Assembly (NCBI RefSeq): GCF_013128195.2
Contig: NZ_CP053452.2
Coordinates: 3,472,001-3,536,000, forward strand
Length of the DNA stretch: 64,000 nt
Direction: 5' to 3'
Source of the DNA: Frigoriglobus tundricola
GTDB lineage: Bacteria; Planctomycetota; Planctomycetia; Gemmatales; Gemmataceae
Made by a program: the position numbers and the translations under genes. Below are positions 1-64,000 of this stretch, one piece after another (positions within the stretch are counted from its first letter, which is position 1; each line of letters starts with the position of its first letter). The notes beneath the pieces were generated by a model, which was not told the DNA's origin, ran no database searches, and was given only the letters and a program-made list of their open reading frames with translations.

Positions 1-165
1 GGCGCGAATGTCCGCGGCCGAAAGATCGGCCCCCGAGAGTTCGAGGGTGGCCCGCGCGACGGCCCCCAAAACGGCCCCGAACGGCGCGGCGCCGGTCAAC
101 GCGGCCCGACCGGTCTCGCACAGTGCTTGCTCCAAATCCTGCAGCAAAGAAAGGGAGTGTGCCAT
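1..165 (-). CDS. Hypothetical protein, N-terminal part only (runs off the window)
   Basis: An ATG at 165 on the minus strand opens a frame that stays open to the window edge, giving 55 residues beginning MAHSLSLLQDLEQALCETG. The visible part is rich in Ala, Leu and Gly and looks helical. There is no signal peptide, membrane segment or motif I recognise, so no function is assigned. It lies in the same orientation as the kinase gene upstream, but a 326-bp gap with a large foldback separates them, so joint transcription is unlikely. It is called coding because the start is clean and the composition is protein-like. Its true extent cannot be seen. Confidence 0.5.
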   Translation of the reverse strand, partial: MAHSLSLLQDLEQALCETGRAALTGAAPFGAVLGAVARATLELSGADLSAADIRA

Positions 166-370
166 TGGGCGGCCTCGATCCGAGGTGTGGCGGAGGACTG
201 GATTCCTCACCCCTAATTGTAAATTGCCCGTCCGGACGACAAAAGGACTGGTCGCCCAGCCGCCGAAAGCTTCACACACTCTTTGCATTTGCCGCGAGTC
301 AACGAAATGAGGCGCGAGACGGCCGAACGGCCGCGTTCAGCTGGGAGATGCGCAAACGAAGGGTGGTGGT

Positions 371-480
371 CCGGAGTGCGGTCCGCTCGCGGAGCGAGCG
401 GCGCGCGGAGCATCGGAACAACCCCGTCACATCCGCCCGGGCGTCGCGACCGCTCGCGGAGCGAGCGGACCACACTCCGG
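371..480. repeat. Foldback element with two CTCGC-GGA-GCGAG mini-hairpins
   Basis: The gap 166-491 holds no gene. Within it, 371-401 and 450-480 are inverted copies of each other (about 31-nt arms, a handful of differences, 48-nt loop). Each arm ends in its own perfect small hairpin, 8-bp stems around the trinucleotide GGA (383-401 and 450-468). The same stem-GGA/TCC-stem design recurs at 45177-45381. It sits just downstream of the kinase stop codon, so it could act as a terminator, although there is no T-run. The rest of the gap shows nothing else I recognise. Confidence 0.75.
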
Positions 481-491
481 GCGAAAGCCAC

Positions 492-2030
492 TTACTCCTG
501 TTCGGGTTCGGGCTTGCGGCGGAGGACCTTCGCCAACCCGTACCCCAGGCCGACCGCGGACAGCACACCGAACGCGCCGGCCGCGAGCATCATCCAGTCG
601 CGGCGGTCCGGCGGCCAGACCGGCCGGTCCATCGGTGCGGTGGGGAGCGGGGGCCGCACGGCGCGCGCCGCGGGCGCCGGGTCCGTCACCAGTTCGACGT
701 CCACTTCGTTCTCAACGGGGAGCGGAAGCGGGGGCGCCTGCGGGGGGAGCGCGGGGACCGTTCCCGATTTCGGCGGAGCGGTCCGCGGCAGTGAGGGCCA
801 CGGCGCGGTCTCGATCTGCCGGCCCGGCGGCGGCGCGGCCGGCGGCTGCGGTGCGGGCAGCGCGATCTTCGCCAGCTCCGGGTGCGATTCGCTCTCCAAC
901 CAGTCCCGGTACGCGGGCACGAGATTCGCGGCGACGGGTGTGGCGCCCGTGGTCGCGAACGGCGCGAGCGCCGCGGCCGCTTCCGCCGGCGTCCGGTACC
1001 GGTCGTCGGCCCGTTTGGCGAGGAACCGGTCCAGAACCGCCTGGAACGCGGCCGGGACATCGGTCCCGGTCGCGGCCGCGACCGGGACCGGCCGCTGGGT
1101 CGCGTGCTTGAGCATCTGCGCCATGATGTTCGTTTCGTTGAACGGCGGGCGCCCGGTGAGACAATGGTAGAGCACGCACCCGATGCTGTAGATGTCCGCC
1201 CGGATGTCGGCGGTGCGGGCGTCCTTGGCCTGCTCGGGGGCGAGATAGTCGGGGGTGCCCAGAACGGACCCTTCCTGCGTGAGTTGCGTGTCGATTTGCG
1301 CTTCCGACACGTCCTCGTCGAACAGCTCCCGGCCCAGACCGATGTCGAGGATCTTGACCGTGGCCTCCCAGGTGGTGTCCGGTTTCCCCTTGGCCGGTTC
1401 CGGGGTGAGCATCATGTTGGACGGCTTCACGTCGCGGTGGACCATGCGCTTTTCGTACAGGTGCTGGAGCCCGTCGAGCGCCTGCCGCATGAGCCGCGCC
1501 GCCTCGCCCAGCGGCAACCGGGTGCGGCGCTCCAGCACCTCGTTGAGGGTCTCCCCCTCCAAATACTCCATCACGATATAGTTGATGCTGCCGCTCTCAC
1601 CGACCTGGTACGCGCGGACCACGTTCGGGTGATCGAACTGGGTGAGTAACCGGGCCTCGCGCTGGAACCGGCCGAGGATGTGCGAGTTCCGGGCCTTCGA
1701 CGCCGGCAGGATCTTCAGCGCCACCATCTGACCGGAGGTGTGAGCGGCCTTGTACACGCCGCCCATCTGCCCCTTACCGATCTGGTCGAGGATCTTGTAC
1801 TCGCCCAGGAAAAAGCCGTCCGCACGGCCCCGCTGCACGAGCGCCGCCTGGTACTCCGTGAGCGCCCGGCGGGTGACGAGGAACCGGCGGAACGAGTCCA
1901 CGCGCTCGTCGCCGCCCGGTCGCTCCTCGCGCCACTTCCCGTACAGCGATTCCACCTCGTCGGCCGGCAACAACCGGCTCTTGACCAGGAGCGTGCAGTA
2001 GTCGCGGACGGTCGCGGCGGGGGTTGCCAT
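492..2030 (-). CDS. Ser/Thr protein kinase with C-terminal membrane anchor
   Basis: This is a Hanks-type kinase of 512 residues that would phosphorylate Ser/Thr on proteins at the cytoplasmic face of the membrane. A helical N-terminal region (about 1-75) precedes the kinase domain (about 78-360). The catalytic set is complete: glycine loop GKGQMG near 85-90, VALK with Lys106, HRDVKPSN with Asp200 and Asn205, DIG in place of DFG with the Asp kept, and APEQ. A proline-rich linker leads to one hydrophobic segment close to the C-terminus (WMMLAAGAFGVLSAVG) followed by a basic tail, so the kinase is probably inside with almost nothing outside. The start ATG at 2030 keeps the N-terminal helices. 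A stutter repeat and the pseudokinase gene lie upstream on the same strand. Substrate unknown. Confidence 0.93.
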   Translation of the reverse strand: MATPAATVRDYCTLLVKSRLLPADEVESLYGKWREERPGGDERVDSFRRFLVTRRALTEYQAALVQRGRADGFFLGEYKILDQIGKGQMGGVYKAAHTSGQMVALKILPASKARNSHILGRFQREARLLTQFDHPNVVRAYQVGESGSINYIVMEYLEGETLNEVLERRTRLPLGEAARLMRQALDGLQHLYEKRMVHRDVKPSNMMLTPEPAKGKPDTTWEATVKILDIGLGRELFDEDVSEAQIDTQLTQEGSVLGTPDYLAPEQAKDARTADIRADIYSIGCVLYHCLTGRPPFNETNIMAQMLKHATQRPVPVAAATGTDVPAAFQAVLDRFLAKRADDRYRTPAEAAAALAPFATTGATPVAANLVPAYRDWLESESHPELAKIALPAPQPPAAPPPGRQIETAPWPSLPRTAPPKSGTVPALPPQAPPLPLPVENEVDVELVTDPAPAARAVRPPLPTAPMDRPVWPPDRRDWMMLAAGAFGVLSAVGLGYGLAKVLRRKPEPEQE

Positions 2031-2033
2031 AGG

Positions 2034-2243
2034 AGTTCAGAGTTCAGAGTTCCAGAGTTCCAGAGTTCCAGAGGACCAGAGGACCAGAGTTCCAGAGGAC
2101 CAGAGTTCCAGAAGCTGATGGCCGGGTCGTTCTTTCTAGCCCCGGAGGGGCGACCGATTTGCCGCTTACCGTCTGCCCGCTGCCCTCTATCTTCTGCCTC
2201 TCTGTCTTCTGCCTCTGTCCTCTGGCCTCTGCCCTCTGCCCTC
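2034..2243. repeat. Paired 7-8 bp stutter repeats (AGTTCCAG / AGGACCAG, and TCTGCCC type)
   Basis: The gap between the two kinase genes is almost entirely short-period repeat. At 2034-2117 about ten imperfect 8-mers of the form AGTTCCAG or AGGACCAG follow one another. At about 2165-2243 a pyrimidine-rich run of 7-mers such as TCTGCCC and TCTGTCC follows, so the two halves are purine-rich and pyrimidine-rich on the same strand. Between them is a CCCCGGAGGGGC mini-palindrome (near 2140) that also occurs at 14033-14189. A related 7-mer run lies inside hemW at 7699-7726. Confidence 0.8.
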
Positions 2244-2512
2244 TCACTTCCGCCGGGCGTCTTCGATCAGCTTTCGCGCGCCGGGATCGTGTTCCGCGAG
2301 GGCGAGTAGGGCGTCGAACGTTTCGTCCGCCTCGGCGCGTTTTCCGGCGGCGGCCAGCGCCCGCGCCGTCTCCAGCGCTTTACGGAGCGGCTCGCGGTCG
2401 ATCGGGCCGTGCGCCGGACGGTGCTCCGGGCGGTCGAGCGCCGCCCGCCCGGCGCTCGCGAGGTCCACCCACCGCTTCTCCGACTCGACCGGCCCGAACG
2501 CGCACGACGGCG
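2244..2512 (-). pseudogene. Out-of-frame C-terminal continuation of the pseudokinase gene
   Basis: Downstream of about position 2512 the protein-like reading moves to another minus-strand frame. Residues such as FGPVESEKRWVDLA, and then a charged helical stretch ending KLIEDARRK at the stop at 2244, look like the natural end of a TPR-like region. By contrast, the frame carrying the kinase domain turns into Arg/Gly-rich nonsense and stops at 2380. One extra base (or two missing) near 2505-2515 explains it. I read this as the true C-terminus of the gene at 2380-3816, separated by an indel that is either a mutation or an assembly error. Confidence 0.6.
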
Positions 2513-3816
2513 GTCCAGGTGCGGCGGGCGCCCTCTGCGTCGCCGGCCTGGGCGAGCCGCAGCCCGAGCAAATAGCCGCGTTCGGCGTCGGTGTGCGGAT
2601 CGGCCTTCGCGCCGTCCGCGACCGCCCGGCGCAACTCGCGCCGGTCGCGCGCCCGCTGCCGGGCCGCTTCGATTTCTCCCTTGTACCGATCCGGGTACTT
2701 CCGCGCAAGCGGGTCCAGGTATTTCTCGAACGCCGCGTCCCAGTCGTCCGGGTTCTCCGACGCGAGCAGCGGTTGGGCCGCCGTGTACAATTCGTCGGCC
2801 GACGGCGTCGGCCACACGAACGGCAGGACCAGTCCCGAGAGGACGAGTACGAACAGCGGGATCACCACAACCGGCCGCTTCAGGAGCGGCCGCGGTTCCG
2901 GCTCGCGTCCCGGCCCCTCGCCCGCGCCGCCCATCAGTGCGGACAGCGCCGGGGCTTCGGCCGTGTCCGGCGTCAGCTTCGCCGGCCACGCCACCTGCTC
3001 GCCCTTCCGCTCCAGCTTCCCCCGCAAGCGCTCCAGTTCCTCGATCACGGCCGCGGCGGTGCCCGGCCGGCGGGCCGGGTTCTTATCGAGCAGCGTGCAG
3101 ACGAACTCGTCCAGTTCGGGGGGCAGATCGGGAACGATCATCGCCGGCCGTTCCGGCAGCGTGTAGCACTGCTTGTGCATCAGTTCGACCACCGACCCGG
3201 CGGCGAACGGCGGCCGACCGGTGACCAGAGTATAGAGGACGCCGCCGAGGGAGTACAAATCGCTGCGCCGGGTCAGCGATTTTCCGCTCGCGGCCTCGGG
3301 CGGCTGGTACGCGGCCGACCCGATCGCGGGGTGGTGCGTGGCGGGCGGGGGAAACACCTTGGCGACGCCGAACGCCAGCACCTTCAGGGTGCCGTCGGCG
3401 GTGAGCATGAGGTGCGCCGGTTTGAGGTCGCGGTGGAGGACGTTGCGGTTGTGGGCGTGCTTGAGCGCGCGGGCCACCTGCACGGCCACGGCGAGAACCT
3501 CGCGCCACGGCCGCCGACCGCCCTCGAGCAGTTTCGCAAAATCGGTCCCGGTGACGAGTTCCGAGGCGACGAACGGGAGCCCGCCGTGCGTGCCGCTGTC
3601 GAAGGTTTTAACGATGTTGGCGTGATCGAGGCGCTGCACCGGGAGCAACTCGGCCGCCAGCCGCTGAACCGCGGCCGGGTCGCGGACCTCCGTAAACACC
3701 TTGACCGCCGCGCGCCGGTCGGGGTCGTCGTACCCCCGGGCGCGGTACACCACGCCGAGCGCCCCGCGCCCGATCTCCTCTTCCACGTACCAGTTCCCGA
3801 CGCGTGCGCCGATCAT
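2380..3816 (-). CDS. Predicted Ser/Thr pseudokinase with transmembrane segment (frameshifted 3' end)
   Basis: This has a kinase-fold domain (about 8-265), one membrane segment (about 315-335) and an outer helical, TPR-like region. The ATP-binding Lys39 (AAVK) and HRD (128-130) with Lys132 are present. However, the catalytic-loop Asn is His135 (HRDLKPAH) and the DFG Asp is Ala148 (AFG), while APE reads PPE. Both Mg-coordinating residues are therefore gone, which predicts little or no phosphotransfer. The protein more likely binds or scaffolds, perhaps sensing outside signals through its C-terminal region and passing them to the active kinase next door. ATG 3816 was chosen because GNWYVEEEIG directly precedes the glycine loop. 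The last ~45 residues of this frame are probably artefactual; see 2244-2512. The 142-bp gap to the divergent gene at 3959 must hold both promoters. Confidence 0.85.
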   Translation of the reverse strand: MIGARVGNWYVEEEIGRGALGVVYRARGYDDPDRRAAVKVFTEVRDPAAVQRLAAELLPVQRLDHANIVKTFDSGTHGGLPFVASELVTGTDFAKLLEGGRRPWREVLAVAVQVARALKHAHNRNVLHRDLKPAHLMLTADGTLKVLAFGVAKVFPPPATHHPAIGSAAYQPPEAASGKSLTRRSDLYSLGGVLYTLVTGRPPFAAGSVVELMHKQCYTLPERPAMIVPDLPPELDEFVCTLLDKNPARRPGTAAAVIEELERLRGKLERKGEQVAWPAKLTPDTAEAPALSALMGGAGEGPGREPEPRPLLKRPVVVIPLFVLVLSGLVLPFVWPTPSADELYTAAQPLLASENPDDWDAAFEKYLDPLARKYPDRYKGEIEAARQRARDRRELRRAVADGAKADPHTDAERGYLLGLRLAQAGDAEGARRTWTAVVRVRAGRVGEAVGGPRERRAGGARPPGAPSGARPDRPRAAP

Positions 3817-3958
3817 ACCGGTACTATAGAAGAGACTTAACCCCCTAACCCCCCGTCCCTGAGAACGAAGGGTACCCGGCACGGGGTTCGGGAGGCGCCG
3901 TCCTCACCACCGCACGAGAACTCCCACGGCCCGCGCCGGGAAAAGGAGAAGGTTCATT

Positions 3959-4327
3959 TTGCGAACCGCACTACTGCTGATCGCCCACGGGAGCCGCCGG
4001 GCCGAAGCGAATGCCGACCTGGAGTTCGTTGCCGCGGCGCTGCGCGAGCGCGGGCGGCATCCGGTCGTGAAGGTGTCGTACCTGGAGCTGGCCGAGCCGA
4101 ACATCGAGGGCGGCGGCGCGCAGTGCGTCGCGGCCGGGGCGGAAGAGGTGATCCTGCTCCCATACTTCCTCTCGCCGGGCATTCATGTCGCTGAGGACCT
4201 GACCGCCGCCCGCGCCGCGCTCGCCGCGCAGTTCCCGCGCGTGCGTTTCGTGCTCGCGGAGCCGCTCGGCCGGCACCCGCTGCTCATTGACGTGGTCGAG
4301 CAGCGGGCGCGGGAAGCCCTTGGTTGA
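3959..4327 (+). CDS. Short CbiX/SirB-family chelatase (sirohydrochlorin chelatase-like)
   Basis: A small chelatase of 122 residues, the length of the single-domain CbiX (CbiXS) type rather than the roughly 250-300-residue two-domain enzymes. Such proteins insert Co2+ or Fe2+ into sirohydrochlorin or a related tetrapyrrole for cobalamin or siroheme. The N-terminus reads LLLIAHGSRR, whose His is the conserved metal ligand. A second conserved His lies in LSPGIHVAEDL, after the PYFLSPG turn. The start is TTG at 3959: a strong ribosome site AAAAGGAGAAGG lies 7-18 bases upstream, and no ATG fits better. It may work as a dimer. No other cobalamin or siroheme gene is adjacent, so which metal it inserts is not settled here. 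Confidence 0.85.
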   Translation: MRTALLLIAHGSRRAEANADLEFVAAALRERGRHPVVKVSYLELAEPNIEGGGAQCVAAGAEEVILLPYFLSPGIHVAEDLTAARAALAAQFPRVRFVLAEPLGRHPLLIDVVEQRAREALG

Positions 4328-4459
4328 GGTCCGATTGGAACTCTCCGGTTTTTTGTGGCGTAACGCGGGCGGACCGCCGCGCCGCCCCTCACTTCCCATC
4401 GACGCGGTTTGCCCCCGCTCCCTATAATCCCGAATCCACCACCTCAAACCGGAGCCGCC

Positions 4460-5953
4460 ATGCAGGAGCGCATTGCCTATCAGGGGATCACGTTCGACGA
4501 CGTCCTGCTGGAACCGGGGTACAGCGATCTGGTGCCCAAGGACACCGACGTCCGCACCCAGCTCACCCGGAACGTGCGGCTGAACATCCCGATCGTGTCC
4601 AGCCCCATGGACACCGTGACCGAGAGCGAACTCGCCATCGCCCTCGCACAAGAGGGCGGCATCGGGATCATTCACAAGAACCTCAACATCGCGCTCCAGA
4701 CGCGCGAGGTGGACAAGGTCAAGCGGAGCGAGAACGGGATCATCACCGACCCGATCACGCTCCCGCCGGACGACACCGTCGGCCACGCGCGCAAGATCAT
4801 GGAGGACCACCACATCAGCGGCGTGCCGATCACCGTGAACGGCGTGCTGAAGGGCATCCTCACCCGCCGCGACCTCAAGTTCCTCGACAACAACGAGCAG
4901 AAACTCGAAGAGGTGATGACGAAGAAGAACCTCGTCGTGGCCCCCGAGAACACCACGCTCGAAACGGCCGAAAAGCTGCTGACGAAAAATAAGGTGGAGA
5001 AACTGCTCCTCGTAGACGATGAATTCAGACTGAAGGGGTTGATCACGATCAAGGACATCGACAAGACCCAGAAGTTCCCGCACGCGGCTAAAGACGCGCG
5101 GGGGCGGCTGAAGGTCGGGGCCGCGATCGGGGTCCGCGACTTCGAGCGGGCCGCGTCGCTGATCGACGCCGGCGTGGACGTGCTGGTGGTCGATTCCGCC
5201 CACGGCCACAGCCGGAACGTGGTCGAGACGGTGCGCGAGCTGAAGAAGCGGCACCGGATCGACGTGATCGCCGGAAACGTCGCCACCCACGAGGGCGCGC
5301 GGGCCCTGGCCGATGCCGGGGCCGATGGTGTAAAGGCCGGGATCGGTCCCGGTAGCATCTGTACGACCCGCATCGTGTCGGGTGTGGGCGTACCGCAGAT
5401 GTCGGCCATCTCGAGCGTGGCGCGGGCGCTGGCCGGGACCGGCATCCCGCTCATCGCGGACGGCGGCATCCGGTACAGCGGGGACATTACGAAGGCACTG
5501 GCGGCCGGGGCGTACACGGTGATGATCGGCGGCCTGTTCGCCGGCCTCGCCGAAAGTCCCGGCCAGTTGATCTTGTACCGCGGGCGCTCGTTCAAGCAGT
5601 ACCGCGGGATGGGGTCGCTCGGGGCGATGATGGCCGGCAGCGCCGACCGCTACCAGCAGGGCGGCGGGTCCGGGGCACAGCCCCCGTCCAACGGGAAGCT
5701 GGTGCCGGAAGGGGTCGAGGGCCGGGTGCCGTTCAAGGGCCACCTCGCCCCGTACGTGTACCAACTGGTCGGCGGCGTCCGCGCCGGCATGGGGTACTGT
5801 GGTTGTAAGACGCTGGACGAGTTGCGGACCAAGGCCCGGTTCATTCAGGTGACCGCGGCGAGTGTGCAGGAGAGCCACCCGCATGACATTGCTATTACGC
5901 AGGAAGCGCCGAACTACAGCTCGGCGGACTACGCCGGCGATGCTGGCGGCTAA
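4460..5953 (+). CDS. guaB: IMP dehydrogenase
   Basis: Catalyses NAD-dependent oxidation of IMP to XMP, the committed step of GTP synthesis, in the cytosol. The 497-residue length is normal. The order of parts is standard: an N-terminal barrel start ([13 protein letters not shown]), a pair of CBS domains inserted at about 95-215 ([24 protein letters not shown]), then the rest of the TIM barrel. This carries the Cys loop [11 protein letters not shown] (Cys near residue 300), the phosphate-binding DGGIRYSGD, and the flap GRVPFKGHL with its Arg. ATG 4460 follows a weak CCGGAG site; a GTG-type upstream extension was rejected because it adds only a proline-rich stretch. Its stop overlaps the start region of the next gene, so the two may be co-transcribed. 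Confidence 0.97.
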
Positions 5954-6242
5954 ACTCGCAGCGTTCGCGGCGCTCGTCGCCACGCCGGCGCTGGCGCAGC
6001 CGCCGCCCTCGGCGTATCAGCCGCCGAGCAACTCGCCGGCCAGTTACCAGCCCCTCAACATGCAGAACTACCAGCCGGCCGGCGGTCAGCCGGCGGCTGG
6101 CCCGCAACCGGCCGCGGGGCAACAGCCGGGCGGGCTCCCGCTCCCCCGGGCTACCGGCCGCGGACCCCGCCGCCGCAGGCGCAACCCCGGGCCACAACGC
6201 CCGCCGGCACGTTGGCCGGCAGCGGGGGCGGCGGTCAGGTGA
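5940..6242 (+). CDS. N-terminal fragment of exported proline-rich protein (frameshifted)
   Basis: The frame starts with a signal peptide ([20 protein letters not shown]) and continues as Pro/Gln/Tyr-rich sequence typical of planctomycete exported proteins ([12 protein letters not shown]). An alternative ATG at 5883, preceded by GGAG, would lengthen the basic n-region to RRKRR. After GGLPLP it degenerates into Arg/Pro nonsense and stops at 6242. At a run of five C (6143-6147) the proline-rich reading continues in another frame as [14 protein letters not shown] and leads into the gene that ends at 7339. One extra C would join them. I regard 5940-7339 as a single gene broken by an indel in a homopolymer. 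Confidence 0.6.
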
Positions 6243-7339
6243 TGTACTTCCAGAAACCGGCCGACGCGCTCACTGCGACCGGCAATTCGGACGTCGCCAG
6301 CGGCGTCGCGCAATTGGGCGGTTCCCGAAGCGGGTCCGCCGCGGACGTGCAACCCACGACGCTCCCGCCGCTGCCCCCGTCCCGCTACCCGACAACGGCC
6401 GGGTCGGATTTTGCGTCCGCGCCCCCGCCGCCCCAGCCGCGCTACCTGCCCCCGCCCAGCGGATCGGATTTCGCATCGGGGGCGCAGCCGGCTCCGCCGC
6501 GCTATTCGGCCGCCCCGGGCGGCGCGCCGTTCACGTCCGCACCGGCGGCCGTTGCGCCCCCGGTCACGACGACCGGTTACGACACGCAGTCGAAGCCGGG
6601 CGAACCGGGCTACGTCCCGCCGGCCGATAAGCGCCAAAACCAGTACAAGCCGGTGGACCCGAAGTACATCCAGCTGCCGGCCCGCAGCGAAATCTTCACG
6701 GTTTACAACGACGCCCAACTGGAGCGATCGACGGTTGACAGATTGTACGGAGACTTTATCAAAGGAAAAGAAGATACTCTCCGGGTTAAAAAGGACGATC
6801 TCGAGAAGAAGAAGGCCGCGCTGAAGGACGCCGACCCGGACAAGATCAAGTCGTTGAAGGACGAGGTGGCCCGGGACGAGGCGGAAATCGCTTTACAGGA
6901 GAAGACGCTGAACGACCTCAAGGCGGTCAAGGACCCCACGGCCGATCAGTCGTTCCGGTTCCCGCCGCTGCCCGTCGTCGGCCCGCCCGCCTCGGCGTAC
7001 CAGCCGAAAACGGTTACTTACGCGCCGCGCAAGCTGATCGTGGAGCCGGGGTTCGTTGCCCACCGCAAGCTCTACCTCGAAGAGCGGAACGCCGAGCGCG
7101 CGGGCTGGGACTTCGGTCCCATGCAAACGCTGGTGTCGGCGGCGTACTTCTGGAAGGGCACCCTCACGATTCCGCAGAGCTTCGCCTCGGGCTTCGTGTA
7201 CGGGCACTGGGACACGAGTGCCGGCAAGTGCCTGCCCGGGAGCCCCAGCCCGTACTACCTCTACCCGCCCGGTCTGACCGTGACCGGCACCGTGGCCGAG
7301 GGCGTCCTCATCACGGGTGCGGGGTTCATCTTCAAGTAG
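6242..7339 (+). CDS. Main part of exported proline-rich protein with coiled-coil (continuation of 5940)
   Basis: The coding signal begins near 6148, right after the frame break, and runs to the stop at 7339; the first ATG in this frame is 6242. The first third is low-complexity Pro/Ser/Ala with recurrent GSDFAS units. A short helical coiled coil rich in Lys/Glu follows (KEDTLRVKKDDLEKKKAAL to NDLKAVKD). A compact C-terminal region with many aromatic residues (YFWKGTLTIPQSFASGF) completes it. With the signal peptide of the upstream fragment this is a secreted or envelope protein of about 465 residues. I do not recognise the family. Position directly after guaB is probably incidental. Confidence 0.7.
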   Translation: MYFQKPADALTATGNSDVASGVAQLGGSRSGSAADVQPTTLPPLPPSRYPTTAGSDFASAPPPPQPRYLPPPSGSDFASGAQPAPPRYSAAPGGAPFTSAPAAVAPPVTTTGYDTQSKPGEPGYVPPADKRQNQYKPVDPKYIQLPARSEIFTVYNDAQLERSTVDRLYGDFIKGKEDTLRVKKDDLEKKKAALKDADPDKIKSLKDEVARDEAEIALQEKTLNDLKAVKDPTADQSFRFPPLPVVGPPASAYQPKTVTYAPRKLIVEPGFVAHRKLYLEERNAERAGWDFGPMQTLVSAAYFWKGTLTIPQSFASGFVYGHWDTSAGKCLPGSPSPYYLYPPGLTVTGTVAEGVLITGAGFIFK

Positions 7340-7358
7340 GACCAGTGGGCCGTGTAAA

Positions 7359-7420
7359 GTGAGGAGTGGGCCGTTGAGACGCCGCGAACGGATCGCGGCT
7401 TTCAACGGCCCACTCCTCAC
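7359..7420. repeat. 19-bp inverted repeat with nested hairpin
   Basis: 7359-7377 and 7402-7420 are perfect 19-bp inverted copies (arm GTGAGGAGTGGGCCGTTGA). The 24-nt loop contains its own small hairpin, GCCGCG against CGCGGC. It fills the gap between the exported protein and hemW and ends 8 bp before the hemW ATG, so in RNA it could mask the hemW ribosome site or terminate the gene upstream. Confidence 0.8.
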
Positions 7421-7428
7421 TGCTCACT

Positions 7429-8634
7429 ATGAACTCTCCCCCCTGGCTCGATCCGCGCACCGCATACGTTCACGTCCCGTTCTGCGCGCACCACTGCAGT
7501 TACTGCGACTTCGCCGTGACCGCCGGACAAGACCACCTCATCGACCTGTACATCGAAGCCGTCTCGACCGAGCTGGCGACACTGGGCGCCCCGCGCCCCG
7601 TCGAAAGCCTGTTCATCGGCGGGGGCACGCCCACGCACCTTTCGGCCGAACAGTTGGCGCGGCTCCTGGGGGCCGTGACAAAGTGGCTGCCATTTCAGAG
7701 GACCGAGGCCCGAGGACCGAGGACCGAAATCGATGGTACGGTTCCATCTCTCCCGTCTCCTGAATTCACGATCGAGGCCAACCCCGACACGCTCACCCAA
7801 GAGAAGGCCGCGGTGATGGCCGCGTTCGGGGTGAACCGCGTGAGTATTGGGGTGCAGTCGTTCCAACCGCAGGCGCTCGCGGCCCTCGACCGCCGACACG
7901 CGCCGGAACACATCGCCCGTGCGGTCGAAGCCGTTCGAACTCACATCCCCACCGTGTCGTTCGACCTGATCTTCGGCGCGCCGGGCTCGACCCCCGCCGC
8001 GTGGGCCGACGACCTCGAAGCGGCGCTCGTGTTCGGACCACAGCACGTCTCCACTTACGGGCTCACATACGAGAAGGGCACGCCGCTGTGGAAGCAGCGG
8101 AGCCGCGGCACGCTGGTGCCGGTGGTGGAGGACGACGAACTCGCGATGTACGAACACGCGATGGACCGGCTCGCGGCGGCCGGCTTCGAGCACTACGAGA
8201 TTTCCAATTTCGCCCGGCCCGGCTTCCGCTGCCGGCACAACGAGCGGTACTGGGCGAACGAGGCGTATTTCGGCTTCGGCGTGGGAGCGGCGCGGTACGT
8301 GAACGGCGCGCGCGAGTTGAACGTCCGCGACACGAAGCTGTACGTTCGCAAGGTGCTGGCCGGCGAACCGCCCGCGTTCCAGCGGGAGGAACTCGCGCCG
8401 CGGGCGCGGGCGTTCGAAACGATGGCGACGCAACTGCGCCGCGCCGACGGGATCGACCGCCGCCGCTTCCACGCGCAGACCGGCTTCGAGCTGGACGGGC
8501 TCGCCCCCGCGGCGTTCGCGCTCCTGGCGGCAAACGGCATCACGACCGACGACGGCGCGACCGTGCGCCTGACGCGCCGCGGGAAGTGCGTGGCGGACGC
8601 CGCGGTCGCCGAGCTGCTGAAGTACAATGCGTGA
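7429..8634 (+). CDS. hemW: HemW-type radical SAM protein (coproporphyrinogen III oxidase-like)
   Basis: A radical SAM enzyme family that includes oxygen-independent coproporphyrinogen oxidase (HemN) and the haem chaperone HemW. At 401 residues, and starting right at the radical SAM barrel, it fits HemW better than the longer HemN. The 4Fe-4S site is PFCAHHCSYCDF (CxxxCxxC, residues about 16-28), followed by the glycine-rich SAM motif IGGGTPTHLS and the EANPDTL strand. Further typical blocks are RVSIGVQSF and YEISNFARPGFRCRHN. Odd: between WLPF and EFTIEANP there are about 20 extra residues, partly encoded by four copies of a 7-bp unit (7699-7726). The insertion keeps the frame. It probably acts in haem delivery to respiratory proteins. 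Confidence 0.92.
   Translation: MNSPPWLDPRTAYVHVPFCAHHCSYCDFAVTAGQDHLIDLYIEAVSTELATLGAPRPVESLFIGGGTPTHLSAEQLARLLGAVTKWLPFQRTEARGPRTEIDGTVPSLPSPEFTIEANPDTLTQEKAAVMAAFGVNRVSIGVQSFQPQALAALDRRHAPEHIARAVEAVRTHIPTVSFDLIFGAPGSTPAAWADDLEAALVFGPQHVSTYGLTYEKGTPLWKQRSRGTLVPVVEDDELAMYEHAMDRLAAAGFEHYEISNFARPGFRCRHNERYWANEAYFGFGVGAARYVNGARELNVRDTKLYVRKVLAGEPPAFQREELAPRARAFETMATQLRRADGIDRRRFHAQTGFELDGLAPAAFALLAANGITTDDGATVRLTRRGKCVADAAVAELLKYNA
7699..7726. repeat. Four tandem AGGACCG-type 7-mers inside hemW
   Basis: Units at 7699, 7706, 7713 and 7720 read AGGACCG, AGGCCCG, AGGACCG and AGGACCG. They encode part of an extra loop (RTEARGPRTE) absent from the usual HemW sequence. The unit style matches the stutter repeats of intergenic 2034-2243, which suggests the same expanding element landed within a gene. 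Confidence 0.85.
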
Positions 8635-8652
8635 GCTCGTCGGTTGTCTTAC

Positions 8653-8710
8653 TTGTGGCGCGGGCCTCTGGCCTGCACCGCCGGAAGCAGGCCAGAGGCC
8701 CGCACCACAA
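8653..8710. repeat. Paired-hairpin element, GGCC-TCT-GGCC variant
   Basis: Arms 8653-8676 and 8687-8710 are inverted copies (24 nt, one mismatch) around a 10-nt loop. Each arm is itself a mini-hairpin: the core GGCC-TCT-GGCC in the first arm, GGCC-AGA-GGCC in the second. Two related copies lie at 25572-25650 and 42711-42782, where the core is GGCG-TCT-CGCC. The stem base pair is swapped as a pair, and the central loop sequences differ. It lies between hemW and the macro-domain gene. Confidence 0.85.
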
Positions 8711-8740
8711 CAAAACTGTCGATCACACGAGGCGCTTCCA

Positions 8741-9355
8741 ATGCTCGAATCCATCTGGCTGGTTCATCCCGACGAAGCGATGTGCGCGGCGTTCCGGCGC
8801 CGGTTCGCGGGGCTGCGCGGCGTCCGCGTGATCCGCTCGCGCTTTCAAGAACTGGAGCCGCACGACGCCTTCGTCACGGCCGGGAACGCGTTCGGCATGA
8901 TGACCGCCGGGATCGATGCCGCGGTGGTGGACGTGTTCGGTGAGCAGATCATGAGCCGCGTGCAGAACCGCATCCGGGGCGACTACTACGGCGAGCAACC
9001 GGTGGGCACCGCGTTCGTTATCGACACGACCCACGCGGCGGTCCCGTTCCTCGTCCACGCGCCGACCATGCGCGTGCCCGGGAGCATTGAGGGCACGGAC
9101 AAGGTGTACAGCGCGACGTGGGCGGCGCTGCTGGCGGTCCAGGCCCACAATGCGACCGCCGACCGGAAAATCGAAACGGCCGCGTTCCCGGCGCTGGGCA
9201 CGGGGTTCGGCGGGGTGCCGTTCGACGAGGCCGCTCGGCAGATGGCAGTCGCTTACCGGTACTACCTCGAACCGGCGCACCGCATCGATTGGGACGTGGT
9301 GATCGAACGGCACCGGTCGATCTGCTACGACGCCGGGCGCCAGGTCATCCGCTGA
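8741..9355 (+). CDS. Macro-domain protein (ADP-ribose-binding fold)
   Basis: A stand-alone macro domain of 204 residues. Such proteins bind ADP-ribose or its esters and some remove ADP-ribose from proteins or nucleic acids. Visible marks are the early TAGNAFGMMTAGID loop (the counterpart of NAAN..LxxGGG), with Asn for the distal ribose, and the phosphate-binding GTGFGGVPFDEAARQM segment near the C-terminal third. ATG 8741 follows the paired-hairpin element; a longer upstream reading would only translate that repeat. It is followed 47 bp later by an AlkA-like glycosylase on the same strand, so a role in handling DNA or protein damage is possible but is inference from position. Confidence 0.85.
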   Translation: MLESIWLVHPDEAMCAAFRRRFAGLRGVRVIRSRFQELEPHDAFVTAGNAFGMMTAGIDAAVVDVFGEQIMSRVQNRIRGDYYGEQPVGTAFVIDTTHAAVPFLVHAPTMRVPGSIEGTDKVYSATWAALLAVQAHNATADRKIETAAFPALGTGFGGVPFDEAARQMAVAYRYYLEPAHRIDWDVVIERHRSICYDAGRQVIR

Positions 9356-9402
9356 CTCGACTTCGGGCTCGCCGGTGGCAAATGGCGTGATATACTGTCC
9401 GC

Positions 9403-10089
9403 ATGTCCACACCATTTTATAAAAAGGTCCGACGGCACCTGTCGGGCAACTGCCCCGTCATGAAGCGCCTGATCGAGCGGGTAGGGCCGTGTACGCTCGC
9501 GCCCAAGCCGTTCGACCCGTTCACGCTCCTGGTGCGGTGCGTCATCTCGCAGCAGATCTCCACCAAGGCCGCCGATTCGATCTTCAACCGGTTGGCCGCA
9601 GCCATTGCCGGGCCAGCGGAGCCGCACCCGGTCAGTGCGGACACCACGGCCGCGTGGCAGCGGACCGTTTCGATTCCGCTGGCGACGCTCGCGACATTCA
9701 CCGAAGCAGAATACAAGGCGTGCGGGGTGTCCGGCCCGAAGCAGCGGGCGCTCCGCTCGGTCATCGATCACGTGGAAACCCACCCCGACCTGCTGCCGAA
9801 CATCCCGACCCTCGCGGACGAAGTTCTCCGCGAGCAACTCGTCGCGATCAAGGGGATCGGCCCCTGGACGGTCGATATGTTTTTGCTGTTCGGCATTGCG
9901 CGACCGGACGTGTGGGCGGTCGGGGACTACGGGCTGAAGGTCGCGGTGAAGACGCACTTCAACCTGCGGAAACTCCCCGACGCAAAGAAGATGACCAAGC
10001 TCGCGAAGCCGTGGGAGCCGTACCGCAGCGTCGCGAGCTGGTACCTGTGGCGCAGCCTGGAGCCGCAGTATCGGGACGAGAAGACGTGA
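9403..10089 (+). CDS. HhH-GPD base-excision DNA glycosylase (AlkA-like, 3-methyladenine type)
   Basis: A DNA glycosylase of 228 residues that would cut alkylated bases from DNA as the first step of base excision repair. The fold marks are clear: VRCVISQQISTKAADSIFNRL at the start of the HhH-GPD domain, the helix-hairpin-helix LVAIKGIGPWTVDMFLLF, and DVWAVGDYGLKVAVK carrying the catalytic Asp of the GPD motif (near residue 180). The four-Cys iron-sulphur loop of the MutY/Nth branch is absent, which favours the AlkA/MAG branch. The N-terminal TBP-like domain of E. coli AlkA is missing, as in many short bacterial members. ATG 9403 lies after a purine-poor leader. Confidence 0.92.
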   Translation: MSTPFYKKVRRHLSGNCPVMKRLIERVGPCTLAPKPFDPFTLLVRCVISQQISTKAADSIFNRLAAAIAGPAEPHPVSADTTAAWQRTVSIPLATLATFTEAEYKACGVSGPKQRALRSVIDHVETHPDLLPNIPTLADEVLREQLVAIKGIGPWTVDMFLLFGIARPDVWAVGDYGLKVAVKTHFNLRKLPDAKKMTKLAKPWEPYRSVASWYLWRSLEPQYRDEKT

Positions 10090-10162
10090 AGGCCGATCCG
10101 GCGCGAACCTGGCGCATCGGTCATGTGTCCGTGTGGGGATTTCACCCTCACCGGGCCACGTC

Positions 10163-10363
10163 ATGGCACGCGACAAGAAGCCCCAGAAAGCGAATAAAAG
10201 CAAGTACATGGACCCGAAGACCGGTGCGTTCCGGCACGCGGACGGCGACCGCCGGCACCGCAGCGGGCCGTCCGCGAAAGCAGCTATCAAGAATAAGAAG
10301 ATCATTCGTGAATTCGACGGCGGAACCCCGGTCGATGGCCCACCGGGGGACGCAACTGCCTGA
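10163..10363 (+). CDS. Small basic protein of unknown function
   Basis: The 66-residue frame starting MARDKKPQKANKSKYMDPKTG is rich in Lys, Arg and Gly and lacks a signal peptide. The charged, low-hydrophobic composition resembles small nucleic-acid-associated or ribosome-associated proteins, but I recognise no family. It begins 73 bp after the glycosylase gene, with a GGGCCACGTC leader, not a good ribosome site. It is kept because the composition is clearly protein-like and the antisense frame is not. Confidence 0.5.
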   Translation: MARDKKPQKANKSKYMDPKTGAFRHADGDRRHRSGPSAKAAIKNKKIIREFDGGTPVDGPPGDATA

Positions 10364-10388
10364 GCGGAACGCACCGACCCGACAGCGC

Positions 10389-10435
10389 AGTGAGCCCATA
10401 AGCCCGGGGCGTTGCCCCCGGGCTTATGGGCTCAC
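10389..10435. terminator. Long GC hairpin after the small basic protein gene
   Basis: Arms of about 21 bp (TGAGCCCATAAGCCCGGGGC against its near-perfect complement, one extra C) close on a 3-nt GTT loop. It lies 26 bp after the stop at 10363 with no further gene until 10661, so it probably ends the plus-strand unit. There is no T-run, so it may equally be a repeat. The remaining leader 10436-10660 shows nothing else I can name. Confidence 0.6.
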
Positions 10436-10660
10436 ACGGTCACCCATTGTTCGGCGCGGGAAAAACGTGACCGCAACGCGAATAAAAAGTTACCACGCCT
10501 GCACTTCTTGCCAGGATTTTGCCGAAAGCCCAGGATGGTCTGATTACCCGGGCTGTAGCAATCCGATCCAATCTCCGGACGATTCGCTCTGACGACCCGC
10601 GCCCGCTCCTTCGTGGGCGGGGCCGGCACGTTCGGAGAGCTTCTGTTTACCGGGGGAATC

Positions 10661-12307
10661 ATGAGCCCGCCACGCATCGGGGGCCGCGCCGCGGCGGTCC
10701 TGCTCATGGTCGGCATGGGGTCGGTCGCGGCCCAACAACCACCAGGCGAACCGCCGGCAAAAAAGAACGCCCCGTCCGATGGGCTCCCGCCCGCTCCGGC
10801 CAAGACCACGATCGAAGCGGAGGCGGCCCCGAAGTCGATCCTTCAACCGGGCGAAAATCCGATCGACCTGGGCACCGCGCTGCGGCTGGCCGGCGTCGAG
10901 AACCCCGAACTGCTCCTCGCCCGCACGCGTGTTTCCGAGGTCGCGGCCCTGAGACAGCTCGCAGCCGCGCAGCTCCTCCCGAACCTGAACCTCGGGACCA
11001 ACTACGACTCCCACACCGGCGTCCTCCAGCAATCGACCGGGAACATCCTCAACGTCAGCCGGTCCGCGTCGTACTTCGGGCTCGGGGCGAACGCGGTCGG
11101 GGCCGGAACCGTGAACATTCCGGGCCTGTACTACAACCTGAACGTCGGCGACGCCTGGTACGGGTACCTGGCGTCCCGCCAGCGGGTGCGCACCGCGACC
11201 GCCGCGGCCGACGCCGCCCGCAACGACGTCCTCCTGCGGGTCTGCCTCGCGTACGTGGACCTGCTCCGGGGCGATTGCCGGCGGGTCATCGCCGCCAGGA
11301 ACCGCGCCGAGGCGGCCGAGATCACCCGGCTGACGACTGTGTTCGCCGAGAAGGGGGCGGGGCGGAAGGCGGACGCCGACCGGGCCGCGGTCGAACTCCG
11401 CAAGCGCGACGCGGAACTGGCGCAGGCCGAGGCCGACACGCTGACCGCCTCCGCCCGACTGGCACAGCTCCTGAACCTCGACCCGTCCACCCGGCTCAAG
11501 CCGATCGACGGGTGGGTCGTCCCGGCGCCCGTGGTGCCGGACCCGATCCCGCTGGCCGAACTGATCGCCATCGCCATGCTGGAGCGGCCGGAGCTGGCCG
11601 CCCGCCGGTCGGAGGTGCGCACGGCGCTCTACGAGCTCTCGAACGCGAAAGTGCTCCCGTTCGCCCCGAACGTCATCCTGGGGTACAGCGCCGGCGGCTT
11701 CGGCGGCGGCAGCAACCTGATCAGCACACCGCCGGGCTTCATCGGCGGAAACGGGCAGCTCCAGACCGGCCCGCGGTTCGGCGACTTCGACGGCCGCAGC
11801 GATTTCGACGTGGTCGTGTTCTGGACGCTGCGGAACCTGGGCGTCGGGAACGTGGCCCTGGTGCGGGCCGCCAGTAGCCGGATGAAGCAGATGCGGCTGC
11901 GGGAACTCGAAACGCTCAACACCGTGCGGGCGGAGGTGGCCGAATCGAAGGCGAAGGTGGACGCGCGGTTCCTCCAGATCGAGGCGGCCGAGAAGGCCGT
12001 GAAGTCCAGTATGGAAGCCTACAAGGAAGACCTGGCCCGGATCAAGTTGGGGCAGGGCCTGCCGCTCGAGCTGGTGGACAGCTTCCGAATCCTCGCGCGG
12101 TCCCGGTACGAGTACCTGGACGCGATCATCGACTATAACCGCGCCCAGTTCCAACTGTGGGTCTACCTGGGCCGGCCGCCCGCGAACGCGCTGGCCCGGC
12201 CGGTCCCCGCCGAACTCGTCCCGCCACCGATGATCGAGGTGCAACCCGGTCCGCGCGTCGTGCCGATCCCCCGAATTTTGCCGTCCCCGCTCCCCGTGAA
12301 ACCGTGA
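10661..12307 (+). CDS. TolC-family outer membrane efflux protein (first of two)
   Basis: An outer membrane channel subunit of 548 residues that would form the trimeric exit duct of an RND pump. A signal peptide (VLLMVGMGSVAAQQ) is followed by two repeats of the OEP domain with long helices. The first begins IDLGTALRLAGVENPELLLARTRVSE, the second near VPDPIPLAELIAIAMLERPELAARR. Glycine-rich strand segments (GYSAGGFGGGSN) match the beta-barrel part. Start ATG 10661 is preceded by CGGGGGAATC. A second, similar gene follows 41 bp later. The matching pump and adaptor lie convergently at 14203-19179. Confidence 0.9.
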   Translation: MSPPRIGGRAAAVLLMVGMGSVAAQQPPGEPPAKKNAPSDGLPPAPAKTTIEAEAAPKSILQPGENPIDLGTALRLAGVENPELLLARTRVSEVAALRQLAAAQLLPNLNLGTNYDSHTGVLQQSTGNILNVSRSASYFGLGANAVGAGTVNIPGLYYNLNVGDAWYGYLASRQRVRTATAAADAARNDVLLRVCLAYVDLLRGDCRRVIAARNRAEAAEITRLTTVFAEKGAGRKADADRAAVELRKRDAELAQAEADTLTASARLAQLLNLDPSTRLKPIDGWVVPAPVVPDPIPLAELIAIAMLERPELAARRSEVRTALYELSNAKVLPFAPNVILGYSAGGFGGGSNLISTPPGFIGGNGQLQTGPRFGDFDGRSDFDVVVFWTLRNLGVGNVALVRAASSRMKQMRLRELETLNTVRAEVAESKAKVDARFLQIEAAEKAVKSSMEAYKEDLARIKLGQGLPLELVDSFRILARSRYEYLDAIIDYNRAQFQLWVYLGRPPANALARPVPAELVPPPMIEVQPGPRVVPIPRILPSPLPVKP

Positions 12308-12348
12308 ATCGCCACGACCCAACCAACCCGACCGGAGGGGACCGGGGA

Positions 12349-14012
12349 ATGAGCAGGTCACGAAACTGGACGCGGTTCGCTCGCCGGTTCGCGGTCGCGG
12401 GCGTCGCCGGCGGCTCGCTGGCCGCGCCCGGCTTCGGGTGCCGTTCCGCCGACCCGCCCCCGCGTGTGGGCGCACCATACCCCGGTCCGGCGCCTGCGCC
12501 TGTTTCACCTGATGCTCGTGCGGACGCGGTCCGGATCGCCCCCGTCCTGTCCGCTGGGGCGATCGTGCCCGGTCCCGGCCACCGGGTCACCGCGGCCGGG
12601 GGATCGCGCCGCCCGAGCCAGGGGGACCGCCCCCGCGCCTCGTTTCGGACGCGGCGGTCGGTGCCCCCGGTGCCGTGGCGGCCTCGGGCGCGCCGGTGGC
12701 TCCGGAGACGCTCGATCTCGGGGTCGCGCTCCGGCTCGCCGGGGTCGAAAATCCGACGATCAATCTGGCCCGCGAGCGGATCCAAGAGGCGCTGGCGGAC
12801 CAGCTCGGCGCCCGGTCCATCCTGCTACCGAGCATCAACGTCGGTGGGAACTACCACGACCATGACGGCAACCTCCAGGCCGGGAGCGGGTTGATCCGGA
12901 ACGTGAACAGCCAGAGCCTGTTCCTGGGGCTGGGTGCCAGCACCGTCGGGTCCCAGACCGTCACGGTCCCCGGTATCCGGGTCCTCGCGCACCTCGGGGA
13001 CGCCTGGTTCGAGCCGCTCGCCGCCCGGCAACGGGTCTCGGCCCGGCAGTCCGATGCCCGCGCCGTGGAGAACGACATCCTGCTGCAAGTGGCGAGCGCG
13101 TACCTGGAACTGGCCGGGGCCGAGGCCCTGTTGGGCGTGCTGCAACAGGCCCGCGGGGACGCGGGCGAGGTAGCCCGGGTGACCCGCGTGTTCGCGGAGC
13201 AGGGCGCGGGGCGCCAGGCCGACGCCGAGCGGGCCTCGGCCCGCGCCGATCTCGTCCGCCGGGAGGAGCGGGCGGTCGAGGGGGACGTCGCGGTCGCGTC
13301 CGCGCACCTGTGCCGGCTGCTGAGTCTGGACCCGTCCGTGCGGCTCCGCAGCCCCGGCGGGGCGGTCGTACCGTTCCGGCTGATCCCCGAAGACGCCGAC
13401 ACCGAAGAGCTGGTGGCCGGCGCCCTGCGCGCGCGGCCGGAGGTGTTCGCCCGGACGGCCGAAGTGACCGAGGCCCAATACCGGGTGCGGCAGGAAAAGG
13501 TGCGCCCGCTCCTCCCGCTCGTCTCGGTCGGGTACAGCGGGGGGCTGTTCGGGGGCGGCGGCAGCCAGACGACCTCGTCGTTCGGGCCGCTCAAGCAGCG
13601 CTCGGATTTCGACACCTTCGCCGTCTGGAACTTCCAGGGACTGGGGTTCGGGAACCGCTCTCAGGTCCGCCGGGCCGACGCGGTGATGAGCGAATCGATC
13701 GCCCGCTTCGATGTGACCGTCAACCAGATCCGGCGGGAGGTGACCGAGGCCCAGGCCGACGCCCGCGCCGCGTACCGGCAACTCGGACTGGCGCGGGTGG
13801 CGCTGGGCAACGCCGAAGAGGGTTACAAACTGGAATCGGAGCGGATCAAACAAGGGCAGGGGCGGCCGATCGAAGTTCTCGACAGCCTCCAGCAGCTCAT
13901 CGACGCCCGGCGGGAGCTGGTGCGGGCCGTGATCGCGTATGACACGGCCCAGTTCCGCCTGTTCGTCGCCGTCGGGAGCACTCCGGACGGCACCCCCGCC
14001 CCGTTGCCGTGA
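12349..14012 (+). CDS. TolC-family outer membrane efflux protein (second, frameshifted near N-terminus)
   Basis: This is a paralogue of the preceding gene: LDLGVALRLAGVENPTINLARERI aligns with its OEP start, and the second half has the same layout (EELVAGALRARPEVFARTAE, GYSGGLFGGGGS). A signal-peptide-like N-terminus begins at ATG 12349 (RRFAVAGVAGGSLAAPGFGC, possibly a lipoprotein Cys). After AAG the frame goes off at a run of five G (12598-12602), and the proline-rich linker continues in another frame as IAPPEPGGPPPRLVSDAA. One extra G joins them into about 554 residues. If the break is real, translation could restart at GTG 12675 but without a signal peptide. I favour a sequence error because the rest is well preserved. 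Confidence 0.85.
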
Positions 14013-14032
14013 TTGCCGCCACCCGACTTTGA

Positions 14033-14189
14033 CTTCGCCCCGGAGGGGCCGGCTTTCGTAGCACCGGGCGGAAGCCCTGGGCCTGTTCGTTCCGCGGAAC
14101 AAAATAGGTACCGGGCAAAAGCCGGCGCCTTCGTTGTCTTCGCCCCGGAGGGGCCGGCTCTCGTAGCACGGGGCGGAAGCCCTGTGCCT
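14033..14189. repeat. Two direct 52-bp copies between convergent efflux genes
   Basis: 14033-14084 and 14138-14189 are direct repeats with about four differences. Each contains a CCCCGGAGGGGC mini-palindrome and a GGGCGGAAGCCC mini-palindrome. The first motif also appears near 2140 and the second resembles the hairpin at the end of the window. They fill the gap between the second TolC gene and the convergent RND gene and may serve as terminators for both. Confidence 0.85.
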
Positions 14190-14202
14190 CCTCGTCCCGC
14201 CG

Positions 14203-17200
14203 TCACACCGGCGGGGCGTCCCCCGCCGCCATCTCCTCTGCGTTCGGGTGGGTCACAGGGGCGCCCGGCTTGTACCCCGGTTCGCCGGGCAGCGGTTCGT
14301 CCGCCTCTTCGAACGTGTTGGGCACCAGGAGCGAGTACACGCACGGGACGACGAGCAGCGTCGTCGCCAGCCCGGCCAGCAGGCCGCCCAGCACCGCCCG
14401 CCCCAGCGGCACGTTCGCCTCGCTCCCGCGGGCCAGCCCCAGCGACATCGGGATCAGCGCGAAGAACGTCGCCAGCGCGGTCATCACCACCGGCCGCACC
14501 CGGACCGCCGCGGCCCGCCGGATCGCCTCCGTGGGCGTGAGGCGTTCGGACTTGCGCAAGTTCTCGGCGAAGTCGGTCAGGAGCACCGTGTTCGACACGA
14601 CGATCCCGACCATGAAGATCACCCCGAGCAGCGACTGCACGTTCAGCGCGGTGCCGGTGAAGTACAGCATGAGCACCACGCCGGTCACGCCGACCGGCAC
14701 GGCCGACAGGACGACCAGCGGCGTGAGGTACGATTTGAACAGCGCCACCATCAGGAAGTAGATCAGGATAATGGCCCCGCCCATCCCCAGCGCCTGAAAG
14801 CGGAAGGTGTCGTTCATCTTCCGGTACTCGCCGCTCAGGACGAGCCGCGCGCCCTCCATCGTCTTCTGGTCCTGGCGGTCCGGGTCGTACGGGGTCCACC
14901 CCTCGTCGTTCGTTTCGAACTCCATGCCCGCGAACTTGATCTTGCGCGTCCGCTGCTTGCCGTACTTCGCGACGATCGCGTTCACCTCGGCCGCGACGTG
15001 CCCCAGGTCGCGCCCCTGGACGCCCATCGTCAGGTCGACCGTCGGCTGGAGGGTGGTGTGGACGACCTCAGAAGGCACCTCGGCCTTCCGCACGGTGGCG
15101 ACGTTCCGCAGCGGGATGGAGCGCTTCTGGTCGGCGCTGGTGATCGGGATGTTCAGCAACGTGTCCAGGTCCCGGATGGACCCCTCCGGGTACTGGACGC
15201 CGACGAAGTACTGGTTGTGGGACTTCGGGTCGATCCAGAAGTTCCGCTTGTTGAACTGGACCGAACTGTTGAACGCGGCCACGATGTTCCGCATCACGTC
15301 CGTCTGGGTCAGTTGAAGGTTCGACGCCTTGGACTGGTCCACCTCGATGACGTACTCCGGGTAGTCGAGGCGCTGGATGATGCGGGCGTCCACCACGCCG
15401 TCGATCGCCCGCACCTCGGTCAGGATGCGGTCCGCCACCTGCCGGGCCTTCGGCAGGTTCTTGGCCCGGATCTGCACGTTGATCGGCGTCGAGCGGCCCT
15501 CGTTCATGGCGGAGCGGATCATCCCCCCGGCGTCGAACGCGAACTCCAAATTGTTGCGGGCGAACGGCGGGGTGTCCGGCGTGAGCCGGTCGTCGGTCCG
15601 GTCGTCCTTGGGCCCGGGCGCGGTGAGGCGCCGCTGGTACACCGCGTCGAGTGTCCGCTGGAACTCCGGGTCGTCCGCGAACCCGGCCCGCAGGAGGGCG
15701 ACGGCCTCTTGCGCCGACCGGCTCCGCTCCGGCTTGAGCTGCACCTTGAGGACCGCGTCCATCGGCCCGGCGTTCGGGGTGAACGCGGCGGACCAGTCGG
15801 CCTTCAGCCCGATCTCGCTGATAATGATTTCCAGATCGTCCCCGAGCTTCTGTTTCGTGTACGTCTCGACGGCCTCCACGTACCCCTCCGTCACCTCGAT
15901 GCGGGTGCCGGACTTGGTGCGCGCGTAAATCTCGAACGCCCCGGCGTCCACTTCGGGGAAGAACTCGCGGCGCAGGTTGAGGCCGAACACGACCACGACC
16001 AGGGCCAGGGTCGTGAACGCCGCCGCGATCACCGCCCACCGCACCGTCAGGACCGTGTCGAGCAGCCGGGTGTACGCCCGGATGCCGACCTCGATGAGCC
16101 CCTCCCACCGCTGGAACGCGCGGCCGAGCCAGTTCGCGTGTCCGCCGCGGTGGGCGTGCCCGTTGCGGTGCTGGTAGTCGTAGTCGTGGGACTCGACCGG
16201 GTGCGCCGCGTGCCCGCTCAGCCAGGCCGCGCAGCGGGCCGGGACGAACGTCCGGGAGAGCAGGTACGCGATGCTCATCGCGAACGCGACGGCGAAGAAC
16301 ATCGGCCGGAACAGGAACGCGCCGAGCCCGGGCATGAGCGCCAGCGGCAGGAGGACGAGTAGGGTGCAGAGGCTGGCAATCAGCTCCGGCATCGCCACCT
16401 CGCTCGCGCCCAGGAACGCGGCCTCCTTCGGCCGCGCGCCGAGCCCCAGGTGGCGGTGGGTGTTTTCCAGGCAGATGATCGCGCTATCGACCAGCGGGCC
16501 GATCGCCAGGGCCAGCCCGGCCAGCGTCATCACGTTCACCGTCTGGCCCATCCCGAACAGGCAGGCGACCGCCCCCATTACTGCGACCGGGATCGTCATC
16601 ACGGCGATGGCCGTCATCCGCCACTCGCCCAGGAACAGCAGGATCACGAGCGAGCAGAGGACCGCGCCGAGCACGCCCTCCTCGGCCAGGCTGTCGATCG
16701 CGCTGCTGACGTACACCGACTGGTCCATGACCGGCTTCAGCGCCACGTCCGGGGTGATGAGCTTGGCCTGCATGTCCGGCAGGTTGTCCTTCAGGCTCCC
16801 GACCACGGTGAGGGTGCTGGCGCCCTGCTGGCGGAACACCGGGATGTACACCTGGCGGCGGCCGTCCACCCGCACGATGTTGGTCTGCATCAGACTGGCG
16901 TCCCTCGGCTTGGCCACGTCCCGGAGGAACACCACCTTCCCGCCCTTCAGGGTCTTGATGGGGATGTCGCCCATGCGGTCCACCAGCTCGTACATCGAGT
17001 TCGAGTCGAGGGCGTAGTCCTGCCACCCGAACTTCGCGTCGCCGGCCGGGAGGAAGATGTTGAACTTGTCGAGCGCGTCCATGACGTCGACCGGCGACAG
17101 CCCGCGGGCCTGCATCTGCTCGCGGTCGAGGTACGCCAGGATGGTCCGCAGCCGGCCGCCGAACACCACCGGGGCGTTCGCCCCCGGCGACGCCATGATG

Positions 17201-17697
17201 TAGTTCCGCACCTCGTACCGGCCGCAGTCGAAGAGCGCGGACTCGCCCTGGGTCTTGCTGCTGAGCGCGACCAGGCAGACCGGCGTGGCCGAGGTCGGGT
17301 CGTAGGGCAGGATGACGGGCGGGAGGGTGCCCGGCGGCAGGTTCGGGATGGCCGCGGTGGCGAGCGAGTTCACCTGGGTCAGCGCGGAACTCGGGTCGGT
17401 GTCGTCGGAGTAGTAGTTGCGGATGACGCTCGCGCCGATGATGGACCGGGACTCCTGGCGGCGCGTCCCCGCGGCCTGCCCGGTCCACCGCTCCAGCGGG
17501 CTGGTGATGTCGGCCTCGACGCTCGTGGCCGGCATCCCGTTGTAGAACGTGAGCACCTGAACGGCCGGGCTGCGGTACACCGGCAGGATGTCGGCGGGGA
17601 TCCGCCACAGGGCGGCCGCGCCGGCGATCACAATGGTGAGGACCAGGACGGTCACCGCCCGGGGGTTCCGGAGCGCGAAACTGATCAGCCCGTTCAT
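14203..17697 (-). CDS. Efflux RND transporter permease
   Basis: A 1,164-residue inner membrane RND pump driven by the proton gradient. The architecture is complete: a TM1 start (MNGLISFALRNPRAVTVLVLTIV), the porter domain, TM2-6 with the membrane signature LAGLALAIGPLVDSAIICLENTHRHL, and a second porter. The second membrane half includes GVIFMVGIVVSNTVLLTDFAENLR. It has the general build of the heavy-metal/hydrophobic-efflux branches; substrate cannot be told from sequence by eye. The adaptor gene lies 54 bp upstream on the same strand, forming an adaptor-pump operon, and two TolC-type genes converge on it from the other side. Together they could make one full tripartite pump. Confidence 0.95.
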   Translation of the reverse strand: MNGLISFALRNPRAVTVLVLTIVIAGAAALWRIPADILPVYRSPAVQVLTFYNGMPATSVEADITSPLERWTGQAAGTRRQESRSIIGASVIRNYYSDDTDPSSALTQVNSLATAAIPNLPPGTLPPVILPYDPTSATPVCLVALSSKTQGESALFDCGRYEVRNYIMASPGANAPVVFGGRLRTILAYLDREQMQARGLSPVDVMDALDKFNIFLPAGDAKFGWQDYALDSNSMYELVDRMGDIPIKTLKGGKVVFLRDVAKPRDASLMQTNIVRVDGRRQVYIPVFRQQGASTLTVVGSLKDNLPDMQAKLITPDVALKPVMDQSVYVSSAIDSLAEEGVLGAVLCSLVILLFLGEWRMTAIAVMTIPVAVMGAVACLFGMGQTVNVMTLAGLALAIGPLVDSAIICLENTHRHLGLGARPKEAAFLGASEVAMPELIASLCTLLVLLPLALMPGLGAFLFRPMFFAVAFAMSIAYLLSRTFVPARCAAWLSGHAAHPVESHDYDYQHRNGHAHRGGHANWLGRAFQRWEGLIEVGIRAYTRLLDTVLTVRWAVIAAAFTTLALVVVVFGLNLRREFFPEVDAGAFEIYARTKSGTRIEVTEGYVEAVETYTKQKLGDDLEIIISEIGLKADWSAAFTPNAGPMDAVLKVQLKPERSRSAQEAVALLRAGFADDPEFQRTLDAVYQRRLTAPGPKDDRTDDRLTPDTPPFARNNLEFAFDAGGMIRSAMNEGRSTPINVQIRAKNLPKARQVADRILTEVRAIDGVVDARIIQRLDYPEYVIEVDQSKASNLQLTQTDVMRNIVAAFNSSVQFNKRNFWIDPKSHNQYFVGVQYPEGSIRDLDTLLNIPITSADQKRSIPLRNVATVRKAEVPSEVVHTTLQPTVDLTMGVQGRDLGHVAAEVNAIVAKYGKQRTRKIKFAGMEFETNDEGWTPYDPDRQDQKTMEGARLVLSGEYRKMNDTFRFQALGMGGAIILIYFLMVALFKSYLTPLVVLSAVPVGVTGVVLMLYFTGTALNVQSLLGVIFMVGIVVSNTVLLTDFAENLRKSERLTPTEAIRRAAAVRVRPVVMTALATFFALIPMSLGLARGSEANVPLGRAVLGGLLAGLATTLLVVPCVYSLLVPNTFEEADEPLPGEPGYKPGAPVTHPNAEEMAAGDAPPV

Positions 17698-17751
17698 GGC
17701 ACCTCAATGGGAAACAGAACGACCGCGGGTGCGCGGGGTGGTGGTCCGACG

Positions 17752-19179
17752 TCAGTGGCCCGGGGCCGTGCCCCGGTCCTGAACGGTCACCGGCGCCCCC
17801 TCTTCGAGCGGCCCCGTCGCCCGCGTAACGACCTGGTCGGCCGGGCTCAGGCCGGCGACCACCTCGACCTCGATCCCGTTGTCGGTCGCGAACTGCACCG
17901 GAACGAGGTGCGCCTTCCCGTCCCGGACGACCCGAACCGAGCCGCGCCCCCCGCCGGCCTTCCCGACCAACGCGGCCGACGGAACGCGCACGGCGTTCGG
18001 GGCGCCGGGGGTCAGCGCGATCGTGACCCGGCCGTACATGCCGTGAACCAGGATGTGGTTCGGAACGGCGGGGTCCGGGTTCGGGACGTCGATCTCGATC
18101 CGCATCGTCCGGGTCGCGGGGTCCTCGGCGGTGGCCCAGCGGGAGACCTTCAACTTGTCCGCCGGGGCGGCCCCGAACTTGACGCCGGGTAGGGCGTCGA
18201 TTTCGACGACGGCGGTCGAGGTCGTTGAGACGTAGGGCACGTCGCGGTCGGGCACCTGAACGACCACCCGCATGAGGTCCGTCCGCTCCACCGCCAGGAG
18301 CGGCACGACCCCGCCCTGGTCGGCCGCCTTGATGAAGTCGCCGGGGCGCCCGCCTTTGCCCGCGTGGAAGTTGCGCTTCGTCACGACCCCGGTGTACGGC
18401 GCGCGGATCACGGTGTACTCGAGCAGCACCTTCGACCGCGCGAGTTCCGCTTCGGCCACGCCGACGTCGGCCCTGGCCTCGTCCACGTCGGCCTCGGCCT
18501 GGGTCACTTTCGCAGTGGCGGCCAACGCCTTTTCCTTGCTCGCGATCACGTTCTCTTTGGCCGCGTTCTCGGCCTCGAACGCGGACTGGTAGAAGTCCTC
18601 CTGCTCGTCGAGGAGCTTGGCCGACTCCGCCCGCTCGGCGACCAGCCCTTTAACGCGCTCGAGTTGCTTCTCGCGGAAGCGCTTGTAAGCCGTTTTCGCC
18701 TTGACCATTACGGCGGCCAGGTTGACCGCCGCCTCGGCGGCCCGCTGTTCGGCCTGAGCGGCCCGGAGGTGGGCCTCCATCTGTTTGACCTTGGCGTTCA
18801 TGTCGCGCACGCGGGCCGCGTCCCGCTCGACGGTCTTCTCGTACTCCGGAACGGCGATCCGGGCGAGCACGTCACCCGCGCTCACCCGGCTCCCGATGTC
18901 CACGCTCTGCTCCACCAGGTACCCGGACGCCTTCGCGTACAGGTCGGCCCCTTCGAACGGCTCGACGGTCCCCGGTTGGACGCACACGCGCTCGATGCCG
19001 CCCGCACGGGGCTTGACCACTTCGACGGTGACCGGGGTCGGGGCTTTCGGGGCACCGTTGTGCGAGGACCCGTCACCCGCCGCGGTCTTTGAGTGGGCAA
19101 CGGCGTACCAGGCTCCCCCGCAGAGTGCTCCGAAAATGACCAGGATCACCACGAAGTGGTACCAGCGGAGCGAGTTCAT
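17752..19179 (-). CDS. RND efflux periplasmic adaptor (membrane fusion protein)
   Basis: A HlyD/MFP-family adaptor of 475 residues linking the RND pump to its outer membrane channel. It has an N-terminal membrane anchor (WYHFVVILVIFGALCGGAWY) and a split lipoyl domain (SGYLVEQSVDIGSRVSAGDVLARI and VIRAPYTGVVTKRNFHAGKG). Between these lies an unusually long alpha-hairpin of about 190 residues (AHLRAAQAEQRAAEAAVN to DVGVAEAELARSK). The beta-barrel and C-terminal membrane-proximal domain follow. ATG 19179 begins MNSLRWYHF; a longer start would only add a basic tail. It is first in the operon with the pump, and the 756-bp upstream gap leaves ample space for a promoter. Confidence 0.93.
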   Translation of the reverse strand: MNSLRWYHFVVILVIFGALCGGAWYAVAHSKTAAGDGSSHNGAPKAPTPVTVEVVKPRAGGIERVCVQPGTVEPFEGADLYAKASGYLVEQSVDIGSRVSAGDVLARIAVPEYEKTVERDAARVRDMNAKVKQMEAHLRAAQAEQRAAEAAVNLAAVMVKAKTAYKRFREKQLERVKGLVAERAESAKLLDEQEDFYQSAFEAENAAKENVIASKEKALAATAKVTQAEADVDEARADVGVAEAELARSKVLLEYTVIRAPYTGVVTKRNFHAGKGGRPGDFIKAADQGGVVPLLAVERTDLMRVVVQVPDRDVPYVSTTSTAVVEIDALPGVKFGAAPADKLKVSRWATAEDPATRTMRIEIDVPNPDPAVPNHILVHGMYGRVTIALTPGAPNAVRVPSAALVGKAGGGRGSVRVVRDGKAHLVPVQFATDNGIEVEVVAGLSPADQVVTRATGPLEEGAPVTVQDRGTAPGH

Positions 19180-19515
19180 CACTTGGGACCTTGTGGTCGC
19201 GCCGAGGGCGGAGAAAAAACGGCGCGGGGTTCGATTGGGGACAGCACGAACTGTGCCCAACGTGATAGTAACCCGGGAAGCGATAAAAATTGACCGATTT
19301 TCCCAGCGATTCCGCGCGAGCAGAATGACGTCAGTGGGACGTGCGAGAAATGATAACTGCGACGTCCGCGAGAAAAAAATGCGCGTTGCGGACCATCACC
19401 GACCGGTGGAGCGGATTACCACCTTCCTCAGAACGAGGACTCGGCTCTCTTCGAATCGACACGAGTTCGACTCGACTCGGTGACGCCGGAAACGTGTCTG
19501 CCGACCCGGGTGCGC

Positions 19516-19557
19516 CAGCGGTGTGGCCGCGAGCGGACTCTCGCGGCCACACCGCTG
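19516..19557. repeat. Perfect 18-bp hairpin in a 756-bp intergenic region
   Basis: Arms 19516-19533 and 19540-19557 pair perfectly (18 bp, 6-nt loop CGGACT). It lies in the divergent gap 19180-19935 between the adaptor gene and the acyltransferase. Reading frames are open across part of this gap but their composition is not protein-like, and I see no gene, tRNA or clear promoter box. Positions 19250-19400 are noticeably A/T-richer than the surroundings (several A-runs), which would suit the adaptor promoter. Confidence 0.8.
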
Positions 19558-19935
19558 TGGAACGCCGGCGGGGCGAGCCCCTCGTGCCCGGCCGAGCGGG
19601 CAGTGGTCGGAGCCGCGCGAGGAACAATGGTTCGTGCGCTCCGGCTGGCGCGGTTGAGCACGGCTCTCGTGAGCCATCGGGTACTCACGCCTGACCCCAC
19701 GACGGTGGCCGATCGGGCCTCTCGCCCCGGTCGCCGGGCGGACTTGTTAGTCGGCGGGTCCATATCGGCCGGGGGCTCGGGCGCCAAGCAGAAAGCCCGA
19801 GTTGTATCGATTGCGCAACCGAATCAGCAATTTGCCCTCAATTTCGGCGCGGATTATGTCGATGAGGGGGGCGCTCCCGCGCCCTTCACCGTAACCGCGG
19901 GCGGGGCGGAGCGGGGCGCACCATACGAGGTGAGT

Positions 19936-21120
19936 ATGTCGCTACGCCGCGATCAGCTCCCCGCGGTCACCCCGCTCCGGTTCCCCGCCGCGTTCGTGGT
20001 GTTCGTCGTCCACGCCTGGATGTACTTCAAGGGCTCCGACCGGCTCACGTTCGTCCTCCCGCAGCACCACCTCGCGGCGGGGGTGGAGTTCTTCTTCCTG
20101 TTGTCGGGTTTCATCCTCACCTACAACTACCTCGACGAGTTCCGCCGGCCCACGCGCCGGGCCGTCTGGAACTTCTACGTCGCCCGGTGGGCGCGCATCT
20201 ACCCGGTTCACGTGCTGACGGCTCTGGCCGCGCTGCCCACCACCGTCGCCCTCATCCGGCAGGGGCACATTCACGATCCGGCCGCGGTGGCGGTCACGCA
20301 CCTGTTCCTCGTTCAGTCGTTCGTGCCCATCACCTCATCGGGGGTGAACGCGTTCAACGGCGTGTCGTGGAGCCTGTCGGTCGAGTGCTGCTTCTACTTG
20401 GTGCTGCCGCTCCTGATCCCGGCGCTGACGACCGGGAGCCGCGTGCGCCGAGGGGCGGTGCTGCTCCTGGTGCTGGCCCCGTGGCTGGCGGCCGTGGCGG
20501 CCGTGCTCGGCGCGTTCACGATGCCCGTCTGGCTCAACGCGTACCGGCTCCCGCCGGTACGAATGGTCGATTTCGTGGTCGGCATCCTGCTGGGCCTCTG
20601 GTGGTGCAAACGGAACCCCGGCCTGACGGTCGAACGCGGCCCGGTGGGCCGGGCCACGGTGGCGGAAGTCGCGGCGGTCGTGGGGCTGGGCCTGTGGGGC
20701 TGGGAGTGCGCCCGCATCATGGACGGCAGCCCGCGGGAATGGGCCGTGGCCTGGACCGGGGTGTATCTGCCGCCGTTCGCCGTGTGCCTGTGGGTGTTCG
20801 CGCGGGGCGGCGGGCTGGTGTCGCGGGTGCTCGCGTCCGGCCCGCTGACGTACCTCGGCGAGATCAGTTACGCGTTCTACATGATCCACATCCCGGTCTT
20901 CCTGGCGTTCATCCGGTACGGCGGCCGCATCCGGTTCCTCAGTTGGGAGTGGAAGTGGCAGTGGGCGGCGGTCGGCGTGACGACGTTCGCACTGGCGGTG
21001 GCGTGCTACCACCTGTACGAGATCCCGCTCCGCGACCGGCTGCGGAAGCGGCTGTCGATCCGGAAACCGGTGCCCCAGCCGGTCGCGGTACCGGAGGCAC
21101 CCGCCCGGCGCGCGGCCTGA
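19936..21120 (+). CDS. Acyltransferase 3 family membrane protein
   Basis: An integral membrane O-acyltransferase of 394 residues, the family that acetylates or succinylates sugars of exopolysaccharide, lipopolysaccharide or antibiotics. Hallmarks are the early RFPAAFVVFVVHAWMYF with its His, GVEFFFLLSGFILTYNY, and the Arg-rich FYVARWARIYPVHVLTAL. Next come WSLSVECCFYLVLPLLIP, with the catalytic-region Glu/Cys pair, and about ten hydrophobic segments ending in YAFYMIHIPVFLAF. ATG 19936 (MSLRRDQLPAVTPLRFPAAF) is the natural start; the upstream open frame is not protein-like. It stands alone, so the substrate is unknown. Confidence 0.9.
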   Translation: MSLRRDQLPAVTPLRFPAAFVVFVVHAWMYFKGSDRLTFVLPQHHLAAGVEFFFLLSGFILTYNYLDEFRRPTRRAVWNFYVARWARIYPVHVLTALAALPTTVALIRQGHIHDPAAVAVTHLFLVQSFVPITSSGVNAFNGVSWSLSVECCFYLVLPLLIPALTTGSRVRRGAVLLLVLAPWLAAVAAVLGAFTMPVWLNAYRLPPVRMVDFVVGILLGLWWCKRNPGLTVERGPVGRATVAEVAAVVGLGLWGWECARIMDGSPREWAVAWTGVYLPPFAVCLWVFARGGGLVSRVLASGPLTYLGEISYAFYMIHIPVFLAFIRYGGRIRFLSWEWKWQWAAVGVTTFALAVACYHLYEIPLRDRLRKRLSIRKPVPQPVAVPEAPARRAA

Positions 21121-21126
21121 TCTTCA

Positions 21127-21246
21127 ATCGAGCGAGCGGCGGGACGTAAGTCCGCCGGTGCTTCGAGTTGCGAAGCACCGGCGGACTTACGTCCCGCCGC
21201 TCGCTCGATGACCAAGCACCGGCGGACTTACGTCGCGCCGCTCGCT
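21127..21246. repeat. Perfect 39-bp foldback plus a third partial copy
   Basis: 21127-21165 and 21171-21209 are perfect inverted 39-mers around a 5-nt loop (AGTTG). A third, 33-nt copy of the right arm follows directly at 21214-21246 with one mismatch. It fills the gap between the convergent acyltransferase and dehydrogenase genes, so it could block read-through both ways. The extra copy implies the unit can duplicate. Confidence 0.9.
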
Positions 21247-21252
21247 GGCCCG

Positions 21253-23289
21253 TCACTTCACGAAACGGTAGATGCCCTTCCCGGTGTTGCTGACGGTGAG
21301 GAAGTACAGTTCGCCCGGTTCGTCCTCGCCGAACGACATGACCGGCTTCGCGGGGTCCTTGATCGACCGGTTCGCGGTCACGCGGCCGGCCTTTTCGTCG
21401 TACTTCAGCGCCCAGACCTTCGACGTGACGTAGTCCGCGTACAGGTAGTGCCCTTCGAGTTCGGGGAGCGCCTTCCCGCGGTACACGGTTCCGCCGGTGA
21501 TGGACTTGCCGATCGAGTGGTTGTACTCCCAGATCGGCTCGATGTACTCCTTCGCGACCCCGGTGCCCCGCGCGCCGAACGGGTGCAGGCCCTCGCGGCG
21601 GTTCCAGCCGTAGTTGCCCCCCTTGGTGATCAAGTTGATCTCCTCGAACAGGTTCTGGCCCACGTCCGCGGCCCACAGTTGGCCGGTCTTGCGGTCGAAG
21701 CTCATCCGCCACACGTTACGAAGGCCGTAGGCGTAGATTTCCGGCTTCGCGTCCTTCACGCCGACGAACGGGTTGTCCTTCGGGATCGCGTAGTTCTTGC
21801 CGTCGGCCTTGTTGTCGATGTCGATGCGGAGGATCTTGCCGAACCAGTTGGAGAGCGTCTGGCCGTTGTCGTGGGGGTCGTTACCGGCGCCGCCGTCGCC
21901 GTGGGCGATGTACAGGTAGCCGTCCGGGCCGAAGCAAATGGTCCCGCCGTCGTGGTTCCAGAACGGCCGCTTGGTGTACCGCAGCACCTCTTCTTCCGAT
22001 TCGGGGTCGAGGGCGGTCGGGTCGGTCTTGCTCAGCCGGAACCGCGACACCACGTTCGCCGTGCGCTCGGCCCTCGGGGTGTAGAACACGAAGACCTCGC
22101 CGGTCTCCTTGAACTTCGGGTGGAAGGCCATGCCGAGGAAGCCCTCCTCGTTGGTCTGGTCGGAGTACTGCACCCGCTTCTGGATGTCGAGGAACAGCTT
22201 CGTCTCGGTCGCCTTCTGGTCGTTGGGGAACGCGTGAACGACGCCGTGCTGCGTGGCGACGAAGACGCGGTTGGAGCCGTCGTTGGCGTGGGTGAGGACG
22301 ATCGGACGGAGCGGGACCACCTTGCCGGCCTCGGCGTCGGTGTTCCAGCCGGCCCACTTCAGGTCCGGGAACGCGACCTCCGTCTTGATCGGGAGGGCGC
22401 TGGTATCGACCTCGAAGCCGGGGACCTGCGCGGGGATCGCGGTGAGCGTGCCGGCCTTCATGTCCGGTACGAGGATGAACTGGCCGGTGGGATCGAGGCA
22501 CGTGTCGGCGGCCGACTGGAACCCCTCGGCCACCAGCACCGGCTTCGCGCCGGGCTTGGGAATGCCAAACAGCTTGCCCGTCTTCCAGCTCGACACGAAC
22601 AGCCGGCCGTAGTTGTCCCACGTCACGCCGTCGGCCCCGTCCATGCCGTCGGCGAGCTTCTCGCTCGACCCGTCGGCGAGCTTGATGCGGTACAGGATGC
22701 CGGTACCGAAGTCCGCGAGGAGGAGGTGCGACGCGCCGTCCATTGCGAGGCCGTTGGGCTCGTTGAGGGCGGGGAGCGTCTTCTCGTTCACCACGGTCTT
22801 CACCAGCCCATTGAAGCTGATGCTGTACACCGCCCCGCCGGTGCCCTTGGCGCCGGAATCGCTGACGAAGACCGTTCCGCTCTCGGGATCGATTGCGATG
22901 TCGTTGAGGGCGACCGGCGGGACGGGGAAGGCGTTGGCGGGGGCGAGCATATCGACCTTCACGCCGCCGCCGAACCGCGGGTTGAGGTCGACGCGGAGCA
23001 CCTTCGTCTTGTCGACAATGAAGATCCACGGCCCGAAGAACGCGATCCCCTTGGGGGCGTCCAGATCGCTCACAACGGCGACCGGCTTGCCGTTGTCAAT
23101 GCGGACGATGGAGCCGCCGCCGGCCTTGCCGGGCTCGCCCATGACGGACAGGTACATCTTGCCGTCGGTTCCGATGGCGACGGACTCCGGGTTGACCAGC
23201 CCCTCAAGGAGCGGCTTGGGCAGTTCGGCGGCCGGCGCGATCGCCGGCGCGGCGAGCACCAATAAAGCGAGGGAGAGATAGCGCGTCAT
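21253..23289 (-). CDS. Exported PQQ-dependent sugar dehydrogenase-like protein with two beta-propellers
   Basis: A secreted protein of 678 residues starting with a signal peptide (MTRYLSLALLVLAAPAIAPAAE). The first half (about 25-300) is an NHL/SMP-30-like propeller with repeats such as PESVAIGTDGKMYLSVMG and LNEPNGLAMDGASHLLLADFG. The second half (about 310-678) is a soluble glucose/sorbosone dehydrogenase propeller: NEEGFLGMAFHPKF, NHDGGTICFGPDGYLYIAHGDGG, YAYGLRNVWRMSFD, LWAADVGQNLFEEINL, GGNYGWNRREGLHPFG. In that family a His/Asp set and Arg hold PQQ and Ca2+. The fusion suggests a substrate-channelling or scaffold unit in the periplasm. It is flanked by palindromes on both sides and looks like a single-gene unit. 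Confidence 0.92.
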   Translation of the reverse strand: MTRYLSLALLVLAAPAIAPAAELPKPLLEGLVNPESVAIGTDGKMYLSVMGEPGKAGGGSIVRIDNGKPVAVVSDLDAPKGIAFFGPWIFIVDKTKVLRVDLNPRFGGGVKVDMLAPANAFPVPPVALNDIAIDPESGTVFVSDSGAKGTGGAVYSISFNGLVKTVVNEKTLPALNEPNGLAMDGASHLLLADFGTGILYRIKLADGSSEKLADGMDGADGVTWDNYGRLFVSSWKTGKLFGIPKPGAKPVLVAEGFQSAADTCLDPTGQFILVPDMKAGTLTAIPAQVPGFEVDTSALPIKTEVAFPDLKWAGWNTDAEAGKVVPLRPIVLTHANDGSNRVFVATQHGVVHAFPNDQKATETKLFLDIQKRVQYSDQTNEEGFLGMAFHPKFKETGEVFVFYTPRAERTANVVSRFRLSKTDPTALDPESEEEVLRYTKRPFWNHDGGTICFGPDGYLYIAHGDGGAGNDPHDNGQTLSNWFGKILRIDIDNKADGKNYAIPKDNPFVGVKDAKPEIYAYGLRNVWRMSFDRKTGQLWAADVGQNLFEEINLITKGGNYGWNRREGLHPFGARGTGVAKEYIEPIWEYNHSIGKSITGGTVYRGKALPELEGHYLYADYVTSKVWALKYDEKAGRVTANRSIKDPAKPVMSFGEDEPGELYFLTVSNTGKGIYRFVK

Positions 23290-23396
23290 CCGGGGTGATC
23301 CTCACGCGGGTGAATGGTGGCAGCGCCGGGATAGTGTGACGGCGCGGAGGGATGGGGGCAAGGGGTTGAGCAAATTCCAAGCGAGTTGAGTTCCCG

Positions 23397-23436
23397 TGGT
23401 TGGGTTTTCAGCCTGAAGGGCTGAAAACCCAGCCAC
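23397..23436 (-). terminator. Hairpin downstream of mqnE
   Basis: GGGTTTTCAGCC pairs with GGCTGAAAACCC around a short loop, with partial pairing extending further. On the minus strand it begins 12 bp after the mqnE stop codon and lies before the convergent-free gap to the dehydrogenase start. Position and stability suit a terminator for mqnE; there is no long T-run. Confidence 0.6.
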
Positions 23437-23447
23437 GGCCGTCGCCC

Positions 23448-24590
23448 TCACCCCACCACTTCCAGCTTGCGCCCGGTCGCCCACGTCTTTTCGGCCGGCT
23501 TGGCGCGGACGACCTCGTTGTACAGCGTGTCGCGCTCCACGGGCACGCGGCCGGCTTCCTCGATCAGCCGGCGCAGGTCGCGGACGGTCAGCTCTTGCGG
23601 CGAGTCGCTCCCCGCCGCGTGGTAGATGGTTTCGTGAACGACGGTGCCGTCGATGTCGTCGGCGCCGTAGCTCTGGGCCACCTGAGCCACCTTTACGGTC
23701 AGCATCTGCCAGTACGCCTTGATGTGCGGGAAGTTGTCCAGCATCAGGCGGGCCAGCGCCATCACCTTCAGGTCCGTCATGCCGCTCGGCTTGGGGATGT
23801 TCGCGCCGAGCGGGTTGTTCGTCGGGTGGAACGCCAGGGGGATGAAGGTCTGGAACCCGCCGGTCCGGTCCTGGAGGTCGCGCAAGCGCAGCATGTGGTC
23901 GAGGCGGTGCTCGGCGCTCTCGATGTGGCCGTAGAGCATCGTCGCGTTCGACTTCCCGCCCAGTTCGTGCCACTCGCGGTGGACGCGGAGCCACTGGTCG
24001 GCGTCGGCCTTGTAGTCGCAGAGCTTCGAGCGGACGTCGGGGTGGAAGATCTCGGCCCCGCCGCCCGGCAGCGAGCCGAGCCCGGCCTCCTTCATTTCCG
24101 CGAACAGTTCCTTCGTCGGCCGCTTCGTGATCCGCTCGAACCAGTCCCACTCCACCGCGGTCCACGCCTTCAGGTGCAGCTCGGGGTGCGCGGCGTGGAT
24201 GGTGCGGATGATGTTCAGGTACCACTCGTAGGGCAGCAGGTGGTGCAGCCCGCCGACGATGTGCAGCTCGGTCGCGCCCCGCGCGCTGGCCTCGCGGGCG
24301 CGCTGGAGGATCTGTTCGTCGGTCATTACGTAGCCGGCGGGCGACTTCAGATCGGCCCGGAACGAGCAGAACGCGCACCGGTAGACGCACACGTTGGTCG
24401 GGTTCAGGTGCTGGTTCACGTTGTAGTACGTGACGTTCCCGTTCTTCTTCTCGCGGACGCGGTTCGCCAGTTCCCCGAGGGTGAACAGGTCCGCGTGCCG
24501 GTCCAGGAACAGGCCGTCGTCGAACGTGAGCCGCGTGCCGGCGACGACCTTGTCGCGGATGTCGGCCAGCCGTCCGGCTGTGGTGGTCAT
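23448..24590 (-). CDS. mqnE: Aminofutalosine synthase (radical SAM, menaquinone biosynthesis)
   Basis: Joins a radical from SAM to 3-enolpyruvyl-benzoate to make aminofutalosine in the futalosine pathway to menaquinone. The 380 residues carry the cluster motif NVCVYRCAFCSFRAD (CxxxCxxC, about residues 69-76) in the MqnE/MqnC/CofH style. Further typical blocks are GATELHIVGGLHHLLPYEWY, HLKAWTAVEWDWFERITKR, GSLPGGGAEIFHPDVR, MLYGHIESAEHRLDHMLRLRDLQDRTGGFQTFIPLAFHP and GADDIDGTVVHETIYHAAG. The GLHHLLPYEWY and PGGGAEIF forms favour MqnE over MqnC. ATG 24590 is followed by MTTTAGRLADIRDKV. No other mqn gene is in the window. The divergent 206-bp gap to 24797 should hold promoters for both sides. 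Confidence 0.93.
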   Translation of the reverse strand: MTTTAGRLADIRDKVVAGTRLTFDDGLFLDRHADLFTLGELANRVREKKNGNVTYYNVNQHLNPTNVCVYRCAFCSFRADLKSPAGYVMTDEQILQRAREASARGATELHIVGGLHHLLPYEWYLNIIRTIHAAHPELHLKAWTAVEWDWFERITKRPTKELFAEMKEAGLGSLPGGGAEIFHPDVRSKLCDYKADADQWLRVHREWHELGGKSNATMLYGHIESAEHRLDHMLRLRDLQDRTGGFQTFIPLAFHPTNNPLGANIPKPSGMTDLKVMALARLMLDNFPHIKAYWQMLTVKVAQVAQSYGADDIDGTVVHETIYHAAGSDSPQELTVRDLRRLIEEAGRVPVERDTLYNEVVRAKPAEKTWATGRKLEVVG

Positions 24591-24796
24591 GAGTGTGCCT
24601 CCCGTCCGGGGCGACCGGACATGCGTGTTCTATCCGCGCACCGGGCTAACCGCAATCGGCGCCAGAGGGTTAACCCCTACGGCCGGCACCGCGGAAGTGG
24701 GGAAGTCTGGGCAAGCTGAGTTGTACCCGGCCCGCGCGAGCGCAGAATTCGGCAGGTGGGCGGGATTCCAACACGGATCGACAACAGGAGAGTCAC

Positions 24797-25552
24797 ATGC
24801 GCAAGTTGCTGCTGCTCGCGGCGCTGGCCGCGGGCGGAACGGCGGGGGTGGCGAGCGCCGACGGCGGCCACTCGTTCGGGCCGTACCCGGTGAAAGAGAT
24901 TCACGACCGCTTATGGCCGCACTCGACCTCGGTGACGTGGCCGTCCGTCACGCCGCCGGGGTGGTACACGAACACGTACCGGCACCAGTGGTACCAGCCG
25001 TGGTACGCGTACTACAACTTCAGCTCCGGTCCCTACGCCAACTGGGCGGCCGGCGGCGGGTACGCCGGGTACTCCTACCACGGCCCGGCCGGGGTCTACA
25101 ACTACAACAAGCCGCCGGCCGAGCCGTACATCGGCGTGTGGTACAAGGGCACCCCGGAACAAGAAGAACTCCGGGCGGCGACGAGCCCCTATGGCTACGG
25201 CCCCACGGCCCCGGCGACCCCGTCCACGTCCGAGCCGTCACCGTCGAAGATGCCGGCGACCAAGGACGAGAAGCCGAAGGACGAGAAGCCCAAGAGCGGC
25301 AACGTGTCGGTGACCCTGCCGACGGACGCCAAACTGCTGTTCAACGGCGTCGCGTCGGTGGGCGCGGGCGGCGTGCGGACGTTCGCCACGCCGCCGCTGG
25401 CGCCGGGCCAGAGCTACCAGTACCAACTGACGGCGGAGGTTACCCGCGACGGCCGCACCGAGCGCGCGACCGAGACGGTGATCGTCCGGGCCGGTGAGAC
25501 CGCTCAGGTCACGCTCGCGCCCAGCGCGGTTCTGACGGCCGGGGCGAAGTAA
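24797..25552 (+). CDS. Exported TIGR03000-type protein (planctomycete-specific family)
   Basis: A 251-residue protein with a clean signal peptide (MRKLLLLAALAAGGTAGVASA), a Tyr/Trp/Pro/Gly-rich middle (WYTNTYRHQWYQPWYAYYNF), and a Lys/Glu/Pro linker with repeated KDEKPK. The C-terminal domain is about 75 residues: VSVTLPTDAKLLFNGVA, RTFATPPLAPGQSYQYQLTAE, then DGRTERATETVIVRAGETAQV. I recognise that last domain as the TIGR03000 type, seen in many exported planctomycete proteins of unknown role, probably a small beta-sandwich of the envelope. ATG 24797 follows GGAGAG. Single-gene unit with two palindromes behind it. Confidence 0.88.
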   Translation: MRKLLLLAALAAGGTAGVASADGGHSFGPYPVKEIHDRLWPHSTSVTWPSVTPPGWYTNTYRHQWYQPWYAYYNFSSGPYANWAAGGGYAGYSYHGPAGVYNYNKPPAEPYIGVWYKGTPEQEELRAATSPYGYGPTAPATPSTSEPSPSKMPATKDEKPKDEKPKSGNVSVTLPTDAKLLFNGVASVGAGGVRTFATPPLAPGQSYQYQLTAEVTRDGRTERATETVIVRAGETAQVTLAPSAVLTAGAK

Positions 25553-25571
25553 GCCGAAAGCTAAGGATCAC

Positions 25572-25650
25572 CGGACAGAACTTGTGGTGCAGGCGTCTCG
25601 CCTGCATAGCTGAGGCAGGCGAGACGCCTGCACCACAACAGTTCTGTCCG
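25572..25650. repeat. Paired-hairpin element, GGCG-TCT-CGCC variant
   Basis: A nearly perfect foldback with arms of about 34 nt. Each arm is itself a mini-palindrome with a 3-nt loop: GCAGGCG-TCT-CGCCTGC in the first and GCAGGCG-AGA-CGCCTGC in the second. The same family occurs at 8653-8710 and 42711-42782, while the central loops (here about 9 nt) are unrelated. The outer stem carries extra pairing, CGGACAGAA with TTCTGTCCG. Confidence 0.9.
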
Positions 25651-25667
25651 ATAGTCCTAATGCATAG

Positions 25668-25729
25668 CGCGAGCGCGTGATTGAGCCTCCTGCCGCAAAT
25701 GAGGCAGGGCGCTCAATCACGCGCTCGCG
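25668..25729. terminator. Perfect 19-bp hairpin between convergent genes
   Basis: Arms 25668-25686 and 25711-25729 pair over 19 bp without mismatch, and the inside pairs further (CTGCC with GGCAG). TTTTG follows directly on the plus strand. It lies between the TIGR03000 gene (plus) and the 25751-26041 gene (minus), so it may stop transcription from both. Confidence 0.6.
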
Positions 25730-25750
25730 TTTTGCCCGGCCGACCGAAAC

Positions 25751-26041
25751 TCAGTCGGGATCTTGGGCGATTTCCAACCGCCGCTTCTGAACAAGTTCGG
25801 CCGCACCGGGCTGGTTCATCCACGCGAAGACCGCGTCGAACACGTCCTCGATCTCCGACACGGCCCCGAACGACCGCACTTTGAACCGCGCCTTGCACAC
25901 CGGGCAGGTCACATAGAGGTCAAATGGCGATACAGCGAATGCCTTTCCGCAGTGCGACACTTCACGCGCCAACGGCAATGCCGCAACGGCGTCGAGCAGT
26001 GCTGGGGGGACGTCCACGTCCGAGGCGAGGTGGGTTGACAT
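25751..26041 (-). CDS. Small protein with CxxC zinc-ribbon-like motif
   Basis: A 96-residue cytosolic protein. It has a His-Cys pair near residue 30 (SHCGKAFAV) and a CPVC motif near 47-50 (YVTCPVCKARFKVRSFG), enough ligands for one zinc site. A helical tail (IEDVFDAVFAWMNQPGAAELVQKRRLEIAQ) follows. I do not recognise a named family. The stop codon of the upstream gene (26045) lies 4 bp before its start at 26041, so the two genes form an operon and probably work together. Base composition is slightly less GC-rich than the neighbours. Confidence 0.75.
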   Translation of the reverse strand: MSTHLASDVDVPPALLDAVAALPLAREVSHCGKAFAVSPFDLYVTCPVCKARFKVRSFGAVSEIEDVFDAVFAWMNQPGAAELVQKRRLEIAQDPD

Positions 26042-26044
26042 GAA

Positions 26045-26386
26045 TCACTCCGGATTGCGTAACGCGGCCTTGAACGCGGGTCGGTCCATCCCGATACCGG
26101 GTTCGATTTCGCAGTGCGCCGTGCGGAGGCGCTCCGGTAGGGACTCGGCTCCGGCCGTTGGAATCACGAGAAGCCCATGCTCCTCGATGACCGACACAGT
26201 CCGGAAGATGACCACGCTACCAGGCCGAAAGGCAGCAAGAATCTCGTCTTCTGTGAGCGGCGGATCACCCCCGGCGGGATCGAAAACCGAGATTCCGTGC
26301 TCGCCCTTGCGAAGTTGGAACGCCGGCTGTCCGGGCGAAGCCACCCGGACGACGACCGCCACGACTCGTTCGGTCGGGGCGCTCAT
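26045..26386 (-). CDS. Hypothetical protein, first gene of a two-gene operon
   Basis: A 113-residue protein starting MSAPTERVVAVVVRVASPGQP. It alternates short beta-like strands (AFQLRKGEHGISVFD, GSVVIFRTVSVIEEHGLLVIP) with a helical C-terminus (LPERLRTAHCEIEPGIGMDRPAFKAALRN). No catalytic motif, signal peptide or membrane segment is visible and I do not recognise it. It overlaps nothing and is followed at 4 bp by the CxxC protein. The ileS stop lies 33 bp further upstream, so it could be transcribed from the ileS promoter. Confidence 0.7.
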   Translation of the reverse strand: MSAPTERVVAVVVRVASPGQPAFQLRKGEHGISVFDPAGGDPPLTEDEILAAFRPGSVVIFRTVSVIEEHGLLVIPTAGAESLPERLRTAHCEIEPGIGMDRPAFKAALRNPE

Positions 26387-26419
26387 AACATTATCCGGGT
26401 TAGTGAGCCAGAATGAAAG

Positions 26420-29400
26420 TCACGCCTTCTGCAACGCAATCGCGAGCGGGTGGCCGTCGATCTTCACCGTTGCGGTGTGAGCACCGGCGCCGGTGAGTGG
26501 GGCGTCGCTCCACTGCGTCGCCTGCACGGCGGTTCCGATGGTGTCGCGGTGCGTGCCGATGGCCTTCGCGAGTTCCGGGGCCTCGGTCCCCAGGTGCAGC
26601 GCGATCTTGTCGAGCAGGTCGAGCTTCGCGTCCTTGCGGGCGTTCTGCACCTGCCGCACCACGTCGCGCGCCAGCCCTTCGAGCTTGAGCGCTTCGGTGA
26701 TGGTGGTGCTGATCGCCACCTGCGTGCCCTGGTCCGCGACCCCGCACCAGCCAGCATGTGCGGCGAATTCGATCGCGAAATCCGCCTTGTCCAGTGCCAC
26801 GCCGGTCACCTCCACCGGCCCGCGCAACAGCCGGGCGGCGAGGTCCGCGGCGTCGGCCGCCGCGAGAGCCTCTTCCGCCTCCTTGAGCTTCGCGCCGAGC
26901 TTGCCACCCGCGCTCTTCTTGTTGAGCCGCGCCGACGCCGTCAGCAGCGGACCGGCGGCCGCATCGTGCAACCGCACGGCCTTCACGTTCAGTTCGTCGA
27001 TGATGAGGTCCGGGAAGCGGGCCACGGCCCGCCGGTCCGCATCAGAACCGGGCGACGCGACCAGTTCCGCGAGCGGTTGTCGCACGTTCAGTTTCGCCGC
27101 CTGGCGCGCCGACAGGCCGAGCGAGATCACCCGCTGAACGGCTTTCATGTCCTCCGAGAGCGGCGCGTCCACGAGCGTCTCGTCGGCGTGCGGGAAGGCG
27201 CACAGGTGAACGCTCTCGGGGTCGGTGGGCAGGCGCAGGTTCTTCCACATCGCCTCCGTCACGAACGGGACGCACGGCGCCATGAGCTTGCACAGCGTCG
27301 TGAGCGTCGTGTAGAGCGTTTGGTACGCCGCGTTCTTGTCCTTGCGGCCGGTGGCGTCCAGTTCGGCGTTCTTGCTGTGGAGCCGGTCCTTGTTGCGCCG
27401 CACGTACCAGTTCGACAGATCGCTCTCGATGAACTCTTCGCACGCCAGCGCGAAGGCCATCACGTTGTAGCTCTCGTAGGCTTCGCGCGCCTCCTTGACG
27501 AGCAACTCCAGGTTGGAGAGCAGCCAGCGGTCCACGTCCTGGCGCTCCGCGACCGGCACGGCCGGCGCGGCCGGGTCGAAGCCGTCGCCGGTGGCGTAGT
27601 TGCAGAACATCGCATAGGTGTTCCACAACTTGAAGAACACCTTCGACCGCACCTCGTTCGCCGGCTCCGGGCCGAAGTTGAGGTTCGCGGCCGGGTTCGC
27701 CCGACAGTACATCCACCGCATCACGTCCGCGCCGATCGCATTGAACGGCAGCGGCTTCCCCTTCGGGTCTTTGATCTCGCCGCCCTCGTCGGCCGCGGCG
27801 ACGAACTCGATGGAGTTCCCGCTGCTCTTACTCATCGCGTTGCCGTACTGGTCCTTCACGAGCCCGTGGCCGAACAGCGTCTTGAACGGCGGTTGGCCGT
27901 CGCTCATCATGGTGGACATCGCCAACAGCGCGTAGAACCAGTTGCGGAACTGGCCCGGGAAGCTCTCCGTGACGAAGTCGGCCGGGTACCACTTCTCCCA
28001 GTACGCGCGGTCCGTGTTGTACTTCAGCGTGGAGAAGCCGACGATGCCGGCGTCCAGCCACGGGTTGCCCACGTCCGAGATGCGCGACATTAGACGATTG
28101 GTCTTCCGGCTGCGGATCTTCACCTTGTCGACCCACGGCCGGTGCGGTGTGTGGCCCTCGAACTCGGACCAGCCCTCAACCGCACGCTCTTTTAGCTCTG
28201 CGTAACTGCCGATGACCTCGAAGTCGTTCGGGTCGGTCTCGTCCACCCAGATCGGCAGCGCGAGCCCCCAGAAGCGCTTCTTGGAGATCATCCAGTCGCC
28301 CATGTTCCAGAGCCAGTCACGCTCGCGGGCCTTACCGTTGATGCTCTCCGGCAGGAACGTGACCCGGTCCACCACCTTCATGATGGCGCCGCGGAAGCCC
28401 TCTTCCGTGTGTTTCGGCCCCATGTTGATGAACCACTCGTCCACGAGCCGGTAGAGCAGCTCCGTTTTGCACCGCCAGCAGTGCGGGTAGCGGTGGACGT
28501 AGCGCTCCGTGACGAACAGCCGGTCGGTTGCCTTCAGTTGCTCGAACACTGCGTCCGCGGTGGTCGCGTCGGCCGCGTTCTTGCCCTCGAGCGGGCCGAA
28601 GCCGGGCACGAACACGCCGTCGTCGCCGATCGGCGCGACCGGCGGCAGGCCGTTCTCCTTGCCCCACACGTAGTCGATGGCCCCGCAGCCCGGCGCGGTG
28701 TGGACGATGCCCGTGCCTTCCGTCTCGGTGACGTCCTTGCCGCCGGAGATGACGCGGTGCGCGTTCGCCGCCGTCGTCGCGGGCCACCGCCCGCTCTGCT
28801 TCGTGACCTTCGCGACCTCCTCCGGGAAACCGTACTCGTGGTTCTGCGCCGGGAGGTCGTCGAACGGGCCGGTGTACGCCCAGCCGAGCATGTCCGCGCC
28901 CCTCACCTCACCGACGATCTCGTACGAGTCGCCTTTGCCGGCCTTGGATTTGAAGTGCTGCTCGATGCTGTTGAGGTGCGGCACCTCCTTCAGCCACGGG
29001 CGCGTCTTCTTACCGCCGCCTTCCGTCTCGTCGTCGTCGCCACCGGCTTCGCTCGACGACTCCATGCGGTTCAGCTTGAACGCATTCTTGGCGACGTAGT
29101 ACACCTCGCCCTTCAACTTCACCTGGAGGTACGTGAGGTCGGGGTTCACCGCGGCGCCGACGTTACTCGTGAGCGTCCACGGCGTCGTGGTCCAGACGAG
29201 CAGGTTCTCGCCCGGACGGCTCTTGAGCGGGAACTTGACGAAGCACGCGCGGTGCTCGACGAGCTTGTAGCCCTCCTTCATCTCCTGCTCGGAGATGCCG
29301 ACGCCGCACCGGCCGCACCACGGCATCACGTCGTAGCCGCGCGAGATCAGCCCCTTGCCGTGACACTTCTTGAGGAACGACCAGATCGTGTAGTTGTTCT

Positions 29401-29923
29401 CCTCACTCATCGTGAAGTACGACTTCCGCTCGTCCGGCTTCTTGGCCCAGTCGGCGTCGGTGCGGTCCCAGTCCATCCAGTAGCCGAGCCGGACGCTCTG
29501 CTCGGTCTGCACGCGGGCGAACGTGTTCACGCGGTCCTTGCACGCCCGCACGAACTTGTCGATGCTCGCTTCCGGGTCGCCCGGCACGAGGTTCTCGATG
29601 TCGCGCTTGCTCTTGAGGCCGAGCGACTTCTCGACTTCCACTTCCACCCACAGCCCCTGGCAGTCGAACCCGTTCTGGTACCGGAGTTCGTGCCCGCTCA
29701 TCGCAAAATATCGGTTGTACAGATCCTTGTACGTGCGGCCCCAGGCGTGGTGGACGCCCATCGGGTTGTTCGCGGTGATCGGGCCGTCGAGGAAGCTCCA
29801 CTTCGGCTTGCCGGCGTTGAGCTGTTTCCGCTTTTCGAAAATGCCGTTGTCGGCCCAGAACTGGAGGATCACGCGCTCCTGGCTCGGGAAATCGACCGAC
29901 GTTTCGACCTTCTCGAACGGCAT
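26420..29923 (-). CDS. ileS: Isoleucyl-tRNA synthetase
   Basis: Charges tRNA-Ile with isoleucine in the cytosol. It is 1,167 residues long, at the long end for the family. Class I signatures are present: the HIGH counterpart PMGVHHAWGRTYKDLYNRY (about residues 55-75) and the KMSKS counterpart NAMSKSSGNSIEF. The CP1 editing insertion carries WTTTPWTLTSNVGAAVNPDL and the TEGTGIVHTAPGCG block. The C-terminal anticodon domain has SNWYVRRNKDRLHSK. The VHHAWGR form and extended tail point to the clade shared by eukaryotes and some bacteria, which is often mupirocin-resistant; that is inference. ATG 29923 (MPFEKVETSVDFPSQE) is preferred; a GTG nine codons earlier is possible. Confidence 0.97.
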   Translation of the reverse strand: MPFEKVETSVDFPSQERVILQFWADNGIFEKRKQLNAGKPKWSFLDGPITANNPMGVHHAWGRTYKDLYNRYFAMSGHELRYQNGFDCQGLWVEVEVEKSLGLKSKRDIENLVPGDPEASIDKFVRACKDRVNTFARVQTEQSVRLGYWMDWDRTDADWAKKPDERKSYFTMSEENNYTIWSFLKKCHGKGLISRGYDVMPWCGRCGVGISEQEMKEGYKLVEHRACFVKFPLKSRPGENLLVWTTTPWTLTSNVGAAVNPDLTYLQVKLKGEVYYVAKNAFKLNRMESSSEAGGDDDETEGGGKKTRPWLKEVPHLNSIEQHFKSKAGKGDSYEIVGEVRGADMLGWAYTGPFDDLPAQNHEYGFPEEVAKVTKQSGRWPATTAANAHRVISGGKDVTETEGTGIVHTAPGCGAIDYVWGKENGLPPVAPIGDDGVFVPGFGPLEGKNAADATTADAVFEQLKATDRLFVTERYVHRYPHCWRCKTELLYRLVDEWFINMGPKHTEEGFRGAIMKVVDRVTFLPESINGKARERDWLWNMGDWMISKKRFWGLALPIWVDETDPNDFEVIGSYAELKERAVEGWSEFEGHTPHRPWVDKVKIRSRKTNRLMSRISDVGNPWLDAGIVGFSTLKYNTDRAYWEKWYPADFVTESFPGQFRNWFYALLAMSTMMSDGQPPFKTLFGHGLVKDQYGNAMSKSSGNSIEFVAAADEGGEIKDPKGKPLPFNAIGADVMRWMYCRANPAANLNFGPEPANEVRSKVFFKLWNTYAMFCNYATGDGFDPAAPAVPVAERQDVDRWLLSNLELLVKEAREAYESYNVMAFALACEEFIESDLSNWYVRRNKDRLHSKNAELDATGRKDKNAAYQTLYTTLTTLCKLMAPCVPFVTEAMWKNLRLPTDPESVHLCAFPHADETLVDAPLSEDMKAVQRVISLGLSARQAAKLNVRQPLAELVASPGSDADRRAVARFPDLIIDELNVKAVRLHDAAAGPLLTASARLNKKSAGGKLGAKLKEAEEALAAADAADLAARLLRGPVEVTGVALDKADFAIEFAAHAGWCGVADQGTQVAISTTITEALKLEGLARDVVRQVQNARKDAKLDLLDKIALHLGTEAPELAKAIGTHRDTIGTAVQATQWSDAPLTGAGAHTATVKIDGHPLAIALQKA

Positions 29924-30035
29924 GACATGAGCCCCTTTAATCGCGGTCACAGACCGTTTACTCTACCAGTTGACCCGAGCCCGGACAGACGGGTTCACGG
30001 GTGCCCGGAGTCACCCCGTTCGCGGGAGGGAACCG

Positions 30036-30800
30036 ATGAATCGCGTCACCGTCACGAGGGTTGTGTTCACGGTCGCGTGTGGGGTACTCGTCGCCTCCGG
30101 CGAGGCCACCCGGGCGGCCGACCCGCCCGCGGACCCGCCGGCCGAGCTTCCAGGCTGTTGGAAGCTCGTTTCGACCGAGGCCAACGGGAAATCGAGCGAT
30201 CCGCTCGGGGGCGGTCAGCCGCGCTGGGTCGTCAAGGGTGACAAGGTATTCTACGGCGGGGCGGAAATCGCTCGGTTCACCGCCGACCCGTCCACGACCC
30301 CCCGCGTCCTCGATCTCACGTGCCGCGACCCGGAGCGGGTCCACGAGGGGATCTACGCCGTTGAAAAGGACACCCTGAAGGTGTGCCTCAACAAGCGAAC
30401 CGAGGGGGCGAAGGACCGGCCGAGCCAGTTCGTCACCAAGGATCAGGAGGATTGGGTGCTGCTCGTGTTCGAGCGCGAGAAAGCGGCCCCGGAGGACGCG
30501 ACCGAGGGGCTGGCGGCGTTCGCGGGGGTCGTCCTACAGAAGGACGAGGACAAAAAGGCCGTGGTGGTGGCCGCGCCGCTCAAGGGCAGCCCGGCGGAGA
30601 AGGCGGGCCTGAAGAAAGGCGACGCGGTGCTCAAGGTCGGCGCGACCGCCGCAACGGATCTGGAGACCGCGGTCAAGGCGGTCCGGGCCGCCAAGCCGGG
30701 CACGGCCCTCGAATTCCGTATCGACCGCGACGGCAAGGAGCAGACGATCACCGTCAAGGTCGGCGTGCTGCCGTTCCACTGGGTCGCGGGGCTGGGGTGA
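30036..30800 (+). CDS. Exported TIGR03067-type domain fused to a PDZ domain
   Basis: A 254-residue protein with a signal peptide (VVFTVACGVLVASGEATRA). The first domain (about 35-150) has the layout of the planctomycete TIGR03067 family: PGCWKLVSTEANGKSS, RWVVKGDKVFYGGAEIARFTAD, RVLDLTCRDPERVHEGIYAVEKDTLKVCLN, VLLVFEREK. The C-terminal PDZ domain (about 165-245) reads AVVVAAPLKGSPAEKAGLKKGDAVLKVGATAATDL and then LEFRIDRDGKEQTITVKVG, so it probably docks on the C-terminus of another envelope protein. No protease domain is attached. ATG 30036 follows GGGAGGG, a good ribosome site. It is convergent with hflX. Confidence 0.85.
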   Translation: MNRVTVTRVVFTVACGVLVASGEATRAADPPADPPAELPGCWKLVSTEANGKSSDPLGGGQPRWVVKGDKVFYGGAEIARFTADPSTTPRVLDLTCRDPERVHEGIYAVEKDTLKVCLNKRTEGAKDRPSQFVTKDQEDWVLLVFEREKAAPEDATEGLAAFAGVVLQKDEDKKAVVVAAPLKGSPAEKAGLKKGDAVLKVGATAATDLETAVKAVRAAKPGTALEFRIDRDGKEQTITVKVGVLPFHWVAGLG

Positions 30801-30881
30801 CCCCGAACGGTTCTTCGCGTGAAGGGGAACGCGTGCGGAGCGGACCAACGGCGACTCAACGCTCTCCCGAGAGGGCACGAA

Positions 30882-30905
30882 AGCGGCCGGGAAAACCCGG
30901 CCGCT
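30882..30905. terminator. Perfect 10-bp hairpin between convergent genes
   Basis: AGCGGCCGGG pairs with CCCGGCCGCT across an AAAA loop. It lies between the PDZ gene (stop 30800) and hflX (stop 30917 on the other strand), so it could end both transcripts. There is no T-run on either side. Confidence 0.6.
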
Positions 30906-30916
30906 CGCCGTTCGGC

Positions 30917-32302
30917 TCACGCGCTTTCGCGTTCGGCTTGGGCCGCTGCGGGCTTCTCGCGCTCCACGAACCGGACCTTGACCGTCGGGCCGGCGATGTG
31001 GTGCAGCAGGTGCTTCGGCAGGTGACAGCGGACCACCACCTCGTTCGCCTCGTCGCGGAACTCCTGGCGGTACACCTCCGCGTGCGCGTTCAGGAACGCC
31101 AGCACCCGCCCGTTGCCCGCGTCCGTCACGATCTCCGCCTCCGCGAACCCGGCCGCCAGCGCCTCCATCACCGCCTCTTCCAGCCGGTCGATGCCCTCGC
31201 CGGTCAGCCCGCTCACCGCCACCGCCCGCGGGTGGTGCGCTTCCAGAACGGTGAGGAGCGCGCGGTCCGTCAGCTTGTCGATCTTGTTCAGCACCAGGAT
31301 CGTCGGCTTCTGGTCGCAGTTCAGCTCCTTGAGGACCGCGCCCACCGCGCGGATGTGGTCCTCCGCCTGCGGGCTGCTCGCGTCCACTACGTGCAGGAGC
31401 AGCTTGGCGTGCCGCGCTTCGGACAGCGTCGCCTTGAACGACGCGACCAGGTGGTGGGGCAGGTCCCGGATGAACCCGACCGTGTCCGACAGCAGCACGC
31501 GGCCCCAATCGCGGATGTGCCACTGCCGCGTGCGGGTGTCGAGCGTCGAGAACAGTTGGTTCTTCACCAACACGTCCGCCTTGGTCAGCGTGTTCATGAG
31601 GTGCGACTTGCCCGCGTTCGTGTAGCCGACGAGCGAGACCGTGTGCTCCTCGGACCGGCTCTTCACCTCCCGCTCCTTGCGGGCCGTCACCTCGTTCAGC
31701 TTGTGCTTGAGGTCCCGGATGCGGTGCTGCACGAGCCGGCGGTCGCTCTCGAGCTGCGTCTCGCCCGGGCCGCGCAGGCCGATCCCACCACCCTTCTGCC
31801 GCGACAGGTGGCTCCACATCTGTTTGAGCCGCGGGAGCGAGTACTCGAGCTGGGCCAGTTCCACTTGCAGCTTCGACTCGGCCGTGCGGGCGCGGCCCGC
31901 GAAAATGTCCAGGATCACCTCGCTGCGGTCGAGCACCTTGATGCCCAGCGCCTGCTCCAGGTTGCGCGCCTGGCCCGGGTGCAGGTCGTTGTCGAAGATG
32001 ACCACGTCCGCCCCGGCCCCCTCGACCAGCTCCCGGAGCTCCCCCACCTTGCCGCTGCCGATGTAGGTGGCGAGTTGAACGTCCTGGCGCTTCTGCGTGA
32101 GCTGCCCGACGACCGTGGCCCCGGCCGACTCGACGAGGCCGCGGATCTCGTCGCACGGGTCGGCCTCGTTCGCCCACGGCCGGTCCGGCAGCGCCACGCT
32201 GACCAGCACCGCCTTTTCGCTCGCGACCGAGAACTGTTCCCGCTGGGTGTCGAATGCCTTGCTGATGGTCAGGTCCTCCGGCGCGGTTCGCGCCGCACAC
32301 AT
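30917..32302 (-). CDS. hflX: GTPase HflX (ribosome-splitting factor)
   Basis: HflX binds the 50S subunit and splits stalled ribosomes, mainly under heat or antibiotic stress. The 461 residues comprise the N-terminal HflX domain (TYIGSGKVGELRELVEG, FDNDLHPGQARNLEQALGIKVLDRSEVILDIFAGRA), a helical linker with the conserved GGGIGLRGPGETQLESDRR, the G domain, and a C-terminal domain. The G domain carries G1 GYTNAGKS, the G3 region SDTVGFIRDLPHHLV and G4 NKIDKL. After GKS the usual Thr-Leu is His-Leu, a small departure. ATG 32302 begins MCAARTAPEDL. A low-GC palindrome lies between it and the large VWA gene, so the two are probably separate units. Confidence 0.95.
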   Translation of the reverse strand: MCAARTAPEDLTISKAFDTQREQFSVASEKAVLVSVALPDRPWANEADPCDEIRGLVESAGATVVGQLTQKRQDVQLATYIGSGKVGELRELVEGAGADVVIFDNDLHPGQARNLEQALGIKVLDRSEVILDIFAGRARTAESKLQVELAQLEYSLPRLKQMWSHLSRQKGGGIGLRGPGETQLESDRRLVQHRIRDLKHKLNEVTARKEREVKSRSEEHTVSLVGYTNAGKSHLMNTLTKADVLVKNQLFSTLDTRTRQWHIRDWGRVLLSDTVGFIRDLPHHLVASFKATLSEARHAKLLLHVVDASSPQAEDHIRAVGAVLKELNCDQKPTILVLNKIDKLTDRALLTVLEAHHPRAVAVSGLTGEGIDRLEEAVMEALAAGFAEAEIVTDAGNGRVLAFLNAHAEVYRQEFRDEANEVVVRCHLPKHLLHHIAGPTVKVRFVEREKPAAAQAERESA

Positions 32303-32342
32303 TGTAAGCGAAGCGCGGGGCCGAAAGAAAGGCAGCGTTCAG

Positions 32343-32472
32343 CCGCAGATTTCACAGATAAACGCAGATTTGAAAAGACAAGAGCGCGCTCAGACTGATT
32401 CGTCGCCCCGGGCGCGGCGGTCCGCCGACTGCGGGTGCCTTTCAACTTTGCGTCCGTCTGTGCAATCTGCGG
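32343..32472. repeat. 130-bp palindrome with CAGATTTCACAGAT-type arms
   Basis: Arms 32343-32375 and 32440-32472 are imperfect inverted copies of about 33 nt built from words such as CCGCAGATTTCACAGAT. The arms are far more A/T-rich than the genes around them. A similar element with different wording lies at 44080-44211. It fills most of the 221-bp gap upstream of hflX and would be transcribed as a long stem. I recall this style of repeat from other genomes but cannot check it here. Confidence 0.8.
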
Positions 32473-32523
32473 ATCGCGCGCTCCCTCAAAACGCCCGCGG
32501 CCGCTCAGGTTTTGAGGGCCGGG

Positions 32524-35500
32524 TCACTTCCCCTCGCCGCCCGGCAGGAGCGGCACCTTGGGCATGGCGATTTCGCCCGTGCCGGAGAACACCGGGTCGA
32601 CCGTGACGCTGAAGGTCTTGCGGTCGGGGTTCAACTTGTACGTGGCCCGGATGTCGCCGGTGCCGCTCGAGATGCCCGGCATGCGCATCTCCGTCGGGGC
32701 GGTGACGACCGGCAGCGCCGAGCCGCCGGAACTCGAGATCGGGGTGGACATCATCGAGCCCGCGGTGCCGACCCCGCCGCCGATCCCGGACACCCCGGTG
32801 GTCAGCGGCGCGCCGGTCGATTCGGTGCGGAGGCTCGTCGTCACCACCTCCTCCGCGACGTCCGCCAGCGTCACCCGCGAGCCGCCGACGAGGTCGATCC
32901 GGACCGGGGCGGCCCCCGTGAGCGGGACCTCGATCAGGTCCACCACCTCGCGCGGGGTGCCCTTGAACTTGGTCACCTTCACGGTCGCCCGGCCGCCGAT
33001 CGGCTTGCCGAACGCCTGCTTGACGGTGACGTAGTAGGTGCCGCTGAACGCGCTGGCGGCCGTGTACACCTCGGAGCGGTCGTTCCGCTGCTCGAGGATG
33101 TCGGCCTTCAGCACGCCGCCGGCGGAGGTCCGCTTGGTGGTGGCCGAGCACACGGACCCGACCGGCTCGGCGACCACGAGGTCGAGGTCGGCGTTGCCCT
33201 GCCACAGCAGCTCGATCACCAGGTCGCGCTGGGCCTGCTCGGCGATCGCGCGGGCCAGCGGCGCGGTGTCCCGGCCGTTGGCCTTGAGCTTGGCCTCCAG
33301 CTTCGGCAGCCGCTCCGCGGTCTGCTTGTGGTAGTCGATGCCGTCGGTCGTGCTCCAGTCGCGCTTGAGCAGGTTGTCCGCCGCCCACATGACGGCGTCG
33401 CTCCGCACGTCGGTGGCGAACTCGGCGTAGGCCAGGGCGTTGGCGTACGGGGTCGGGTCGTTCGGGCTGCACGCGGCGGCCCGGCGGCAGAACGCGACCG
33501 CCTGGTTGTGGTTCTTCAGGCCGGCCTCGGCCCGGGCCGCCTTCAGGTACGCCTTGGCGCTGGTCGGGTCGAGGTCCACGGCGGAGACGGCCGCCCGCTC
33601 CACCTCGGCCGGGTTGCTCCCCGCCGCCGCCTGGAGGGCCACCGCGAGGGCCTCGTGCGCCCAGTCGTCGGTCGCCAGCCCCTTGCGGAGGTTGCCCTTG
33701 AGGACCTCCACCGCCGCGCCGAACTCGTCGAACTCCATCAGGAACTCGGCCGCCGCCACGATCAGGCCGGGGTCGGTCACGGTCCAGTCGATCGCGTTGC
33801 TCCACATGGTCCGCGGGTCGTTCCCGAGGCGCTTGCGCAGCTCGACGTCATCGACCTTCGGGTTGTTCATCTTCGGCTTGTCGGCCGCCACGAGCGGACC
33901 GGGGTCCTTCACCGGCGACGCGGCCGCGACCTGGTCTTTCGGCCGCGCGTTGACCGGGTCCTTCGGCGCGGGCGGGGTGTTCGGCCCGATGACGACCCGA
34001 CCGTCCCCCTTCTGCGGGGCCGCGGCCATGCCGTCGTTGCCCTTCTTGAGCTTGACGGACGCCGCCGAGTGGTAGCGGGTGGTCCCGCGGACGATCAGCG
34101 CCCGGGCGGGCGGGTAGTAGCCGAGCGAGTTCAGCTTCGCGGCCGGCAGCGCCGGCGTTTCGTCCTCACCCATTCCCGGCATCGGTCGGGAGCCGGGGAT
34201 GTTGGCCCACTCGCCCTTCGCCACGGTTTCGAAGATCAGGTTCATGAGCAGCCGGCTCTGGTCGCCGCCCTGGAGGCCGAACTGGCCGCCCAGGTTACCG
34301 AACTGGCCGAGGTTGCCGCCGGTGACGCCGGCGATCCCGCCGCCGAAGCCGATGTTCGCCTGGTTCCCGAGCTGGTTGGCCCCGTTGCCGAACGGCCCCG
34401 CGCCCATCATCTGACCGGCCTGGCCCAAGCCGCCTTGGCCCACGCCGCCGAAGCCGCCGAAGCCGCCGAGGTTCTGGAGGCCGCCGCCGAAGAGGCTGGC
34501 CTGCCCGAAGATGGCCAAGTTCTGGTTCTGGAACTGCTGGTTCTGGAACAGCACCTGCTGGTTCACCGAACTCGGGATCGGGATCGCCAGGTCGGCGACC
34601 GGGAACACCCGGGTCATCTTCTCTTCCAGGCGGCGGTCGAACGTGGTGATCTCGATGTACTCCGGGCGGACGATGTACGTGGCGTTCATCGACAGGAGGA
34701 CGATGTCGAGGAAGTTGCCCAGCTTCAGGCCGCGGAGGGCGGTCGCCGCGAGCTTGGGCTTCTCCTCCTTGATGTTCGGCTGGCCGTCGGCCTTGAAGTA
34801 CTCCTCCATGATGACGAAGCTCACGTTGTACTTCTTGGACAGGGTCTGGAGCAGTTCGAAGAGCGGGATGTCGTTGATCTTCGTGTCGCCCAGATCGACC
34901 TCGGCCCCCTCGATGACGCTCTTGAGCTGCACCTGGGTCGGGCTGGGGGCCGGCCCCAGGTTGGAGTTCAGGTAGGCGTCGCGGCGGAGCCCGGTCAGCT
35001 CGCGCCACACCGCGGCCGGCGGGAAGTGGACCGGCGGCTCGTCGGGGTACGGGATGTGCGACTTCTCGGTCTGCATCATGGCGAGCAGGAACCGGTCCTG
35101 GCGGATGCGGACCAGCTCCTTCCACTCGCGCAACTGGGTGGCCTGCTGGCCGATGATGTAGCTGGCCGTGGCGGTCACCGGGACCGGCAGGCCCTTGACG
35201 GTCTTCTCCTGCACCATCAGTTGCGCTTCCTGGTAGGCCAGCTCGTAGCGGGCCTGCTGCATCAGCTGGCGGAACTGGTCGATCCGGTTCTTGTCGACGG
35301 CCTCGGCGTCCTGCGCCCGGTCGAACTCGTTGAGCCGCTGGCGGGTGCGGGAGACGGCCGCCCGCTCGGCGTCGGCCTGGCGCTTGATCTCGGCGCCCTT
35401 GACGAACACCTCGCGCATCACGGCCTCGAGGTCGGCGACCATCTGGCGGCGGGCGTCGTCGCCGATGGCGTCGTAGGCGAGGATCTCGTCGCGCTGCCGC

Positions 35501-37105
35501 TTGAGGTCCTGGTACGCCGCGTCGGGGTCGGTGCGGAGCAGCGCCCGGCCGCGCTGGACGGTCGCGGCGGTCAGCACCTTGTACCGCTGCTCCTCGATCT
35601 GGCGGCGGGCCGCGGCCTCTTTCAGGAGGTCGGCCGCGGCGGGGGGCCCCGGGCGCCGGCGGGGCCGGCGGCTCGGCCGCCCCGGGCTCCTGGAGGATGG
35701 CGCGGGCGGCCTCGTTCGGGGAGAGCTTGGTCGCGCCGACCTTGGCGTTGATCCGCTTGGTGAGGTCGGCCTTGGTCAGCTTGCCGGCCCGCATCCGGGC
35801 GACGAGCGCCGCGCCGGAGGTCGCCTCCTTATCGGTCGGGTCCACCTTGATCGCGGCGGCGTACAGCTTCTCGGCCTCGTCCAGCCGGTCCACACTCACG
35901 GCCCACACGGCCTGCGTGAGGAACTCGTCGCGGTACAGCTTCACCTGCGTGCTGGCGAGCGCCAGGGCGCGGTCCGACTGGAGCATGGCCGGCGCGTCCT
36001 TGTGCGGCGCGTTCCGCCACTGGTCGAGCATCAGGCTGAGGAAGAAGTGGTCGAGCTGCGGGGCGGGCAGCGGCTGGGTCAGCGCCAGCGTGACCGGCTT
36101 GGCGTTGACGAGCCCGTCGATCGTCAGGGTCACGGCGCCGGCCAGCGGCTTGGCGACCTTGCCCATCACCAGCGTGGCGCGGTCGGCGCGGAGCGGGGGC
36201 AACTTGGTCGGGTACGACTCGCCCACCTCGTCGCCGAACCGCCACTTCTCCGGCTTGACCACCGGCACGTCCAGGGCGGCCTTCACGCGGGCGAAGAACG
36301 CGGTCCGCTGGGCCGGAACGGTCAGGTCCTCCTGCAGGCGCACCACCGCGCCGCCGGTGAGGGCGGCCAGGCCGTGCAGGTTGTGCGCGTCGAGCTTCAG
36401 CCCGAGCGGCACGGCGAAGAAGTACACGTCGGCCAGGTCCAACCGGTTGCCCAGCGCGAGGCGGTCGGTCTCGGTCACCTCCTTGTACGCGCTCTCCCCG
36501 TCGCCGAGGTACAGCACCACCTGGTGCCGGCCGCGGTTCGGGGCGAGGGTCGCAACGGCCTTCTCGACGCCGCCCTTGAGGTCGGCCGCGCCCGAGCCGT
36601 ACTCGATCTCGGTGAGCGCCGACGCGGCCTCCAGCACGTTGGCGGCGTGCGCCGGCTGGAAGTCGCGGGTGAGCGCCCGGGTGGTGGCCGGGGTGTTGAG
36701 CGCCCACACGCTGACGCGGTCCTCGGCCGACAGGCCGGCGGCCAGCGCGGCGATGATGTTCTTGGCCTGCTGGAGGGGCCGGCCGGCCTGGCTGGCGGTC
36801 GTGTCCACCAGCACCAGCACGTCGCGCGGCCGCGGGGCGGGCGCGGCGACGGCGGGCTGGACCTGCCAGGCGAACAGCACCTCGCCGTCGCGCGGCTGGT
36901 ACGTCAGCACGGGCAATTTGCTGAACCGCGTGGCGACCAGTTCGTCGACCGTCCGGCCGCCGTCCGGCCGGGGCAGCGGTCCGGACGCTCTGGGGGCATC
37001 GGAGCCGGTGCGGAGGTCGCCGAAGACGGTCGTACCGACGGCCGCGAGGGTCGCGAACACCCCCAACAGCGGTGGTAAAAACCGCAGCCGTTTCAATAAG
37101 GTCAT
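32524..37105 (-). CDS. Giant VWA / STN-like / Gln-Gly-rich / TPR mosaic protein (one frame break)
   Basis: Read through one indel this is a protein of about 1,526 residues. It opens with a signal-anchor (MTLLKRLRFLPPLLGVFATL) and a von Willebrand A domain from about 95, with VLVLVDTTASQ, a DxTxS-type MIDAS. A helical region follows to about 486, where the frame breaks at six G (35641-35646); with five, GAPAAADLL continues correctly. Then comes a coiled coil and a region at about 730-825 resembling a secretin N-domain (INDIPLFELLQTLSKKYNVSF, YIVRPEYIEITTFDRR). After it lie about 100 residues extremely rich in Gln, Asn, Gly and Phe, TPR-like helices (about 1155-1235), and a YfaP/DUF2135-like strand domain (LLWQGNADLDLVVAEPVGS). 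No secretin barrel is present. It is probably exported, with a structural or binding role unknown. Confidence 0.85.
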
Positions 37106-37659
37106 TGCCCAGTCGCTCCTACAGGTGGGGCATCCGGCGAAGCGGTCGGACGGCCCGAACAGGTGCAAACGATAGCCCGATTGTACGCCACGGCCGGGCC
37201 GTTACGCCACGCGAAACCGTGCAACCCCAAGGGGGGCTGGGGCTTCGTCCGTTGGGCGTTTGGCGCCGGGTGTCGGGTATTCGGACGGTCGCTGCCGATA
37301 GCGGGTCTCGGTCCGCGGTCACGAAACACGAGGCCCCGAACACCGAACACGACTACGAACGAGTCTAACCGGTTTAACGTGTGCCCCGGGCTGGCGTTGG
37401 CGAGTTCCGCCGATCCGGTGTCGCGCGGGCGAGTTATTGATCATTTTCTCGGCGGAATCGACACAACCGGATGGGGGGATTTTGATTTGACTTGCCCGTT
37501 CCACGGCCTACTTTTCAGGCGGGCGAAGCATTCAGGCCGGGCAACAGGATCTTTCCGCCGGGGCCGCACGGCTCGCGCCACTGTCCCGATCGCCCCGTCC
37601 GTCGCACCGCGTTCGTCCCGTTCCCGAGCGAGCGCCCCTTTAAATCGAACCAACCGGAC
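37106..37659. other. 554-bp divergent intergenic region without a gene
   Basis: It separates the VWA gene (minus) from the coiled-coil gene (plus) and must hold both promoters. Around 37320-37350 there is a stutter of the form CGAACACCGAACACG, in the style of the other short-period repeats here. An A/T-richer patch at about 37430-37500 (GAGTTATTGATCATTTTC) is the best place for a promoter. I cannot fix -35 and -10 boxes with confidence. Nothing else is recognisable. Confidence 0.5.
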
Positions 37660-38658
37660 ATGGCAAACCCGAACCTCCCGTCCGACCAGTCGCCCCCTGC
37701 CATTTCGGCCGCCGAACTCCGGCGCCGGTTGCTCGCGTCCACCCCGCCGCCGATCGCCGCGACCGCGTCCACCCCCGACCCGGCCGAAGACGGCGCGACC
37801 GATGAGGCCCTCCCGGCCCCCGCGCCCGGCAGTTGGAGCGGCACCACCGACCTGCTCGCGCGCCTGAAGATGCCCGGCAAGTCCGGCGCCGTCCCCGTGC
37901 CGACGGCCCGGCCGGTGCCCGGCCCCGAAGTGCCGCCCCCGAACCGGGGCGCCATCAACCGCCGCCCGGGGTCCAACGGCGGCCGGTCGTACAACGGCGA
38001 GCCAACGAGCTCCATCGCCGGCGCGCTGAACCACCTCGCCGACCTGACGCACGGGAGCCGGCACGAGGACTCGCCGCAGGGCGAGATCCAGCGGCTCAAG
38101 GCCGAGAACAAGGAGCTGCGCACCCTCCTGGACGAGATGAAGCACCTGCTCCAGGAGGCCAGCGACACCGAACAGCAGCTCGCCGCGAAGGAAAAGGAGT
38201 TCGAGGCGGCGCTGGCCGAGAAGGACGCGCAGATCAACGAACTGAACGCCCACCTCGGGGCCATCGAGGACCAGATCGCCAAGGGCGAGCTGGCCCCGCC
38301 CCCGCCGGTCCCCAAGACCCGGAGCGAGCTGGAAGAGTGGGGCGACGAACTGGAACAGGAGAGCGCCAAGCTGACGCAGGCCAAGAAGCGGCTGGAGGAC
38401 GAGCGCCGGCAGCTCCGCGAGGACGAGGAGGCGCTGGAGAAGCAGATGCGCGACATGGAGGTGTCGATGGCCCGCGAGCGGGCCATGATCGCCCGCCAGG
38501 AGACCGAACTGAAGCGCTTGAGCGCCGAGATCCAGCACGAGCTGGAGATCCTCCAGCGCGGCGACGCCGGGCTCCGCGAGCAGATGGCGAAGTTCCAGCG
38601 GCGGGCGCAGGAGGTCATGACCAAGCCCGGCGGCGGGCCGCCGAACGGCCGCCGCTGA
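37660..38658 (+). CDS. Coiled-coil protein of unknown function
   Basis: A 332-residue cytosolic protein. The first ~150 residues are Pro/Ala/Ser/Gly-rich and probably disordered (STPPPIAATASTPDP, GSWSGTTDLLARLKMPGKSG). From about 150 a long coiled coil follows, rich in Glu, Lys, Leu and Gln, in two stretches. They are roughly 150-225 (EIQRLKAENKELRTLLDEM) and 245-320 (DELEQESAKLTQAKKRLEDE), broken by a PPPPVPKT hinge. The layout is that of bacterial filament-like or scaffold proteins, but no family is recognised. ATG 37660 is chosen because upstream codons give only Pro/Arg-rich filler. Confidence 0.8.
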   Translation: MANPNLPSDQSPPAISAAELRRRLLASTPPPIAATASTPDPAEDGATDEALPAPAPGSWSGTTDLLARLKMPGKSGAVPVPTARPVPGPEVPPPNRGAINRRPGSNGGRSYNGEPTSSIAGALNHLADLTHGSRHEDSPQGEIQRLKAENKELRTLLDEMKHLLQEASDTEQQLAAKEKEFEAALAEKDAQINELNAHLGAIEDQIAKGELAPPPPVPKTRSELEEWGDELEQESAKLTQAKKRLEDERRQLREDEEALEKQMRDMEVSMARERAMIARQETELKRLSAEIQHELEILQRGDAGLREQMAKFQRRAQEVMTKPGGGPPNGRR

Positions 38659-38682
38659 GCGGCTCCCTCTCATAAACCGCAG

Positions 38683-38716
38683 CGGGGCGCGGGACCGACT
38701 CCGGTCCCGCGCCCCG
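38683..38716. terminator. Perfect 15-bp GC hairpin between convergent genes
   Basis: CGGGGCGCGGGACCG pairs with CGGTCCCGCGCCCCG around a 4-nt ACTC loop. It lies 25 bp after the coiled-coil stop (plus) and 14 bp after the OPT stop (minus), the place expected for a shared terminator. There is no T-run. Confidence 0.7.
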
Positions 38717-38729
38717 TTCGCGTTCCGGG

Positions 38730-41138
38730 CTACATCGTCGGCCGCTCCCCCTCCTGCGCGGGGCTCCCGCCCTCCACGTCCGGCCCCTTACGCGAGCCGA
38801 CCCAGAGCAGGAGCGCCGCCAGTGCGGCGAACATCCCCACGGCAACCACCTTCGCCCACTCGACGTCGTCCGGCTTCCACTCCGGCTTCCCCGTCTTCTC
38901 GTTGATCTCGCCGAACAGGTGCAGTCCGAGATTGATGAAGTGGTTGAACCCGTCCGGAAGGAACACGAAAAACGCGATGATGAGCCCGCAGAGCGTGCCG
39001 CCGGCGATGTACCCGCTGGCGAGCAGCACGCCGGGACTGGTCTCCGATTCGGCCTCGTTCTTCGGCCGGCCGCGGAGCTTGTCGGCCAGCAGCCGCGCCA
39101 TGCCGCCGATAAAGATGGGGGTGCTGGACGCGAGCGCCAGGTACATGCCCACCGCGACCGGCAGCGCGGCCACCCCGCACAGCTCGAGGGCGATCGCAAT
39201 GAGCGCGCCGGCGATGACGAGCGCCCATTCCAGGGTGCCGCCGAGGATGCCCTTGATGATATTGGCGAACAGGCCCGGTTGCGGGGCGACGAACGCGGGC
39301 GGAGCGTCCTCGTTGTTGTCCATTTTCTTCTCCTCGCGCGCGATCGGCATGTCGGTGCGGTACACCGGCTTGCCGGCATCGTCCACCAGGTAGCGGCCCG
39401 GTTTCAGGTCGGGGTGTTCGCCCGCCCGAACGTGGACGATGTGGTACTCCCGGGTGTCCGCCTCCCAGCCCGGGGTGTCGTTCGTCTTCTCTTGGTTCCG
39501 GTTGTACGGCTTGCCGGGCTTCTCCTTCGGGGCGTCTCGCGGGACCGTCAGCACGGCGGTTTTCGAGATCCCCTGCATCGTGTAGTGCGTCTGGGCGGAG
39601 TTCAGCGCGAGCATCGTCAACCCGATCACGAGAGCTGACACGACCGATCCGATGAGGATGGCCCACTGCTGTTTCGACGGCGTCGCCCCGACGAGGTATC
39701 CGGTCTTCAGGTCTTGCGACGTGGTGCCGCCGTTCGACGACGCGATGCACACCACCGCGGCCACCATGAGAGCCGTGAGCCACGCCGTGTTCGGATCGAT
39801 GCGGCCGAGGACGAGGAAGATGAGGCACACGAGTAACAGCGTGGCGATGGTCATACCGGAAATCGGGTTGGACGAACTCCCGACTTCGCCCGTCAGTCGG
39901 CTGGAGACGGTCACGAACAGGAAACCGAACAAGAGGATGAGCGCCGCACCGAGCAGCCCGAAGGGAGTGAAGCCCAGCCCCAACTGCGGCACCGCCGCGA
40001 GGACGAGTACGAGAATGAGGCTTCCGTAAATCACGACCGTGATCGGCATGTCGTGTTCGGTGCGAACGGAACTCGGCGCCCCGCCCGCGACTCGGGTGGC
40101 CCGGAGGTCGCGGAGGCCGCCGATCACGGAGCCGGCGATGAGCGGTAGCGCCCGACACATGCTGATGATACCGCCGGCCGCGACCGCACCGGCCCCGATG
40201 TACCGCAGGTAGTTCGCCCGCAAGGCGTCCGGGTCCATGTTGCGGATCAGACCGGGGTTTTTCGCGTCCCTGGGCTTCCCGGCGGCCCAGTCCGCCGGTG
40301 CCACCGGGTCACTCAGTTGCTCACCGAACGTCGCGATGAGCGGACCGAGAACGAAGTACGACAGCACCGCCCCGGCCATCATCAGCGACGCGACCCGCGG
40401 GCCGATGAGGAACCCGACGCCGAGCAACTCGGGTGACAGTTCGCCGCTCACCTGCCCGCCCTTCAGCCCGGTCTTCGCACCGGTCGCGGCGTTGGTGGCG
40501 TACAACTTCGCGGCCGGCTCACCCGCCCACAACTTGGCCGCCGCGGTGAGGAACTTGTGTACGAGCGCGACACCGAACCCGACGAACACCATCTTCGCGG
40601 TCGCCCCGCCCTTCTCGCCCGCGATCAGCACCTCTGCGCACGCCGTCCCTTCCGGGTAAATCAGCTTCCCGTGCTGCTTGACGATGAACGCCCGCCGCAG
40701 CGGGATCATCATCAGGATGCCGAGAACGGCCCCGAGGACCGACACGGTCATCACCCGCACCGGGTCCATCTCGAACCCGAGCAGCAGGAGCGCCGGCATC
40801 GTCACGCCGACGCCGAAGGCGATGCTCTCGCCGGCGCTACCGGTCGTCTGGACGATGTTGTTTTCGAGGATGGTGGTCTTGCGGACGCCGAACGCTTTGG
40901 AAAAGGCGCGGAACAGCGTGATGGACAGAACCGCAATGGGCACCGACGCGGACACCGTGAGCCCCACCTTCAGCACGAGGTACAGCGACGACGCGCCGAA
41001 GACGATGCCCAGGACGACACCGGTGACGATCGTCGGCCAGGTGAACTCCGGCGGGGACTCGGACGCCGGCACGAACGGCTGGAACGGCGGCTCGGACGGT
41101 CCGGGGGGCGGCGCCCCCGGCTGGGACGGTTCGGACAT
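38730..41138 (-). CDS. OPT family oligopeptide/metal-chelate transporter
   Basis: An 802-residue inner membrane transporter of the OPT superfamily, which takes up small peptides or metal-siderophore complexes with protons. After a Pro-rich cytosolic N-terminus the membrane part starts with WPTIVTGVVLGIVFGASSLYLVLKVGLTVSASVPIAVLSI. Then come the conserved ENNIVQTTGSAGESIAFGVGVTMPALLL and YPEGTACAEVLIAGEKGG. About fifteen hydrophobic segments can be counted. A roughly 130-residue hydrophilic insert lies late in the chain (TVPRDAPKEKPGKPYN to KMDNNEDAPPAF). ATG 41138 (MSEPSQPGAPPPG) was taken as start. A 195-bp gap separates it from the divergent AtuA-like gene. Confidence 0.92.
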   Translation of the reverse strand: MSEPSQPGAPPPGPSEPPFQPFVPASESPPEFTWPTIVTGVVLGIVFGASSLYLVLKVGLTVSASVPIAVLSITLFRAFSKAFGVRKTTILENNIVQTTGSAGESIAFGVGVTMPALLLLGFEMDPVRVMTVSVLGAVLGILMMIPLRRAFIVKQHGKLIYPEGTACAEVLIAGEKGGATAKMVFVGFGVALVHKFLTAAAKLWAGEPAAKLYATNAATGAKTGLKGGQVSGELSPELLGVGFLIGPRVASLMMAGAVLSYFVLGPLIATFGEQLSDPVAPADWAAGKPRDAKNPGLIRNMDPDALRANYLRYIGAGAVAAGGIISMCRALPLIAGSVIGGLRDLRATRVAGGAPSSVRTEHDMPITVVIYGSLILVLVLAAVPQLGLGFTPFGLLGAALILLFGFLFVTVSSRLTGEVGSSSNPISGMTIATLLLVCLIFLVLGRIDPNTAWLTALMVAAVVCIASSNGGTTSQDLKTGYLVGATPSKQQWAILIGSVVSALVIGLTMLALNSAQTHYTMQGISKTAVLTVPRDAPKEKPGKPYNRNQEKTNDTPGWEADTREYHIVHVRAGEHPDLKPGRYLVDDAGKPVYRTDMPIAREEKKMDNNEDAPPAFVAPQPGLFANIIKGILGGTLEWALVIAGALIAIALELCGVAALPVAVGMYLALASSTPIFIGGMARLLADKLRGRPKNEAESETSPGVLLASGYIAGGTLCGLIIAFFVFLPDGFNHFINLGLHLFGEINEKTGKPEWKPDDVEWAKVVAVGMFAALAALLLWVGSRKGPDVEGGSPAQEGERPTM

Positions 41139-41333
41139 GGTGAAGGCCCGGTGCGAGTGCTTGGGGTAATAACGGAGATGAGCCACAACTTACGCGCCGG
41201 CGGCACGAAGGACAGTGGCGCCCGACGAGCGGCCCGTGACCGGTCCCCCGGCACGAACCGGAACGCAGCCGTGTTCCCCCGCGGGCGGACCGGATAAGAT
41301 GCCCGCGGACGATCTCTCCTCCGGTGTCGCGCG

Positions 41334-42689
41334 ATGAAGCGAGTGCGGATCGGTAACGGGTGCGGGTTCTGGGGCGACAACCTCGATGCGCCGGTGCGCC
41401 TCGCGACCGCCGGGCGCCTCGACTACCTCACGCTCGAGTACCTCGCCGAACTGACCATGTCGATCCTCGCCGTACAAAAGGCGAAGGACGCGAACGCCGG
41501 GTTCGCGACGGACTTTATCGACGTCCTCGGCCGGCTCGCCCCGGTCCTGGCCGCCCAGCCCGATCTCAAGATCGTCACCAACGCCGGCGGCATGAACCCG
41601 CACGCCTGCGCGCTCCAGGCCAAACACGTCCTCACGAAAGCGGGTACGGTCCGGCGGGTCGGGGTCGTGACCGGCGACGACCTCCTCCCGCACCTCGACG
41701 AGCTGATCGCCGGCGGGCACACCCTCAACCACCTCGACAGCGGCGAACCGCTCGCGTCGATCCGCGACAAGGTGGTGAGCGCGAACGCCTACCTCGGCGC
41801 GCAACCCATTGCCGACGCACTGAAGCAGGGCGCGGAGGTCGTGATCACCGGCCGGGTGGCGGACGCGTCGCTCACGGTCGGCCCGGCGGCCCACGAGTTC
41901 GGCTGGGGGTTCGGCGCGGCCGACCTGGACCGGCTCGCGGCGGGCACGGTCGCGGGGCACCTCATCGAGTGCGGCGCCCAGGCCACCGGCGGCCTCTGGA
42001 TCAACGCCGACGACGCCACGGGACTCGGCGACGTCGGCTACCCGATCGCGGAAATGAGCGCGGACGGCACGTTCACAATCTCAAAGCCCGCCGGGACCGG
42101 CGGCGCGGTGAACGTCGAGACGGTTTCGGAACAGCTCCTCTACGAGGTGGCCGACCCGGCCCGGTACTTCACCCCCGACGTGGTGGCCGATTTCACCAGC
42201 GTCCGACTGTCGCAAAAGGGGCCGGACGTGGTGGCCGTCACCGGCGGCACCGCGAACGGCGTCACGGACACGTACAAAGCGTCGATCGCCTACCGCGACG
42301 GGTTCATGGCCGCCGGCACGCTGGTGATCGCCGGGCCGAACGCCGCGCAGAAGGCCCGGCGGTCCGGGGCGGTCATGCTGGAAAAACTCAAACGGGCCGG
42401 GTTCACGTTCGCGGAGAGCCGCGTCGAGGCGCTGGGCGCGGGCGACTGCGTGCCGGGCGTCGTGACCGCGACCGCCGACCCGCCGGAGGTGGTCCTCCGC
42501 GTCGCGGTGCGCGACCCGCGAAGGGCCGCCGTCGAGCGGTTCACAAAGGAGTTCGCCCCGCTCGTGACATCGGGCTTCCCGGGCACCACCGGGTACACCA
42601 CCGGCCGGCCCCCGGTCCGCGAGGTGTTCGCGTACTGGCCGGCGCTGGTTGCGAAGTCGGCGGTGCGGGCGACCGTGTCGATGGTTTAA
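41334..42689 (+). CDS. AtuA-like protein, DUF1446 domain (main domain)
   Basis: A 451-residue protein matching the large N-terminal domain of AtuA, a protein needed for acyclic terpene (citronellol/geraniol) use in Pseudomonas; its reaction is not known. Visible family marks are IGNGCGFWGDNLDAPVRLATAGRLDYLTLEYLAELTMSIL at the start, VTNAGGMNPHACALQ, a VITGRVADASLTVGPAAHEFGW block and YKASIAYRDGF. The small C-terminal AtuA domain is not attached here but encoded by the next gene (42843), 153 bp later behind a hairpin. An enoyl-CoA hydratase follows, so a role in branched acyl-CoA breakdown is likely. Confidence 0.9.
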   Translation: MKRVRIGNGCGFWGDNLDAPVRLATAGRLDYLTLEYLAELTMSILAVQKAKDANAGFATDFIDVLGRLAPVLAAQPDLKIVTNAGGMNPHACALQAKHVLTKAGTVRRVGVVTGDDLLPHLDELIAGGHTLNHLDSGEPLASIRDKVVSANAYLGAQPIADALKQGAEVVITGRVADASLTVGPAAHEFGWGFGAADLDRLAAGTVAGHLIECGAQATGGLWINADDATGLGDVGYPIAEMSADGTFTISKPAGTGGAVNVETVSEQLLYEVADPARYFTPDVVADFTSVRLSQKGPDVVAVTGGTANGVTDTYKASIAYRDGFMAAGTLVIAGPNAAQKARRSGAVMLEKLKRAGFTFAESRVEALGAGDCVPGVVTATADPPEVVLRVAVRDPRRAAVERFTKEFAPLVTSGFPGTTGYTTGRPPVREVFAYWPALVAKSAVRATVSMV

Positions 42690-42710
42690 GTGATCCGTGG
42701 TAACGGTAGC

Positions 42711-42782
42711 GGCTCACATTGTGGTGCGGGCGTCTCGCCTGCTTACGTTTGCAGGCGAGACGCCCGCACCACAATGTGAGCC
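42711..42782. repeat. Perfect 32-bp foldback, paired-hairpin family
   Basis: Arms 42711-42742 and 42751-42782 pair over 32 bp without mismatch around TTACGTTT. Each arm contains the family core (GGGCG-TCT-CGCC and its complement), as at 8653 and 25572. It lies between the two halves of the AtuA-like protein, where such a stem may reduce read-through. Confidence 0.92.
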
Positions 42783-42842
42783 GACCCGAGGTGTCGGTTC
42801 CGTTTCCTGTGAGACCGGGCGAGACGAAGGGTAGTGCTAAGC

Positions 42843-43202
42843 GTGTCCACAATCACACTTTCCCAGCTCGCCCACGGGCGCAGCGGCGACAAGGGCAACC
42901 ACGCGAACGTGGCCGTGATCGCCTACACCGACGCCGGGTTCGCGTGGCTGCGGGCCAACCTCACGGCGGGGGCGGTGGCGGCCTACTTCGCGAGCCTCGG
43001 CGCGTCCCGCGTGGAGCGGTTCGAGGCCGCGAACGTCCGCGGGCTGAACTTCGTGCTCTACGACGTGCTGGCCGGCGGCGCGAGCCGCTCGCTCCGCACC
43101 GACACGCAGGGGAAGACGCTGGCGGTCGCGCTGTTGCGAATGTTGGTCGCGTGGGAAGAACCCCCTGTTAGCGCGGAGCGCGGAACGCGGAACGCGGAAT
43201 GA
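42843..43202 (+). CDS. AtuA C-terminal-like small domain protein
   Basis: A 119-residue protein with the compact fold seen at the C-terminus of AtuA: LSQLAHGRSGDKGNHANVAVIAY, where the GDKGN loop is typical, and RGLNFVLYDVLAGGASRSLRTDTQGKTLAVALLRM. Start GTG 42843 (MSTITLSQLAHG) is preferred; GTG 42834 is three codons earlier. The last ~12 residues (SAERGTRNAE) are encoded by the left arm of the palindrome 43156-43280, so the natural C-terminus may have been extended by the repeat. It presumably pairs with the product of 41334-42689 as a two-chain version of AtuA. Confidence 0.82.
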   Translation: MSTITLSQLAHGRSGDKGNHANVAVIAYTDAGFAWLRANLTAGAVAAYFASLGASRVERFEAANVRGLNFVLYDVLAGGASRSLRTDTQGKTLAVALLRMLVAWEEPPVSAERGTRNAE

Positions 43203-43280
43203 AGAACGAAACCCAAAAGAGTCTTCGGTTCTTTCACTTCGCGCTCCGCACTCCGCGTTCCGCGCTGAAGAGGGGTTCTT
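43156..43280. repeat. Palindrome with GCGGAACGCGGAAC stutter arms
   Basis: About 43156-43193 and 43245-43280 are imperfect inverted copies. Each begins or ends in AAGAACCCC and contains units such as GCGGAGCGCGGAACGCGGAA. The interior has a second nested pair (GAAGAACGAAA with TTCGGTTCTTT). The left arm overlaps the last codons of the AtuA C-terminal gene; the right end lies 18 bp before the enoyl-CoA hydratase start. Confidence 0.8.
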
Positions 43281-43298
43281 GAGAGCCGAGGAGGCTTT

Positions 43299-44081
43299 GT
43301 GTCCGACACCGTTCAATACACGCTACGCGGGCCGGCGGCGGTCGTCACGATCAACCGCCCCGAGAAGCGGAACGCCCTCAGCCGCGCGCTGATCGCCGAC
43401 CTCACCGACGCGTTCCTCCGCGCCAGCGCCGACCCCGCGGCCCGGTGCGTCATCCTCACCGGCGCCGGTCCCGCGTTCTGCGCGGGCATGGACCTCGACG
43501 AACTCCGCGGCACGATCGGTGACGACGCGGACATGGTCTGGGACGACGCGACGAAGCTCTCGTCGCTGTACGAACTGGTCTACACGCTCCCGAAGCCGAC
43601 CGTCGCCGCGGTGAACGGCGCCGCGGTCGCGGGCGGGGCCGGGCTCATGACCGTCTGCGACCTCGCCGTGAGCGTCCCGGACGCCAAGATCGGCTACCCC
43701 GAGGTCCGCCGCGGGCTGGTGGCGGCGATGGTGCTGCCGCACCTGTTGCGGCACGTCGGCGAGCGCACCGCGCGGTGGCTGCTGCTCACCGGCGAACTCA
43801 TCGACGGGCTGGCCGCGCTCCGCGTCGGGCTCGTGAACCAGATCACCTCGGCGGAGAACCTGCTCCAGACGGCGGACGCGTGGGCGCGGGCGCTCGCGGA
43901 GGGCGGGCCGAAGGCGCTCGCGACCACGAAAGAGCTGCTCCGCCGCTGCTCGCGGCAGGGCGTCGCGGTGGACGAACTCGCGCGGGCCAGCGCCGAGCCG
44001 CGGCTGACCGACGAGTGCCGCCACGGGCTGACCGCGTTCTTCGAGAAGAAGCCGGCCCCGTGGAGCCCGGGAGCGGGGTAA
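43299..44081 (+). CDS. Enoyl-CoA hydratase/isomerase family protein
   Basis: A crotonase-fold enzyme of 260 residues that acts on acyl-CoA thioesters, most likely hydrating an enoyl- or methylglutaconyl-CoA. Marks are TINRPEKRNALSRALIADL (CoA-binding start) and CVILTGAGPAFCAGMDLDEL. The oxyanion segment is PKPTVAAVNGAAVAGGAGLMTVCDLAVSV, and the catalytic-Glu region is KIGYPEVRRGLVAAMV. GTG 43299 is the start, set by GAGGAGG six bases upstream, an almost ideal ribosome site. Context with the split AtuA protein suggests a short branched-chain or terpene acyl-CoA pathway, but the carboxylase partner is not in the window. Confidence 0.9.
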   Translation: MSDTVQYTLRGPAAVVTINRPEKRNALSRALIADLTDAFLRASADPAARCVILTGAGPAFCAGMDLDELRGTIGDDADMVWDDATKLSSLYELVYTLPKPTVAAVNGAAVAGGAGLMTVCDLAVSVPDAKIGYPEVRRGLVAAMVLPHLLRHVGERTARWLLLTGELIDGLAALRVGLVNQITSAENLLQTADAWARALAEGGPKALATTKELLRRCSRQGVAVDELARASAEPRLTDECRHGLTAFFEKKPAPWSPGAG

Positions 44082-44211
44082 GAGTTTATCCGCAGATGGC
44101 ACAGAAGACACATATTGAAATCAGAATAAAGGAAGAAGGAGAGCCTTTTCAAACTTCGTCCTCTGCTGTCTTCAAATCTGTGTCTTCTGCGCCATCTGCT
44201 GATAAACTCTT
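44080..44211. repeat. 132-bp low-GC palindrome (CAGATGGCACAGAAGACAC type)
   Basis: Arms 44080-44119 and 44171-44211 are inverted copies of about 40 nt with a few mismatches. The element starts on the last base of the enoyl-CoA hydratase stop codon and ends 3 bp before the PfkB start codon, so it replaces the whole gap. It is strikingly A/T-rich for this genome and related in style to 32343-32472. Any ribosome site for the next gene would lie within the right arm. Confidence 0.88.
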
Positions 44212-44214
44212 CTC

Positions 44215-45189
44215 ATGAACCCCATCGTCGGGATCGGCGAAGTGCTGTGGGACGTGTACCCCGACGGCCACAAGGTCGCCGGCGGGGCGCCGTTCAACTT
44301 CGCGTTCCACTGCCACCAACTCGGCCACCCCGCGGTGATCGTCTCGCGCGTCGGCAACGACGACCTCGGGCGCGAACTGCGCGAGCGGGTCCGCGAACTC
44401 GGCCTCTCCGACGAGTACATCCAGACCGATTACAATCACCCGACCGGCACCGTTCAGGTGACGCTCGACGCGAACGCAGTGCCGACGTACACGATCACGG
44501 AAAATGTTGCGTGGGATCACATCGAATGGGACGAGAAACTTGCGGATTTAGCTTCGCGATACCGGGCCGTATGCTTCGGCACGCTCGCACTCCGCACCCG
44601 CCCCAACGACCGTGGCGCGATCCCACCGTTCATCCAGGCGAATAATAACGTCTTCGGGCCGCTCGGCCCGTACGACCCGCTCACCCTGGGCCACTGGGCG
44701 CCGCGGTTCGCCAGCATGCCTCTTCGGGTCGCGGATCTGAACCTCCGGCCCCCGCACTCGACCGAGTGGGCAATTCAAAGTTGTTCGGTGTGGGGCTACT
44801 GGGTGAAGATGAGCGCCGACGAGTTGCGCGAACTCGGCGGGACCGAAGCGGGACTGAGGGATCAGACCCCGCGGCGGTACTATGACACGTGCTGGTGGGA
44901 GAACAGCGACCCGAACCAAGTGCTAATCGTGACCGACGGACCGAACGGCGTTACAGTCGTGCAAGGGAAAGACGAGTTCCACGAACCCGGCGTGCCCGCG
45001 AAGGTCGTCGATACGGTGGGTGCGGGCGACGCGTTCACGGCCGCGATGGTGTGTCTGCACCTCGAAGGGAAACCGCTCCGCGCGTGTGCCCGGTTCGCTG
45101 TTCACTACGCCGCCCGCGTGTGCGAACAGCCCGGTGGCACGCCCCGGATCGACCGCAGCGCGGTCGAACGCGCCGTCTTCGGAAAGTAG
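44215..45189 (+). CDS. PfkB family carbohydrate kinase (fructokinase-like)
   Basis: A sugar kinase of 324 residues of the ribokinase fold. It has the N-terminal GIGEVLWDVYPDGHKVAGGAPFNFAFHCHQLG (sugar site with GGAPFN), SRVGNDDLGRELRERV, the ADLNLRPPH strand, and the C-terminal catalytic signature VDTVGAGDAFTAAM with the base Asp. GGAPFNFA and DLNLR favour fructokinase over ribokinase, but substrate is inference. ATG 44215 directly follows the palindrome. The last codons (CTTCGGAAAG) have been copied with the adjacent repeat 115 bp downstream (see 45177-45381). Parts are slightly less GC-rich than the average here. Confidence 0.9.
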   Translation: MNPIVGIGEVLWDVYPDGHKVAGGAPFNFAFHCHQLGHPAVIVSRVGNDDLGRELRERVRELGLSDEYIQTDYNHPTGTVQVTLDANAVPTYTITENVAWDHIEWDEKLADLASRYRAVCFGTLALRTRPNDRGAIPPFIQANNNVFGPLGPYDPLTLGHWAPRFASMPLRVADLNLRPPHSTEWAIQSCSVWGYWVKMSADELRELGGTEAGLRDQTPRRYYDTCWWENSDPNQVLIVTDGPNGVTVVQGKDEFHEPGVPAKVVDTVGAGDAFTAAMVCLHLEGKPLRACARFAVHYAARVCEQPGGTPRIDRSAVERAVFGK

Positions 45190-45381
45190 GTCACTCGCTC
45201 CGCGAGTGACACCAGCCACCGACCCCCAATGCCAGGGCGCGACTCGCGGAGCGAGTCGCCTACTTTCCCCGGCTGCGCGAGCGAGTATCGCCTTCGGAAA
45301 GCAGGTCACTCGCTCCGCGAGTGACGCGGACCCGCGACTCCCAATGCCAGGGCGCGACTCGCGGAGCGAGTCGCTTACTTT
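45177..45381. repeat. Two 90-bp direct repeats, each with TCC- and GGA-loop hairpins
   Basis: Copy one 45177-45266, copy two 45292-45381, period 115 bp. Each carries a perfect 9-bp hairpin GTCACTCGC-TCC-GCGAGTGAC, then CCAATGCCAGGGC, then GCGACTCGC-GGA-GCGAGTCGC. The 21-nt spacer between hairpin one and CCAATG differs partly. Copy one starts inside the PfkB gene, so the duplication took the end of that gene with it. The hairpin design matches 371-480. Two copies only, with no CRISPR character. Confidence 0.92.
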
Positions 45382-45418
45382 GAAAGGCGGCCGCGCGGAG
45401 CGTGGCGCTCTCGACGTT

Positions 45419-46027
45419 ATGATGCCCCACGACTGGCGCCCGCCCACACTCACGACCCCGCGCCTCACGCTCCGGCCGTTCACCACGGCCGACGCCGCGC
45501 CGCTGTTCGAGCACGCCCGGAACCCGAACGTGACGCGCTTCACGCTCTGGGACGCGCACCAGTGCATCGAGGAGACGCTCGCCTTCGTCCACGATTACGC
45601 GCTGCTCCGCTACCGCGAGGGAACGGCCGAGCCGTATGCCATCACCGTCACCCCCGACCCGCGCCCGATCGGCGCCTGCGGCTGCTTCTGGGCCGCGCAA
45701 CCGCACCAGACGATGGAACTCGGCTACTGGCTCGCGGAGCCGTTCTGGGGCCAGGGACTGATCACCGAGGCGTGCCACGCGGTTCTGGCCTTCTCGTTCG
45801 CGGAGTACGGGCCGGAGCGGATGCAGGCCCGCGTGATCGAAGGCAACCACGCCAGCGCGCGGGTGCTCGCGAAACTCGGTTTCCGAGACGAAGGCACGCT
45901 CCGCCGATCGCTGTTTCGGCGGGGGAAATTCGATAACGTGCGGATGTTTTCGCTGCTCCGCGATGAGTGGGCGGCCGCAACGGCGCCCGCCGGGAAGGAA
46001 GCACGCCCCGAAAAGCGCGGGCGGTGA
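45419..46027 (+). CDS. GNAT acetyltransferase (RimJ/RimL-like)
   Basis: A 202-residue acetyl-CoA-dependent N-acetyltransferase of the group that modifies ribosomal protein N-termini or small amines. Typical parts are LTTPRLTLRPFTTADAAPLFEHARNP at the start, MELGYWLAEPFWGQGLITEACHAVLAFSF (the acetyl-CoA pyrophosphate loop in the form Q/GxGxG/L), and ARVIEGNHASARVLAKLGFRDEGTLRRS. Starts ATG 45419 and ATG 45422 are adjacent; there is no strong ribosome site, and the leader is repeat sequence. Target unknown. A 93-bp gap precedes the TetR promoter. Confidence 0.88.
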   Translation: MMPHDWRPPTLTTPRLTLRPFTTADAAPLFEHARNPNVTRFTLWDAHQCIEETLAFVHDYALLRYREGTAEPYAITVTPDPRPIGACGCFWAAQPHQTMELGYWLAEPFWGQGLITEACHAVLAFSFAEYGPERMQARVIEGNHASARVLAKLGFRDEGTLRRSLFRRGKFDNVRMFSLLRDEWAAATAPAGKEARPEKRGR

Positions 46028-46084
46028 ACGTACTTTTCGTTTCCCCGTATCGCTCGAAGCATCGGCAGTCGCAGAAATTACCCG

Positions 46085-46113
46085 TTGACATTTTTCGACG
46101 AATCGTCAATAAT
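46085..46113 (+). promoter_or_regulatory. Sigma-70-like promoter of the tetR-type gene
   Basis: TTGACA at 46085-46090 is a perfect -35 box. With a 17-nt spacer, AATAAT at 46108-46113 matches the -10 consensus in five of six positions. Transcription would begin at about 46120-46121, which is the ATG itself (46121), and there is no ribosome site before it, so the mRNA is probably leaderless. The 8-mer TTGACATT is repeated at 46113-46120. Confidence 0.7.
46097..46109. promoter_or_regulatory. Operator candidate 1: GACGAATCGTCAA
   Basis: A palindrome with 5-bp arms (GACGA-A-TCGTC) placed between the -35 and -10 boxes of the regulator's own promoter, the classic site for TetR-family autorepression. 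The identical 13-mer occurs at 46881-46893 at the start of the adaptor gene. Confidence 0.72.
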
Positions 46114-46120
46114 TGACATT

Positions 46121-46858
46121 ATGAAGACCCGAAACCGCAAAGAGCGCGAGTTCCACCAGCGAGAGGGGGAGTTCCTCGATCTCGCCCGGCGCATGATCGC
46201 CGAAGGGGGATTGACGGGTTTCAACATGGACCGTCTGGCAGAGGCGACGGAATATTCGAAGGGGACCGTCTACCAGCACTTCGCATCCAAAGAAGACCTG
46301 ATTGCGGCGCTCGCCGTCCAGAGCCTCGGGCGGCGCGTGGCGTGGTTCGAGCGGGCCGTCCAGTTCTCGGGCACCACCCGTGAGCGGATGCAGGCCCTCA
46401 GCGCGGCCGAGGAAATCTTCGTCACCCTGCAACCGCTGCACTTCCGGTCCGAGATGCTTATCAAGGTGGACGACTTCGCCCACCGCGCGTCCGACGAACG
46501 ACGCGCCGAGCTGGAACGCCTCGAAGGCCGCTGCCTCGGTGCGATCCACGGCATCGTGAACGAGGCGGCCCGGATCGGCGATCTGGTCCTCCCCGCTCAC
46601 CGGTCCGCGGGCGACGTGGTCACGGGGTTCGCGGCCCTCCACATCGGCACCTTCATGGTCATCAACAGTTTCCCACAAATGCTCCGTGCGATGGCTATCA
46701 CCGACCCGTTACGGGTCCTCCGTGACCAGGTCTCCGTCCACCTGGACGGCTTGAACTGGCGACCGCTCTCGAACGCGTACGATTCCGCAATGACCTACCG
46801 CCGCGTCCTTCGCGAAGTGTTTCCCGAGGAGTCCCGCCAGGCCGGTCGGACCGAGTGA
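46121..46858 (+). CDS. TetR/AcrR family transcriptional regulator
   Basis: A 245-residue repressor-type regulator that would control the adjacent efflux genes. The N-terminal HTH (about residues 10-55) reads LDLARRMIAEGGLTGFNMDRLAEATEYSKGTVYQHFASKEDLIAALA, the standard TetR form with GTVYQHF in the recognition helix. The rest is helical ligand-binding domain of variable sequence. ATG 46121 is likely the first transcribed codon. An operator candidate lies in its promoter and another at the start of the next gene, whose GTG/ATG begins within 25 bp. This points to self-regulated control of the tetR-adaptor-pump operon, relieved when a pump substrate binds. Confidence 0.92.
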   Translation: MKTRNRKEREFHQREGEFLDLARRMIAEGGLTGFNMDRLAEATEYSKGTVYQHFASKEDLIAALAVQSLGRRVAWFERAVQFSGTTRERMQALSAAEEIFVTLQPLHFRSEMLIKVDDFAHRASDERRAELERLEGRCLGAIHGIVNEAARIGDLVLPAHRSAGDVVTGFAALHIGTFMVINSFPQMLRAMAITDPLRVLRDQVSVHLDGLNWRPLSNAYDSAMTYRRVLREVFPEESRQAGRTE

Positions 46859-46878
46859 CCTTTTTTTTGGGACCATTT

Positions 46879-48114
46879 ATGACGAATCGTCAAAAATCGG
46901 CGATCTGGTTAGTTTCCGTGCCGGTGGTTCTCGTCGTCGCCGTCTGCGCCCGGCAGTTGGTCGCATCGGCGGCCGAGGCCCGCAAGCCGGCGGCGGTCGA
47001 TCCGCCGCCGATCGCGGTCACCACCGCGCGGCTCGCTCCGGAATCACTGACGCGGGCCGTCCGGTACAGCGGAACGGTTAAGGAGTGGCAGCGGGTCGAA
47101 CTGTCGTTCCGGGTCGGCGGCACGGTCGCTGATCTGTGCCGGATGGCGTACCCCGGCGGCGCCCGCGACGTCCACGAGGGCGACCGGTTGCCGCGGGGCA
47201 CCGTGCTCGCCCGACTCGACCCGGCCGATTACCAGCGGGACCGGGCGCTCGCCGCCCAGCGCCTCGCCCAGGCGGAAGCCAAACTGGTGTCCGCACGGGC
47301 CGAGGCCGAGAACGCCCGCAAGGAGTACACCCGTGTGCGCCTGGCGACCGAGCGCGGGGCCGGCGCCCAGACGGACCTGGACGCGGCCCAGTCCAGGGCC
47401 GAAACCACGGCGGCGAACGTGAACTCGGCCGCCCGCGAGGTGGACGCGAACCGGTCCCAACTGGCCCAGGCCGACGCGAACCTCGCCTACTGCACCCTCG
47501 TCATGCCGTACGCCGAGGGCACGGTCGCGAACCGGTACGTCGAGACGAACGAGCGGGTCACGGCCGGTCAAAAGACGTTCCAGGTTCTCGACCTGTCGAG
47601 CGTGCGGATCGCGTTCGGCGTGTCCGACGCCGTCGTGGGCCGGCTGGCCATCGGCGGGGCGGTTACGGTCACCACCGACGCCTTCCCCGACGACCGGTTC
47701 CGCGGGGTCATCACCAAACTGGCCCCGACCGCCGACCCGCAGACGCGCACCTACCTGGTCGAAGTGCGCATCGCCGAACCGCGTGGGCTGCGCCCGGGGA
47801 TGGTGGCGACGGCGCTACTTGGTGAGGACAAAACGGCCTCTTTGCTCCCGCTGGTCGCGGTCACCCGCGAGGCGACCGGCGCCGGCCGCCTCGTCGCGTA
47901 CAAGGTGGTCCGCGCCGGCGACCGCACGACCGCGCACGCCTGCCCGGTCGAACTGGACGGGGTCGTCGATAACCGGGCCGCGATCCGGACCGACACCCCT
48001 GGCGGGCTGCGGCCCGGTGACGAGGTGGTGGCGAACGGCGCGCCGCGGCTGTTCGAGGGGGCACCGGTGAAGGCGATCGGCGGCCCGGCCGCCGGCGGGG
48101 AGGGCACGCGATGA
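46879..48114 (+). CDS. RND efflux periplasmic adaptor of the TetR operon
   Basis: An MFP/HlyD-family adaptor of 411 residues. A membrane anchor (SAIWLVSVPVVLVVAVCARQL) is followed by VRYSGTVKEWQRVELSFRVGGTVADL (lipoyl start). An alpha-hairpin comes next (LAAQRLAQAEAKLVSARAEAENARKEY to QADANLAYC), shorter than that of the 17752 adaptor, then MPYAEGTVANRYVETNERV and the barrel (GLRPGMVATALLG). ATG 46879 is chosen; a GTG at 46855 overlapping the tetR stop is possible. The start codon directly precedes the second operator copy. Its stop overlaps the pump start (ATGA at 48111), so translation is coupled. Confidence 0.93.
   Translation: MTNRQKSAIWLVSVPVVLVVAVCARQLVASAAEARKPAAVDPPPIAVTTARLAPESLTRAVRYSGTVKEWQRVELSFRVGGTVADLCRMAYPGGARDVHEGDRLPRGTVLARLDPADYQRDRALAAQRLAQAEAKLVSARAEAENARKEYTRVRLATERGAGAQTDLDAAQSRAETTAANVNSAAREVDANRSQLAQADANLAYCTLVMPYAEGTVANRYVETNERVTAGQKTFQVLDLSSVRIAFGVSDAVVGRLAIGGAVTVTTDAFPDDRFRGVITKLAPTADPQTRTYLVEVRIAEPRGLRPGMVATALLGEDKTASLLPLVAVTREATGAGRLVAYKVVRAGDRTTAHACPVELDGVVDNRAAIRTDTPGGLRPGDEVVANGAPRLFEGAPVKAIGGPAAGGEGTR
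46881..46893. promoter_or_regulatory. Operator candidate 2: GACGAATCGTCAA at the adaptor start
   Basis: An exact copy of the 13-mer in the regulator's promoter, 784 bp downstream, overlapping codons 1-5 of the adaptor gene. As coding sequence it gives TNRQ, so it serves both as DNA site and codons. Upstream (46861-46868) is a run of eight T. A regulator bound here could act as a roadblock or repress an internal promoter. Confidence 0.68.
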
Positions 48115-51100
48115 CCGTCTCACAGTTCTTCGTCTACAAGCGCCCGGTCGCCTGGGCGCTGCTCGTGGTGACCGTGGCCTGGGGGCTGTTCGCGTACGGC
48201 CAGATGCCCCAGCGCCAGGACCCGCAGATCCAGATCCGCAGCGGGGTCATCATCACCCCGTACCCCGGCGCGACCCCGACCGAGGTCGAACAGCGGGTGA
48301 CCCGCAAGATCGAGAAGAAGATGACCGAGAACCCGGCCGTCGAGCGGGTCAACTCGATCAGCCGGCAGGGGCAGTCGGCCGTGTTCGTCACCCTGTTCGA
48401 CACGACGAAGAACGCCGAGCAGGTGTGGCAGGACCTGGCCGCCAAACTGGAGGTGCTGGACGACCTGCCCGCCGTCGGCGGGCAGCCGCTCAAGCCGAAA
48501 CTGGATAAAGACTTCGGGGACACCGTTGCGGTGATGCTGACGCTCAGCAGCCCGCCGGTGTCGGACTTCGAAATCGACGAACGGGCACGGGCGATCGGTC
48601 GGGCCGTGACCGAAGCGCGGACCGGTCGCGCCGGCCCGCGCCTGAGCGGGGTTCTCGTACACCCGGCGGGCGTGGCGGCGAACTTCGTCGAACGGATGGG
48701 CCGGTCCGTGCTGAGCGCCTTGACCGAAGCCGGGATCGCGGCCGACGGCCAGTACGTCGCCACGATCGGGGCCGGGCTGATCGACTTCCGGCTCCCGGCG
48801 GGGCGCACCGAAGCCGACGCCCGCACCGCCCTCGAAAACTGGGAGCGGGAATCGGTCGGCACCGGCGCCGGGCACCCGGACATGTGGCCCGGCGTCCTGA
48901 TCCGCGACCCGGCGGACCTCGCCTCGGCCCTGAAGGAACGGGTGCGGTCCGTGCCCGGCGGCGTGGCCCGGTACACGTTCAAGCAAATGCACGACTACGC
49001 CGACGTGATTCAGGACCGGTTAAGGCAGTCGAAGTACGTCGGCCGGATCGACCAGCTCGGCGTCCAGGACGAAGCCGTCTTCCTTTACTACAGCAACCGC
49101 CGGCTGACGGAACTGGGCCTGGACCCGTCGGTCATCAACCTGCGGCTCGCGGCCCGGAACATCAGCCTGCCCGGCGGCCAGGTGGAGCTGCCGGGGCAGA
49201 CGCTGGCCGTCAAGCCGTCCGGCGAGTTCAAGTCCGAGGCGGAACTGGGCGGCGTGCCGCTGGACGCCCGGCCGGGGTACCCGCTCTACTTGCGGGACGT
49301 GGCCGAGATCGTGCGCGGGTACCAGGACCCGCCCCGGCAGCTCCACTACCGGACGGTCCGCGGGGACGACCCGGGCGGCCCGCGGCGCGCGGTCACGCTC
49401 GCGGTGCGGCACATCAAGGGGACGCAGATCGCCGAGTTCGACGCCGACGTCACGGCCCGACTGGACGTGCTGCGGGCCGAACTCCCGGACGACCTCCGGG
49501 TCGAGCGGACGAGCAACGAGCCGGCGCAGGTGGAGAAGAAGATCCACCAGTTCACCGACTGCCTCGTGGAAGCGGTTGTCATTGTGGTGGTGGTGGCGCT
49601 GGTGTTCATGGAGTGGCGCAGCGCGCTCCTGGTGGCCGCGTCCATCCCGCTGGCCGTCGCGATGACGCTCGGGATGTGCCACCTCCTCGGGATCGACATC
49701 CAGCAGATCTCCATCGCCGCCCTCATCATCGCGCTGGGCCTGCTCGTGGACGACCCGGTCGTGGCGAGCGACGCGATCAACCGGGAGCTGGCCGAGGGGC
49801 ACCCGCGGGCCGTGGCCGCGTGGCTCGGGCCGCAGAAGCTGGCCCGCGCGATCCTCTACGCCACCGTCACCAACATCGTCGCGTTCCTGCCGCTGCTCCT
49901 GATCACGGGCGGCTCGGGCGAGTTCGTGTACTCGCTGCCGGTGGTGGTGACCGCGTCGCTCGTCGCCAGCCGCGTCGTGTCGATGACGTTCATGCCGCTC
50001 CTCGGGTACTACATCCTGCGCGGGCAGAAGGGGCTGGCCGGCGCCCACCCGGACGACCGCCGGGGCTTCGCCCGGCTGTACACGCGCGTCAGCCGGTTCT
50101 GCATCGGGCACCGGTGGCTGACGCTGTTCGTTGCGACGACGGCCCTCGGCACCGGCTTCAGCCTGGTGCCGCTCATCGGCTCGGCGTTCTTCCCGAAGGA
50201 CCTGCACACCACGTTTTCCGTGAACCTGTTCCTGCCCGAGGGCACGTCCGTGCGCGAGGCGGCGGCCGAGGCGGAGCGGGTGACCCGGCTCATCGACGCC
50301 GCGGCCGGGGACGAGGTGGCCGCGTACACGACGTTCGTGGGCCAGGGCGGGCCGCGGTTCTGGCTGTCGGTGGTGCCCGAGCAGCCGGCGCCGAACTACG
50401 CCCAGATCCTGGTCCACACGAAGAACGCGTACGCCACCGCGGCGCTCGCCAACCGCCTCAAGCTGGCGCTGCCCCCCCGCGCGACCGGCCGCCTCACGGT
50501 CGAGGTGCTGGAGAGCGGGCCGCCGGTCGGCGTGCCGGTGCAGATCCGCGTCTACGGCCCCGACATCGCCCGGCTCCGGCAGATCGGCGCAGAGGTGAAG
50601 GGGCTCATGCGGTCGATCCCCGGCACGGACAACATTCACGACGACTGGGACCCCGACGCGCTCCAGTTCGGCCTGCGGGTGCGCCCGGACCGGGCCGCGG
50701 TCGCGGGCGTGACGAACGAGGACGTGGCGGCGGTCACGCAGGCCGGGCTGTCCGGGACGGCGACGACGTACCTGCGCGAGCGGGACCGGCTCATCCCGAT
50801 CACGTTGCGGCTGCGCCCCGACGAGCGGGCCCGGGCCGAGGACCTCGCCACCCTCACGGTGTTCAACAGCCAGTCCGGGGCGAAGGTCCCGCTGGACCAG
50901 GTGAGCGAGTTCCAACTGGAGGCGATCCCGCCGAAGGTGCTGCGGCGCGACAACGAGCGGTGCATGACGATCAAGTGCGACGCCCTACCCGGCACCCTCC
51001 CGAGCGCCGTGGTGGACGAGCTGGAGCAGAGGTTGAAGCCGGCCGCGGCCGAGTGGCCGCCGGGCTACCGGTTCGCGGTCGGGGGCGAGAAGGAGGAGCA

Positions 51101-51656
51101 GACCAAGGGGTTCAAGTCGATCGCCACGGCCGGGATCGTGTCCATGCTGGCGATCTACCTGGCCCTGGTGGTGCAGTTCAACAGCCTGACCAAGCCGCTG
51201 CTGGTGTACGCGGCGGTGCCGTTCGGGATGGTCGGCGGGCTGATGGGGCTCCTGATCTTCAACGTCCCGCTGGGGTTCTTCGCCGGGCTGGGCCTGTCCA
51301 GCCTGATGGGCGTGATCGTGAGCCACGTGATCGTGCTGTTCGAGTACATCGAGGAGGCGCACGAGAAGGGCGAGCCGGTGCGCGAGGCGGTGGTGGACGC
51401 GGGCCTCGCGCGGCTCCGGCCGGTGCTCGTGACGGTACTCGCAACGGTCGGCGGGCTGGTGCCGCTGGCGCTCAAGGGCGGGCCGCTCTGGGAGCCCTTG
51501 TGCTACGTCCAGATCATCGGGCTGCTGGTGGCCACGGGCGTCACCCTGCTCCTGGTCCCGGTGCTGTACGTGGTGTTCGTGGAGGACCTGGGCCTGGTCC
51601 GGTGGGACCCGCCGGGCACGCACGCGGACGGGCCGCCGCCCGAGCCGGTGGGGTGA
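48111..51656 (+). CDS. Efflux RND transporter permease of the TetR operon
   Basis: A 1,181-residue inner membrane RND pump, complete at both ends. TM1 starts FFVYKRPVAWALLVVTVAWG. The first membrane signature is AALIIALGLLVDDPVVASDAINREL, carrying the proton-relay Asp pair, and the second half ends with LGLSSLMGVIVSHVIVLFEYIEEAH and a C-terminal TM bundle. DPQIQIRSGVIITPYPGATPTEVEQRVTRKIE is a typical early porter segment. It overlaps the adaptor gene by 4 bp, with GGGAGGG upstream as its ribosome site. No channel gene follows, so it probably shares one of the TolC-type proteins encoded at 10661-14012. It is only distantly similar to the 14203 pump. Confidence 0.95.
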   Translation: MTVSQFFVYKRPVAWALLVVTVAWGLFAYGQMPQRQDPQIQIRSGVIITPYPGATPTEVEQRVTRKIEKKMTENPAVERVNSISRQGQSAVFVTLFDTTKNAEQVWQDLAAKLEVLDDLPAVGGQPLKPKLDKDFGDTVAVMLTLSSPPVSDFEIDERARAIGRAVTEARTGRAGPRLSGVLVHPAGVAANFVERMGRSVLSALTEAGIAADGQYVATIGAGLIDFRLPAGRTEADARTALENWERESVGTGAGHPDMWPGVLIRDPADLASALKERVRSVPGGVARYTFKQMHDYADVIQDRLRQSKYVGRIDQLGVQDEAVFLYYSNRRLTELGLDPSVINLRLAARNISLPGGQVELPGQTLAVKPSGEFKSEAELGGVPLDARPGYPLYLRDVAEIVRGYQDPPRQLHYRTVRGDDPGGPRRAVTLAVRHIKGTQIAEFDADVTARLDVLRAELPDDLRVERTSNEPAQVEKKIHQFTDCLVEAVVIVVVVALVFMEWRSALLVAASIPLAVAMTLGMCHLLGIDIQQISIAALIIALGLLVDDPVVASDAINRELAEGHPRAVAAWLGPQKLARAILYATVTNIVAFLPLLLITGGSGEFVYSLPVVVTASLVASRVVSMTFMPLLGYYILRGQKGLAGAHPDDRRGFARLYTRVSRFCIGHRWLTLFVATTALGTGFSLVPLIGSAFFPKDLHTTFSVNLFLPEGTSVREAAAEAERVTRLIDAAAGDEVAAYTTFVGQGGPRFWLSVVPEQPAPNYAQILVHTKNAYATAALANRLKLALPPRATGRLTVEVLESGPPVGVPVQIRVYGPDIARLRQIGAEVKGLMRSIPGTDNIHDDWDPDALQFGLRVRPDRAAVAGVTNEDVAAVTQAGLSGTATTYLRERDRLIPITLRLRPDERARAEDLATLTVFNSQSGAKVPLDQVSEFQLEAIPPKVLRRDNERCMTIKCDALPGTLPSAVVDELEQRLKPAAAEWPPGYRFAVGGEKEEQTKGFKSIATAGIVSMLAIYLALVVQFNSLTKPLLVYAAVPFGMVGGLMGLLIFNVPLGFFAGLGLSSLMGVIVSHVIVLFEYIEEAHEKGEPVREAVVDAGLARLRPVLVTVLATVGGLVPLALKGGPLWEPLCYVQIIGLLVATGVTLLLVPVLYVVFVEDLGLVRWDPPGTHADGPPPEPVG

Positions 51657-51679
51657 GGGCCGCGCACCGGCCGCCGCGC

Positions 51680-52564
51680 TCACCGGCTCGGCAGGTCGGA
51701 GTCGTAAATGTGGATGTCGAGCGTCGTGCCCTTGGTGTAAGACGCCTCGTACGTCTTCGATCCGAAGTTCGTGGTGATCTTGAAGCGCACGGACCGGGCG
51801 GGCATGCACCGGTCGCCGTCGAGCAGGAACCGGGTGTTGTCGTCGGGGATCGTGTAATAGGAGCCGGGGCGGAACGTGCGGGGGCTGCCGTCCGGGTTCA
51901 CGAACTGCTCGAACTCGAGTTTCAGCTTCGTCTCGGTGTGGTTGTACACGCGCACGTCGCCCGCGGTCACCCGCTTCCGGTACTCGGGGTCCAGCTCCAT
52001 CGCCCGGTCCCGGTCGTGCCGGTAGAGGTCCCGCTTCCCCAGCCGGTCGTTGATGCTGCTGCGGAGCCAGAACGCGCGGGCGGTCGTTTTGCGGTCGGGC
52101 TCGAGGTCGATGACGCGGTAGTAGTCGTAGCCCGCGTCGTCGATCTGGCCGGCGCGCTCGTACAGGGCGGCCCGTTCCATGTACGCGCCGGCGTGGCGCG
52201 GGTCGAGGCGGACGGCCTCGGTGAGTTCCTTGAGCGCCGCCTCGTCGTTCTTCTTCGCGAGGTGCGCGCGGGCGATTTGGTAGTGGGGCTCGCCCGCGGT
52301 CGGGTTCTCCTCGGCGGCGCGCTTCAGGTGGGCGACGGCCGCGTCGGTGTCGCCCGCGGCGAGGGCCTTCGTGCCGTCATCGAGGGCCTTGCGGTAGGCG
52401 GCCTCTTTCGCCGCCCGGGCCTCCTTGGCCAGTCGGTCCTCTTCGACCACGTCCGGCTTCTCGGGGAGAACGGAAGCGGGTGCGTCCGGTTCCGACTTCC
52501 CACAGGCGGTCAACGGGGCAATCGCCACGGCAGCGAGCATCATCCGACCGAGCGTGCGGAGCAT
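51680..52564 (-). CDS. TPR-containing lipoprotein
   Basis: A 294-residue envelope protein. The N-terminus is a lipoprotein signal with lipobox LTAC (MMLAAVAIAPLTACGKSEP), so Cys would be acylated. Then follow three to four TPR units (AAYRKALDDGTKALAAGDTDAAVAHLKRAAEENPTAGEPHYQIA and on to about 180). A C-terminal beta region rich in aromatic and Asp residues (VYNHTETKLKLEFEQFV, TYEASYTKGTTLDIHIYDSD) looks like a small binding domain. ATG 52564 was chosen for the lipobox spacing. It is convergent with the RND pump, only 23 bp apart. Function unknown; TPRs suggest a scaffold in the periplasm. Confidence 0.87.
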   Translation of the reverse strand: MLRTLGRMMLAAVAIAPLTACGKSEPDAPASVLPEKPDVVEEDRLAKEARAAKEAAYRKALDDGTKALAAGDTDAAVAHLKRAAEENPTAGEPHYQIARAHLAKKNDEAALKELTEAVRLDPRHAGAYMERAALYERAGQIDDAGYDYYRVIDLEPDRKTTARAFWLRSSINDRLGKRDLYRHDRDRAMELDPEYRKRVTAGDVRVYNHTETKLKLEFEQFVNPDGSPRTFRPGSYYTIPDDNTRFLLDGDRCMPARSVRFKITTNFGSKTYEASYTKGTTLDIHIYDSDLPSR

Positions 52565-52745
52565 GTGACCTCCAGGCATGCGAGTTCACAACTCAAGCAC
52601 GCACCCGGGCCGCTGTCAAATTCGTGGGTTTCGCGCCGGGGCCGAAGAAAATATTCAGGAGGGCATTTCCCGACACGGGAGCGGGAATTGGTGCGGGCCG
52701 GCCCGTGCCGTGAGCCCGCGGGGCCGACCCGAATTGAGCCCCCCC

Positions 52746-54008
52746 TCACTTCGCGGCGACGTCGTAGCAGTACACCACGTCCAGTTCGCGCACGTAGAAC
52801 CTGCCGCCGACCACCACCGGGTGCGCCCAGGTGTTGTTCTTCCCGTTGGGCACCTTGAACGAGCTGATCTCGGTGTACTTGTCCGCGGTCGCGTCCACCA
52901 GCGCCACCCAGCCGTCGGAGTAGCGGACGTAGAGCTTCCCGTCGGCGTAGGTGAGCGACGCGGACCCGCGGCCCTCGCCGCCGTCCTTGCCGTCCTTCCG
53001 CGACCAGACGATCTTGCCCGTCTTGAAGTCGGCGCACCACAGGTTGCCGCTGTCGTCGCGGTCCCCGAACAGCCGGTCCCCGGCCCGCACCACGCCGCCG
53101 TGCTTGTTGGTCATTTCCGGCTTCCAGTACACCTCTTCCACGGCGAACGTCGCGCCGCTCCGGGTGACCTTCACGAGCGCGGCGCCGCGCCCGTACCCGG
53201 CCGCCGCGTACACGTAGTCGCCGTCGATGATCGGCGTCGGGATGTTCGCGGTGTTGCCGCCGAACCGGTCGTTCTTCGTGCCGTACCGCCACAGCATCTT
53301 GCCGTCTTTCGCCGCGAACGAGACGAGCCCGTTCGCCATGAGGGTGACGTACTGCTTCACGCCGCCGCAGTCCGCGATCACCACCGACGCGTACCCGGCC
53401 GTGTCGCCGCCCTCGATGGTGCCCTTCCACACAACGGCCCCGGTTTTCTTCGCCAGTGCGACCATCGTCGCGCTCGCGCCGCCCGGCGTCACGATCAGCC
53501 TGTCGCCGTCCACGAGCGGCGATTCGGTGAAGTTCCACCCGCCCGCCTGGCCGTCGAAGTCCTTGGGCAGGTTCTTGCGCCACACTTCCTTACCGGTCTT
53601 CGCGGTGCAGCACACGAGGTCGCCGTGCTGGCCCAGGGCGAAGACGAGCGGCCCGTCGGCGGCCGGGGTGCAGCGCGGCCCCTGGTAGTTGCCGCCGGAC
53701 TTACCGACCTTCAGCTCCCACCGCTTCGCGCCGGTCTTGCGGTCGATGCCGAACAGGAAGCAGTCCTGCTTCACGTCGCCCATCGTGAACACCGTGTCGC
53801 CCAGGACCGAAACGGTGGAGAAGCCGATACCGATCCCGGTCGCCTTCCACGCCACCGGCGGCCCGCCCTCGGGCCACGACTTCAGCAGGTTCTTGTCTTT
53901 CGAGACGTCGGTCCGGTCGGCGCCGCGGAACATCGGCCAGTCGGGATCGGCGGCCGACGCCGGGAACGCGAGCGCGGAGAGGACGAGTGCGGCCAGTGCG
54001 CGGGGCAT
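52746..54008 (-). CDS. Exported PQQ-like beta-propeller protein
   Basis: A 420-residue secreted protein with a signal peptide (MPRALAALVLSALAFPASA) and a single propeller of PQQ-type blades. The blades carry the family's W-containing repeats: DWPMFRGADRTDVSKDKNLLKSWPEGGPPVAWKATG at the start and RKTGAKRWELKVGKSGGNY. GKEVWRKNLPKDF, DGKMLWRYGTKND and FKTGKIVWSRKDG follow. The WPMFRG opening is very common in planctomycete PQQ-propeller proteins. No dehydrogenase active-site set is obvious, so it may be a BamB-like scaffold or a substrate-binding propeller. The 219-bp gap to the next gene contains nothing I recognise. Confidence 0.9.
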   Translation of the reverse strand: MPRALAALVLSALAFPASAADPDWPMFRGADRTDVSKDKNLLKSWPEGGPPVAWKATGIGIGFSTVSVLGDTVFTMGDVKQDCFLFGIDRKTGAKRWELKVGKSGGNYQGPRCTPAADGPLVFALGQHGDLVCCTAKTGKEVWRKNLPKDFDGQAGGWNFTESPLVDGDRLIVTPGGASATMVALAKKTGAVVWKGTIEGGDTAGYASVVIADCGGVKQYVTLMANGLVSFAAKDGKMLWRYGTKNDRFGGNTANIPTPIIDGDYVYAAAGYGRGAALVKVTRSGATFAVEEVYWKPEMTNKHGGVVRAGDRLFGDRDDSGNLWCADFKTGKIVWSRKDGKDGGEGRGSASLTYADGKLYVRYSDGWVALVDATADKYTEISSFKVPNGKNNTWAHPVVVGGRFYVRELDVVYCYDVAAK

Positions 54009-54227
54009 GACGGCTCCGGTGGTGGGAGGGGCGGGCGGGGGAACGCGACGGGCACCGGGCGCGATGCCGGTGCCGGGGGGCCGGTTCAGTATACCGTCGG
54101 GCCGGGCGGGCGGACGTTTTGTGTTTTCGGCTCGGGGGGGGCGCGGAGTGCGGTCCGCACCGCCCTTCGATCCGCCACCGGTGATCGTCCGGGTTTCGCC
54201 CCCCGGCCGGCCCGGCTCCGGCCCCCG

Positions 54228-57200
54228 TCAATCCGCGTCCACGCCGAGCCAGTGGGTCACGTCGAGGCGGGCGTGCGGCGTGCAGGAGATCGTTTCGGGC
54301 AGCGCGGCGTAGGCGGCGGCGGGCGCCGGCCCGACGTGCGGGCAGCGCGGCCAGGGGCACCGCGGGCCACTCGCGGTACACGGTCAGGTCGTCGCGGCTG
54401 TCGGTCACCGGCAGGCCGGCGACCGGAATGGCGCGGCGGGCCAGTTCGCGCAGCGCTTCGCCCGTCGGGCCGCCGGGGCACGAGAGGACCGCCACCTCGG
54501 CCCCGACCCACGGGCCGTTCCCGACCCACGCCGGCTCGGCCTCCTGGTACGCCTGTTCGATCGCCCGCTCGGCCTGCTGCGGGGTGCGGAACCGCTCGGC
54601 GAACATCGCCGCCAGCCCGACCTCCCCCAGCCGCGCGTCCAGGTGCGCGCGGGTCTCCTCGTACACGACGTTCACGACGCCGCCCACGCCGGCCGCCGAG
54701 TTCGAGCACACGTGCAGCAGCCCGCCGGCCTCGGGCTCCAGCACGGACTGGACCCGGCGGTCGATTTCGGTCATGTCCTCGTCGGTCAGCACCTTCAGGA
54801 AGCGGTCCACCGCCTCGCCCACGGTGGCGCACCCCGGCGGCATCAGCCGGCGCAGCGGCACCGCCGGGTCGGCCGGCCCCTCGGTCGGTTCGGGCGCGAC
54901 CACCGCCGCGAGCCGCTGCCGGGCCGCGGACACCTCGGCCAGTTGCGCGCTCAGCGCCTCGCGCACCGATTGGTAGGCCGCGACCACCTGGCGGAAGGTG
55001 AGCGCCTGGAACCGCGCCCGCGGGTACTGGCGGAGCGCCTCGCCGAGTTCGGCCGCGGTCGGCTTCCGCATCCCCTTGTGGTAATGGGCGTAGTGCGACA
55101 GGCACTCGAACCCGGCCACGGCCTTGCCGTCCAGATCCACGGCCGACTGGAGGAACCGGTCGATGAGCCGGTCGGTGTTGGCGAGGAACTGGCGGTACAG
55201 CTCTTCGGTGCCGGCGAGGCGGAACTGCGGGTCGTCCACCAGCACCGGCAGGAGGTTGTGCAGGTCGAGCGCGAACGCGGCCCCGACGTCGGCGGCGGCC
55301 TTCACGAGCGCGTCCTCGACGGGGGTCGGCGGGCGCTTGAGGGACGACGCGGGCGGGCCGATGAGCCGGTTCAGCGCGTCCAGGGCGAGGGACACGTGTG
55401 TCGGTTCGGGCGTCCGGGCGAGCCACCCGCGCGGAACGAGCGGCTCGGCGATCTGGCCGATCCGCTCGTCCACCCGGGCCCCGGCCGCCAGATCGGCGGC
55501 GGCCTCGAGGCGGCCGAGGACCGCGTCCGGGTCGAACCCGAGCTGCGCCCACCGCGCCCCGGCGAGGCCGGGCATCACCTCGCGGAACCGCTTCGGGTCC
55601 GGGGCCGCCCACCGTTTCAGCACGGCCCGGGCGACGGCCACCGCCGTGCGGCCGACCACCTCGGCCCGCGGCCAGTCGAACGTCGCCAGGCCGAACGTCG
55701 CGACCGCGACCGGCGCGTGCGCGGGGAGCGCCTCTTCGAGTTCCTGGGCCGTGCGCAGGTCCCGCGCGTCGTCGGCGGCCCGGCCGATCGGGCTGAACAG
55801 ATCGATGCGGATCCGGTCGGCGGCGTCGGCGTACGGTTTGAGGGTGGCGGTCGCGGCCGTGGGGTCCGGGTGCGCTGGGAGCCCAGCGCGGTCATGTGGA
55901 TGACGCGGGACCCCGGCTTGGCAACGGGGCCGGAGGCGCGCGCCCGGGGGCCGGGGGCGGCGATGGTCGGCGGGGTGCGCCGCGGCGGCGGGCTGATCCC
56001 GGAGCCCGGCTGCGGGGCCAGGGCCGCGACCGGTCCCGGCAGCAGGTAGCAGCGCGTGAACGGGGCGTCCTTTTCCTTCACGAACCCGTTCCGCTCGTCG
56101 TAATGGGCCGTGAACACCGTGTCCGGCCGGCTGAAGTGGTTCAGCTCGGTCAGGGCGGCGAACGTGTTCCCGAGCAGCTGCGGCGGGGTCAGGGTCGCGT
56201 CGGCCGGCGGCACCACGAAGAGGCCGATGATCTCGGGGGCGTCGTACCCCATCCGCTTCAGCCGGCTGCGCACCGCGTACGCCACGTCGAGGAACATGCC
56301 CCCGCCGGTCGCGCCGGCCAGGCCGCCGGTGACGTACACCCGCGGCCGGTTCGTCCGCCGGCGGAGGCCGGTGCGGGCCTCGGTGAGCAGGATCGAATCG
56401 GCGGCCAGGGCGGCCTCCAGTTCGGCCTGCACCTTGCCCATCAGCAGGCGGTAGTGGTCGAGGAACGCGAGCCGGCCGAACAGCCGGATGCCGAGCGTCT
56501 GCGGCGTCCGGGGGAGCCGGTAGAGCAGCTGCGGGTCGAACCAGCCCTCGGTCAGCGTGCGGCCGTTGAACCGGGGCTTCAGGTAGTGGGCGGCGCGGTT
56601 GAGCCGGGCCGGGAACACCTCGTCGGGCGCGAGCGGGGCGAGCCGGTCGGGCGACCGGTCGCGGGCGGCCTCTTCGAGCATGTCGGGGTCGGTGTCGATG
56701 TACAGCGCGCGGACGGCCGGGGTCATGCACGCGGGGCCGAACCGCTCGCCCAGATCGAACCGCAACCGCTGGAGGACGCGCAGGCCCGCCTGGCCCAGCC
56801 CGATGACGACCGCGGGCTGGAGCGAACCGGGGCCGGTCAGCTCCGGCGGGGCGGGGGTGAACACCGGGCTCACGAACTCGCCGGACCGCGGCGGCGTGTC
56901 GCCGGCCGCGGCCAGCGGCGGCAGATCGGCAACCAGGATGTTCAGCGCGGCGTGGCTCGCCGACCCGCCGCGCGGCGGGGTTTCCACCTCGGCGGACGAG
57001 ACGACGACGCGGGCGTGGACGCCCGACCCGGCGGGGTTGCTGGCGATGGCGCGGACGAACGAGGACACGTTCGGCCACCGGTCGTCCGGCTTCTTCGCGA
57101 GCGCGCGGGCCAGCGCGGGCCGGTCGGCGGACGGGCAGGGCTCGAGGTTCGGGGGCAGGTTCATGTGCTGCATGAGCAACTGGCTCATGCTGCCGCCGTC

Positions 57201-57854
57201 GAACGGGCGGATGCCGGTGAGCAGCTCCTGGTACACGCAGGCGAGGCTGTACTGGTCGCAGAACCGCGTGATCATGCCGTCGAACGTCTCGGGGGCGGCG
57301 TACACGGGCGTGATGCCGCCCGTCACCTGCGCCATCAGCCCCTGGAGGTCCTTCACCTGCCCGAAGTCGGCCACCTTCACGTGGTTGTGAAGCATGAACA
57401 GGTTCTGCGGCTTGATGTCCAGGTGCTGGAGCTGGAACTGGTCGTTGAACAGGTCCAGCACCTCGGCGGCCTCGGTCATGTACTGGAGCAGCTCGTCGCG
57501 CGGGATGCCGATCAGGCCCCGGTCGCGGCAGTCGCGGAAGCGGTCCCAGAGGTTGCAGTCGGCCAGTTCCATGACGATCATGAGCCGGCCGTCCACGATG
57601 TCGTACCGGTCGAGGGCGAGCAGGTACGGGTGGCGGACCTGCTTGACCCGCTTCAGGGCCTTCAGTTCCTGTTCGGCGTACCGGACCAGATCCGAGTCCT
57701 TGGACCGGAGGTCGCCGTGAATGATTTTAACGGCCTTGAAGATGCCGCCGGGCGCCTCGCACCGCCACACTTCGCCGAACCCGCCGGAACCGAGACGGTC
57801 GAGGAGGCGGTATCCGGGGATGGGTTCGACCTGGGACTCGATACGAACGGACAT
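54228..57854 (-). CDS. Ser/Thr protein kinase fused to a tubulin-like domain (two compensating frame breaks)
   Basis: A fusion of about 1,208 residues. The kinase domain (12-275) has the glycine loop LGSGGFGEVW, Lys43 (FKAVK), HLDIKPQN (Asp146, Asn151; HRD Arg is Leu), DFG (163-165) and APE, so it is probably active. A linker leads to a tubulin/FtsZ-like fold (about 348-790): AVVIGLGQAGLRVLQRL as nucleotide-binding start, YIDTDPD, and the signature loop VTGGLAGATGGGMFLDVAY (508-526), close to tubulin GGGTGSG. The layout matches the bacterial Tubulin_2 family. A long helical C-terminus follows. The frame breaks near 55882-55884 (one base short) and at 54340-54342 (one base extra). The two cancel, so the total is divisible by three. 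ATG 57854 begins MSVRIESQVEPIPGY. Confidence 0.87.
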
Positions 57855-58122
57855 CGGGCGGCCCCGCGCGGGAGGGGGAGCGTGTGGGTACGGACTGACT
57901 GAATCGTAGAACACGATTTCGGGCCGGGGCTGAAGAACCGTCACGCCGGTCAAGATGTGTTCGCGCCGGGGTTTACGCCCAAAGGTGCCGAATGAGAAGC
58001 CCCCCTCAGTCGGGCGATCGGCCGCGTGAGCGAGCGAGGACCGGTTCTCGGCGGGCGATCGCGAGAAACGAATGATTTCCGGGCTGATCGTGTGTGCCAC
58101 CGGGACGCGACCGTGTTGGTTT

Positions 58123-58195
58123 TTGCCCTCTCCGGGTTGGAATCAGGGAACCCCTCCCGGGTTCCCCGTACCCCTCCTGGGGCGGGAGAGGGCAA
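58123..58195. repeat. Nested palindrome in the 440-bp gap before the insertion sequence
   Basis: TTGCCCTCTCC at 58123-58133 pairs with GGAGAGGGCAA at 58185-58195, and between them GGGAACCC-type arms pair again. The gap 57855-58285, upstream of the kinase-tubulin gene, contains no gene I can see; its promoter should lie close to 57855. Together with 59827-59917 this was one intergenic region before the insertion sequence arrived. Confidence 0.7.
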
Positions 58196-58285
58196 CACCC
58201 GACCACCGTCACCCTTCAACCCAATCACGTCAGACAGATCAGTCGCCTACAGAACCAGGGGGCGCTCCGCGTCTGCGCTGTCGGG

Positions 58286-58294
58286 CAGTGGGGA
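58286..58294. repeat. Left target-site duplication CAGTGGGGA
   Basis: These nine bases directly before the left inverted repeat are repeated exactly at 59818-59826 directly after the right inverted repeat. That is the footprint of transposition with a 9-bp staggered cut. Confidence 0.93.
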
Positions 58295-59817
58295 GTGTAG
58301 GCGTCATATCTGTGGGGACGTTTTGAGTCAGTTCCGCGACCAGAAGGCATCCCACTGGCCGGTTTCGCCTCGGAACAGTCCGCGGATGTGGCCCACCTGG
58401 TCGGCCCCGTCGGTGCCCCACCGCATCCCGGCCTGCTTCATCCGCGCGCCCACCACGCTCTTGCACGCGCTCTCCACCGGCCCGCTCCCGATCTGCCAAC
58501 CCTTCGCCCGGTACGACGGGTAGTACATCCGGTGCTTCTGGTTCCCGAAGTACCGGACCGCCTCGGCCAACGGGACCCGGGCCGCGGCCGGCACCGGCTC
58601 ACCCTCCAGAACCCGCAACTTCGACAGCACCGCCTCGCCGCCCGTGTGCTTCAGCGCGTGGCACCACTCCGCCGACCACGCCTTCGACCTTTCCTCGTCC
58701 CCCGGGTGCCACGCCCGGCCGATCGCGCCGAGGTATTCCGACGCGTGGTAGAAGTCGAGGATCACCACCTCCACCCGCGGGAAGTTGCTCGTCAGGAACT
58801 CCTCCAACCCGCTCCCGCCGTCCGAGATCGCCACCCACCGGTCGGCCCCGTCCATCCCCACCTGGCCCCCCTGCCGGCGGAGCGGCTCGCCCAGCCCGTC
58901 CAACCCGTCCAGGGACGTGACGTACCGGGCCTGCCACGCCGGGCGGGCCCGACCCGGATGAGCCCACCGCGCCTTCTCCTCGGGGATCGGGTTGTAGACC
59001 ATCCCCACGTTCACCATCCGCCCGTCGGCCGTCGCCCCGCCCGGCCCCTGGATGCGAACCCCGGTCGCGTCGCACGAGACGTACGCGACCGTCCGCCCGT
59101 CGGCGTCCCGGTGCCAGTCCCACGGGCGGGCCTCTCCGAACACCGCGCCGCCGGCCAGGGCCCGACCGATCTCGGACCCGACCGCCTCGGTGACCCGCTC
59201 GACCGTCGATTCCGACACCCGCAGCCCCGACAGCTTCGGGAGCAACGTGTCGGCCGCCTCGGCGAAGCTGTCGACGGACCCGGCCAGGGCGATCACCTCC
59301 CGGGCGGCCGGGGTCTGTCGGGTGGCACCCAGGCCCAGGGTGTGGTCGAACGGGACGGTCCCGGTCCCGCAGTCCGCGCAGTGGTAGTAGTGGCGGGTGA
59401 GCGTCATCCCGCCGAGCAGGCCCAGGACGGTGCGGGGCCGGAGCCCCTTCAGGTCGGCATCGGATCGACAATGGGGACAGACGAGGGTGGACCCAGGGTA
59501 GCCCCCTTTTTCCGCTCCTCCAGGGCGGCCTCCAGGGCGGTGGCCCCGAGCCGGTGGACCAGGGTGCGGAGGTCGAACTCGGTCGGGCCGAGGAGTTGGG
59601 CGTCGGGCCGCGTGGCGAGGAGTTCGCCGAACCGCTGGGCCTCGCGCTGCGCGACCCGGAGGAACAGGGCGGCGAACTGGTCGGCCTCGCGTTGCTGGTC
59701 CGGGGTCAGAGGGGCGTCCGGCATGGCGTGACTCCTTCTCGCGGGGGGATTTTCCCTCGGTCGCATGTGCCGCTATCAGACTACGGTTTTTCCCACCCAC
59801 TTTCGTGACGCCTACAC
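58295..59817 (-). mobile_element. ISKra4-family-like insertion sequence, 1,523 bp, complete
   Basis: The ends are inverted: GTGTAGGCGTCA at 58295-58306 and its exact complement at 59806-59817, with weaker matching inwards. Exact 9-bp direct repeats flank both ends. Inside is one transposase gene on the minus strand covering most of the length. Left end to stop is 33 bp, right end to start 93 bp. Intact ends and an unmutated target duplication indicate a recent insertion. It landed between the kinase-tubulin gene and the PVC haem protein gene and broke no coding sequence that I can see. Confidence 0.93.
58328..59724 (-). CDS. ISKra4-like transposase, probably made by -1 frameshifting
   Basis: A DDE-type transposase of about 465 residues in two overlapping frames. 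The first (ATG 59724, MPDAPLTPDQQREADQF) covers a helical N-terminus to EERKKG. The second continues as GYPGSTLVCPHC with zinc-ribbon cysteines (CPHC, YHCADCG). The acid blocks follow: YVSCDATGVRIQG, WVAISDGGSGLEEF, VVILDFYHASEYLG, and GSGPVESACKSVVGARMKQAGMRW with the Glu. The switch happens on AAAAAGGGGG (59511-59502), where a slip back by one base joins the frames. Such slippery runs are used on purpose by several IS families, so this may be programmed, but an indel error cannot be excluded. Confidence 0.88.
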
Positions 59818-59826
59818 CAGTGGGGA
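59818..59826. repeat. Right target-site duplication CAGTGGGGA
   Basis: Exact partner of 58286-58294. Removing the element plus one copy restores a continuous intergenic sequence upstream of the gene at 59918. Confidence 0.93.
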
Positions 59827-59917
59827 GGCACTTCTCGGTGCGCGCTTCCATCGTCCCCGCGCCGCGGTACACTGTTCATACCCACCCCCTCCCTCCACGC
59901 TCTCCGGGAGCCCTTCG

Positions 59918-62900
59918 ATGCGCTTCTTTCCGAATGGCCTCGTACCTCTTGCCCTCGTTCTGCTCGGCGCATCGTTCGCGGGCGCTCAGCCGAAAAGTGG
60001 GCCGCTCGCGCCGGAGGATGCGCTCAAGGCCCTCAAGGTCGCGGACGGCTTTCAGGTGGAACTGTTCGCCGCCGAACCGATGCTCATCAACCCGACGAGC
60101 ATCGACGTCGATCACAAGGGCCGGGTGTGGGTCGCGGAGGCCGTGAACTACCGGCGCAAGAACTTCGGGCGGCCGATCATCCGCAAGGAAGGCGACCGCA
60201 TTCAGGTGCTGGTCGATGAGAAGGGCGAAGGGAAAGCCAGTAAGGCCGTCACGTTCTACCAGGGGCCGGAACTCTACGGGCCGCTGGGCGTCTGCGTCGC
60301 GCCGTATGCGGACGGCAAGGGCCAGCGGGTGTTCGTGTGCCAGTCGCCCGACATCCTGGTGTTCGAGGACAAGGACGGCGACCTGAAGGCCGACGGCCCG
60401 CCGAAGAAGTTCCTCACGGGCTTCGGCGGCTTCGACCACGACCACGGCGTTCACGGCATCAACATCGGCCCGGACGGCAAACTGTACTTCACCGTGGGCG
60501 ACTCGGGTGTGAGCGGCCTGCAATCGTCCGACGGCAAGGGCAAGAAATTCACGAGCAACGCGACCGACTGCCGGGCCGGGACGGTGTGGCGCTGCGACAT
60601 GGATGGCACCCACCTCGAACTCATCGCGCACAACTTCCGCAACAACTACGAGTGCTGCGTCAACAGCTTCGGCGAAGTGTGGCTCTCGGACAACGACGAC
60701 GACGGCAACAAGCAGACGCGCATCTGCTTCGTGATGCCCGGCGGCAACTACGGCTACCACCCGCGCGGCCCCGGCCAGTCGCACTGGCACGAGGAACAAC
60801 CCGGCATCGTCCACAAGACGCTCCGCACCGGCCAGGGGAGCCCGACCGGCATCACGTTTTACGAAGGGAGCATGTTCCCGAAGAAGTACCAGGGCGCGCT
60901 CCTGCACTGCGATTGTGCCCCGTCCGAGGTGCGGTGGTTCTTCCCGAAGCCGAAGGGCGCCGGGTACGAACTCGAAAAGGAACTGCTCCTCACCAGTAGC
61001 GACAACTGGTTCCGGCCGAGTGACGTGTGCGTGGCGCCGGACGGTAGCATCTTCGTGGCCGACTGGTACGACCGCGGCGTCGGCGGGCACGGTATGGGCG
61101 ACCCGACCGACGGCCGCATCTACCGCATCACCCCGAAGGGCCATAAGGGGTACACGGTGCCAGAGGTGAAGTTGGGTACACCGGAGGAATGTGCCGAAGC
61201 GTTCAGGTCCCCCTGTTCAGCGGTACGTTACCTGACGTTCGCCAAAGTCCGTCCTCTGGTCTTGAAACTCACAGCGGGGATGAAGGCGTGGCTTGAGCCT
61301 GACGAGAAAGAGAAAGGAGATCCAAAACTCAAAGATGTGAAAGACCAGCTCGAAGCTTTCACGAAGGCGGTTTCCAATTTACAAGATGCTCCGCCCGAAC
61401 TTCTGGCAAGGTGGTTCTGGCTGGCTTGTGTGTCGAATAAGGGAGATTGGAACCCGACACCTCTGTATCGCGTGCTAGGAAGTACGGACTTCTTCGTGAA
61501 TGATAAGTACAAGAACGGACCGATCCCCCCAACCCTGCTCCGCATCGATAGGAATCTCGGAGACAATGAGATCTACCGTATGGCGAGATTCACGCTATAC
61601 CCTATCTCAACGCTCCCGAAAACCGACTTGCCAAAGGACTCGGCTGATGCTCTTGCCCGAGATCCGGGAAAGTTTGTGGACGCCTTCGGGCCTTCGCCCG
61701 CCGCACGGCGCGAATTGTTGCTCTCGATGCCCGGCCTCAAACTGGAATACGCCAAGCCGGTATTCTACGCTCTTGCCAAACGATACGACGGCCATGACAT
61801 CTTCTACCGCGCCGCCCTCAACATCGCGTGCGGCACGGATCCGGTGCGGCGTGATGCGATCCTCGCGGACTTCGACAAGCACTTCCCCGAGTGGAACGAC
61901 AAGGTTGCCGATCTCGTGTGGGAACTGAGGCCGAAGTCCGTCATGCCGCGGCTCGGCAAGTTGCTCGCGGACGCCAAGCTCACCGCGGCGCAGAAGGGCC
62001 GCATCGTCGATATCCTCGCGACCAGCGACGACCCGGCCGCCGGGCAAACCATGCTCGATGTGCTCAAAGGGGATGCGGCGCCCGAAGTGAAGACACAGGC
62101 TATCGAGAGCCTCAAACTCTTTCTGCCAACCAAGTGGAAATCACTTCAGAGTGGCAAGGAACTGGTCGCTGCCATCGATGCTTTGCTCGCGGACCCGAAG
62201 ACGACCGCGACCGGCTTCCAACTCATCGCCGCCGCGAACGCCGTGAACCGCGTGGAAGCCGTGGTAAAGGTGGCGCGCGACGAGACGGCACCGCTCGCGC
62301 TCCGCAAGGAGGCGATCCGCACGCTCTCCAAACTGCCGGACGAAAAGAGCGTGGACGCACTCGTGGGCACCGGGGCGCCCAAGAACCCGCTCTCGGTCGA
62401 TTGCGTGAACGCGCTCGGTGAACTGCTGCCGAAGGGCCAGAAGCCGCCCGCCTACGCGACCAAGGCGCTGGAGTCGCTGAAACTGGCGGTGACGCTCGAA
62501 AGCGCCTCGCCCGAAATCCGATCGGCGGCCGTCGCGGCGCTCGCGGCCAACCGCGCCGGCACCGTCTGGCTGCTCGACGCATACGGCAAGAACGAGTTGC
62601 CGAAAGAAGTCGTCGCCGAGACCGGTCGGCTGGTGCGGAACTCGCCCTACGCGGACCTCGCCAACCGCGCGAAGCTCGCGTTCCCCGCGCCGGGCAAGCT
62701 GAACCCCAAGAACCTGCCCGCTCCCGGCGTGCTTGCGAAACGCAGCGGTGACGCCACCCGTGGGAAAGCGGTGTGGAACGCGAGCCTCACCGGCGCCGCC
62801 CAGTGCGCGAAGTGCCACATGGTTCGCGGCGTCGGCGGCGCCGTCGGCCCGGACCTCACGGGCATCGGGAAGAAGGCCAGCCGCGAGAACCTGTACGACT

Positions 62901-63667
62901 CCATCCTCACGCCGTCGAAGGCCATCGCCGACCAGTACATCCAGCACTCGGTCACCACGACCGCCGAAGTCACCGTGAGCGGCCTGCTCGTCGCCGACAC
63001 CCCAACCGCGATCACGCTCCGCGACGCCAACGGCAAGGACAACACCGTTGCGAAGAACGACATTGAGGGGCCGGTGCGCAAACTCAAGACGTCCATCATG
63101 CCGGAGGACGTGGTCGCGGCGCTCACCGAGGACGAGCTGATCGACCTCGTCGCCTACCTCGAAACGCTGAAGGTCACGGCCCTCACGCCGGACACGTTCC
63201 ACATCGCCGGGCCGTTCCCCGGAAAGGACATGAACGCGGCCCTCGACACCGAGTACGGTCCGGAAAAGGGCGCCTTAGACCCGAAGGCCACGTTCCCGGC
63301 GAACGGCACACCGATCGGCTGGCGGGCGCTCCGCCCGGACGGCAAGGGCTACTTCGACCTCGCCGCGCTGCACGGCGACCGGGGCACCAACTCGGCCTCC
63401 TATATGTACGCCGAGATCGAATCGCCGGTGGAACAAGCGGGCGAAGTGCTGCTCGGCCCGGACGACGGCGCGAAGTTGTGGATCAACGGTAAAGAGGTGC
63501 TCACGTCGCGCGACTCGAACGCCGCCACGCCGGAGGCGCAGAAGGTCGCGGTGAAGCTGGTGAGGGGCAAGAACACCGTGCTGTTGAAGATCGCCAACGG
63601 CAACAACCCGCACGGCTTCTACTTCAGCCTCACCTCGCCGGAAGAGACGAAGCTGGTAAGGAAGTAA
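59918..63667 (+). CDS. PVC-type haem-binding CxxCH protein with dehydrogenase-like propeller
   Basis: An exported protein of 1,249 residues. It has a signal peptide (LVPLALVLLGASFAGAQ), then a GSDH-like beta-propeller (about 35-410: FQVELFAAEPMLINPTSIDVDHKGRVWVAEAVNYRR, GGNYGYHPRG, WFRPSDVCVAPDGSIFVADWYDRGVGGHG). A HEAT-like helical middle (about 420-930) leads to a cytochrome c domain with CAKCHMVRGVGGAVGPDL (CxxCH near 962-966). A C-terminal beta domain (EVLLGPDDGAKLWINGKEVLTS) completes it. This order is typical of planctomycete 'membrane-bound dehydrogenase' proteins, thought to oxidise sugars in the periplasm. Odd: 61170-61690, in the first part of the HEAT region, is about half G+C and uses different codons. 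The insertion sequence lies upstream and ends about 100 bp before ATG 59918. Confidence 0.95.
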   Translation: MRFFPNGLVPLALVLLGASFAGAQPKSGPLAPEDALKALKVADGFQVELFAAEPMLINPTSIDVDHKGRVWVAEAVNYRRKNFGRPIIRKEGDRIQVLVDEKGEGKASKAVTFYQGPELYGPLGVCVAPYADGKGQRVFVCQSPDILVFEDKDGDLKADGPPKKFLTGFGGFDHDHGVHGINIGPDGKLYFTVGDSGVSGLQSSDGKGKKFTSNATDCRAGTVWRCDMDGTHLELIAHNFRNNYECCVNSFGEVWLSDNDDDGNKQTRICFVMPGGNYGYHPRGPGQSHWHEEQPGIVHKTLRTGQGSPTGITFYEGSMFPKKYQGALLHCDCAPSEVRWFFPKPKGAGYELEKELLLTSSDNWFRPSDVCVAPDGSIFVADWYDRGVGGHGMGDPTDGRIYRITPKGHKGYTVPEVKLGTPEECAEAFRSPCSAVRYLTFAKVRPLVLKLTAGMKAWLEPDEKEKGDPKLKDVKDQLEAFTKAVSNLQDAPPELLARWFWLACVSNKGDWNPTPLYRVLGSTDFFVNDKYKNGPIPPTLLRIDRNLGDNEIYRMARFTLYPISTLPKTDLPKDSADALARDPGKFVDAFGPSPAARRELLLSMPGLKLEYAKPVFYALAKRYDGHDIFYRAALNIACGTDPVRRDAILADFDKHFPEWNDKVADLVWELRPKSVMPRLGKLLADAKLTAAQKGRIVDILATSDDPAAGQTMLDVLKGDAAPEVKTQAIESLKLFLPTKWKSLQSGKELVAAIDALLADPKTTATGFQLIAAANAVNRVEAVVKVARDETAPLALRKEAIRTLSKLPDEKSVDALVGTGAPKNPLSVDCVNALGELLPKGQKPPAYATKALESLKLAVTLESASPEIRSAAVAALAANRAGTVWLLDAYGKNELPKEVVAETGRLVRNSPYADLANRAKLAFPAPGKLNPKNLPAPGVLAKRSGDATRGKAVWNASLTGAAQCAKCHMVRGVGGAVGPDLTGIGKKASRENLYDSILTPSKAIADQYIQHSVTTTAEVTVSGLLVADTPTAITLRDANGKDNTVAKNDIEGPVRKLKTSIMPEDVVAALTEDELIDLVAYLETLKVTALTPDTFHIAGPFPGKDMNAALDTEYGPEKGALDPKATFPANGTPIGWRALRPDGKGYFDLAALHGDRGTNSASYMYAEIESPVEQAGEVLLGPDDGAKLWINGKEVLTSRDSNAATPEAQKVAVKLVRGKNTVLLKIANGNNPHGFYFSLTSPEETKLVRK

Positions 63668-63674
63668 GAGGCGA

Positions 63675-63709
63675 GCCCCGGGCCGAAAGAGCGCTTTTTC
63701 GGCCCCGGG
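63675..63709 (+). terminator. Terminator-like hairpin after the haem protein gene
   Basis: CCCGGGCCGAAA pairs with TTTCGGCCCCGGG (one bulge) around a 6-7 nt loop, starting 8 bp after the stop codon. It lies in the right place to end the transcript, though T residues sit inside the stem rather than after it. Confidence 0.7.
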
Positions 63710-63784
63710 TTACTATGCAACGTTCGCCAAGCGTTTACACTATGCGGACCTGATCTCGTCGCGTTCGTAACCGGAGTGCTGCCC

Positions 63785-64000
63785 GTGACTCTGCTCAAGA
63801 CTCGCTGTCCGGAGTGTAACGCCCCTCTGAAGTCGGCGGCCGGCTTCACCGTCGGTCAGACCATTTGCTGTCCGAAGTGCGAGACGTATTTCACGGTCGC
63901 AGATCCGGAGGCGGCGGGGGAGGGCGAAGAGCCGGAGAAGACCTCCGGGAGTAAAGGAAAGGGCGCGACCGCCACGCGGAAGCCCCTTCGGGCTTCCGCA
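63785..64000 (+). CDS. Zinc-ribbon protein, N-terminal part only (runs off the window)
   Basis: GTG 63785 opens a frame of 72 residues to the window edge: VTLLKTRCPECNAPLKS, then TICCPKCETYFTVADPE. Two CxxC pairs (CPEC and CPKC) spaced by about 20 residues make a classical zinc ribbon, as found at the N-terminus of many planctomycete proteins, often ahead of membrane or low-complexity parts. A Glu/Gly/Lys-rich linker follows. The last 25 bases form a perfect 10-bp hairpin (63976-63985 with 63990-63999) that is still in frame. The function of the full protein cannot be seen. Confidence 0.7.
   Translation, partial: MTLLKTRCPECNAPLKSAAGFTVGQTICCPKCETYFTVADPEAAGEGEEPEKTSGSKGKGATATRKPLRASA

Follow-up and report, generated by a model that had tools for sequence, protein, structure and literature searches.

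The window, by which we mean the whole stretch of 64,000 nucleotides of Frigoriglobus tundricola DNA that was analyzed (positions 3472001-3536000 of contig C1 in a host genome, G000, of 9,857,393 bases and two contigs), is 87% coding, as judged by a home-made gene caller for which these loci served as training set. Three paired-hairpin elements had been predicted in it from the letters alone, and all three are present. DNA folding gives a single long hairpin at each, formed by arms that pair with each other as foreseen (z = -10.1, -14.3 and -15.4 for copies 1, 2 and 3 against dinucleotide shuffles), and in none of the three cases did any of 200 shuffles fold as well. The predicted span of copy 1 was exact, but those of copies 2 and 3 took in part of an outer stem. 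The features are the following:

8653-8710, no strand: copy 1, REP-type doublet, family A core with 24-nt arms and a 10-nt loop
25562-25564, no strand: left-hand TAA of the 3-bp target-site duplication around copy 2
25565-25581, plus strand: left arm (GGATCACCGGACAGAAC) of the MITE-like frame (a) of copy 2
25582-25638, no strand: copy 2, family A core with perfect 24-nt arms and a 9-nt loop
25639-25657, minus strand: right arm of frame (a) of copy 2
25658-25660, no strand: right-hand TAA of the 3-bp target-site duplication around copy 2
42710-42718, plus strand: outer left arm of copy 3, CGGCTCACA, 9 bp, a perfect complement of 42775-42783
42719-42774, no strand: copy 3, family A core with perfect 24-nt arms and an 8-nt loop
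42775-42783, minus strand: outer right arm of copy 3

Copy 1 lies between two plus-strand genes and is without a recognizable outer frame, copy 2 belongs to the frame-a elements, with TAA at both ends, and the outer stem of copy 3, 9 bp long, matched no recognized frame type. The outer arms of copies 2 and 3 (10 bp and 9 bp), left uninterpreted in the original prediction, are copy-specific extensions of the stem. The smaller hairpins described within the arms, with loops TCT or AGA, are real by folding (7 of 200 shuffles equal the one in the 5' arm of copy 1). The arm start said to be common to the copies is not common, since copy 1 begins with TTGTGGCGC and not with TTGTGGTGC, and one of its arm pairs is thus C/A. 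The central loops do differ among the three window copies, but genome-wide they recur, in both orientations relative to the frame.

An Rfam search of the window gave no family over its threshold. Other inverted repeats were seen along the way: a further hairpin with 36-nt arms that are 86% complementary begins two bases past the frame of copy 2 (25662-25735), and two long imperfect inverted repeats, at 44080-44211 (37 nt, 92%) and 43156-43280 (48 nt, 79%), may be further miniature elements.

Copy number, anatomy and pairing of family A

With up to two mismatches, the arm matches the whole genome 33 times in forward and 35 times in reverse orientation, compared to three and zero matches for a reversed control pattern in the same search. 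A covariance model built from 34 distinct cores gave 119 matches on both strands, among them the 38 doublet loci that make up family A (counting the three in the window and two short variants with deletions), and 65 of the 68 arm matches fall within these doublets. The genome-wide search of this kind, which the original prediction had called for, has thus turned up a great deal more than the "few or no further copies" that would have spoken against a repeat family. The remaining matches of the model belong to sister family B (TGGGACCGCGGGCG arms, with a loop that is either short or of about 47 nt) and sister family C (TTGTGGCAC arms), or are weak hits.

The consensus arm of family A consists of the tag GTGG, a single T, GCAGGCG, the loop TCT and CGCCTGC. 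Two such arms in inverted orientation, with the tags on the outside, form one 57-nt hairpin, and the loops of the mini-hairpins are TCT or TCC. In the available text of PMC6006769, a REP is defined as a hairpin (stem 7-20 bp, loop 2-5 nt) that is preceded, at a distance of 0-2 nt, by GTAG or GTGG, and doublets with the tags outside are termed head-head in the corresponding part of PMC3733652; the PVC superphylum is named in this literature among the hosts of GTAG repeats. Family A has GTGG followed by one nucleotide, its four tag columns are invariant across the 34 distinct cores, and the consensus stem of 7 bp with a 3-nt loop lies within the REP definition. Perfectly Watson-Crick mini-stems, however, are found in only 12 of 34 five-prime arms and 14 of 30 ungapped three-prime arms. 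The proposed likeness to REP/BIME elements is supported by the consensus arm (as judged by the available text of PMC6006769), the doublet arrangement and the location of 37 of the 38 copies outside called genes.

Gene orientation around the copies is tandem in 26 cases, convergent in seven and divergent in four, with one copy inside a called gene. A preference for a particular gene orientation was considered and dropped, as the distribution is not clearly different from that of the window's intergenic bases. Among the copies between same-strand genes, 23 of 26 are nearer to the 3' end of the upstream gene by hand count.

In an alignment of the 34 distinct cores longer than 50 nt (the two short variants excluded), arm-to-arm pairs are complementary in 95.7% of cells and show 31 two-sided changes in seven pairs, compared to 8.8 in shuffles, none of 500 of which was as high, although such shuffles do not remove the relatedness among copies. 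For the mini-hairpins the pairing is 91.9% of cells, with five two-sided changes in both taken together; at one position of the mini-stem, pairing is lost in 9 of 34 arms on the five-prime side and in 13 of the 33 three-prime arms that could be read. The two arms of one copy differ on average at 1.5 positions, compared to 2.7 for arms of different copies. The stronger pairing and covariation from arm to arm, and the greater likeness of arms within a copy, show that it is the long hairpin that is maintained within this genome. Covariation had been predicted, and it is real, but it resides mainly between the arms and to a lesser extent in the mini-hairpins.

Inverted-repeat frames around the doublets

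The original prediction had overlooked that most copies are surrounded by MITE-like frames with target-site duplications. Sorting the flanks of the 38 cores by script assigned 19 to a frame b, five to a frame a and 14 to neither, two of the latter resembling frame b by eye. Hence 24 of the 38 copies, window copy 2 included, lie near the centre of an inverted-repeat frame according to the script, and 12 to 14, including window copies 1 and 3, have no recognized frame. Frame b runs from TNA and GGCATGGGCGGAGAAATAATGTACCGC to GCGGTCGAGCATTTTCCCGCTTCTGCC and TNA; frame a runs from TNA and GGAC...CGGACAGAAC to GTTCTGTCCG...GTCC and TNA. A third frame, TNA followed by TACCAAGTCGTGTTGATCGG (the TACC frame), carries family B cores. 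In all three frames the terminal inverted repeats are common to the copies.

The triplets at the two ends of a frame are identical more often than in shuffles. This is so for 11 of 19 frame b elements (shuffle mean 4.4, 0 of 10,000 as high; two of 21 rows were dropped because the right end was unreadable) and for 11 of 15 frame a elements (shuffle mean 5.4, P = 0.0006), leaving non-identical pairs in 8 of 19 and 4 of 15, respectively. In the TACC frame, eight of ten two-ended copies have identical triplets by eye. Target-site duplications are thus found in frames a, b and TACC alike. A cores are present in three of the 15 tested frame-a elements (two with TAA/TAA, one with TAA/CAA), and two more A copies in frame a, unpaired by the script, read TAA/CAA (4844205) and TTA/TTA (8008197) by eye.

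The frames resemble MITEs: they are short, non-coding and present in many copies, and they have imperfect terminal inverted repeats and a target-site duplication, which is TNA in the host and 9 bp long in the sister species G006. They differ from MITEs in having a near-central REP doublet as interior, and in that the interior swaps between copies with the same ends. Because the frames also occur with other interiors, frame and core are separate modules: 12 of the 15 frame-a elements contain C/G-rich hairpins, a frame a at L339 (TTA/TTA) has a non-REP interior, and the TACC frame (TACCAAGTCGTG) encloses a GTAG-type REP doublet at two places in the host genome (L328, L332) and family B doublets elsewhere. 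Since most copies are found inside such frames, what moved was probably often the larger frame and not the core alone. A search for near-identical frame ends found only MITE-sized pairs and none at insertion-sequence distance, and no autonomous element with these ends was recognized.

The frames also bear on the origin of the complementarity. In two copies within frame b (4886202 and 7869243), the outer arms are perfect complements of 13 and 9 bp, whereas those of sister copies are imperfect, and the 9-nt loop of frame b occurs in either orientation (six copies CAAAGNRAN-like and three CTCGCTTTG, counted from the listing). Perfect outer arms and inverted loops are both to be expected if, in replication, one arm of a hairpin serves as template for the other. 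Covariation, accordingly, need not mean selection, and of the two options in the original prediction, that the structure is selected or that it is copied as such, copying is the better fit. In unframed copies, the longest complementary run of the outer stem averages 5.4, compared to 4.6 for mismatched flanks, and a clear outer stem outside the frames is seen only in 3514719 (window copy 3) and 6376222.

Relatives and RAYT genes

The arm pattern matches 30 of 59 genomes, the host included. The strongest matches outside the host are to the sister species G006 (42+44), G007 (21+21) and G010 (12+15), each of which has its own stem sequences. Reading of 40 loci of these species revealed frames there, too. 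In G006, five of 14 A-type doublet loci lie inside a frame with ends TGCTCTGTTGAAATGATG, flanked by 9-bp duplications that are exact in three cases, match at 8 of 9 positions in one and are lacking in one. Another five loci of this species (L344, L348, L354, L356, L357) have the REP doublet in a CCAATGGCACTTACTTTGG (CCAATGG) frame, with a diverged end at one of the five loci, and in four of these five the frame stands beside or between the halves of a further REP hairpin, so that hairpins are nested. In G007, two of 14 loci have a frame of the TACC type between TCA triplets, and in another genus (G031) one doublet lies, by eye, in a TTA-bounded frame starting with GGAAACG. Many relative copies are frameless and lie a few bases past a stop codon (seen by eye, uncounted). 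A doublet in G011 (L380) is located between direct repeats of about 24 nt (ATCAAAAtCGGTTGCACAACG-like).

The original prediction had named a RAYT-type enzyme as the possible mover. Such genes are present in the host: seven Y1_Tnp and three NF047646 matches, one of the latter additional, make eight Y1/RAYT genes. Inspection of their flanks revealed no family-A arm beside any of them. As no matching RAYT gene was found, family A is an orphan REP in this genome. The host RAYT at 5804076 is flanked by a different repeat, GTGGCACAGGCTTTCTAGCCTGTG, and the one at 6277191 by CTACTTTC / CTCGCGGAGCGAG palindromes that are present also at 45181-45381 of the window. This part of the window has CTACTTTCC / CTCGCGGAGCGAG palindromes in three inverted-repeat pairs, which also flank a RAYT gene of the host (L058, L153, L191). 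A related-looking CGCTCGCGGAGCGAGCGG pair is found at 371-480. At 21127-21246 there is a 39-bp perfect inverted repeat with a third arm (AGCGAGCGGCGGGACGTAAGTCCGCCGG), and similar sequence flanks a RAYT-type gene in G011 (L157).

GTGG-tagged repeats are common on the flanks of RAYT genes of Gemmata-type relatives. Among 23 hand-chosen RAYT/Y1 loci, 19 have matching inverted hairpins on both sides, the top hairpin being GTGG-tagged in 12; as the search admitted Watson-Crick stems only, covariation in these hairpins follows from its design. In four relatives, RAYTs have family B arms next to them (at L159, they were seen on one side only). A scan of a collection of genome contigs for the GTGGTGC arm together with the RAYT NPV motif gave 11 stretches, two of which hold an NF047646 protein with inverted GTGGTGC REPs on both sides, one from a Planctomycetota MAG (L211) and one from a Verrucomicrobia MAG (L212). 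The other nine were rejected as RAYT loci, as they have no RAYT and are either chance matches or REPs without one. A RAYT as mover thus has indirect support from two MAGs and from the many RAYTs of this family with GTGG-tagged REPs, but none from the RAYT/Y1 genes found in the host. In L212 (2820-3671), the flanking REP encodes the RAYT C-terminus, AGKMPAPQ. At L173 (1183-1848), the flanking REP encodes the last RAYT residues, AGETPAVPG.

Probable spread and carriage of the doublets

Taken together, the data make it likely that the family-A elements are REPIN-like doublets of the GTGG REP class, probably spread by a RAYT at first, orphaned in the host genome, and now mostly central passengers of MITE-like frames. 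The doublet would first have spread as single-stranded DNA through a RAYT of the GTGG-REP kind, which we consider probable because such REPs flank RAYT genes in Planctomycetota and Verrucomicrobiota. Both in the host and in two or more sister species, it also came to occupy a near-central place in unrelated miniature inverted-repeat transposons. Because these frames have ends and duplications of their own (3-bp TNA in the host, 9 bp in G006), the doublet may have been carried along by a conventional transposase that acts on these ends. Copying of one arm from the other in the single-stranded palindrome may explain, at least partly, why the arms and the adjoining outer stem have stayed complementary.

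The doublet may have entered the MITE, or the MITE may have formed around the doublet; the near-central position of the core favours entry at the apex. One could go further and propose, tentatively and with considerable doubt, that the apex of other palindromes is where REP doublets insert: a MITE, when single-stranded, would fold back through its ends, the doublet would be placed in the loop by a RAYT-type enzyme or by template switching, and the transposase of the MITE would spread the composite. That one design comes with differing frames and duplication lengths in sister species suggests that such composites originated repeatedly. TIRs in which degenerate GTAG-1 units are joined to unrelated stem-loops, of which the available part of PMC3733652 reports hundreds in P. 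putida and P. fluorescens, are likewise composites of a REP and another palindrome, but they are described as flanking a RAYT gene, and that part of the paper does not mention 3- or 9-bp target duplications. The literature searched, including the available portions of PMC3733652, PMC3116915 and PMC6006769, yielded no description of REP doublets inside MITEs or of a two-enzyme partnership.

It is unlikely that family A is simply a REPIN or BIME family that moves by RAYT only, with the outer inverted repeats as incidental flanks or as secondary growth of the hairpin. The REP anatomy, the doublets, their intergenic location, the free-standing copies in the host and its relatives and the GTGG-REP-flanked RAYTs of relatives would all fit. 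Judging by the accessible text of PMC3116915, REPINs also consist of two inverted REPs with a short spacer that form one long hairpin, are intergenic and far outnumber single arms, and the GT[AG]G-tagged REPs of TnpAREP/RAYT systems share the GTGG tag, the stem, the loop and the head-head dimers (available parts of PMC6006769 and PMC3733652). However, 24 of the 38 copies are surrounded by one of two frame sequences whose TNA duplications are non-random, and these frames carry other interiors as well. Moreover, family A, unlike the REPINs of PMC3116915 as far as the available text goes, has no self-flanked RAYT in the genome and has most of its copies in frames with target-site duplications; the cognate RAYT expected of GT[AG]G-tagged REPs is missing in the host, and the parts of PMC6006769 and PMC3733652 at hand do not name this sequence family.

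The converse reading, in which the elements are plain palindromic MITEs and the core is a mere interior without relation to RAYT, accounts for the frames with TNA or 9-bp duplications, yet we regard it as more improbable still, since the core is also found frameless and in several unrelated frames, fits the GTGG REP rule, and has a GTGGTGC arm that flanks RAYT genes elsewhere. REPs in general favour 3' ends. That the copies are a conserved RNA hairpin at gene 3' ends, an mRNA stabilizer or terminator selected as RNA structure with mobility being secondary, is highly improbable: the strong, covarying hairpin and the nearness of 23 of 26 same-strand copies to the upstream 3' end would agree with it, but this preference is typical of REPs, mobility is indicated by the outer stems, the frames and the duplications, and the T-tract of an intrinsic terminator follows the hairpin on neither strand in any of the 38 host copies or the 35 usable relative copies (five of the 40 relative loci could not be used).

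We thus prefer the reading of family A as orphan doublets carried by MITE-like frames. Compensatory changes in DNA palindromes are no proof of a selected RNA structure, because arm-to-arm copying would yield an equal signal. The idea that the doublets are passengers can be tested by comparing framed with free copies. If insertion at the apex of other palindromes is indeed how the composites arise, REPs that have lost their RAYT would survive by travelling in unrelated transposons, in what amounts to a two-enzyme partnership. If orphan REP doublets do travel on ordinary MITEs, this would be part of the answer to how REPs spread and to why there are REPs without a matching RAYT.

What the first reader, a model, noticed from the sequence alone, without database searches (positions are those of the whole stretch)
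54228..57854. Ser/Thr kinase fused to a tubulin/FtsZ-like domain in an apparent planctomycete
Seen: a kinase domain with Lys, catalytic Asp, Asn and DFG is followed in the same chain by a nucleotide-binding start (AVVIGLGQAGLRV) and a glycine loop TGGLAGATGGGMF typical of the tubulin superfamily. Known: Planctomycetes as a class generally lack ftsZ, and a bacterial tubulin-like Pfam family (Tubulin_2) exists with no settled function. Inference: this could be a kinase-controlled cytomotive or scaffold protein, or a GTPase sensor. The HRD Arg is Leu, so activation-loop control may be unusual.
Basis: partly seen in the sequence, partly recalled or inferred. Interest (0 to 1): 0.78.

Follow-up and report, generated by a model that had tools for sequence, protein, structure and literature searches.

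The report
Kinase-tethered tubulin relative, frameshifted copy
This is one of three related genes in a Gemmata-like bacterium that join a protein kinase to a tubulin-like protein; the fusion was described in 2010, but the structure model and gene neighbours found here give a bacterium without FtsZ a concrete, testable candidate scaffold linked to chromosome segregation.

Summary
The kinase–tubulin-like fusion is real and on the minus strand. Pfam gives Pkinase 93.7 bits and Tubulin_2 109 bits, both over cut-off. In the window the gene is not one open frame. It changes frame at ~55,869 and ~54,341, each a one-base difference in a C-run, and the net frame is restored. The part between the breaks shows no relaxed selection, so a sequence error or very recent change is likelier than an old pseudogene.

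The architecture is known: Makarova & Koonin 2010 described the FtsZl1 family and its planctomycete kinase fusions. New here, as far as the searched literature shows:
(1) An AlphaFold model of an intact orthologue shows a complete FtsZ/CetZ-type fold (CetZ Z=25). Its C-terminal domain is split by a ~365-residue helical insertion. The 2010 paper could not find that domain.
(2) Gemmataceae carry three orthologous copies (A, B, C). The window is B. C has lost one residue of the phosphate loop.
(3) In 11 genera the gene is directly followed by scpA.
(4) Outside the family it follows an FHA-EAL gene.
(5) FtsZ is absent.

Best reading: a GTP-dependent self-assembling kinase scaffold. Polymerisation is untested.

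The parts
54228..57854 (-). Kinase-FtsZl1 gene, clade B of three paralogues; read in three frame segments, about 1208 codons in all
57045..57812 (-). Hanks-type Ser/Thr kinase domain, non-RD (HLD), catalytic residues present
   Evidence: PF00069 93.7 bits; motif alignment; orthologue model matches PknB Z=29
56814..57044 (-). Flexible linker between kinase and tubulin fold
   Evidence: orthologue residues 274-326 pLDDT < 50
56040..56813 (-). Tubulin-superfamily GTP-binding core (T1 to S6)
   Evidence: PF13809 109 bits; orthologue models
56292..56330 (-). Phosphate-binding glycine loop T4, TGGLAGATGGGMF
55868..55870 (-). Frame break 1: C-run one base shorter than in the same-genus orthologue
55762..55794 (-). 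Candidate T7 segment SPIGRAADDAR with a conserved acid (after break 1, other frame)
   Evidence: acid D/E in 104 of 131 homologues, but Lys in the cyanobacterial ones; inference
55608..55710 (-). S7 and H9 of the C-terminal (activation) domain
   Evidence: by alignment to the orthologue model
54501..55605 (-). Helical / coiled-coil insertion splitting the C-terminal domain (about 365 residues)
54228..54498 (-). S8-H10-S9-S10-H11, end of the split C-terminal domain
54340..54342 (-). Frame break 2: C-run one base longer than in the orthologue; restores the first frame

Best explanation
It is the clade-B copy of a three-member family of kinase-FtsZl1 proteins kept by Gemmataceae, which lack FtsZ. 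An N-terminal, probably active Hanks-type kinase is tethered by a flexible linker to a complete tubulin-superfamily GTPase. The C-terminal half of that fold is opened by a long helical arm. Most likely mechanism (inferred): GTP binding lets the tubulin modules associate head to tail, alone or A with B, into short polymers or a patch. That concentrates the kinase domains so that they phosphorylate each other and targets brought in by the helical arm. GTP hydrolysis releases them. In Gemmataceae the likely business is chromosome organisation or segregation (operon with scpA). In other planctomycetes the phosphorylated sites would be read by an FHA-EAL protein. Shown: domains, fold of an orthologue, three copies, operon links, absence of FtsZ. 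Inferred: GTP use, assembly, kinase activation by assembly, link to SMC. The two frame breaks in this assembly are most likely sequence errors or very recent.
For: Pfam domains; kinase catalytic residues conserved and T4 loop GGGTG[GS]G kept in most A and B copies. Orthologue model pLDDT 87.5, pTM 0.82; matches CetZ Z=25.0 (297 of 342 residues, 3.3 A, model 9-844), FtsZ and TubZ Z~21. Three orthologous clades, A and B in tandem in most genera. scpA directly downstream on the same strand in 11 genera, gap or overlap of tens of bases in those read. Outside the family: GGDEF, FHA-EAL and P-loop NTPase genes precede it. FtsZ absent. dN/dS of the window copy 0.29 before break 1 and 0.39 between the breaks, against 0.36 and 0.31 for the intact A and C pairs.
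Against: No protein of this family has, to our knowledge, been shown to bind GTP or polymerise. The acid that completes the GTPase site in FtsZ and tubulin is only a candidate here and is Lys in cyanobacterial homologues. The helical insertion sits in the domain that polymerising relatives use for contacts. scpA is unlinked in the window's own genus and in most sampled genomes; in draft assemblies contig breaks hide some links. The model is of an orthologue, 65% identical in the first part and about 43% in the helical half.
Confidence: 0.45

Rival explanations
1. A GTP-switched kinase sensor without polymers: the tubulin fold acts as a monomeric or dimeric nucleotide switch that controls the attached kinase, and output goes through phospho-Thr readers (FHA-EAL) and c-di-GMP turnover.
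For: FHA-EAL and GGDEF genes next to the single kinase-FtsZl1 gene in eight loci outside Gemmataceae; clade C has a phosphate loop one residue short in 14 of 14 copies, so at least one paralogue need not be a polymerising GTPase.
Against: Complete tubulin-type fold with both domains; no clear FHA-EAL orthologue next to the Gemmataceae genes.
Confidence: 0.3
2. Membrane-remodelling complex of the kind predicted for FtsZl1 operons (vWA protein, GTPase, OmpA-like proteins).
For: Proposed for the family from gene context by Makarova & Koonin 2010 (PMC2875224); Gemmataceae are known for invaginated membranes (PMC8567305 abstract).
Against: No vWA, GTPase or OmpA gene among the neighbours scanned beside the window copy, copy A, copy C and the G043 orthologue; scpA and c-di-GMP genes instead.
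Confidence: 0.12
3. A biological-conflict (defence) module, like the tubulin-domain genes with GAP1-N2 GTPases and vWA proteins.
For: Kaur et al. 2020 (PMC7159879) place tubulin-domain proteins in such systems; an HSP70-family gene lies within about 5 kb in a few loci.
Against: Three copies inherited vertically across a whole family with stable synteny; no GTPase or vWA beside them; defence modules are usually patchy.
Confidence: 0.05
4. In this genome the gene is a broken pseudogene and copies A and C do the work.
For: Two frame breaks; an ISKra4 transposase gene lies just upstream.
Against: Both breaks are one-base differences in C-runs that cancel out; selection is not relaxed; this assembly shows more mid-gene frame switches (7 in 464 kb) than G043 (2 in 400 kb), although these counts are small.
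Confidence: 0.25

Closest known systems
FtsZl1 family (Pfam Tubulin_2, PF13809), including the planctomycete kinase fusions of Makarova & Koonin 2010
   Same: Same domain order (kinase, FtsZ-like core, long helical part), same glycine loop, same lineage. The window gene is a member.
   Different: The 2010 paper found no T6-H7 or C-terminal domain and described a helical C-terminal domain. The model here shows the helical part inserted into a complete tubulin fold. vWA/GTPase/OmpA neighbours are missing.
CetZ (archaeal tubulin-superfamily proteins; 3zid, 4b45)
   Same: Best structural match of the orthologue model, both domains (Z 25.0 and 24.3).
   Different: 12-14% identity; CetZ has no kinase and no ~365-residue insertion.
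Bacterial FtsZ and phage/plasmid TubZ
   Same: Same fold (Z ~21), T1 and T4 loops.
   Different: PF00091 score of the window protein is below cut-off (12.2 against 33 bits); T7 acid not certain; kinase fused.
PknB-type Hanks kinases (M. tuberculosis PknB)
   Same: Best structural matches of the kinase domain (Z 29), all catalytic residues.
   Different: HLD instead of HRD (non-RD); no PASTA or membrane segment; tubulin fold attached.
GAP1-N2 GTPase-centred tubulin systems (Kaur et al. 2020)
   Same: Tubulin-superfamily domain with C-terminal coiled coil or helical part.
   Different: No GTPase or vWA partner found beside the planctomycete genes; kinase fused instead.

Membership tests
FtsZl1 / Tubulin_2 (PF13809) | Profile score over the curated cut-off | tested here: met
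   109 bits against 27 for the window protein
FtsZl1 / Tubulin_2 (PF13809) | T1 and T4 nucleotide-binding loops | tested here: met
   AVVIGLGQAG and GGLAGATGGGMF in the window; T4 is GAT where most relatives have GGT, shared with two same-genus orthologues
FtsZl1 / Tubulin_2 (PF13809) | Extended coiled-coil / helical part after the FtsZ-like core | tested here: met
   Orthologue model, helices 750-1093; homologous sequence in the window in another frame
vWA/FtsZl1 membrane-remodelling operon | vWA, GTPase or OmpA-like genes adjacent | tested here: not met
   None among the neighbours of the window copy, copy A, copy C and the G043 orthologue that were scanned with Pfam; not every neighbour was scanned
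FtsZ/tubulin superfamily fold | Two-domain tubulin fold (GTPase core plus C-terminal domain) | tested here: met
   Orthologue model against CetZ Z=25, 297/342 residues, model range 9-844; orthologue, not the window copy itself
FtsZ (cell-division protein) | PF00091 over the curated cut-off | tested here: not met
   12.2 bits against 33
FtsZ/tubulin superfamily fold | Catalytic acid in the T7 loop | tested here: inconclusive
   Candidate D/E in 104 of 131, Lys in cyanobacterial members
FtsZ/tubulin superfamily fold | GTP-dependent polymerisation | not testable with these tools
   Needs purified protein
Hanks-type Ser/Thr kinase | Pkinase profile and K, E, D, N, DFG residues | tested here: met
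   93.7 bits against 31.7; alignment
RD-kinase subclass | Arg in HRD | tested here: not met
   HLD here and in nearly all homologues shown

The most novel reading that the evidence does not exclude
FtsZ-less Gemmataceae keep a dedicated kinase-tubulin cytoskeleton: A and B co-assemble into GTP-dependent filaments, C caps or regulates them, and the scpA operon marks a role in chromosome segregation or condensation. It would be a prokaryotic polymer whose every subunit carries its own kinase.
Probability: 0.15. Interest if true: 0.88.

Novelty: new member of a known kind. Interest (0 to 1): 0.5.

Why it matters
How planctomycetes divide and organise their cells without FtsZ is an open question. 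This family is a tubulin-superfamily protein set that is kept in three copies by most members of a family without FtsZ. Its fold is, by prediction, complete enough to polymerise. The conserved scpA link and the split-domain model turn a vague 2010 prediction into specific tests: GTP binding and assembly of one module, and nucleoid phenotypes of three deletions.

Tried and rejected
Programmed frameshifting: rejected because orthologues are continuous and both breaks are one-base C-run differences that cancel. Old pseudogene: no relaxed selection. Unusual HLD motif as a special feature of this gene: family-wide. A residual FtsZ in the family: the single PF00091 hit among 61 genomes is itself a Tubulin_2 protein of G001. 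Weak EAL hit (E 0.11) in the helical half of the window protein: chance level, absent from relatives. The first frame-switch scan returned nothing because of its penalty settings and was redone. Whole-protein fold search returned only kinases, so the tubulin part was predicted and searched alone. PDB sequence search with the tubulin-part profile gave only helical chance matches (ZorA, apolipoproteins). Plasmid collection: no match. T7 acid as a family-wide feature: not upheld. Jogler 2012 (PMC3497475) is not held.

Full report
What is there. On the minus strand an open frame from ATG 57854 reads a Hanks-type Ser/Thr kinase followed by the GTP-binding core of a tubulin-superfamily protein. Pfam gives Pkinase 93.7 bits and Tubulin_2 109 bits, both far over their cut-offs, in one frame.

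The frame breaks. The coordinates 54228-57854 do not hold a single open frame. GC by codon position moves to another frame near 55,865 and back near 54,340. tblastn with five orthologues follows the same path. Against the same-genus orthologue L036, the first break is ACCCGG where L036 has ACCCCGG, and the second is CTGCCCGCAC where L036 has CTGCCGCAC. The two cancel. Between the breaks dN/dS against L036 is 0.39, close to intact pairs of copies A (0.36) and C (0.31), and distances to outgroup orthologues are like those of intact L036. A codon-usage scan finds 7 mid-gene frame switches in 464 kb of this genome and 2 in 400 kb of G043; the counts are small. I read the breaks as sequence errors or very recent changes. 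I cannot decide between these without reads.

What family it is. The genome lies in Gemmataceae (named relatives: Gemmata, Limnoglobus, Fimbriiglobus). Makarova & Koonin 2010 (PMC2875224) described the FtsZl1 family and noted planctomycete members with an N-terminal kinase. PMC9871819 repeats this, and PMC11032199 names the tubulin-like domain as the commonest partner of cytoplasmic planctomycete kinases. The fusion is therefore known. HLD in place of HRD is shared by nearly all members and is not special to this gene.

Three copies. Fifty of 61 sampled Gemmataceae genomes have Tubulin_2, usually three copies. A tree of full-length proteins gives three clades, A, B and C, each roughly following the genomes. 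The window gene is B. A and B stand in tandem in many genera and are apart in the window's genus. In the wider phylum only 25 of 294 genomes have the domain, mostly one copy outside the family. With cyanobacterial sequences as outgroup, C falls with the single-copy genes of other planctomycetes and A with B; support values were not examined. All 14 C copies have a glycine loop one residue shorter than the superfamily motif, so C may not use GTP in the usual way.

Fold. AlphaFold2 of an intact B orthologue (L077, a Gemmata MAG) gave pLDDT 84.5. The part after the kinase, predicted alone, gave pLDDT 87.5 and pTM 0.82. It matches CetZ with Z 25.0 over 297 of 342 residues (3.3 A), and FtsZ, TubZ and tubulins with Z about 20-21. 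The match runs from model residue 9 to 844, that is, to the far C-terminus. Foldseek's own E-values for tubulins were modest (best 4.9e-4), as expected if an insertion interrupts the fold. From the secondary structure I assign S7 and H9 before, and S8, H10, S9, S10 and H11 after, a helical arm of about 365 residues. The exact element names are my inference, since residue-level alignments were not shown. Makarova & Koonin could not identify T6-H7 or the C-terminal domain; the model indicates that both are there and that the helical part is an insertion. A candidate T7 acid is D or E in 104 of 131 homologues but Lys in the cyanobacterial ones, so intersubunit GTP hydrolysis is not established.

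Neighbours. In 11 genomes of 11 genera scpA (PF02616) follows a kinase-FtsZl1 gene on the same strand within one gene length. In the seven loci read, the gap is tens of bases or an overlap. One of these, the basal single-copy locus L071, already has this order, so it may be ancestral. In the window's genus scpA is elsewhere. Upstream of A a divergent 4HFCP-synthase gene is kept in 15 loci. Outside Gemmataceae all eight loci read have an FHA-EAL gene and a P-loop NTPase gene close upstream, with GGDEF-type genes in most. FHA domains bind phosphothreonine (established knowledge), which fits a kinase output. No vWA, GTPase or OmpA gene was found among the neighbours scanned.

FtsZ. PF00091 finds nothing in this genome, while 13 of 14 control genomes ring. 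In 61 Gemmataceae the only hit is a Tubulin_2 protein of G001.

How it probably works. Shown: an intact kinase, a complete tubulin-type fold in an orthologue, a conserved phosphate loop in most A and B copies, three vertically kept copies, operon links. Inferred: GTP-dependent association of the tubulin modules gathers kinases, which then phosphorylate each other and bound targets; the scpA link suggests the chromosome as the site. The main rival is a nucleotide-switched kinase sensor that never polymerises. The evidence does not separate them. Confidence is 0.45 for the scaffold and 0.3 for the switch. These readings are not fully exclusive of the artefact question, which concerns only this genome's copy.

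Verdict. The gene belongs to a known family and its architecture is published. The added value is the split complete fold, the A/B/C set, the defective loop of C, and the scpA and FHA-EAL links. I found no earlier report of these in the open-access library searched, which does not hold most subscription papers. Interest 0.5.

Noticed in passing
window 58328-59872 (-): ISKra4-family transposase gene (NCBIfam 247 bits, cut-off 205) about 470 bases upstream of the kinase-FtsZl1 start; its first 120 codons do not match the family and may be in a shifted frame.
   Followed up: partly
window ~35641 (-): Another abrupt change of coding frame on one strand between ORFs 34295-37168 (weakly similar to a sortase-target protein family) and 32524-35577; may be a gene boundary or a frame break.
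   Followed up: no
L044, L046, L050, L052, L062, L067, L071: scpA directly after kinase-FtsZl1, with gaps of tens of bases or overlaps: an operon link between a tubulin-like kinase and the SMC-kleisin system.
   Followed up: partly
L151-L158: Outside Gemmataceae the kinase-FtsZl1 gene stands with FHA-EAL, P-loop NTPase and GGDEF-type genes, linking phosphothreonine reading to c-di-GMP.
   Followed up: partly
L034, L037, L045, L060: Clade C genes lie close to a convergent ftsH-like gene in four genomes.
   Followed up: no
L034:6299-7771 (+): A protein with the ApeA N-terminal domain (a defence-linked family name in Pfam) next to clade C in this genome.
   Followed up: no
window 14203-17697 (-) and 48111-51656 (+): Two RND efflux permease genes in one 64-kb window.
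   Followed up: no
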